DNA of 28,049 nucleotides from a virus, in IMG/VR virus record IMGVR_UViG_3300009314_000071, positions 1-28,049 of that record. One strand, written 5' to 3'. The notes below the pieces were generated by a model. The model saw only the letters and a list, made by a program, of their open reading frames with translations. It searched no databases and was not told where the DNA came from. A program made the translations under genes and the position numbers. This document shows positions 1 through 28,049 of the stretch, in pieces. Numbering within the stretch: position 1 is the first letter of the stretch; each line of letters begins with the position of its first letter.

Positions 1-120
1 TCACCTTGAGCTTCGCCTGTCATTGTTAAGTCCTCTACTGTCCAAGTCCCGTCAGATATGTTTACATCTCCTAAATCCTCATCTTTATCTAATGTATAGC
101 CACCTGCGTTTACCGTATCT
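1..120. repeat. Direct repeat inside the fibre gene (partner at 698-817)
   Basis: The first 120 bases align with 698-817 at an offset of 697 bases, sharing the blocks CCTTGAGCTTCG, TCCTCTACTGTCCA and CCTAAATCCTCATCTT. Both copies are in the same frame and encode the unit around DEDLGDVNI followed by WTVEDLT and EAQG. The copies have diverged at third positions and in short blocks, so the duplication is not recent. It reflects shaft repetition and could support recombination that changes fibre length. Confidence 0.7.
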
Positions 121-1100
121 CCCGATACAGTATCTGCCGTAATCTCTATACTGCCTATTGTGCTTTCAGCATAAATTTTATCTGCTGCAACTTTTTGAGA
201 AGATACAACAGTCGCTGTTACAGGGCTTATATTCTCCCCGCCTATTTCCCAGTGTGGCTCACCTGCACTCGTAAGGTATTCAGAATCGTTAGTATAGACA
301 GAGATATTCCCTGTTATATTAGTATTATCAAATGTCGGCGACGAACCACTGGCAACATCTTGGTCTATAAAAGTATGGTCAGAACCGTCTGAGGTTATAT
401 GGACATTTGCGTTGTCCCAATCGTCATCTTTTTGGTTTCCGCCAGCATCACGGATTATTCCGTAGTAGACAGTGTCTCCTGTTACAACTTCAGCAGTTAC
501 AGTTTCAGCCGAGACCTGCGTTGAGGTTATAGGAGAAAGAGTATTCTTATCATCATTATCTTGTGACCACAAAGCTCCACCGCCAGAGTCATCAGTATCC
601 CACTCAGGAGCTGTTGCACCAGCATTTACTTCTAGAACCTGCCCTGCAGTTCCAATGGCAAGACGGACCCAATTAGACCCATTGAAGTGTAAAATATCCC
701 CTTGAGCTTCGGAAGCAATCGTCAAATCCTCTACTGTCCATATGTCATCTGCGATATTCACATCGCCTAAATCCTCATCTTGGTCAAGCGTATATCCTGC
801 AGCAGTTATAGAGTTTCCTGACACATTAGTTCCAGTTATTTGACCATCTACACCAATATTGTTATCAGAGTAAATATATCCACCACGAACTGTATCTACA
901 GAAATAGTATCTGACGTTATTTCCTTAAAAAAAGATGATACCTTAATATATCGAGAAGCAGGGGTTGCACCGTTTTCTACGATATATAAAAGGTCATCTC
1001 CTGCTGTAACGTCAGTTCCTGTTATTTCGGTCAGCTTCGCTCCTGCATAAGCGTTCGTAGTCAGAAAGAGGCAAATAAGGAAAACTAACAATCGTTTCAT
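1..1100 (-). CDS. Tail fibre-like repeat protein with signal peptide (3' end missing)
   Basis: The frame is open from the ATG at 1100 to the left edge, so the C-terminus lies outside the window. The protein starts with a Sec-type signal peptide (MKRLLVFLICLFLTTNAYA, probable cleavage after AYA). The rest is low in aromatic residues and rich in T, S, V, G and D, with short recurring phrases such as ITGTDV, ITGTNVSG and VSGDTV, typical of beta-structured phage fibre shafts. A block reading EAQGDILHFNGSNWVRL resembles tail fibre and virion appendage proteins from uncultured phages. A 35-40 residue unit with the core DEDLGDVNI is repeated at both ends of the visible part. GGAG upstream of the ATG supports the start, which lies 3 bases after the stop of the preceding gene. 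Role as a receptor-contacting fibre is inferred from composition and position at the end of the late operon. Confidence 0.75.
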   Translation of the reverse strand, partial: MKRLLVFLICLFLTTNAYAGAKLTEITGTDVTAGDDLLYIVENGATPASRYIKVSSFFKEITSDTISVDTVRGGYIYSDNNIGVDGQITGTNVSGNSITAAGYTLDQDEDLGDVNIADDIWTVEDLTIASEAQGDILHFNGSNWVRLAIGTAGQVLEVNAGATAPEWDTDDSGGGALWSQDNDDKNTLSPITSTQVSAETVTAEVVTGDTVYYGIIRDAGGNQKDDDWDNANVHITSDGSDHTFIDQDVASGSSPTFDNTNITGNISVYTNDSEYLTSAGEPHWEIGGENISPVTATVVSSQKVAADKIYAESTIGSIEITADTVSGDTVNAGGYTLDKDEDLGDVNISDGTWTVEDLTMTGEAQG

Positions 1101-1103
1101 AGT

Positions 1104-1625
1104 TTACTCCAATATCATTCCGAGGTCGGTTTCAAGGTTTATAACAATATCGTTTTCATACGTAAAATCCGTGTCCGGTGCTGTAATTACTACCCAAGCT
1201 GTATCCCATGCTACTCGTTTCCAGTTATTTGTTGAGATACACGCATACCAGTAAGTCGAGTCGTATGCGAGCATTCCTTTAGTTCCAACAGAGTCAACCG
1301 CTGTAGGTATAGTTGGGTCATTAACAACTACCTCATCAAAGGTTCCAGTACCTGTTGTAGTAAGATTTTCTGAACCTATATCTATTGTCGTATTAGCATT
1401 TGAACCATCAATTTTAAGAAACTCATCTTCTATTTCAGTGTCATCAGGACCATATAGGTTCGTATAATAGACCGAAGTACCAGTAATCGTTGTAGCCGAT
1501 ACTTGTGGTATGCCAGTCATAGAGACCTGAGAACCTATGATTCCACCTCCTATGCTTGGACAATATGCTTTAGAAGTCCATAAAAAACTACTTAGAATTA
1601 CTATAAATATAAGTAATTTTTTCAT
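1104..1625 (-). CDS. Secreted tail fibre-like small protein
   Basis: A 173-aa protein with an N-terminal signal peptide (MKKLLIFIVILSSFLW, then TSKAY). The body contains VSATTITGTSVYYTNLYG and KIDGSNANTTIDIG, the same kind of TITG/YY/NLYG phrases as the adjacent fibre gene, so the two are probably paralogous or functionally linked. The start overlaps the last 38 bases of the upstream HNH gene, and no strong ribosome site lies in front of it, which suggests that the HNH gene arrived later. Role as a fibre or fibre-accessory protein is inferred; no catalytic motif is visible. Confidence 0.6.
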   Translation of the reverse strand: MKKLLIFIVILSSFLWTSKAYCPSIGGGIIGSQVSMTGIPQVSATTITGTSVYYTNLYGPDDTEIEDEFLKIDGSNANTTIDIGSENLTTTGTGTFDEVVVNDPTIPTAVDSVGTKGMLAYDSTYWYACISTNNWKRVAWDTAWVVITAPDTDFTYENDIVINLETDLGMILE

Positions 1626-2208
1626 TAAATAGTTTTTCCCAATATTCTCTATTATGATGAGTTTTGTTATGGCAATTTTTACATAAAGAAATTAAATTAT
1701 GGGGTATATTACATTTTTTATCATAATTTATATGATGAATGTGCAATTTTTCTAAACATTCTACTTCAGGGCAATTACATAATTGACATCTTCTACCATC
1801 TCGATTACGAATTTGTTCTTTTAAAGATTTATTAAAATCAGAGGTATAGGGTTCAAAAGAAGAACCATTTATCCAAGAATGACTTTTTTTACCCTGAATT
1901 CCCCTATTCCATCCTTGTCCTATTTTCAATCCCCTTAAATTTAGTCGTTTCTTTCTATCTTTATTATATTTCATTCCCGTATTCCAAGTTTTCTGTCCAA
2001 TATGAGATTCTCTAAGAGACCGCCTTAAGATATTTAACTCTTGCAAATTTTTCCAAATAGTTCCCGCACAAACACCGAATAATATTGCTATTTTTCGAAT
2101 AGACTTTTGTTCTACAATATAAAATTGATATAATTCCTTTTTACAAAATATATAAACTTTATCTTTTTTTCTTTTCCATGCTTTTATATTTTTATTCATA
2201 GGCATCAT
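1588..2208 (-). CDS. HNH homing endonuclease (copy 1)
   Basis: A 206-aa protein with a C-terminal HNH nuclease: CQLC zinc ligands, then HIHHINYDKK, then a second CKNCH pair at roughly residues 141-183. Near residues 26-60 a helix-turn-helix-like segment (SIRKIAILFGV, then TIWKNLQEL) may bind the target. A linker SWINGSSFEPY is shared with copy 2 at 5410-6000, so the two are related. It is collinear with the structural genes, has no promoter of its own, and overlaps the next gene by 38 bases. The ATGA at 2208 overlaps the stop of a short upstream reading frame, suggesting translational coupling. Free-standing rather than intronic: no split gene could be found around it. Confidence 0.9.
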   Translation of the reverse strand: MMPMNKNIKAWKRKKDKVYIFCKKELYQFYIVEQKSIRKIAILFGVCAGTIWKNLQELNILRRSLRESHIGQKTWNTGMKYNKDRKKRLNLRGLKIGQGWNRGIQGKKSHSWINGSSFEPYTSDFNKSLKEQIRNRDGRRCQLCNCPEVECLEKLHIHHINYDKKCNIPHNLISLCKNCHNKTHHNREYWEKLFNEKITYIYSNSK

Positions 2209-2263
2209 TTGCGAATAATAAAACTAGCACCGTCACCGCCGCCAGTATGAATAATCTTTTCAT
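2192..2263 (-). CDS. 23-codon signal peptide-like reading frame, possible gene remnant
   Basis: The frame reads MKRLFILAAVTVLVLLFAND then AYE and stop. It is a nearly perfect Sec signal peptide ending in the same AY motif found at the cleavage sites of the neighbouring secreted proteins. It stops where the HNH gene begins, overlapping its first 17 bases. The likeliest reading is the 5' remnant of a secreted-protein gene cut off when the HNH gene inserted. A tiny membrane peptide is the alternative. A second frame (2205-2306) competes for the same bases. Confidence 0.35.
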   Translation of the reverse strand: MKRLFILAAVTVLVLLFANDAYE

Positions 2264-2306
2264 GTTTCTTTTTTTTCTTTTTCTTCTCTTTGGCTTGATT
2301 TTTCAT
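2205..2306 (-). CDS. 33-aa lysine-run peptide frame before the HNH gene
   Basis: The ATG at 2306 opens a 33-codon frame with a run of seven lysines (KEKKKKKKKHEK) followed by IIHTGGGDGASFIIRK. Its TGA overlaps the ATG of the HNH gene in an ATGA arrangement, which would allow coupled translation. It overlaps the 23-codon signal peptide frame, so only one of the two is likely to be meaningful. No family is recognised. Confidence 0.3.
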   Translation of the reverse strand: MKNQAKEKKKKKKKHEKIIHTGGGDGASFIIRK

Positions 2307-2323
2307 GGTTTATAGGGTATACT
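2295..2323 (+). promoter_or_regulatory. Sigma70-like promoter, plus strand
   Basis: TTGATT at 2295-2300 and TATACT at 2318-2323 are separated by exactly 17 bases. It points rightward, against the surrounding structural genes. The predicted transcription start falls at about 2330, on the ATG of the small frame that follows. Confidence 0.5.
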
Positions 2324-2329
2324 ATTACT

Positions 2330-2449
2330 ATGGTAATATATGACAAAATAGCCGACTTTTTTTGTTGGATAGGTTATGGAATATTGTTAATTCTATCATT
2401 TGTTGCTGGCTTCTTTATAATGGACATATTTGCCAGAATCCTATCTTAA
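2330..2449 (+). CDS. Small single-span membrane protein on the opposite strand
   Basis: A 39-aa frame with a hydrophobic span of about 20 residues (WIGYGILLILSFVAGFFIMD) flanked by short polar ends. It occupies the 237-base gap between the HNH gene and the 434-aa gene, on the opposite strand. A well-spaced sigma70 promoter ends 6 bases before its ATG, so the transcript would have almost no leader. No Shine-Dalgarno could be used. Its stop overlaps the stop of the minus-strand neighbour by a few bases. It resembles a moron-type accessory gene, but size and lack of homology evidence keep this tentative. Confidence 0.4.
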   Translation: MVIYDKIADFFCWIGYGILLILSFVAGFFIMDIFARILS

Positions 2450-3750
2450 CCTCCACCTCCACCTAAAGTTCTTAATAAACGATAAAAAATACCATATCTT
2501 GCTAAACCTCCAGCGCCTCTTTTTATTGCTTGCCTTGCCTTAAACTTACTCATATCTCTTATAAGTTTGTGAGTATTCTTATACAAAATTCCCACATCTT
2601 TTTGCAATTCTTTGGAAACGTAAGGACGTAATTGTCTTATCTGTTGAGGTGCTTTTCTGAGCAATTCTCTTATCCCTGCAGTTTTTGCTCCTCTTTCATA
2701 AGCTGAAACAAGTGCTCCAGTTTTCACTTCTCCTTTTCTACCAACCATTCTTCCGACTTTTTTAATAATAGGATAAATATTTTGATGAGCATATGCATCA
2801 AGTTGTTGCAAACGAACTTTTAGAGCATCGTCTACTGTTCCAATCGAATCATACATTAAATTCTTCATCTTTCCGTATAAACCTTTTGCTGTTATCTTAT
2901 AATTTATTGTTCCACCTTTACCTATTGCTTGTTCCTGCCAAACATAATTTGGAACTCTTTTCTGAAGTATTTGTAAAACTTGTTTAGCTTTACCAATGGT
3001 ATCAATTCGCCCACCAACTATATCATCTATTTCATTTAAAACAAAATCAGGTAATCGTGCTTTCAATATAAAATCATCTATCTGACTTGGATTTACAGGA
3101 ATATTATCTGCTGTGGTATATATATCAGCATATGTTCTTCCTAAGGCATCATCTAATCTATTAACTATATTTCTTGCATCAGTTGCCCTTTGCGTTATCC
3201 ACCTATCTGTCATCAAGCGTGGTGCTTTTGTTTTCGCAAATCGTTCAAATTGTCCGAGTGCTCCTCGTGTCGCTACATCGAATAATGCTGCATTTGTAAC
3301 GAGTCCCATTGTAGCAGCTACGGGTTCTGGAACACCCAACCGTCTATAAGGGTCGCCAAATTCTGCAAGACGTTGTCCCGAAAACCCAAGACGAGCTGCT
3401 CGTCCCACTTCTTTTACTCTTTCAATTCCTGCTTGTAATCTTTCCTGTTCCTGTTCTGGTCTTAAAGGTACTCCAAGAGAAGGAGGAATGTAACTGGGCA
3501 TACGAGCTTGAATTTCTTGTGCTTCTAATACAGGTACAGCTAATCCAGCTTCAACTCGTTGAAATGGAACCGCTGCAGCTTTAAAAGCAGTTAAGGGAGC
3601 TTTTAATAAACCTGGTAACCCTGGTCTAAAAGGCGTACGTAATTCTTCTCTTAAAGTTTCAATAGCAGGTTTTCTAACTGCAATTTGTTGTTCCAATCCG
3701 TCCAAATATTCAAATTTGGAATCTTTCTCATCTAAATATTCAAATGGCAT
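2446..3750 (-). CDS. Probable internal virion/ejection protein, 434 aa
   Basis: No family is recognised with certainty. The N-terminus has an internal repeat (FEYLDEKD then FEYLDGLE), followed by proline-rich and helical, Ala/Gln/Arg-rich sequence and a very basic C-terminal third ending in GGGGG. Soluble helical proteins of this sort placed after the tail hub gene are often internal virion or DNA-ejection proteins in podoviruses. The ATG overlaps the stop of the upstream gene by one base (TAATG), so the two are translationally coupled. Confidence 0.6.
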   Translation of the reverse strand: MPFEYLDEKDSKFEYLDGLEQQIAVRKPAIETLREELRTPFRPGLPGLLKAPLTAFKAAAVPFQRVEAGLAVPVLEAQEIQARMPSYIPPSLGVPLRPEQEQERLQAGIERVKEVGRAARLGFSGQRLAEFGDPYRRLGVPEPVAATMGLVTNAALFDVATRGALGQFERFAKTKAPRLMTDRWITQRATDARNIVNRLDDALGRTYADIYTTADNIPVNPSQIDDFILKARLPDFVLNEIDDIVGGRIDTIGKAKQVLQILQKRVPNYVWQEQAIGKGGTINYKITAKGLYGKMKNLMYDSIGTVDDALKVRLQQLDAYAHQNIYPIIKKVGRMVGRKGEVKTGALVSAYERGAKTAGIRELLRKAPQQIRQLRPYVSKELQKDVGILYKNTHKLIRDMSKFKARQAIKRGAGGLARYGIFYRLLRTLGGGGG

Positions 3751-4892
3751 TATCTTACCCTCGCTCTTTTTCCACCAATCATAATTAAAGTTCCCTTTGG
3801 TAGATTAGCTGCTTCAGCTTCAGCTTCAGTAGCAAAATTCTTTATTTTTCTAGTACTTGGCATCTCGAATCCTGGCAATATTCGTGCTTTTTCAGCAGGT
3901 GCTTTTAAAACATCACTTACTAAACCTTCAAGTTCTCTTTCTTCAAATGGAGTTAAATCATATCCTGCCATAAGTGATTCTGCAGGAATATTATCTAATT
4001 CCTCCTGAGACATAGCATTTAATCTATCAGGAGTATAGCCACTTTGTTTGAATGCTTTAGAGAGTTTATAAGCATTTCTAATACTCTGAGCAACTTTAGC
4101 TGCAAACATATCAGGTGGGTCAAATCTTGTAGGTAAAGTAGCTTGTATCATACCGATAACCCCACGAATTACCCTATTTTGACCTGTTAAAATACTATTT
4201 AATCTAAATGTTGTTTCTGTTCTTTGTCCTTCAAAAGCAGCAGTTCTACCAGCACCAGGACGAAAAGTTTTAGCTGCTATTGCTCCTCTTATGCCAGGTC
4301 CAAGCCCTAATCCTTCTTGTTCCTCTGCCATACCTTTTCCTTGACTCACAATACCACGAAAGGCAGATACAGTTTCCCTCAAATGCCGACTTCGCTTTAA
4401 TTGCTCTACTCGTTCTTTCCCTTTTGCCTTAACTTCTTGTTCAGCCTGTTTTATTTGAATTTTCCGTCTTTCAGAAGGAGGTAAACCTGGAACCCCAGGA
4501 GGTACTGCAACTGGAGGTGTTGGAGGAACTTGTGGTACAGCTTGTGGGACAGTAGGAGCTTGCACAGCTGGTTGCCCTTGATAAAATTCTAAATCTTCTT
4601 GAGCTTGTATATCTTTTAGTTTTTCAGCAGGACTTTTTTGTTCATAAGAAATTGTTCCATCTGCTCCTATCTTGAGTTTCCAATCTCCAAGAGGTCCATT
4701 ACCCCCTTGTCTTAAATTCTCTATCAATTCTTTTTGTCTTCTACGAGCTAAACCTGACTTAAATTCTTCTTGTATTAAAAGTGGCAATAATTGTTGTTGT
4801 ATTCCCGCCATAGGACTTATTGCTTGACCTACAAGTTGTCCTAACTGTCCATAATCTATTTGTGGTCTTTGTGGAAGTGTTACTACTGGCAT
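3750..4892 (-). CDS. Probable internal virion protein with proline-rich hinge, 380 aa
   Basis: The N-terminal 130 residues are Gln/Leu-rich and helical. Residues about 118-160 form a Pro/Val hinge (TVPQAVPQVPPTPPVAVPPG). A highly charged helical segment (KQAEQEVKAKGKERVEQLKR) follows. The C-terminus has EAEAANLPKGTLIMIGGKRA, which resembles small C-terminal modules of uncharacterised phage virion proteins. GGGGGA lies before the ATG. It lies in an operon with the 163-aa and 434-aa genes, so a shared role in the internal core or ejection apparatus is inferred. No catalytic motif is seen. Confidence 0.6.
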   Translation of the reverse strand: MPVVTLPQRPQIDYGQLGQLVGQAISPMAGIQQQLLPLLIQEEFKSGLARRRQKELIENLRQGGNGPLGDWKLKIGADGTISYEQKSPAEKLKDIQAQEDLEFYQGQPAVQAPTVPQAVPQVPPTPPVAVPPGVPGLPPSERRKIQIKQAEQEVKAKGKERVEQLKRSRHLRETVSAFRGIVSQGKGMAEEQEGLGLGPGIRGAIAAKTFRPGAGRTAAFEGQRTETTFRLNSILTGQNRVIRGVIGMIQATLPTRFDPPDMFAAKVAQSIRNAYKLSKAFKQSGYTPDRLNAMSQEELDNIPAESLMAGYDLTPFEERELEGLVSDVLKAPAEKARILPGFEMPSTRKIKNFATEAEAEAANLPKGTLIMIGGKRARVR

Positions 4893-4901
4893 ATATTCCC
4901 C

Positions 4902-5393
4902 CTATAATTCTGGTTGTATTTCTTTTCCTTCGTCTAAATATCGTTGTAATAATGGTTGTAATGCCTGTGCTTGTAAATAACTTGATGCTATAGGAGCACC
5001 AAAAGATAATAAGTTTTGTAACATTCCTGGCCCTTGAGGTTGAACTGTAGTTAGGGGTTGAGGAGTAATCCCTGCAAGAAGTTGAGCATAGTTTTGCCTT
5101 GCTCGGGCTTGCAAGCCTGTTACATCTGTTGCTACGCCACGAGCTGAACGTCCTAATGCTGCGACTTCAGGAGTTGAGCCAATACCAAGCCCTCGTCTTG
5201 CACGATAGGTTTCCTGAATACCAGGCATAAGTTCCTGAAATCTTTGTTGCCCAAATTCTTCAAGCCCAGGAACACCTTCTTGTGTGCCTTGATAAAGTAA
5301 ATCATACAACTGTTGATACTGAGGGGTTGTTGTAGTTCTTATATCAGGACCCTTTTGCTGTAAACCAAGAAACTTCATTAAATTAAATGGCAT
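4902..5393 (-). CDS. Probable internal virion/tail protein, 163 aa
   Basis: A Gln- and Leu-rich, mostly helical protein (YQQLYDLLYQGTQEGVPGLE; LGIGSTPEVAALGRSARGVA) ending in hydrophobic helices around SFGAPIASSYLQAQALQPLL. It starts with MPFNLMKFLGLQQKG and has a perfect AAAGGAGG site. Size, composition and position before two similar genes fit the smallest of a three-gene set of ejection-type proteins, but homology cannot be shown from the sequence alone. Confidence 0.6.
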   Translation of the reverse strand: MPFNLMKFLGLQQKGPDIRTTTTPQYQQLYDLLYQGTQEGVPGLEEFGQQRFQELMPGIQETYRARRGLGIGSTPEVAALGRSARGVATDVTGLQARARQNYAQLLAGITPQPLTTVQPQGPGMLQNLLSFGAPIASSYLQAQALQPLLQRYLDEGKEIQPEL

Positions 5394-5409
5394 TATTTCC
5401 TCCTTTGTC

Positions 5410-6000
5410 TTAGAAATTCACATTCACTTTATTTTGAAAATATTCTGTCCAATATTTACGATTTGTATTTACATGACTATTGCAACCTTGACATAAAGCT
5501 ATTAAATTATTTCTATTTGTATTCTTTTTATTATAATCAATATGGTGAACATCTAACTTACGAACACACTCTATTTGAGGTACTCCGCATAACTGACAAG
5601 TATAATTATCTCTTTGACGTATAAGTTCTCTTAATGCCCAAAATTCTCTACCATATGGTTCAAAAGATTTACCACCTTTCCAACTTGGCGAATCTGGTGT
5701 CTTTCTCCATTTAAATAAACACTTCCGAGAACAAAACATTTTTTTCTTCAATCTCGTTTTCCATCGCCAAGTAAAGCCTGGAGTTGAAAATACTTTTCCG
5801 CATAGATAACAATTACATTGAACCTTAGTAGTTTTGCCTCTATTCGCATGATAACACTTCTTGGAACAAAATTTTCTCCCTGGATATACTGAACCAAATA
5901 TTTTTTTACATTCTTCACAAGTATATGGATATTCTCTATGTCCTCTATTCCAAGGTATCCATCCTTTGGTAAATCTACCTTTATTTGTTCTTTTGTCCAT
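5410..6000 (-). CDS. HNH homing endonuclease with N-terminal zinc fingers (copy 2)
   Basis: 196 aa. Two treble-clef-like zinc modules come first (CEECKKIF with FCSKKC, and CYLCGKVF with FCSRKC, residues about 28-93). A linker WKGGKSFEPYGREFW follows, and then an HNH domain: CQLC, LDVHHIDYNKKN, CQGC at about residues 135-176. The linker and HNH domain are clearly related to copy 1 at 1588-2208. It overlaps the upstream YkgJ-like gene by 20 bases and has only a weak ribosome site. It lies between genes and does not interrupt one. Confidence 0.9.
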   Translation of the reverse strand: MDKRTNKGRFTKGWIPWNRGHREYPYTCEECKKIFGSVYPGRKFCSKKCYHANRGKTTKVQCNCYLCGKVFSTPGFTWRWKTRLKKKMFCSRKCLFKWRKTPDSPSWKGGKSFEPYGREFWALRELIRQRDNYTCQLCGVPQIECVRKLDVHHIDYNKKNTNRNNLIALCQGCNSHVNTNRKYWTEYFQNKVNVNF

Positions 6001-6268
6001 TTTTTCGCCTTTGACGCAGAAATTCGCAGAAAGCCTTTTGTAATTCTATATAGTCCACCCAACTTGATACAAGTGAACCCCCAGTTATTCGCCACATACG
6101 ATATACTGAGCACATAACTGGACGTTTATCATAGATTTCACATTTATTATCTTCAGTTAAGAATCTACACTTTATTGTCCGACAGCAAGCTCCGCAACAG
6201 GAACAGTCAAACTTTATGTTAGGTTCGTCGATTTTATTGAGTTGTTTATCTTCACTACAAACTTCCAT
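5981..6268 (-). CDS. YkgJ-family cysteine cluster protein
   Basis: 95 aa with the signature of the YkgJ/UPF0153 family: CSCCGACCRTIKC near residues 22-34, then CEIYDKRPVMC near residues 43-53. The family is thought to bind zinc or an iron-sulphur cluster through these cysteines; its biochemical role is poorly known. GGGGGA directly upstream supports the ATG although it lies 55 bases inside the preceding gene. It may have entered together with the adjoining HNH gene, because both overlap their neighbours while the flanking virion genes are otherwise neatly spaced. Confidence 0.8.
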   Translation of the reverse strand: MEVCSEDKQLNKIDEPNIKFDCSCCGACCRTIKCRFLTEDNKCEIYDKRPVMCSVYRMWRITGGSLVSSWVDYIELQKAFCEFLRQRRKNGQKNK

Positions 6269-6456
6269 GTTCCCCCGTCGTTTACAAATACTGCTTGACC
6301 TTCATCTAAATCAGCCGTACTAGGCATTGAACTTAAATATAAGTTATCACCACTACTTGGATTTTGTAGATTTAGAGAATTCCTACCTAATTTTTCGATA
6401 GCCTTCTTAATTGCAAACAAATTTAAAGAATTTATCTTTCCTAACTGTATTGGCAT
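6214..6456 (-). CDS. Small tail-associated protein, 80 aa
   Basis: The N-terminal half is a charged helix (LNLFAIKKAIEKLG). The C-terminal half reads STADLDEGQAVFVNDGGTWK, a short beta module seen in many small phage virion proteins encoded next to tail hub genes. The ATG overlaps the stop of the 1028-aa gene by one base. Function unknown; virion association is inferred from neighbours. Confidence 0.6.
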   Translation of the reverse strand: MPIQLGKINSLNLFAIKKAIEKLGRNSLNLQNPSSGDNLYLSSMPSTADLDEGQAVFVNDGGTWKFVVKINNSIKSTNLT

Positions 6457-9400
6457 TAGTTTCCGCCCTCCAGAGTATACGAAAGATTCATATTGTGTAT
6501 CTTTACGTCATTATCGAGGTCGTCATCATAGATTTTGAGTTGAATATCCTTTCCCCAAGTCCCCGAAGGAAAGTAATATCTCAACTTTGTTCTACTACCC
6601 GTAACTGCAAATTCTTTCGAAAGGGTTCCCGTTCTTTCACCGTCATCTGTGTCCCAGTCGATGTAGACTGTAGCGTCTGTAGTGGAATTTGAGGTTTCTA
6701 GAGTCAACTCCACCCAGTTAAAGAACTTGTTATACTCCGACTCCATATCAAAAGGTTTTGTGTAGTAATATGATGAAAGTGAAGTCTCCTCTGTCCCCGA
6801 ACCCGAAAAGTAAGATAGCGAAATTACGACATTGTTTGATTGTATAAGGTCTGGAGAAACTTTAGAGTCCGCAGTTCCTAAAATCCCTCTATATTGTATC
6901 CAGTCATCAGGAGTTGAGGTGATAGTGTCTTCCGAATCAAAGAAGTCATACGCCCACACTTCACCCAAGTAAATATCTCCTGCAGCATCTCCTAGATATT
7001 CTAATTCCAGATAAACAATATTATCTATATCTGCATCGGTATAATTATCTAATGACCAATAATGTTTTTCCCATACGTTTATATCAACCGTATTGGAAGT
7101 TACATAAATCACTGTATTAGGACTCACTTCTCCGAGACCAAGTTTGATTGAATTTCCTGTTACTGGTGATTTCAGCCAAAAGCCTATGAATTTATAATCT
7201 GACAAATCTACTGGGTGTGCCGCAGGAAGAACAGTACAACCTGTGATATTCGTTGCAAGTGCGGTAACAGTAAATCTGGAAGAGTCAAAATCAAGACTAT
7301 ATTCATCTTCATGGTAAAGAATATCCAAAGTCTGCGTACCAGAGTCAAGCGGTTGGAGCAGATTAGCATTAGATGTATCCCATACTGTTCCATCAGAAAC
7401 CGTATTCACTGAAACAGAACTTCCAGATACCCATCCTTCCCAAGTCAAGTAGTCTGTAAATACCGTACAATCTGTTGTACCTGTCCGTGTGGTAAATTGT
7501 ATATCCGTATCACTGGCGAGAGTTTCATTCCATTCAATAGCTCCCAAAGTTGATTGGCTAGAAGCATTTATCTGAAGATTATCACTTGTAATCGTACTAT
7601 TTGATTTATATTCTACAAAATCTATTACATCATCTTCTGCAACAGTAGGATTGCAGTTATAGGGGTTCCCTGCAAATATACGCATTTCATCTAATCTACC
7701 TTCTAAATAATTACCTACTTCTGCAAGAGTGCCTATATAAAGACTTCCATCATTGCTTCCCGTATCTGCGTCAGAATCATAAGCAACTTGGTCGCCATCT
7801 AAATATAACCCATAAATAGCACCTTCCCGAAAGAATACTATATGTTGCCATACGTCATCTGTCAGTGTACCGCCAGTAAATGAAACTTGCGTTGCTCCAC
7901 CGCTTTCAAGAGTAAAATCAATACCAGTTGCTGCATTATCGTGACTAATGCTCCAGTGGTTCTGCCCATCTTCACGGTGCATTATTACATATTGTCTTGC
8001 CGCCGTTAGTGCATCAGGTTTAATCCAGTAACTTATTGTATAAGTAGCACTAGGTTGGGAAAACAAGTCCCAGTCATTAGAATTGGCAAGACGAAGATTA
8101 TCTCCCGAACCATCAAGTAAAAGAGATGTTTCTCCTACTTTTCTGTCAATATCTAGTTGGGCATTGCCAACGAAAGTAATTGTGTTTCCCGTTGTGGTAC
8201 TATCTTCTGTAGAAGTCGCTGCATCAGCTCCCTCAAAATGTAGCAACAAACTTGTATCCCTATGCACTTCATCAGGCACAATTTGTATCTCTGCAAATGG
8301 AGCTGTTTCAGTTCCCATTATGGCGGTATTGAATGTTACCCCTGATTCGAGTTGGGTTTTTAGATAATGAATAACCGATTCTACCGCACTTGTAGATTGA
8401 AGTTGCCATAAGAAGCCTAAGCTATCTGAACAACCAGCATAGAGTTCTCCTTTATCCGTTCCACCTTCTGCTTTAAAAAACGAACTAAAATTAGCCCCAT
8501 TTAGCATATACCACTGTTTAATCACGGTATCATAGACTAATATCGTATCATTGAATGATGCATTTTGTGAGGTATATGTAAGCCAGTATTTTCCACTTTT
8601 ATCATAAAGACCTGCTGAGTCACCTATATAAGTAGAGGAGATTAAATCTATTGTAGGTTGGATTGTTTCGGAGATGTTCGTTGATTGGTCGCCGTCAAAG
8701 GCAAATACGCCTGCTTTGTTCAGGAATATTATGAGTTTATTCCCTACGACTACTGATTTCCGTGCATGAGTGCCTATAGTTGAACGGGTTTTGTTTATAT
8801 AGAATTCATTTGGCGTATCTCCCAAAAGAGCATAGATTGCATTTCTGGTGAATAGATAAAGAACATCAGACAACACCTCAAGTGCCATTATCTTCTCATA
8901 CGCAGGAAGGTCTAACGTTCCTCCGCTTGTAACCCAGTTACTTCCAGCCGTAAGCGAAGAATAATATAGTCTATAAGGATATTCGTCTGACCCTGAAGCA
9001 AAAAGACGGGATTTATGAGTTTTAAGAATACTGCAATTCTCGGCAGGTGCTTGGTCAGACTCTCTTTCTATAAAGTTATCGCTTGTTCCGTTCCATGAAG
9101 AAAGCCTAACGTCTTGATTTGCTGCGTAGACAAGTTCATCTACACCATCTGTAAAGGTTTCAAAATCCCATTCTGAATTAGAAGTTACGGTAGTAGTAGT
9201 AACTCCTACGTCATTCAAATCCCCTGCAGTGGCATTATAAAGTGTAGTTCCACCAGCGCATATAAAGTACCCTGCATCTGAAGTCTTATAGAACTTATAT
9301 ACATTTGTAAGAGGAATCGAACCTGCAGAAGTAGCATTATAGTGCTTAAATAAATCTCTCTCGGTCAGCGTTCCCGCTTCGTCTAACACAAAATTACTCA

Positions 9401-9542
9401 TGTCAGGCGATTCTTCGTTCTTTATTTCATATGGGTTACTTCTGGTCTGTAAGCCTCCAAACTTTCTTATTTTTAATCTATCAGCAGCATAAGCGGTTAA
9501 GGCAAAAGCAAAGATTGTGACATATATTATGTATTTTTTCAA
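6456..9542 (-). CDS. Large tail hub/stabilisation protein with LamG-like domain and signal peptide
   Basis: 1028 aa. Residues 1-20 are a signal peptide (MKKYIIYVTIFAFALTAYAA). The next segment, KIRKFGGLQTRSNPYEI then ESPDMSNFVLDEAGTL, is characteristic of podovirus tail-tube/stabilisation proteins, which form beta-propeller-like structures below the neck. Family members normally start directly at this segment. Residues about 425-620 look like a LamG/concanavalin-type lectin domain (LLHFEGADAATSTEDSTT; SYWIKPD; DGSLYIGTLAEVGNYLEGRL). The C-terminal part is beta-rich (WVELTLETSNSTT). It follows the head-tail adaptor gene apart from an inserted antisense HNH gene. The lectin domain suggests glycan contact. 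Confidence 0.8.
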   Translation of the reverse strand: MKKYIIYVTIFAFALTAYAADRLKIRKFGGLQTRSNPYEIKNEESPDMSNFVLDEAGTLTERDLFKHYNATSAGSIPLTNVYKFYKTSDAGYFICAGGTTLYNATAGDLNDVGVTTTTVTSNSEWDFETFTDGVDELVYAANQDVRLSSWNGTSDNFIERESDQAPAENCSILKTHKSRLFASGSDEYPYRLYYSSLTAGSNWVTSGGTLDLPAYEKIMALEVLSDVLYLFTRNAIYALLGDTPNEFYINKTRSTIGTHARKSVVVGNKLIIFLNKAGVFAFDGDQSTNISETIQPTIDLISSTYIGDSAGLYDKSGKYWLTYTSQNASFNDTILVYDTVIKQWYMLNGANFSSFFKAEGGTDKGELYAGCSDSLGFLWQLQSTSAVESVIHYLKTQLESGVTFNTAIMGTETAPFAEIQIVPDEVHRDTSLLLHFEGADAATSTEDSTTTGNTITFVGNAQLDIDRKVGETSLLLDGSGDNLRLANSNDWDLFSQPSATYTISYWIKPDALTAARQYVIMHREDGQNHWSISHDNAATGIDFTLESGGATQVSFTGGTLTDDVWQHIVFFREGAIYGLYLDGDQVAYDSDADTGSNDGSLYIGTLAEVGNYLEGRLDEMRIFAGNPYNCNPTVAEDDVIDFVEYKSNSTITSDNLQINASSQSTLGAIEWNETLASDTDIQFTTRTGTTDCTVFTDYLTWEGWVSGSSVSVNTVSDGTVWDTSNANLLQPLDSGTQTLDILYHEDEYSLDFDSSRFTVTALATNITGCTVLPAAHPVDLSDYKFIGFWLKSPVTGNSIKLGLGEVSPNTVIYVTSNTVDINVWEKHYWSLDNYTDADIDNIVYLELEYLGDAAGDIYLGEVWAYDFFDSEDTITSTPDDWIQYRGILGTADSKVSPDLIQSNNVVISLSYFSGSGTEETSLSSYYYTKPFDMESEYNKFFNWVELTLETSNSTTDATVYIDWDTDDGERTGTLSKEFAVTGSRTKLRYYFPSGTWGKDIQLKIYDDDLDNDVKIHNMNLSYTLEGGN

Positions 9543-9563
9543 CTTGTATAACCTACTTTCCTG

Positions 9564-9592
9564 TTGACAACCCAGTATACTTGTGCCATAAT
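9564..9592 (+). promoter_or_regulatory. Sigma70 promoter for the antisense HNH gene
   Basis: A consensus TTGACA at 9564-9569, a 17-base spacer, and CATAAT at 9587-9592. It is directly followed by AAAGGAGGT and the ATG at 9614. It drives transcription opposite to the surrounding structural operon. Confidence 0.85.
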
Positions 9593-9613
9593 ATTATGAA
9601 AAAGGAGGTTCAC

Positions 9614-10084
9614 ATGAGAAGAACAAGTATTCAAAAAGTTTGTAAAGGTTGTAAATCTAAATTTATTATTTATCCATCTCGTCTCAAATTTGGCAATCCT
9701 ACATATTGTTCTCGTAAATGCTATTACAAACATTATAAACCTTCGGAAGAAACTAAGAAAAAGACAAGTCAATCTGTTAAAGGCAAAATGGCAGGTCCTA
9801 AACACCCCAATTGGAAGGGGGGGAAAGTAATCGCTATTGATTTTACTACTGGTCACAAATATATGTGGATTTATTCCCCTCATCATCCTTTTAGAAACAG
9901 ACATAATCAAGTTAAACGTTATAGACTTGTAATGGAAAAACATCTGAAAAAATTTCTTACAAGAGATGAGATTATCCATCATAAAAACGGTAATACACTT
10001 GATGATAGAATTTGCAATTTGGAACTTTCTAATCAATCCAAACATATGTCGCATCATAAAACCCTTTATTGGCAAAAACACTAA
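9614..10084 (+). CDS. HNH homing endonuclease, antisense (copy 3)
   Basis: 156 aa when started at the ATG 5 bases after a perfect AAAGGAGGT; an upstream in-frame ATG at 9581 lies inside the promoter and is rejected. The N-terminus has a zinc module (CKGCKSKF with YCSRKC, residues about 10-37), then a NUMOD3-like stretch (EETKKKTSQSVKGK), the linker HPNWKGGK, and an HNH_3-type core EIIHHKNGNTLDDRICNLEL near residues 119-138. It fills the whole gap between the adaptor and tail hub genes and overlaps the adaptor's stop tail-to-tail by 4 bases. It has its own consensus promoter, so it can be expressed independently of late transcription. Confidence 0.9.
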   Translation: MRRTSIQKVCKGCKSKFIIYPSRLKFGNPTYCSRKCYYKHYKPSEETKKKTSQSVKGKMAGPKHPNWKGGKVIAIDFTTGHKYMWIYSPHHPFRNRHNQVKRYRLVMEKHLKKFLTRDEIIHHKNGNTLDDRICNLELSNQSKHMSHHKTLYWQKH

Positions 10085-10779
10085 GAAGTGTAACCGGTCC
10101 ACTGCGTGGTATAAAGCCTATCTATCGAAGTAGGCAAAAGACGCTTGGGTGAAACCTTATCCACTCTATCAGGTTGACGCTGGGCTATCCTTACTATTTC
10201 CACCTGTTTTTGATATTGTCTTTCTCGAAATGCTATTTTTTCTGGTTGGTCACGATAAATGGAATCCCGATAAAGAATATAAGCCGCACCTTCGATATAA
10301 AGGTCTGGATAATGTTTAGTGAGTACTGTTTCCGCACCACCAGAAGCTAAATCTGCGACAGATTTATAATAATAATACGGAGTTGTCGCTGCGGCACTTG
10401 GCACGGGAAAAAGATGTATTCTTTTCACTCCAGAGGACTCATCATAGATATCATAATAATAGGGAGTACCTTCAGTTGTATCTACATCTGACAAGTAATT
10501 CTTATATTCTTCAGGGAATATCCTCAAGAGTTCATGGTCATAAGTATTATTTGCCCATATCATGCGCATTTTAAGGAAGTCGCTTGCCAAATCGTAACTT
10601 TGAGTTGAAGCTGCTAATGTAAGCGTGCTTGTTGTTAATAACTCCTGAATGTTTAGCGATAATACATTTTCTCTTTGGACTGTATTTAAGGCATAAAGAA
10701 TCGGGTCATCTAGAGTCGTATCATCATCTGGTCTGCCTACTCTAGTTTTTACCCTTGTGATAAGACTATTTACATTCAT
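10081..10779 (-). CDS. Head-tail adaptor protein
   Basis: 232 aa. The N-terminal helical part (LITRVKTRVGRPDDDTTLDD then ILYALNTVQREN) followed by a beta-rich middle (TLTLAASTQSYDLASDFLKM; GVKRIHLFPVPS) and a helical C-terminus (YPDLYIEGAAYILYRD) is the pattern of podovirus adaptor/neck proteins of the P22 gp4 and T7 gp11 type, which attach to the portal ring and receive the tail hub. Placement directly upstream of the tail hub gene fits. The start is supported by a GGAG site. Confidence 0.75.
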   Translation of the reverse strand: MNVNSLITRVKTRVGRPDDDTTLDDPILYALNTVQRENVLSLNIQELLTTSTLTLAASTQSYDLASDFLKMRMIWANNTYDHELLRIFPEEYKNYLSDVDTTEGTPYYYDIYDESSGVKRIHLFPVPSAAATTPYYYYKSVADLASGGAETVLTKHYPDLYIEGAAYILYRDSIYRDQPEKIAFRERQYQKQVEIVRIAQRQPDRVDKVSPKRLLPTSIDRLYTTQWTGYTS

Positions 10780-10787
10780 GATTACTC

Positions 10788-11108
10788 CTATCCATTATCT
10801 ATCTCCATTGTTCGCACTTCTATTGTTCCACTTGCTACTATTCCGTATAACTTTGCACCACTACCCAAATCGAAGGGTAATCCCTGATAAGGTTGCAGGG
10901 GATAACCTGTGGCTGTTGTTACACTGCTATTTCCAAGGTATACTATCTCCCCTGCACTTTGACTCATATTAAACACTGTTATTGCTTTTCTGTTACTCAT
11001 TGGAGTTGTAGGTATAGCTGTAGCAGTAGTTGTTACTGTTACTGAACCTGTGGTAAAATCTAGTCCAGTGCTGTCAAGTACGCCGATAATATCTCGTCTT
11101 CTACTCAT
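10788..11108 (-). CDS. Small virion (head/neck-associated) protein
   Basis: The ATG at 11108 (MSRRRDIIGV) is preferred over the upstream TTG at 11123, since AGGA lies at a good distance before it. The 106-aa protein is almost entirely beta-type: TATAIPTTPMSNRKAITVFN, then EIVYLGNSSVTTATGYPLQP, and LYGIVASGTIEVRTMEI. Proteins with this RKAI...YLG...VT pattern are common next to neck genes in uncultured phages; the function is unknown. It overlaps the end of the O-antigen ligase-like gene by 8 bases. Confidence 0.65.
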   Translation of the reverse strand: MSRRRDIIGVLDSTGLDFTTGSVTVTTTATAIPTTPMSNRKAITVFNMSQSAGEIVYLGNSSVTTATGYPLQPYQGLPFDLGSGAKLYGIVASGTIEVRTMEIDNG

Positions 11109-12216
11109 AAAGTTCCTGTTCAAACATAACTAGCGATACGATTAAGAGTATTCCCAAACTTGTGTGCATAGGAAACCCCCAAAAAGCCACCATACTGAAT
11201 ATAAATAAACTCGTTATTGGTATTAAACCTTTTCTTTTCTTCCAAAAATTATATAAAGTAATCCATACCAAACTTAATATAATTCCTAATCCTACAATTC
11301 CTTGTTCAAATAAAAGTTGTAACCAATCATTATGTGTCTGTGTCCAATGTCCGTCTCTTGCAAATTGAGGAGCCATTCTATAAAATGTGTGTCTAAAAGA
11401 ACCAAGTCCCCAGCCTGTAATATGTTTATCGTGCCAAATCCGTATCGTTTCTTTCCAGACTGCAATTCTATGGGGGTCATAAGTATCTAATTTACCATGC
11501 TGGAAAAGTAAGCACCCACCCATCAAGAGTGCTAATATTATAAGAACTGCTAATCTACGTTTAGTAAAGAAAAGCCAGAACACAAATCCAAGTATTGCTG
11601 CTATGAGTGCTGCTCTTCCGCCTGTGCACCATGTAGCAAATAGGGTCATTGCATAGCCAAGTTTAAATCTAAATCTCTTAAAAGCGAGAAAGAACGGGCT
11701 GCATATAGCCAAAGACCAACTTGCCAACGTTTCATTCCCCCACATAGCGACAGGCCAGCTAATCTTTCTTCGTGTTGCCAAGTCAGTTATCCAAGCCGAG
11801 TTATTCATAAAGAACTGACCAAACTGATATTTCTGCAATATAATAAAAACTGCTTGAAATATCGCTATAAAACAGAATGTCTTATAAATCAGCTTTCTAT
11901 TCAACTTAATCTGATGAAGAACATAGTAAAATAATCCATATAATACGATATTTATTATATTGAAAAAAGCAAACAGATTTATTTGATACCTGGAAGTACC
12001 ACCAAAATCATTTATGCTGTAAGACTTAAATAGAAAGAATAAAAACAAACTCCAGCCAACAAATAATGCTATCGGTTTATTGCGTTTCCATATCAAAGAA
12101 CAGATTAATGTTATTATCAGAACCTGAACACTTATTTCCTTGCACCACCTAAAACTTAATCCAGGAAAGATTACAAATTGTGATGCAAGAAGTAATATTA
12201 CCAAAATATAATTCAT
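11101..12216 (-). CDS. O-antigen ligase/polymerase-like membrane protein
   Basis: 371 aa from the ATG at 12216; a TTG at 12249 could add 11 residues but falls inside a hairpin. It has roughly ten hydrophobic spans and the conserved periplasmic loop of the WaaL/Wzy superfamily: HRIAVWKETIRIW, then GWGLGSFRH, then THNDWLQLLFEQGIVGLGI near the C-terminus. Such enzymes join or polymerise undecaprenol-linked glycans at the outer face of the inner membrane. In a phage this could remodel surface polysaccharide and block reinfection, but the location inside the head operon, between the decoration and neck genes, is odd. Family assignment is confident; substrate and role are inferred. Confidence 0.8.
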   Translation of the reverse strand: MNYILVILLLASQFVIFPGLSFRWCKEISVQVLIITLICSLIWKRNKPIALFVGWSLFLFFLFKSYSINDFGGTSRYQINLFAFFNIINIVLYGLFYYVLHQIKLNRKLIYKTFCFIAIFQAVFIILQKYQFGQFFMNNSAWITDLATRRKISWPVAMWGNETLASWSLAICSPFFLAFKRFRFKLGYAMTLFATWCTGGRAALIAAILGFVFWLFFTKRRLAVLIILALLMGGCLLFQHGKLDTYDPHRIAVWKETIRIWHDKHITGWGLGSFRHTFYRMAPQFARDGHWTQTHNDWLQLLFEQGIVGLGIILSLVWITLYNFWKKRKGLIPITSLFIFSMVAFWGFPMHTSLGILLIVSLVMFEQELYE

Positions 12217-12223
12217 AAATGGT

Positions 12224-12247
12224 GAGCGGTTTTTCAAGGAACCGCTC
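12224..12247 (-). promoter_or_regulatory. Hairpin in the leader of the O-antigen ligase-like gene
   Basis: An 8-bp perfect stem (GAGCGGTT with AACCGCTC) with an 8-base loop lies between the decoration gene stop and the ATG of the ligase-like gene. There is no T-tract on either strand, so it is not a classical terminator. It may limit read-through, mark an RNA processing site, or mask translation of the membrane protein. Confidence 0.45.
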
Positions 12248-12261
12248 AAAACCTTTTCACT

Positions 12262-12801
12262 CTACCAACTCAACCATGCTTCGACAGTATCACTGTCTCC
12301 GCCTTCACCATCTTCACTGGCTTTGGTTTCAAGAGCAACTGTATTACCAGTTACAGTTATTCCTGTTCCTGACGATGGATTTTCGTGTTCATACGTCTCA
12401 ATAGGCACTGCTTTCCAAACTGCGCCTGATGTTACAAGGCGTGCACCTGCTGTTGCAGCAGTTACCGCAAAGCCCTGCCTCATCTTCACAATCGAGCAAT
12501 ACCCATAAGTCTGAACTCTAACCCATTGACCATCCGCTATTTCTTCAGAAGTATATTGTCTTCCATCAACAACAACTCCATAAATAGCAAGACCAGCAAC
12601 CACAGAACCAGTTACTTCCTTACCAATGTAAGACGGAGAAGTAGTCTGCAATATTACGACATCTCCCGAAACAACAGGACCTGCTCCAGTTATATAACAA
12701 CTTGTTATATGCTGAGGTCCGTTCTCTGCTGTTTCGACCAATGCCCAAGCATTTGTGGCTAAAAAGAAAGCCACTAACGAAAATAATAGTATTTTCTTCA
12801 T
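12262..12801 (-). CDS. Capsid decoration/head fibre-like protein with signal peptide
   Basis: 179 aa. Signal peptide MKKILLFSLVAFFLATNAWA, then a beta-rich body: ITSCYITGAGPVVSGDVVIL, IGKEVTGSVVAGLAIYGVVV, WVRVQTYGYCSIVKM, and AATAGARLVTSGA. This matches the pattern of small DUF2190-like decoration proteins encoded directly after capsid genes. It follows the capsid stop by 9 bases, with the AAGGAGG site overlapping that stop. The Sec signal peptide is not expected of an intracellular head protein and is discussed as a finding. Confidence 0.65.
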   Translation of the reverse strand: MKKILLFSLVAFFLATNAWALVETAENGPQHITSCYITGAGPVVSGDVVILQTTSPSYIGKEVTGSVVAGLAIYGVVVDGRQYTSEEIADGQWVRVQTYGYCSIVKMRQGFAVTAATAGARLVTSGAVWKAVPIETYEHENPSSGTGITVTGNTVALETKASEDGEGGDSDTVEAWLSW

Positions 12802-12810
12802 GGTTCCTCC

Positions 12811-12979
12811 TTAACCTGTTACGCTGGAGATTACGCCGAGTTTCCTTCTATTATTAGTGGTTAACTGACAATAGACGTGCATCGTAGCGTAGTCCGCTAA
12901 TTGCCCTTGGACTCTCTCCCACTGGGAAGTTACGAATTCTCCACCACGAAGAAGCCGTAAAAATAGATACTTACTGTTG
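12811..12979 (-). CDS. Major capsid protein, exon 2
   Basis: This segment has no start codon. In one frame it reads NSKYLFLRLLRGGEFV, then TSQWERVQGQLADYATMHVY, and ends CQLTTNNRRKLGVISSVTG and stop. The ending NRRKLGVI.SVTG is typical of the C-terminus of HK97-fold capsid proteins of this type, which is missing from the upstream frame. Joined after the base at 13595, the two exons give 782 + 169 = 951 bases, a 316-aa protein with an intact frame. The junction reads TTC CTC AAC AGT AAG TAT. Confidence 0.9.
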
Positions 12980-13594
12980 CACTTTTGTTAGCTTACAGTT
13001 CTTTTTTCTGTAAGGTCGGACTATCCCATCCCTTTCGGGCTGACCCTCTAGTCTCTACACATTTATCGGATTTCTCCGAATTTAGCTCGGGATTAGCATC
13101 ACAGCCGTCCCCCGAATTTGGCCAATTTTCTAATGACCCATTTATGCTAATATGTTTCATTTTTTTCATACGCTTTCTCATTCGTTCACGGTATCTAATA
13201 GTCTCTCGTTTGTGAGGTGTCCCGTATTTTCTGTTACCCTTGCAAGCAAAGATATTTTCTTGCAACTCCAACGCAAGTCGTATTTGTTCTTTTTTAATTA
13301 CTGCATAAGGATAAATTTCCTTTAGGAAATTATATGCCTTTTTCGTAGTAATTATCCAAGAATACAAATCTCTGTGTTTTGAATTTTTGCTATCATAATG
13401 ATAAAACGACCCACCAAAAACATAGAATAACTCTTTCAACATAATGGCATCGCACATATTGATAGAAACCCACACAGAATACGTTGGTTCTTTTCTTGCA
13501 ACTTTGACTATTCTAACTGTTCCTTCACCGTCAAATAAGCCAGCGTAATAATTCAATTTAGCAATAGATAGTGTCATAGTCCCCATTATCGTCG
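12980..13594 (-). ncRNA. Group I intron in the major capsid gene
   Basis: A 615-base intron. Exon 1 ends in U (13595) and the intron ends in G (12980), as group I splicing requires. P1: the exon end UUCCU pairs with GGGGA of the internal guide (13580-13584), with U.G at the splice site; pairing extends 3 bp beyond one mismatch. Near the 3' end, in order: a 7-bp stem (13110-13116 with 13086-13092), a GAAA-capped hairpin (13066-13079, P6-like), P7 (GACUA at 13049-13053 with UAGUC within 13018-13025), P8 (13030-13039, CCC-GAAA-GGG) and P9 (12992-12998 with 13008-13014, 7 bp). The sequence AGAGACUAGA with GAUAGUCC is the classic P7 signature. P3 was not resolved. Confidence 0.9.
12993..13586 (-). 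CDS. Intron-encoded LAGLIDADG homing endonuclease
   Basis: 197 aa from the ATG at 13586, the first inside the intron; a longer frame would begin in the exon. The motif YYAGLFDGEGTVRIV (residues about 13-27) is a LAGLIDADG helix with its acidic catalytic residue. Only one motif is present, so the enzyme should act as a homodimer. The nuclease domain appears to end near residue 150 (RKRMKKMKHISI). The last 43 or so residues (from NWPNSGDG) are read straight through the ribozyme core and look unlike protein. The ATG overlaps the guide sequence in P1, and GGGG of the guide is the only Shine-Dalgarno-like element, upstream of a second ATG at 13577. Confidence 0.9.
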   Translation of the reverse strand: MGTMTLSIAKLNYYAGLFDGEGTVRIVKVARKEPTYSVWVSINMCDAIMLKELFYVFGGSFYHYDSKNSKHRDLYSWIITTKKAYNFLKEIYPYAVIKKEQIRLALELQENIFACKGNRKYGTPHKRETIRYRERMRKRMKKMKHISINGSLENWPNSGDGCDANPELNSEKSDKCVETRGSARKGWDSPTLQKKEL

Positions 13595-14376
13595 AGGAAG
13601 TACATATATCCCGTCGGGCAGTTTGCATCCCACCCTACAGGGGTTCCCATGAAGTCCAAGGTCTTATATCCCAAACTTCCTACTTTGGTATCCATCAATC
13701 TCGTAACATTCGTGGTTGATAACTGAAAGAGACTCCACACCGCTGAAGTCGTTACGATAAGGTCTGGCCAATCATGGTCATTTCCTGCCGCCAAACTCAT
13801 CATATCGTTCATCATGCTAATACCAGCCTGTCCAGTATTAAACGCTGCTGTTCCAGTTGTGTCTCGCCTGTTATCCCACCAACTATATGTTCCGCTATTG
13901 ATAGCTCCTACCGTTCCACCTGCTGTGACTGAAACCAATGACTGAACACCATGTAATGCCTTTGTGTTTGTACCATCATTGAATACTGCTGTACCCATAC
14001 GATTGCTCATAGTGGATTTTGCAGTTTCTATAGTGGTTTCAACCAAATCGGCAACTTGGCTTTCACCAGAAGCTCTTGCTTTATCATAGTCGTAAATCTT
14101 CAATGGTCCTGCAAGAATTCTGATATTATATTCAGCATCTGTGATAGAGTCAGTCGTAGTAAGCGAGATTTCCTCGTCTTTGTTTATCCAGTCATAGCTG
14201 CCTGCTTCCTGATACATTATCTTTTCATGGAATGTCAGACCGCCATCTACTACTCTTACTCTACCGCCAGCTTTCAACCAAGCAGATAGAAGGTTATGTT
14301 CCAGTATGGCATCAGCGATTTCTTTAGAATGCTTATCCAAAGCATGTGCTGCCATATGGGTAACACTTAAAGCCAT
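13595..14376 (-). CDS. Major capsid protein, exon 1
   Basis: Exon 1 encodes 260 residues plus two bases. It starts MALSVTHMAAHALDKHSKEI and includes GGRVRVVDGGLTFHEKI, LKIYDYDKARASGES, and LDFMGTPVGWDANCPTGYMY just before the break; this is an HK97-fold capsid pattern found in many podoviruses. Unspliced translation would continue 12 codons into the intron and stop at 13558, making a 272-aa protein without its C-terminus. The scaffold gene is immediately upstream with a 9-base gap containing AGGAGGG. Correct splicing is therefore needed for head assembly. Confidence 0.9.
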
Positions 14377-14385
14377 TTAGCCCTC

Positions 14386-15162
14386 CTAATCTACTTTCAC
14401 TCTAGGATTTCTTTCGCCTCGTTTTGCCATGGCTATAGCTTCTTTGATGTCAGACTGGAGCCTTTCATCTCTTGTCATCTTTGCTCTTGCAGCTTCATCT
14501 GAAGCAATTACAGCACTTGGCGAAACAGAAGCGGTTTGCATATTGGCTTGTTTTTTCTTTTCAATAAGCTCCTCTTTCTCTTTCTGAATACCCTCCGCAG
14601 TATTACTTTTCACCGAACTTGTTATCTCGTCAAAGTAAAGATTGCGAACAGCTTCAGTAGCAGTTAATCTACCTTTGTTCTCTGGACGAGAGAGGTAATC
14701 AACTATCTCAGGAATTCTTTCATCGATGTTAATGCCGAATTTACTAGCAAAAACCTTAGCTTGGCTAAATTGTCTTTCACCACGTATCTCTTGTATGAAA
14801 GGTTCATATTCCTTTCGTACTTCGGGCTTAACATACTTATCAATCCACTCACGGGTCTGTTTTGCCTCGTCTGGTGTCATACCAGCATAAGGGTCATCCG
14901 CTTGCGGAGGTGGCTCTTTTTTTACAGTAGCCTCCTCATACAAACGCCTGTATTCTTCTGCTTGTCTTACGGCATCTTTCGCTTTTCGATTCAATTCCTG
15001 AAAGCGAGGGTGCTTATCAAGCCTGTCAGAAGGTTCACTTGGTGTTTCTTTAGCGACAGTACCAACGTCTGTCGGTTCCTTCTCGGTTGTTTGCGGTGGG
15101 GTCGGTTCCACTGCGGGCGTTTCCTTCACCTCTGTATTAGCGACCTGTTTTTCTTCGTCCAT
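14386..15162 (-). CDS. Capsid scaffolding protein
   Basis: 258 aa, acidic and Pro/Glu/Lys/Thr-rich at the N-terminus (VEPTPPQTTEKEPTDVG), then strongly helical and charged (LNRKAKDAVRQAEEYRRLYE), with a basic C-terminus (AMAKRGERNPRVKVD) that could bind the capsid subunit. This layout is standard for phage scaffolding proteins, and the gene lies directly before the major capsid gene. AGGAGATGA precedes the ATG. Confidence 0.8.
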   Translation of the reverse strand: MDEEKQVANTEVKETPAVEPTPPQTTEKEPTDVGTVAKETPSEPSDRLDKHPRFQELNRKAKDAVRQAEEYRRLYEEATVKKEPPPQADDPYAGMTPDEAKQTREWIDKYVKPEVRKEYEPFIQEIRGERQFSQAKVFASKFGINIDERIPEIVDYLSRPENKGRLTATEAVRNLYFDEITSSVKSNTAEGIQKEKEELIEKKKQANMQTASVSPSAVIASDEAARAKMTRDERLQSDIKEAIAMAKRGERNPRVKVD

Positions 15163-15229
15163 GATTCATCTCCTCATTTATCGTCTGTGTCGAGACGAGT
15201 CGCAAGATTAGCGTCATTGAGACGATTTA

Positions 15230-15334
15230 TTACGCTACCAAATTTCTAACTGCTGTTAATAAATCACTGACAAGTCCCGCACCTTTATCTAATATTGCAA
15301 GTGCAAGACTTTGTGCTAGTTGAACTATACCCAT
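15230..15334 (-). CDS. 34-aa amphipathic peptide
   Basis: The frame begins ATG GGT ATA at 15334, 3 bases after a perfect AGGAGGTGG. The peptide reads MGIVQLAQSLALAILDKGAG then LVSDLLTAVRNLVA. It is one long amphipathic helix with only a few charged residues, similar in character to small membrane-active peptides. Between this gene and the scaffold ATG is a 6-bp hairpin (15181-15198, TCGTCT with AGACGA). The strong ribosome site and even spacing argue that it is translated. Role unknown. Confidence 0.6.
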   Translation of the reverse strand: MGIVQLAQSLALAILDKGAGLVSDLLTAVRNLVA

Positions 15335-15346
15335 ATGCCACCTCCT

Positions 15347-15559
15347 TTAATTCATATGCATATTTGCTGGAACTTTGTTAGTTTGAGTCGCCGCAGAAGT
15401 AAATAAGAGTCCACCTATCTTGCCAAGAGATTCATTCTTCATATACCCTGTATAGAGTAATAAATGAAGAAGTGCCTGCAGAAGATGTAACTCTTTATCA
15501 GACGGCTTCTCACCATATACTTCTTCGGGTCTCTTGTTTACAACCGCTTTGATAGCCAT
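15347..15559 (-). CDS. Hypothetical protein, 70 aa
   Basis: MAIKAVVNKRPEEVYGEKPS, then a hydrophobic helix (LHLLQALLHLLLYTGYM) and a weakly polar C-terminus. Not recognised. It starts 2 bases after the stop of the 48-aa gene, so the two are probably coupled. Confidence 0.55.
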   Translation of the reverse strand: MAIKAVVNKRPEEVYGEKPSDKELHLLQALLHLLLYTGYMKNESLGKIGGLLFTSAATQTNKVPANMHMN

Positions 15560-15560
15560 G

Positions 15561-15707
15561 TTACGCCTTTATTTTGGTTCTCTTATACGGAACTTCGAAT
15601 TTCTTTGCTCCTTCTCTTATCGTAGATTTTGGCGTTCCTTTATTGCCCCACTTTTTCGACATACCCAGAAAACCCTTCTGGTCATTATGTGATTTCCATT
15701 TAGTCAT
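15561..15707 (-). CDS. Hypothetical basic protein, 48 aa
   Basis: A short Lys/Gly-rich protein (MTKWKSHNDQKGFLGMSKKW, then STIREGAKKFEVPYKRTK). The start has a perfect TAAGGAGGT site 4 bases upstream. No family is recognised; the basic charge would allow DNA or scaffold contact. Confidence 0.6.
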   Translation of the reverse strand: MTKWKSHNDQKGFLGMSKKWGNKGTPKSTIREGAKKFEVPYKRTKIKA

Positions 15708-15717
15708 AGTTACCTCC

Positions 15718-15903
15718 TTATCTTAATATTTTAGGATTACTTAAATCTAATCCTTTGCTTACTGCGGTCAGAGGGGAATTATGCCATTTAGAACTTCCAG
15801 CAACGCCCTTATTTATAGAAGCATAAAAAACTTCCTTCGCCCTCTTGCCGTATTTCTTCCGCATACTTCTCATTACTTTTTTACCAGTTTTCGTTAACGG
15901 CAT
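15718..15903 (-). CDS. Small conserved-type phage protein (VFYASINKG), 61 aa
   Basis: MPLTKTGKKVMRSMRKKYGK, then AKEVFYASINKGVAGSSKWH. A basic helical start followed by VFYASINKG is seen in a widespread family of tiny phage proteins encoded near portal and scaffold genes; the role is not established. GAGGTAG precedes the ATG. Confidence 0.7.
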   Translation of the reverse strand: MPLTKTGKKVMRSMRKKYGKRAKEVFYASINKGVAGSSKWHNSPLTAVSKGLDLSNPKILR

Positions 15904-15905
15904 TA

Positions 15906-16061
15906 CTACCTCACAATTATATTGCCACCGATAATGCCTATAATAGTTTTGCCTTTAACGGCGTCATTTATTTGTTTTGTTAATGGTTCGTTTACCTTAC
16001 CATCAATCAACGACAAAGCCTTATAGGCTACTTTTTTCTTTTCTACTGCTTTTTTTGGCAT
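15906..16061 (-). CDS. Hypothetical protein, 51 aa
   Basis: The ATG at 16061 is chosen because AAAGGAGGA lies 5 bases before it; the longer frame from 16088 would overlap the upstream gene. The sequence is a lysine-rich start (MPKKAVEKKKVAYKALSLID) and a compact hydrophobic end (KGKTIIGIIGGNIIVR). Not recognised. Confidence 0.55.
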   Translation of the reverse strand: MPKKAVEKKKVAYKALSLIDGKVNEPLTKQINDAVKGKTIIGIIGGNIIVR

Positions 16062-16072
16062 AAAATCCTCCT

Positions 16073-16258
16073 TTAATATTTTATACAATCTTCTACTTCT
16101 CCAATGTTTATATTCTTCAATTCCCTTAAAACCTGCAACATATATCTATACTTTCCTCTGAGTTGCCATCCTTCCATATCTATCCACAACTCATAGGGAA
16201 GATTATCTTGAACATTTTTCACTATTCTGCAATTTCCAAAAGTTATTTGTTCACTCAT
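16073..16258 (-). CDS. Hypothetical protein, 61 aa
   Basis: MSEQITFGNCRIVKNVQDNL, then YELWIDMEGWQLRGKYRYML; aromatic-rich, probably a small folded domain. The ATG overlaps the previous stop by one base (TAATG). Function unknown. Confidence 0.55.
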   Translation of the reverse strand: MSEQITFGNCRIVKNVQDNLPYELWIDMEGWQLRGKYRYMLQVLRELKNINIGEVEDCIKY

Positions 16259-16554
16259 TAGTTTATAATTACTTTTCCTTTTGCTTTGCAGTATGCTTTT
16301 AGTTGACTCTTAGATAAACACATTCCAGTCGCTAACCTCGTCCACTCTTTTTGCCAGAAAGAAACTCGAGGAGCATTTGACTCCTCTGCCACTTCTTTCT
16401 GTTTGTCCTTCTCTATTTTCCATTTATGTAAACGCTCAAGCCGAGCGGCTCTATCTTCTTCGGTTTCAATCCCACCTATGAAGAAAGCCGTAGCGTGTCG
16501 CTTGTCGTCTTTTGTCTTATAGCATGCGTGAGTAAATTGGTTTTTTCTTGACAT
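16258..16554 (-). CDS. Hypothetical charged protein, 98 aa
   Basis: MSRKNQFTHACYKTKDDKRH, then a charged helix (EEDRAARLERLHKWKIEKDK) and a basic end. GAGAGGA lies before the ATG. Its first 7 bases overlap the -35 box of the antisense HNH promoter, so the two transcripts would collide. It would follow the portal gene directly if the HNH gene were absent. Not recognised. Confidence 0.55.
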   Translation of the reverse strand: MSRKNQFTHACYKTKDDKRHATAFFIGGIETEEDRAARLERLHKWKIEKDKQKEVAEESNAPRVSFWQKEWTRLATGMCLSKSQLKAYCKAKGKVIIN

Positions 16555-16576
16555 TTATCCTCTCAAGTATTAGAAT
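16548..16576 (+). promoter_or_regulatory. Sigma70 promoter for the second antisense HNH gene
   Basis: TTGACA at 16548-16553, a 17-base spacer, TAGAAT at 16571-16576, then AGGAGGT and ATG at 16599. The architecture matches the promoter at 9564. Confidence 0.85.
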
Positions 16577-16598
16577 AACAGGTAATAGGAGGTGCTTT

Positions 16599-17120
16599 AT
16601 GCCACAAGTTGAATGTATCTGCAAGCATTGTCAAAAAGTTTATCATGTATATCCTTATCGCCTTAAAGACGGAACGAGTTTTTGTAGCCAAAAGTGTGTA
16701 TGGCAATATCATGGAAATAGATTTCGTTCTCAATATAGAGGCGAAGGAAATCCTATGTGGAAAGACGGAAGCAGTAAAGAATACTATGTTAGAGAATCTA
16801 TCAGAATTCATGGTTACAATTGTCAGAGATGTGGAACAGATAAAGTCGTAGAAACTCACCATGAAGATGGAAATCCTAAAAATAATCCTTCTGACGGGTC
16901 TAATTGGAAAAGATTGTGTAATCTTTGCCATCAAACTACCGATGGTCGCATTAAAGCCCGAACTAAACAACGAAAAACATTCATTTGCTTTGCTTGCAAA
17001 AAACCTTTTCAAAGAAAGTTTGTCTATATGGAACAAGACACAAAATATTGTTCTCGGCGTTGTGCTAATCTTTCGAGAATACGAAATAGCCATGGTCAAT
17101 TAACCTCCAGCCGTTCCTAA
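16599..17120 (+). CDS. HNH homing endonuclease, antisense (copy 4)
   Basis: 173 aa from the ATG after TAGGAGGT; the upstream in-frame ATG lies within the promoter. Zinc module CKHCQKVYHVYPYRLK with FCSQKC (residues about 8-33), linker NPMWKDGSS, HNH core CQRC, VETHHEDGNPKNN and CNLCH (about 75-110), then a second zinc finger CFACKKPF with YCSRRC near the C-terminus. The N-terminal module resembles that of copy 3 (CKGC, YPSRLK, YCSRKC). It sits between portal and the 98-aa gene and overlaps the portal stop tail-to-tail by 21 bases. Confidence 0.9.
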   Translation: MPQVECICKHCQKVYHVYPYRLKDGTSFCSQKCVWQYHGNRFRSQYRGEGNPMWKDGSSKEYYVRESIRIHGYNCQRCGTDKVVETHHEDGNPKNNPSDGSNWKRLCNLCHQTTDGRIKARTKQRKTFICFACKKPFQRKFVYMEQDTKYCSRRCANLSRIRNSHGQLTSSRS

Positions 17121-19022
17121 GACACCTGCTACCATTTCTCCTTGTGTCTCAGCTTCGCCCTGTGGGGGACCCCCCATACCTTGAGGAGCTGTAGCTAATG
17201 CCTCAGGTCCACCTTGTTGCATAATCATTTGTTGTTGTAACTCTTGTTTTTCTTGAGGCGACATGGGAACCACCATATGCTCGGCTTCTCTAAACTGGTC
17301 CATTGTTCTAAGGAACTCCTTTATAGCAATAGTCCCATCTACCTTCATACCCTCACGAGCAAGTTTTTGTTCCACAAGCGGTGAAAACAAGAAATTGGTT
17401 GTTAGGAGAATTTGCTGGCGTTTCAGCTCCAAATTTGGTTGTTGACCTGATATGATGTCAATATCAATATCGTATTCTCCAACAAGAACATCTTTTACAG
17501 AATTTAACTTTAGCCATCTTTCTGTTACTGCTTCGCCTGTTAATGGGTCAACTTCTTTAATTCCTGTGATTTTGGTTATTAAGGTGAAATCCGCCGCCTG
17601 CATTACTATCTGCTTAAATATCCTCATATCCTCTTTAAGGAATCTTCTTACTCTTTCCCGACGGGCAACTATCCGTGAGAACGAACCCCTTTGACCGATA
17701 TTAGCTTCTGTTGCTGTCTTGGCGTCAGTTCTTCCTGTAAGTTCAGCTTCAGTAACTCCCGATACTAATCTCATTTCGTTTTTAAGAGTTTGTAAAACGG
17801 TCATCTTATCTCTTAAATCAAGTGTGAAGTTAAGAACCTGAACTGCGGAATTAGGCGTGGTTTGTCCTGTTAACTTTATAATACTTCCTATATCACCTTT
17901 CGTTATGGCATTTAAGATTTCTTTCTCATCTTTGGCATTATCAAGATTAAGTCCTATCTTTGGGAGGAACTTATAGATAGCTTCTAATATCCGTGATTGG
18001 ATATAGTTGATTTCGTCCTGCAAAGGAAGAAGTGCTTCTAAATCACTCGGTGCATAGAATTGGTCACAGGTATCATTTAGTGTAAGGAATTTTGTCAGAA
18101 ACCCCTCTACCTCAAAGGGATATTTGATGTATCTTAAAGGCTTATTATAGTCTTTAGCAAGGGTAAGGATATGAAGTCCATCTTTTTGAGCTATCTGGAT
18201 TTGATAGAGATGGCACATATTCTGTTTGTAGTCGTCCCACTTAATCTTATCTTTACTCGTCCCTATCGCACCTGTAGGATAAAGGTCTTTCGTATTCTCA
18301 AACTCTTTATTTGCTTTTACTTCGTGGTAGGGGACTTCGTATTCTAAACAAATCCATTTACCGTCATAAGGAAAAGCTGATTTTGCTCGTGGGTCCACTA
18401 AAGTCATCAAAGGTGAATGGCGGAGATTTGACGGAAATTCTTTCGTAATCCATTCTTTACGCCTTACTATCTCACGCTCTACTTCTTCTTCTACGGTTTT
18501 CCAACCCCTTCCACGACCTTTTCCTTTTCTCTTTTTTACCTTCTCCTTCTTGGTTTCCTTCCAGCTCATTTCGTCAAATTCGGAATTATAACCATTGGTC
18601 TTTACGCCAAGACCTGTTACATAGGCATCAAATAAACACTGCTGATTATGCCACTCCATTTTTAACTCATCTTGGAAGTAAGTAAAGACGGATTTTGCTA
18701 TTTCCTTCTGATAAGGTATTTCACTCTGGCGTTTTTCTTTTATGATAAAATCAGGATTCTGATGGATAATAGCTGAGAGAAAACTATTTACTATCGGTTT
18801 AATCTGGTTATCTACTATCGGGGTTTCTAATCCCTCGTTAAGTATATCTTGGTCGCCAAGATAGTAATTAAGACAATCTATAGCTTTCCCAGAATTACCA
18901 TCATCGTAATAAAATTTCTTTCTTCTAAACTCCCGTGCTAGTCTTATTTCCCCCTGCCAGTAATTTAATTCATCGGAAGTTATAGAAAGTTTGTCAAAAG
19001 TCCATCTGGTTTCTTGTGCCAT
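17100..19022 (-). CDS. Portal protein
   Basis: 640 aa, directly after the large terminase with one base between. The body reads LPLQDEINYIQSRILEAIYK, then EAELTGRTDAKTATEANIGQ, RGSFSRIVARRERVRRFLKE and MRIFKQIVMQAADF, the stem and crown helices typical of podovirus portal proteins. The Gln/Gly/Pro-rich C-terminus (QELQQQMIMQQGGPEAL) resembles the barrel extension. A cluster of basic residues (KKRKGKGRGRGWK, near residue 165) is unusual. The portal forms the 12-subunit ring at the head vertex for DNA entry and exit. Confidence 0.9.
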   Translation of the reverse strand: MAQETRWTFDKLSITSDELNYWQGEIRLAREFRRKKFYYDDGNSGKAIDCLNYYLGDQDILNEGLETPIVDNQIKPIVNSFLSAIIHQNPDFIIKEKRQSEIPYQKEIAKSVFTYFQDELKMEWHNQQCLFDAYVTGLGVKTNGYNSEFDEMSWKETKKEKVKKRKGKGRGRGWKTVEEEVEREIVRRKEWITKEFPSNLRHSPLMTLVDPRAKSAFPYDGKWICLEYEVPYHEVKANKEFENTKDLYPTGAIGTSKDKIKWDDYKQNMCHLYQIQIAQKDGLHILTLAKDYNKPLRYIKYPFEVEGFLTKFLTLNDTCDQFYAPSDLEALLPLQDEINYIQSRILEAIYKFLPKIGLNLDNAKDEKEILNAITKGDIGSIIKLTGQTTPNSAVQVLNFTLDLRDKMTVLQTLKNEMRLVSGVTEAELTGRTDAKTATEANIGQRGSFSRIVARRERVRRFLKEDMRIFKQIVMQAADFTLITKITGIKEVDPLTGEAVTERWLKLNSVKDVLVGEYDIDIDIISGQQPNLELKRQQILLTTNFLFSPLVEQKLAREGMKVDGTIAIKEFLRTMDQFREAEHMVVPMSPQEKQELQQQMIMQQGGPEALATAPQGMGGPPQGEAETQGEMVAGVLGTAGG

Positions 19023-19023
19023 G

Positions 19024-20592
19024 TTATACTCCTACTGCTATATTTTTGATTTTTATTACAGGTTTCTGTTTTTTAAGAAATTTATCTCTTTGCTTCTCTG
19101 GGGTAGGAGCGTGCCACTTGAAATCTTTGATTACTTTAGGCTTATCCCCGAAAGCAAGACGTTCCTCAAACATCTGAGATTGACAATCCAAACAATCATC
19201 GTGGACCGTATGAGGAAACTGCAAAAGTTCAGTAATGAGGTCCTGAACGAAATCATATGTTTTACCGTCATAAAGGGATTTGTAGGAGAGTTTTCTGGGG
19301 AAGCGAATCATTCCTGCATGGTAGGGACCGACAAGCCTCTGCTCGATTCTATCTTCCTTTGAGGCATTTGTAGATTTAGTTTCCTCGATTAGGAAGCTGT
19401 TTTGTTCTTCCCTCTGGCGTTTACGGATATTCTCTAAATCCCCATGTCTACCGCCCAAGACCTCATACTTTACCCGTTTAAGATTCTTTGCCCTTTTAAC
19501 AACTTCAAACAATTTATCGATTCTTTGGAAAACTGTGAATTTATCTCTTACGCCTTCAAGTAAGTAGTGATAACCCTCATGGTCTATTCCCCATCTTTCA
19601 ATTACAGTAAAATCGGATTTCTTCTTTCTTGTAGAAGCGGGGTCTACACAGATGTATTCTACTAATCCCTCGGGGAGAGTATCATAGTATTCCACCCATT
19701 CGGACTTGAATTTCGCATCTTGAGGATTCACAGGATTTAACATATACTGGGCATGATACTGCCAAGGACCTACAGATGGGTCATTAAGGATACTTTCCAA
19801 ACCTTCTTCTGTAAATCTTTCATGAAAAACAATTTTATCATTAATCTTCGCAGGAATTATGGATTTTTCAAAATCTGGATTTTTAAGCAAATCTTGGTAT
19901 AAGTCGTTAAAATGATATGTAGTCCCGCTTATATCTTCATCTGGCTCTGTGGGAATGTCAAAGAGTTGCCTGAGTGACGAATAATACTCTTTTGAGGCTT
20001 TTATCTGTTCTTCATTAGAAACAGAGTCTTTAGTGACCAAATCATCAATCTTCATTTTATCAAAATGGAGACCTGTAAGATTAGTTCCTATGCCAGCACA
20101 CATCATTGTGGGTTCTTTCTGGACTTTTGTTCTATTTATTACAGTGAAGTTCTCTGTAGTCCCCCATTCGACTTTTCCGTCTTTATTCTCTTTTGGGCAG
20201 AATTCTCTAAAAAAGTACCTAAAGTCCTCATTTGAGGTAAATATCTCCCGAATCTTCTTTAGCATTGTCTTTGCTATTGAAATGGTATTAGAAACAATAA
20301 GTATGCGTATATTGGGGTTATTAACGATTAACCACACAGAGTGAGCCTCAGTTATGAGAGAGGTCTTAAAATGCCCTCTAGCCCACAGCCAGAGGCGTCT
20401 TTTGCCCATTCCTGAAAGGGTCTTAACCTCTTTTTGATGGAATTCTCCTACTTGTCTATATCCTAATAAATAAACAAAAGCAGGAAAGTTTCGTTTAAAG
20501 AAATATTGGAAGAAAAGCCTTTTGGCTTCATTTGATTGGAGGAGGGAGAAGTCTTCTGATTCTTGGGGGTTAAACAGTTTGGTTATATCCAA
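19024..20592 (-). CDS. terL: Terminase large subunit
   Basis: 522 aa. ATPase: Walker A ARGHFKTS (residues 71-78), Walker B KMKIDDLV (179-186). Nuclease: acidic residues in CVDPAS (D317), KKSDFTV (D327) and HTVHDDCLDC (D465/D466), fitting the RNase H-like terminase nuclease. The enzyme cuts concatemers and pumps DNA through the portal. The start is TTG at 20592, preceded by AAAGGA 10 bases away; no in-frame ATG lies closer. Unusually, the small subunit gene is 745 bases away. Confidence 0.95.
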   Translation of the reverse strand: MDITKLFNPQESEDFSLLQSNEAKRLFFQYFFKRNFPAFVYLLGYRQVGEFHQKEVKTLSGMGKRRLWLWARGHFKTSLITEAHSVWLIVNNPNIRILIVSNTISIAKTMLKKIREIFTSNEDFRYFFREFCPKENKDGKVEWGTTENFTVINRTKVQKEPTMMCAGIGTNLTGLHFDKMKIDDLVTKDSVSNEEQIKASKEYYSSLRQLFDIPTEPDEDISGTTYHFNDLYQDLLKNPDFEKSIIPAKINDKIVFHERFTEEGLESILNDPSVGPWQYHAQYMLNPVNPQDAKFKSEWVEYYDTLPEGLVEYICVDPASTRKKKSDFTVIERWGIDHEGYHYLLEGVRDKFTVFQRIDKLFEVVKRAKNLKRVKYEVLGGRHGDLENIRKRQREEQNSFLIEETKSTNASKEDRIEQRLVGPYHAGMIRFPRKLSYKSLYDGKTYDFVQDLITELLQFPHTVHDDCLDCQSQMFEERLAFGDKPKVIKDFKWHAPTPEKQRDKFLKKQKPVIKIKNIAVGV

Positions 20593-21022
20593 ATTGCTAT
20601 ATTCCTTTTATGCAATTTATATCCAAATAAACCTCAAGGTGTCCCCTATATCTGCCTTTTTAGGGGGCGGATTGGGTGAAAAGGTAACCCCGTGTCGGCG
20701 TGTACGACACATTACCTAAGGCAGCCCAATTTCTAAGAACTTTCTAAAAGGCTTTATTACGCTCTTAAAGAGCGTTCAGCGTATCTGGGCAAGTATTACA
20801 TTGGTCTCTTATATCTTACTATCCCAGACTCAGAAACTTATATCTAAGAGAAGAAGCGATATAAGAAGAAAGAACCTTGCCTTTATCGGGTGTATGTTGT
20901 CGTACATACCAAACGCTGGGCAGGGTGTGCGTACACCCATCTGACTTGCCCTTTCAAACCCGTTTATTCTGCTCATTACAGACGCACGCCGCAATGCGGG
21001 GTTTTTCTTTTCTTTTTACTAT
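20593..21022. other. Structured noncoding region between terminase genes
   Basis: No convincing gene in 430 bases. There is a dense series of inverted repeats: 20682-20717 (AGGTAA/TTACCT outside GTGTCG/CGACAC), 20759-20775 (8-bp arms ACGCTCTT/AAGAGCGT), 20805-20851 (TCTCTT/AAGAGA), 20892-20909 (GTATGT/ACATAC), and 20918-20951 (GGGCA/TGCCC enclosing GGGTGT/ACACCC). CTTATATCT occurs twice and GATATAAG once. It may be a structured RNA, part of an origin, or a packaging/cleavage site. No tRNA could be fitted. Confidence 0.6.
20989..21006 (+). terminator. Weak rho-independent terminator-like site
   Basis: CCGC-AAT-GCGG followed by GG and TTTTTC. The stem is only 4 bp, so the call is weak. It would end a rightward transcript from the structured region. 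Confidence 0.3.
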
Positions 21023-21220
21023 TCATACTGCTTCCTCAATGTGCTTCGCTTTGTCGTTACTAAAGCTACGCTTTTCGTTAAAAGCGGCAAAAGTTCTTAT
21101 CCAAGTTTTATTTAGGGACGGAACTGAGTTAAACGTCCGTTCTTTCCAAATACTTTTTAAATGTTCTACGCACTCTGAATCCATTAAGTCGCCGAAATAT
21201 AAAACTGACTTTTTATTCAA
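21023..21220 (-). CDS. Hypothetical protein, 65 aa
   Basis: Starts at TTG 21220 with AAGGA 7-8 bases upstream. Charged and aromatic composition (YFGDLMDSECVEHLKSIWKE, then NKTWIRTFAAFNEKRSF) is plausible for a soluble protein. The overlapping plus-strand frame is Cys/Phe-rich and looks like a shadow. Not recognised. Confidence 0.45.
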   Translation of the reverse strand: MNKKSVLYFGDLMDSECVEHLKSIWKERTFNSVPSLNKTWIRTFAAFNEKRSFSNDKAKHIEEAV

Positions 21221-21308
21221 CTAAATTCCTTAAATTCTGTGGAGCTGGGTGAGGGGGAGGGACTCCTTATTATTATATAACTAACCATTCGGCTGGGGTG
21301 CCTCTCTC

Positions 21309-21328
21309 TTATCCACAAGTTATCCACA
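21309..21328 (+). promoter_or_regulatory. Two tandem DnaA boxes
   Basis: Two perfect copies of TTATCCACA, at 21309-21317 and 21320-21328, are in direct orientation and one helical turn apart. An AT-rich stretch (TTATTATTATATAAC) lies 30-45 bases to the left. They sit just outside the small terminase stop. This arrangement suggests binding by host DnaA. Confidence 0.65.
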
Positions 21329-21337
21329 ATATTATAC

Positions 21338-21727
21338 TCACTCACTCTTATCCCTTAGTCCATAACGGCTTAATATTGACCTTTCCTGGGCCTGTATGAG
21401 GGTAATGTGCATATCAGGCCTATCAGACTTGAGATTGCCTGTTATTTCAGCTTTCAGGCGAATACAGTCTCTTACTATCTTCTCATCCTGTGTTCTATGC
21501 TGAAGTGCTACTGTTTCACGGACAAGACTGTCTCTTGTTATATTATACCTCGCAGCATTCTCTCTCTCTAACTCCCTAATCAAAGCACCCACTTCAACAT
21601 GCTTCAACATACGTTGTCCTATTGAATAAGCAGTCTTTTCACTATATCCTGCCTTTCTAGCAGCTTCTGAGGCATTATGGCTCAATATATACTCTTTGGC
21701 GAATATTCTATTCTTTTTGGTTAACAC
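21338..21727 (-). CDS. terS: Terminase small subunit
   Basis: 129 aa starting at GTG. The N-terminal helix-turn-helix pattern (FAKEYILSHNASEAARKAGY, then SEKTAYSIGQRMLKH) matches Terminase_2-type small subunits, followed by an oligomerisation helix (LVRETVALQHRTQDEKIVRD). It recognises the packaging site and loads TerL. The AAAGGA site is about 10 bases upstream. Its separation from terL leaves room for the structured region and DnaA boxes. Confidence 0.85.
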   Translation of the reverse strand: MLTKKNRIFAKEYILSHNASEAARKAGYSEKTAYSIGQRMLKHVEVGALIRELERENAARYNITRDSLVRETVALQHRTQDEKIVRDCIRLKAEITGNLKSDRPDMHITLIQAQERSILSRYGLRDKSE

Positions 21728-21817
21728 TCTCTATTTTCCTTTATTATAAATCCTCTATGGGATTTTATTGCCTATCCTATACCTTGCTATACCTTCTATC
21801 ATGTATAAACCTCTATA

Positions 21818-22015
21818 CTATGTCCATCGGCTAAACCCGCTTGAGAGTTTATAACCTATTGGCATACGCATTTCATCTACTGCGTCAAATATCCTTGGGC
21901 TTTCCATTCCCTTTTGCCAGTTCTTGCCGTATCTATCACATAGAAAACAAAAACCCTCGTAATCATGAGGGCATTTAGTCTTCTTCGGCTTTATAACTCT
22001 TTTTACTTCTTGCAT
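21818..22015 (-). CDS. Hypothetical zinc-binding-type protein, 65 aa
   Basis: Basic N-terminus (MQEVKRVIKPKKTK), then CPHDYEGFCFLCDRYGKNW, a probable zinc knuckle, and a polar C-terminus. It overlaps the end of the upstream gene by 41 bases. The 90 bases between it and terS hold no gene. Function unknown. Confidence 0.5.
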   Translation of the reverse strand: MQEVKRVIKPKKTKCPHDYEGFCFLCDRYGKNWQKGMESPRIFDAVDEMRMPIGYKLSSGFSRWT

Positions 22016-22292
22016 AGGCTCGTTTGTTAGGGTGTAAGTATTGCCAAATATCTCGCCAGCTCTCTGTTTTTAAGAACGATAACGCTTTCTCGTTGCCATA
22101 CCTGGCTTGTCTTAAATTCCAGTTAGCGAAATGCTGTATCAACTCGTACATAAATCTTGAATAAATCTCAACCGAATCTAATTCAAGTATATCATATTTT
22201 GACCATAAAAGATAGAGGGTATACCCATTTATTTTAAAATAATTTATCTCCGACGGTAAATCTATCTTACCACGAACCGAAAGCCTTGTCAA
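21975..22292 (-). CDS. Hypothetical protein, 105 aa, first gene of the late operon
   Basis: The frame opens at TTG 22292 but this base is the first T of a predicted -35 box, so that start may not be transcribed from the local promoter; the first in-frame ATG is at 22151. The sequence is aromatic (INGYTLYLLWSKYDILE; SWRDIWQYLHPNKRAYARSK). The true start is unresolved. Not recognised. Confidence 0.5.
   Translation of the reverse strand: MTRLSVRGKIDLPSEINYFKINGYTLYLLWSKYDILELDSVEIYSRFMYELIQHFANWNLRQARYGNEKALSFLKTESWRDIWQYLHPNKRAYARSKKSYKAEED
22264..22292 (-). promoter_or_regulatory. Leftward promoter of the late module
   Basis: On the minus strand, TTGACA (22287-22292), a 17-base spacer and TAAGAT (22264-22269). 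It is divergent from the rightward early promoter, with 49 bases between the two -35 boxes. Confidence 0.6.
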
Positions 22293-22341
22293 GTATCAAT
22301 CTCGGCATATCTGACTATTTGAAAATACTTAACACGAGGGC

Positions 22342-22370
22342 TTGACAACCCCTATGTCATAGTGTATACT
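22342..22370 (+). promoter_or_regulatory. Rightward early promoter
   Basis: TTGACA (22342-22347), 17 bases, TATACT (22365-22370). This is the strongest promoter match in the window and it precedes the early genes. Confidence 0.9.
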
Positions 22371-22386
22371 AACTATTGAAGTTAGT
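22368..22386 (+). promoter_or_regulatory. Inverted repeat over the early promoter start site
   Basis: ACTAAC and GTTAGT, 6-bp arms 7 bases apart, overlap the -10 box and the predicted start at about 22377. It is a candidate operator; the MerR-like protein at 23548 or another small early protein might bind it. Confidence 0.4.
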
Positions 22387-22399
22387 AAAAGGAGGACAC

Positions 22400-22594
22400 A
22401 TGGATATAATACAACAGTTACAGCAAATCAAGCAAGCAGTAATGCACATGACCAATGATAAACGGTTACGCCGAGTGCCTTTTCCAATACGGCAAAAGAG
22501 TGCTACAAGGATTTTTCGAGCATTAAAGATAGCTATAAAAGAATTCAAACGACTTGAAAAAGAGGTAGCAAAATATGAAGCGGAAAGTTTGTAA
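22400..22594 (+). CDS. Hypothetical helical protein, 64 aa
   Basis: The first gene of the early module. The ATG follows AAAGGAGG by 4 bases. It is almost wholly helical and basic (IIQQLQQIKQAVMHM; TRIFRALKIAIKEFKRLEKE). Not recognised. Confidence 0.7.
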   Translation: MDIIQQLQQIKQAVMHMTNDKRLRRVPFPIRQKSATRIFRALKIAIKEFKRLEKEVAKYEAESL

Positions 22595-22757
22595 ACTTCA
22601 ATTCTATTGGCGGCTACTTATTGTTACCTCTCTCTTAATCAACGCCTTAAATGGCTGGCAAGCGGTGAGTAAGTGGGTAGGAAGTCAGCCGGCGTTTAAA
22701 AGGTTCGCTATGAATTTAATGATAGACGGAGCGAAGTATAGGTGGTGGCGGTGGTAA
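22575..22757 (+). CDS. Small membrane-associated protein, 60 aa
   Basis: A basic start (MKRKVCKLQFYWR), one hydrophobic segment (LLIVTSLLINALNGW), and a basic aromatic end (YRWWRW). It overlaps the previous gene by 20 bases with GAGGT upstream of its ATG. Possibly an inner membrane peptide. Function unknown. Confidence 0.5.
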   Translation: MKRKVCKLQFYWRLLIVTSLLINALNGWQAVSKWVGSQPAFKRFAMNLMIDGAKYRWWRW

Positions 22758-22813
22758 TATTCTGGTTCTGTGTAATTGTGTTGTTCGTAATATGTATGAC
22801 ACAAGGAGGGTAA
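22742..22813 (+). CDS. 23-aa single-span membrane peptide
   Basis: A GTG-started frame overlapping the preceding gene; its peptide VVAVVIFWFCVIVLFVICMT is nearly all membrane span. GGAG lies about 9 bases upstream, and its end overlaps the ribosome site of the next gene. Could be a real tiny membrane protein or a chance frame. Confidence 0.35.
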   Translation: MVAVVIFWFCVIVLFVICMTQGG

Positions 22814-22814
22814 C

Positions 22815-22955
22815 ATGAAACTCCCAAAAGACCGTGGCGAAGTGTTTCAGATTATCGCCCGCAAGTTACAACTTGACTATTCATATGGTATGTTAAAGTG
22901 GAACAGATTTTGCACGAAGTTAACGTTACTGAATAACTGGTATAATCAAAGGTGA
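22815..22955 (+). CDS. Hypothetical protein, 46 aa
   Basis: The ATG follows AAGGAGGGTAAC. The sequence MKLPKDRGEVFQIIARKLQL then SYGMLKWNRFCTKLTLLNNW is basic and helical. Not recognised. Confidence 0.6.
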   Translation: MKLPKDRGEVFQIIARKLQLDYSYGMLKWNRFCTKLTLLNNWYNQR

Positions 22956-22958
22956 CTT

Positions 22959-23135
22959 ATGCAGATATGTAATCTATGCAATCAGATGGTAGATAAGGGA
23001 TATTTCTGCGAGGAATGCGGCAATTTCTATTGTGAAGAATGTTCGGACGAATACTTGATAGTGTATCAAAATGGCCCAGATGATAGCGAAAGCGTATGTT
23101 TAAACTGTCAGGGAACTACGGTTAATAATGATTGA
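22959..23135 (+). CDS. Small double zinc-finger protein, 58 aa
   Basis: Eight cysteines in pairs: CNLC, CEECGNFYCEEC, and CLNC near the end. This fits a cross-braced or treble-clef fold of the RING/FYVE kind that binds two zinc ions. AAAGGTG lies before the ATG. Possible protein- or nucleic acid-binding role, inferred. Confidence 0.65.
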   Translation: MQICNLCNQMVDKGYFCEECGNFYCEECSDEYLIVYQNGPDDSESVCLNCQGTTVNND

Positions 23136-23160
23136 CAGAAGATTATACAAGGTGTAATAT
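23132..23160 (+). promoter_or_regulatory. Second early promoter
   Basis: TTGACA (23132-23137), a 17-base spacer, TAATAT (23155-23160). It overlaps the stop of the zinc-finger gene and drives the MerR/Cas4-like cluster. Confidence 0.8.
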
Positions 23161-23175
23161 ATAGGTAAGGAGGGC

Positions 23176-23370
23176 ATGATGAAAATGGCAGACATAGACA
23201 AAATCGTAAAGTTTACAAAAGAGCCTTCAACAGCTATTTATGTATGGGAGTATCAGAAAGACCAATTAACCAAAATCCTTAATGAAAAGGACGGGCTTGT
23301 TAGTATAGCTGATGTTATAGGGTTTTTACTCAGAGAGTATGAGTTAAAGAAGGAGTTTATGGATGAGTAG
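23176..23370 (+). CDS. Hypothetical protein, 64 aa
   Basis: ATG ATG at 23176/23179 after AAGGAGGG; the second has better spacing. The part LTKILNEKDG then SIADVIGFLLREYELKKEF resembles the helix pair of ribbon-helix-helix proteins, but the match is loose. It overlaps the next gene by 8 bases. Confidence 0.6.
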   Translation: MMKMADIDKIVKFTKEPSTAIYVWEYQKDQLTKILNEKDGLVSIADVIGFLLREYELKKEFMDE

Positions 23371-23551
23371 ATTAAACACTTATATTTGCGATTTGTGTAA
23401 AGACGAAATCCCTGTAGACAGCATGGGTCAACCAAGAGCATTAGATTTGACTAAAGTATTATTTGAGGTTGACTGCAATATATGCGACAAGTGTTTAGGG
23501 AGACTAAAAGAGATGTTCGATAAACAGTTTAGAGTTAAGGAGGAAAAATGA
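23363..23551 (+). CDS. Small zinc-finger protein, 62 aa
   Basis: Two cysteine pairs (ICDLC and CNICDKC) 28 residues apart. This fits one zinc site of a small ribbon or LIM-like fold. It overlaps the following gene by 4 bases (ATGA), which suggests coupling. Function unknown. Confidence 0.65.
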   Translation: MSRLNTYICDLCKDEIPVDSMGQPRALDLTKVLFEVDCNICDKCLGRLKEMFDKQFRVKEEK

Positions 23552-23877
23552 TGCGTATCAATCAGGCTTGCCAGCGTCTTACTATGGATTTAGGGTTCCC
23601 TATCACCCCTACGACCCTACGGTTCTATGAACGAATAGGGCTTGTTACGCCAGAGAGAACACGGAATAAGACGAGAGAGTATCGTAAATTCGGGGACAAA
23701 GAATATGCCTTACTTCAGAAGGCTATTATCCTGCGAAAACTCAATTATTCTACCGTTATGGTAGATGAGGTATTAAATAAGAATAATGCAGATATGCTTC
23801 ATGCCTTGAAAGAGGATTTAAAAGTAAGACAAGAACAGCTTAATAAGTGGTGTGACATATTGAAGGAGATACTATGA
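23548..23877 (+). CDS. MerR-family-like regulator
   Basis: 109 aa. The pattern TPTTLRFYERIGLVTPER then REYRKFGDKEYALLQKAI is the MerR winged helix-turn-helix: recognition helix, wing and second helix. The C-terminal helix (NADMLHALKEDLKVRQEQLN) would dimerise. There is no metal-binding C-terminal domain. It probably controls the divergent promoters, whose 17-base spacers are however normal rather than MerR-like (19-20). AAGGAGG precedes the start. Confidence 0.75.
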   Translation: MMRINQACQRLTMDLGFPITPTTLRFYERIGLVTPERTRNKTREYRKFGDKEYALLQKAIILRKLNYSTVMVDEVLNKNNADMLHALKEDLKVRQEQLNKWCDILKEIL

Positions 23878-24515
23878 AACTTCAACAAATTATCAACGAA
23901 AAACTACTCAAAGAACAAGAGGAACGCAGTAAGCGTGTCCGTAGCGGACTCTGGTCACCAAGCAGTTTTGGTCGCTGTTACCGTTATCAAGTGTGGAATA
24001 GACGCAATGAACCCCCAACGAATTTACCCGACGAAAGAGCACTCCGCATTTTCCGTGTTGGTAAACTTTTTCACGACTTCATAGAAAAAGAGTTACCTAT
24101 ACATCAAAAAGAGGTTATGGTTGAAAAAGACGATGTGTTAGGTTACGCTGATATAGTTAGTGAGGACACGGTTATAGACATTAAAAGTCAACACTCAAGA
24201 GCATTTCATTATATGTATAAGAAAACCTACGACATAGCCAAAGAAAAGTATTCCAACTGGCTTCAGGTAGCCTGGTATGGGTGGGTTCTTGAAAAGAAAA
24301 TGTGTGGCTTAATTATGATTTCACGAGATGACCTTACTATAAATGAATACTATATACCGACGGAAAAGTGGGTTGGGGAGGTGCAAAAAGAGTTGAGTGT
24401 CCTTCGAAGTTTCTGGGGTAAATCAGAGCTTCCGCCTCCCAATCCACGAGCTTTTGGAGGGAAAGAAAACCGCTACTGCCCTTATAAAGATAAATGCGGA
24501 GGTGATTGCAAATGA
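23874..24515 (+). CDS. Cas4/RecB-like PD-(D/E)XK nuclease
   Basis: 213 aa. Nuclease core: H67 in LFHDFIEKEL, D93 in LGYADIV, D102 and K104 in VIDIKSQ, and Q131 in WLQVAWYGW (motif III QxxxY). One cysteine near the N-terminus (C35 in SFGRCYRYQ) and three at the C-terminus (C202, C208, C212 in YCPYKDKCGGDC) match the four-cysteine iron-sulphur cluster of Cas4/AddB enzymes. Phage Cas4-like proteins probably process DNA ends during replication or recombination. No CRISPR array or other cas gene is present. Confidence 0.85.
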   Translation: MKLQQIINEKLLKEQEERSKRVRSGLWSPSSFGRCYRYQVWNRRNEPPTNLPDERALRIFRVGKLFHDFIEKELPIHQKEVMVEKDDVLGYADIVSEDTVIDIKSQHSRAFHYMYKKTYDIAKEKYSNWLQVAWYGWVLEKKMCGLIMISRDDLTINEYYIPTEKWVGEVQKELSVLRSFWGKSELPPPNPRAFGGKENRYCPYKDKCGGDCK

Positions 24516-24883
24516 TAGAACTACCAACACTTATTGAGAAATTAGAAAAATTGCCAAGTTTAATTGCCCGCCAATCTTATATCGTAGAAGACGCACATAA
24601 GAACTACAAGCAAAAGGAAGCAGAATATGATAACTACTTCGCCCGACGGCTTCTTGAGTTAAAAGCTACAAATGATAAGTTTACGGTAACTGAAACGAAG
24701 TATCTTACCCAAAGAGATACAGGAGTGTATGGCAAACGGCTTGAAGTAATTGAGGCAGAAGCAAAATATCGGGCAGAGGAAGTACGTAGACAAGAGCTTG
24801 ATGACCAATATACAGCATATAAAGTGATAGCCCGTGTAAAAATGGCAGAGTTAAGAACCACCGACGATGGGTGGCAGAAATGA
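24512..24883 (+). CDS. Coiled-coil protein, 123 aa
   Basis: Start at ATG 24512, overlapping the previous stop (ATGA); an upstream TTG adds two residues. It consists almost wholly of long charged helices (KNYKQKEAEYDNYFARRLLE; AEAKYRAEEVRRQELDDQYT). It may be a recombination or replication accessory partner of the Cas4-like enzyme; no motif proves this. Confidence 0.65.
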   Translation: MIELPTLIEKLEKLPSLIARQSYIVEDAHKNYKQKEAEYDNYFARRLLELKATNDKFTVTETKYLTQRDTGVYGKRLEVIEAEAKYRAEEVRRQELDDQYTAYKVIARVKMAELRTTDDGWQK

Positions 24884-25011
24884 AAATTTTATTTATAATT
24901 TTAGGAGTTTTATTTATTTTAAGTTTTATTTGGATAGGAAATATTGCTCAACAAGTTGCAAGAGTAAAAAAAATAAGCGACATAATGGTAGAAATTTTAC
25001 AAAGGAGGTAG
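24880..25011 (+). CDS. Small membrane protein, 43 aa
   Basis: ATGA overlap with the preceding gene gives translational coupling. One membrane span (ILFIILGVLFILSFIWIG) is followed by a short charged helix. Its stop overlaps the AAAGGAGG site of the next gene. Function unknown. Confidence 0.6.
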   Translation: MKILFIILGVLFILSFIWIGNIAQQVARVKKISDIMVEILQRR

Positions 25012-25013
25012 TT

Positions 25014-25280
25014 ATGAAAATATGCTGTGAAAAATGGAAAAAAATAAAGCATCTCGCTTTATATACTAATCATTATCAAAGAGGTTATGAAGCAATAGAT
25101 AATGATGAATATGTAAAAACTCACGGTTATAAATATACCGAAACTATTTCTTATTGTCCAATATGCGGAAATGACATTTCTGACGAAACCGAAGCGAAAG
25201 ATGATAAATCAATAGATAATATATATATCGCAATTAACGATATGTTAAACCGATTGAGAAAATTAGAAAAAAGGAGGTAG
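25014..25280 (+). CDS. Small cysteine-containing protein, 88 aa
   Basis: ATG 25014 follows a perfect AAAGGAGG by 5 bases; the longer open frame from 24867 is not supported. Cysteines at MKICCEKW and YCPICGND form a possible zinc site. Ends in a charged helix (MLNRLRKLEKRR). Function unknown. Confidence 0.65.
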   Translation: MKICCEKWKKIKHLALYTNHYQRGYEAIDNDEYVKTHGYKYTETISYCPICGNDISDETEAKDDKSIDNIYIAINDMLNRLRKLEKRR

Positions 25281-25282
25281 TT

Positions 25283-25645
25283 ATGGCACAACAAGTAAAT
25301 ATGGACTGTAAAAAGTGTTTAAGACAAACCCTTCATTGGGACAATAGAGAGAACAAGCGTAACCCTAAAGCACCTGATTACAAATGTGCTACTTGCGGTG
25401 AAGGGATATGGCTTCCGAAACCCCGCCAGCCTAAACCTCCTTACCAACCTCTTACCACACCAAAAGAACTTGTAAGGAACGGCATGCCGAAGCCAAAAGA
25501 CGATTGCACCATCTCTGCCCTTGCGATTATTAAATCTCTGATAGAGTCTCACTTTTATAACTATGCTTTACCTCAAGAAGAAGTTATTGAAAGAATTTGG
25601 GACCACATAGTGCTGTTCAGAGAGAGGTTTAGGAATGGAAACTAA
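25283..25645 (+). CDS. Zinc-ribbon protein, 120 aa
   Basis: An N-terminal four-cysteine ribbon (CKKC and CATCGEGIW, residues 9-39), a Pro/Lys-rich linker, and a helical C-terminus (ISALAIIKSLIESHFYNYAL). AAAAGGAGG precedes the ATG. Ribbon plus helical domain suggests nucleic acid binding. Not recognised. Confidence 0.65.
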   Translation: MAQQVNMDCKKCLRQTLHWDNRENKRNPKAPDYKCATCGEGIWLPKPRQPKPPYQPLTTPKELVRNGMPKPKDDCTISALAIIKSLIESHFYNYALPQEEVIERIWDHIVLFRERFRNGN

Positions 25646-25904
25646 ATACATTAAGCTAAAAGACGCCCCAAAATTCTGTAAGTTAAATGAATTTGATGCA
25701 GCGGTTTGCTTATCAGATTACATAGACAAATGCAAAGACAAACGTATGAGCTGTATGAAAGTTGTTAAGCAAATCATGAAGTTAAAAAAACCTATTGTTC
25801 TAAAGAACCAAAAGGACTTGGGTAATCAATTAAATATGTATGTAGAAGAAATCACAGAAAAAGAGTATATGGACAGTTTACCTTGGTGGAAACGATGGAG
25901 ATAA
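25635..25904 (+). CDS. Hypothetical protein, 89 aa
   Basis: Starts 11 bases inside the preceding gene after AGAGAGG. Mixed helical, basic, with several cysteines (KFCKLNEFDAAVCLSDYIDK) and an aromatic end (SLPWWKRWR). Not recognised. Confidence 0.6.
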   Translation: METKYIKLKDAPKFCKLNEFDAAVCLSDYIDKCKDKRMSCMKVVKQIMKLKKPIVLKNQKDLGNQLNMYVEEITEKEYMDSLPWWKRWR

Positions 25905-26101
25905 AACGTTGTTGGTGTAGCAGAAAATTAATCAAAGGCGTAGTGAACGTTCACTTCTGCCCAGTCCATAAGTTTGAGATAACTAAAACACCAAAAAATA
26001 AACCCCGACGGGAGAAGATTGGAAAATATTCAGGATATAGTAAGAATAAAGAATTCGGATTAAACTGGAAAAAAATAGTTGACATAAGACCTGTGGAATG
26101 A
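25895..26101 (+). CDS. Small Cys/His protein, 68 aa
   Basis: ATG 25895 (MEIKRCWCSRKLIKG) overlaps the previous gene by 10 bases. CWC, then HFCPVHKFE give a possible zinc site. The C-terminus is basic. The coding end carries the third early promoter. Confidence 0.55.
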   Translation: MEIKRCWCSRKLIKGVVNVHFCPVHKFEITKTPKNKPRREKIGKYSGYSKNKEFGLNWKKIVDIRPVE

Positions 26102-26107
26102 TAAAAT
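26079..26107 (+). promoter_or_regulatory. Third early promoter, before the replication genes
   Basis: TTGACA (26079-26084), a 17-base spacer, TAAAAT (26102-26107). Predicted start near 26114, leaving a leader of about 143 bases before the initiator gene. Confidence 0.85.
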
Positions 26108-26113
26108 GTTCTC

Positions 26114-26256
26114 CAGATAAGGAATAATATGGAATTAGAAGCTCAGGCAAAAAGGAGTCAGTTTTTTCTTTTTAGGAAACGGTGGGTTATAACTGACCCG
26201 CTTGAGAAATCAAGCCAGCCTGAGCGACTGCCGTTTCCTATCTTATTTTGGAGAGC
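26114..26256 (+). promoter_or_regulatory. Structured leader RNA of the replication initiator gene
   Basis: A 10-bp perfect stem (26173-26182 with 26231-26240) encloses two adjacent hairpins, 26184-26199 (GGGT/ACCC) and 26200-26215 (GCTTGA-GAAA-TCAAGC), forming a three-way junction 16 bases before the ATG. Competing pairings exist: GTCAGTT (26157-26163) with AACTGAC (26191-26197), and CTCAGGC (26142-26148) with GCCTGAG (26218-26224). A T-rich run follows 26163. Attenuator or riboswitch-like control is possible. Confidence 0.5.
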
Positions 26257-26296
26257 ATGGCAAACCCACAAAAAGAAAATGGATATACGCCTATAG
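26129..26296 (+). CDS. Possible leader-encoded 55-aa protein
   Basis: ATG with AAGGA five bases upstream opens a frame through the leader and 40 bases into the initiator gene. The peptide (MELEAQAKRSQFFLFRKRWV, then RLPFPILFWRAWQTHKKK) is plausible but its bases are also those of the predicted RNA structure. If translated, ribosomes would disrupt the stem. Confidence 0.35.
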   Translation: MELEAQAKRSQFFLFRKRWVITDPLEKSSQPERLPFPILFWRAWQTHKKKMDIRL

Positions 26297-26940
26297 CAAA
26301 TGAGTTGTTAGAAGCATTAGGCAAAACTCGAATATCAGGAGAAGCAAGACAGATGCTTGATATAATTCTCCGCAAAACTTATGGCTGGAACAAATCTACT
26401 GACCCCATTTCCACCACTCAATTCACAGCTTACACAGGACTTACAAGACGGTCTATATACAAAGCACGCCGAAAGCTAAGAGAGATGAATATCATCACTG
26501 TCTCCCAAAAGGGAGCTAGGCATACCTTAAGCTATTCTATTCAAAAGGATTATGACAATTGGGTACTGTCTCCCAAAAAGGAGGTATCTCCCAAAAAGGT
26601 CACTAGGGTGTCTCCCAAAAAGCGGTATACAAAAGACAATATAACAAAAGACAATATATATATGCAGAAGGAGAACCCTGTAGCCACTATCGTGTCTACG
26701 TATTTCACCCTTAGAGACTACACTAAAGACCCCCAATGGTGTAAGCAGAGCTTCAGCCGACATTGCAAACCTGCTAAGGCACTCTTAGACGTCGCCCGCG
26801 GGGAGCTACCTATTGTCTTAACCAACTTACGCAAAGCAAAAGAATACTTCGCCAAGAAGCAACTGGATTGGACTTTAGAAACCGTTTTAAAAAGGTGGAT
26901 TGACATAACAAAGGAGGGGAGTACACGAAGATATGCCTAA
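26257..26940 (+). CDS. Replication initiator, lambda O-like
   Basis: 227 aa from ATG 26257 with GGAGAG just upstream. The N-terminal 85 residues (ENGYTPIANELLEAL, then RQMLDIILRKTYGWNKSTD, then LTRRSIYKARRKLREMNII) form the winged helix-turn-helix of the phage replication protein O family. The middle is a repetitive hinge with three VSPKK-like units, encoded by iterons. The C-terminal domain (YFAKKQLDWTLETVLKRW) would contact the helicase. It binds the origin inside its own gene and loads the downstream DnaB-like helicase. Confidence 0.85.
   Translation: MANPQKENGYTPIANELLEALGKTRISGEARQMLDIILRKTYGWNKSTDPISTTQFTAYTGLTRRSIYKARRKLREMNIITVSQKGARHTLSYSIQKDYDNWVLSPKKEVSPKKVTRVSPKKRYTKDNITKDNIYMQKENPVATIVSTYFTLRDYTKDPQWCKQSFSRHCKPAKALLDVARGELPIVLTNLRKAKEYFAKKQLDWTLETVLKRWIDITKEGSTRRYA
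26501..26658 (+). repeat. Iterons and AT-rich tandem repeat: candidate origin inside the initiator gene
   Basis: Four copies of TCTCCCAAAA(A)G begin at 26501, 26569, 26587 and 26611. They are directly followed by a perfect tandem 15-base duplication (26629-26643 and 26644-26658, ACAAAAGACAATATA) and then TATATG. Iterons plus an AT-rich melting region in the middle of an O-like gene is the lambdoid origin arrangement. The repeats also encode the repeated SPKK and TKDNI peptides. Confidence 0.75.
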
Positions 26941-26982
26941 TTATGCACAGGGAATGGTACAAGATTTAAGGGGGGATTACGT

Positions 26983-27927
26983 ATGGACAGAGAATCAAAT
27001 CAAATTCTGGAGAGAACACTTGCGGAAATACAAGAAAGACATGGAAGTAAGAGAGATGGCAAACAGCATCATCAAAACCCTAACAGAGTGGCAAAGAAAC
27101 ACAGCTCAACTGGGAAAACGATACAGGAATATTGGGAAAGATATAGAGAACAAATCGACCAACGAAAACTCCGAGTGGCTCCAGAATTACCAACAGGAAT
27201 TAGATTCTTGGATGAAAAAACGGACGGACTTCATAAGGGCGAACTCTGGTGTATCTCAGGCAAATCAGGCTCAGGCAAAACCTCTTTAGCCTTACAAATA
27301 GGGAGGAATATAGCTGAAACCCCAACAAATTCGGTATTATTCATATCTTTAGAGATGAAAGGTGAGCAGTTGGTAGGCAGAATGTTTAGCGAGATGATGA
27401 AGATAGACAATGAGAAACTCAGGTTAGGTATCTACCAAAAGTCCTATGCCGATACCTTCTCAAACTTCCTCGCTGGTATAGACTTTGAGATTGTCGAGTA
27501 TGGCTACTCATTCATTGAGATAGTTAAAGTCATTAAGGATTACTATCCCAATAACAAACCCGATGTGATTATTATAGACTTTGCCCAGCTTATAGCGTGG
27601 GATGTCTTTAAAGACCAACGGCTTGCTATGGAGTCTTATGTTCGAAAGCTTGCAGAACTCGCTAAGATGGAAAATATAGCCATTATTCTTGTATCACAAC
27701 TTAGGCGACTTCCTTCTGGAGCGGACTACAATCGTCCACCTGACATGACTGACCTTAAAGGGACTGGGTCTCTTGAACAACTCTCTCATGTAGTAGTTCT
27801 TATATACAGATACTTCGAGCATGAAGTAGAGCGATACATCTTGAAACTCGCCAAGAACAGGCACGGTCAAGTCGGAGAAACCGAGATAGATTTTATAGGC
27901 AAAGAGTATAGATTTAAGGAATTATGA
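26983..27927 (+). CDS. DnaB-like replicative helicase (RecA-fold)
   Basis: 314 aa. From about residue 68 it is a DnaB C-terminal domain: LPTGIRFLDEKTDGLHKGEL, Walker A GKSGSGKTS (93-101), FISLEMKGEQLVGRMFS, Walker B VIIIDF (195-200), SQLRR (238-242), and DLKGTGSLEQLSHVVVL. It lacks the DnaB N-terminal domain; the first 66 residues are short and polar. The ATG at 26983 has AAGGGGGG upstream. It unwinds DNA at the fork and should be loaded by the O-like initiator. A second long frame overlaps its first 300 bases. Confidence 0.85.
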   Translation: MDRESNQILERTLAEIQERHGSKRDGKQHHQNPNRVAKKHSSTGKTIQEYWERYREQIDQRKLRVAPELPTGIRFLDEKTDGLHKGELWCISGKSGSGKTSLALQIGRNIAETPTNSVLFISLEMKGEQLVGRMFSEMMKIDNEKLRLGIYQKSYADTFSNFLAGIDFEIVEYGYSFIEIVKVIKDYYPNNKPDVIIIDFAQLIAWDVFKDQRLAMESYVRKLAELAKMENIAIILVSQLRRLPSGADYNRPPDMTDLKGTGSLEQLSHVVVLIYRYFEHEVERYILKLAKNRHGQVGETEIDFIGKEYRFKEL

Positions 27928-27946
27928 AACAGGCTTTTATAGAGAG

Positions 27947-28049
27947 ATGGGGGAGATGACGAGAAAAGAAATTCGCAAGCTCGATTCAATCTGGTCTGAG
28001 TTAATCCGTTCAAAACAATACTGCGAAAGATGCGGAAGACCTGCCAACC
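27947..28049 (+). CDS. NinG/HNH-like protein, 5' part only
   Basis: Runs off the right edge. Start at ATG 27947 or 27956. The visible residues (MTRKEIRKLDSIWSELIRSK then QYCERCGRPAN) match the beginning of NinG/Rap-like recombination endonucleases and related HNH proteins, where W..LIR precedes a CxxCG zinc pair. Lambda NinG also lies downstream of O and P. Assignment is tentative because only about 34 residues are visible. Confidence 0.5.
   Translation, partial: MGEMTRKEIRKLDSIWSELIRSKQYCERCGRPAN

Follow-up and report, generated by a model that had tools for sequence, protein, structure and literature searches.

The sequence analysed is the IMG/VR virus record IMGVR_UViG_3300009314_000071, positions 1–28,049 (called the window here), and we focused on the minus strand of 12,811–14,376. 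The frame of the major capsid protein (MCP) starts at 14376. In the list of open reading frames (ORFs) and their translations, it runs into an early stop at 13560–13558 after 272 codons, at the place (13558) reported by a first-pass annotation of this DNA. Joining exon 1 to exon 2 (Table 1) gives, by translation, a 316-aa frame; the exon lengths and the product size proposed in that annotation proved exact on recomputation. It had also located a conserved C-terminal sequence, NRRKLGVISSVTG, downstream of the stop at 12811–12979. The location holds, and exon 2 is the whole of this segment, with NRRKLGVISSVTG forming only its last part. The spliced product belongs to PHROG 9953, major head protein, with a full-length match (E 1.9e-54, residues 8–311), and a profile of the family picks up two phage capsid proteins of solved structure, 6j3q and 7f38. 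Judging by the homologues, the spliced form would be the working capsid protein.

Table 1. Features of the split MCP gene, its intron and the intron-encoded ORF.
Feature	Position	Strand	Description
MCP exon 1	14376–13595	-	782 nt; codons 1–260 and two bases of codon 261; aligns with L002 and L016 up to the junction
Group I intron	13594–12980	-	615 nt, C13594 to terminal G12980; RF00028 match inside; absent from L002 and L016
MCP exon 2	12979–12811	-	169 nt; last base of codon 261 to stop; NSKYLFLRLLRGGEFVTSQWERVQGQLADYATMHVYCQLTTNNRRKLGVISSVTG matches L002 and L016
P1	13580–13599	-	exon UUCCU 13599–13595 with internal guide GGGGA 13584–13580; 5/5 pairs; U13595.G13584 at the splice site
P3	13040–13125	-	UUGGCC 13125–13120 with GGUCAG 13045–13040; 6/6 pairs; agrees with RF00028 alignment
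P4	13086–13116	-	UUCGGG 13116–13111 with CCCGAG 13091–13086; 6/6 pairs
P6a	13066–13079	-	hairpin UCGGA-GAAA-UCCGA
P7 (guanosine-binding helix)	13019–13053	-	GACUA 13053–13049 with UAGUC 13023–13019; 5/5 pairs; fits conserved AGACUA/AUAGUC of RF00028
P8	13030–13039	-	hairpin CCC-GAAA-GGG, only 3 bp, very short
P9	12992–13014	-	CUUACAG 13014–13008 with CUGUAAG 12998–12992; 7/7 pairs
LAGLIDADG homing endonuclease ORF	12993–13577	-	194 aa from ATG 13577; motif LAGLFDGEG

Two IMG/VR contigs carry the same gene without interruption. The MCP ORF of the first contig (L002) encodes 316 aa with 73% identity to the spliced product (query residues 1–315 matched), and that of the second (L016), also 316 aa, is 76% identical to the L002 protein. 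Neither of them ends at the 272-aa position. In both, the exon 2 sequence follows in frame and the 615-nt insert is missing, and the spliced protein is colinear with both from end to end. DNA similarity to L002 is seen on either side of the insert, and L002 and the window share the gene order portal, MCP-upstream gene, MCP, next gene, Wzy_C-domain gene and adaptor. An AlphaFold model of the L002 MCP (two sequences) was too poor for use (pLDDT 33).

The junction was placed by scoring all 2203 in-frame junctions in 13560–13639 × 12900–13019 against the L002 and L016 proteins. As a scanning query, the MCP alignment A1 proved too diverse. Among the 2203 tested, the best score was a tie between 13595|12979 and its one-base neighbour 13594|12978. 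In group I introns, the upstream exon ends in U and the intron ends in G. Only 13595|12979 has both of these, and it is the junction defined by U13595 and G12980 in the first-pass annotation, whose splice residues are exact. The predicted ligated sequence reads ...TACTTCCT|CAACAGTAAG..., and the peptide encoded across the junction is YFLNSK. The junction lies at codon 261 within a conserved MYFLN motif; the flanking F260 and N262 are invariant in eight aligned MCPs, which include those of Mx8, Mx9, BUCT555 and ppBjS10J-1.

Elements P1, P3, P4, P6a, P7, P8 and P9 are all found in the correct order, with standard pairs throughout. The P1 pairing closing on U.G and the stems P7, P8 and P9 had been noticed before, and all of them stood up to inspection. 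By eye, there was no good candidate for P10. A search with the Rfam group I model, proposed earlier as a check, returned a match at 13189–13001 that covers model positions 1–253 of 253. The E-value is 4.2e-6 over the local stretch and 1.1e-4 over the whole window, where RF00028 is the sole Rfam match at E ≤ 0.5. The score of 32.0 bits, however, is below the curated gathering cut-off of 50 bits, and a search at that threshold came back empty. The cut-off is a database threshold and not a biological feature. For the MCP intron of mycobacteriophage LittleE, the same model gave 30.7 bits; RT-PCR and N-terminal sequencing have proven that this intron is spliced (PMC3706429). Since a proven intron also fails the cut-off, a score below it is no argument against group I membership. 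The intronless L002 locus, used as a control, gave no Rfam match at E ≤ 0.1.

The main omission of the first-pass annotation is a LAGLIDADG ORF inside the intron. Besides ATG 13577, there are in-frame ATGs at 13586 and 13628, the latter within exon 1. Translation of the C-terminal part of the ORF runs through the catalytic core and reaches the stop codon within P9; therefore, one stretch of DNA serves as both protein code and ribozyme. The motif is single and retains its terminal acidic residue. A Pfam LAGLIDADG_1 match (E 6e-4) falls slightly below the cut-off, with 21.1 bits against 23.1. The ORF matches PHROG 5046 (E 1.8e-26), which is named ‘HNH endonuclease’, probably a mislabel. Relatives occur in many actinobacteriophages and other phages; none was found in IMG/VR. 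In the PDB there is a weak likeness to the I-CreI family (phmmer E 0.11 for 1af5). As in enzymes of the I-CreI type, a single LAGLIDADG motif is present (LAGLFDGEG here, LAGFVDGDG there), for which a homodimer is expected, but the sequence similarity is weak. An AlphaFold model from the single sequence was too poor for use (mean pLDDT 35). The endonuclease part has 33% GC compared with 43–44% in the exons, which fits an invading element.

Several other genes of the window were also noted. Four further ORFs resemble HNH endonucleases (1588–2208 and 5410–6000 on the minus strand, 9581–10084 and 16548–17120 on the plus strand). All four are of low GC content (27–36%) and two are antisense to the structural operon; counting the LAGLIDADG ORF, the 28 kb hold five homing-type nucleases. 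The structural module includes a gene (11101–12249, minus strand) for a membrane protein with a Wzy_C (O-antigen ligase) domain, which is conserved at the equivalent position in L002 (6583–7692); the protein may modify host surface sugars. The structural operon also holds a small protein with a CxxCxxCC zinc- or iron-chelating domain (5981–6268, minus strand).

We interpret the locus as a mobile group I intron in codon 261 of the MCP gene of a tailed phage, within the conserved YFLN motif, and give this reading a probability of roughly 95%. The account of the first-pass annotation, an MCP gene interrupted by a group I intron at the splice sites given there, remains the best supported. On the other side stand the Rfam score under the gathering cut-off, the 3-bp P8, the lack of a good P10 by eye and the failure to find a second copy of the intron in IMG/VR. 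What the DNA itself shows is the split gene with its junction, the core structure and the endonuclease ORF. Group I introns splice in two steps, initiated by guanosine. By analogy with this established biochemistry, the intron RNA would fold, guanosine would attack after U13595, and exon 1 would then attack after G12980, leaving a joined mRNA from which the 316-aa capsid protein is made. The LAGLIDADG protein would be read from the unspliced RNA. As the ORF lies inside the intron and overlaps its core, the intron is probably mobile. From what is established for LAGLIDADG homing, the endonuclease probably cleaves the vacant site in intron-free MCP alleles brought in by co-infecting phages, and the intron would be copied in as the cut allele is repaired. 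An intron-encoded homing endonuclease would explain why the intron is there.

A once-mobile intron that still splices, with an endonuclease that no longer works and with inheritance now vertical, is an unlikely alternative that nevertheless deserves weight. The absence of any close relative among IMG/VR endonucleases and the Pfam LAGLIDADG scores under the curated cut-offs would fit a dead enzyme, but the frame is open over its full length and the motif is intact. Vertical inheritance is also at odds with the absence of the intron from L002 and L016, from which it follows that the intron was gained or lost within this phage group. Very improbable, in our view, is that splicing acts as a control, with early unspliced mRNA giving the endonuclease and a short capsid protein of 272 aa and late spliced mRNA giving the full capsid protein; the intron would then time or tune head assembly and would not be a neutral parasite. 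We give hardly any credence to a truly truncated capsid protein, in which a free-standing endonuclease gene broke the MCP gene and left exon 2 as a relic or a separate ORF. In its favour, the frame ends at 13558 and a 272-aa ORF is listed. Against this, the exon 2 DNA has kept its reading frame and is still 75% identical to L002 (12945–12830) and 73% to L016 (12973–12674), the insert ends exactly as a group I intron does and contains the core, and conserved MCP positions lie in the part that would be lost. Inteins and group II introns are likewise found within phage genes and can encode endonucleases, but the chance of either here is negligible: read in the capsid frame, the insert meets a stop codon after about 11 codons, which rules out an intein, and no group II Rfam match was found in the window, where group I was matched.

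For the mobile group I intron, we searched for relatives elsewhere. An exact 19-base core pattern revealed no second copy in IMG/VR, and the search of plasmids for related sequence gave no match. Distant core matches in Atu_ph07, in the gut phages MT835539 and MT835492, and in the crAss-like phage cr6_1 had no Rfam match at E ≤ 0.01 and are too few, too divergent and too loosely aligned for covariation counts. A non-coding stretch of the Agrobacterium jumbo phage Atu_ph07 (113129–113073; L009 3001–3057) is 86% identical to the intron core over 56 nt, and may be a group I intron that is degenerate or was left unannotated. In cr6_1 (L013 858–2817), an intron-encoded endonuclease sits between two pieces annotated as the same kind of protein (proteasome non-ATPase regulatory subunit / ATPase). 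This locus is likely to be an unannotated intron with a core resembling that of the present one.

The rarity of an MCP intron implied by the first-pass annotation was overstated, as LittleE and the Delta-group crAss-like phages precede it. The LittleE intron (annotated in record JF937101, gene 13) is likewise group I-like, with exon 1 ending in U, the intron ending in G and a LAGLIDADG (I-CreI-like) ORF within. Its endonuclease, however, is encoded on the opposite strand and shares only 23% identity over 88 residues with the present one, and its MCP is HK97-like and undergoes processing, with the interruption close to the mature N-terminus. Splicing is proven there, whereas here it is predicted from the sequence. 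In Delta-group crAss-like phages, the MCP gene is a typical site of intron insertion (PMC7886860). The Delta and Zeta groups have group I introns in MCP genes and intron-type endonuclease domains, but they are a different phage group, with several introns per gene in some. Pope et al. (PMC3706429) also cite a capsid-gene intron of the lactococcal phage Tuc2009. The endonuclease gp210 of PhiPA3 is also intron-encoded in an essential phage gene, and it illustrates the damage that homing can do to an intronless phage during co-infection (PMC11620839); it is an HNH enzyme in an RNA polymerase gene and not in the MCP gene.

MCP introns as such are already known, but the capsid family PHROG 9953 and the insertion codon appear unreported in the literature searched. 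The locus adds an MCP intron whose splice sites are placed exactly and which can be compared with two intronless relatives. For annotation, it carries a warning: an automatic pipeline would cut the capsid protein short at 272 aa and list a spurious ‘HNH endonuclease’, and at the curated Rfam cut-off this intron would go unnoticed, as does the proven one of LittleE. If the intron splices as predicted, it follows logically that the assembly of the phage head depends on splicing.
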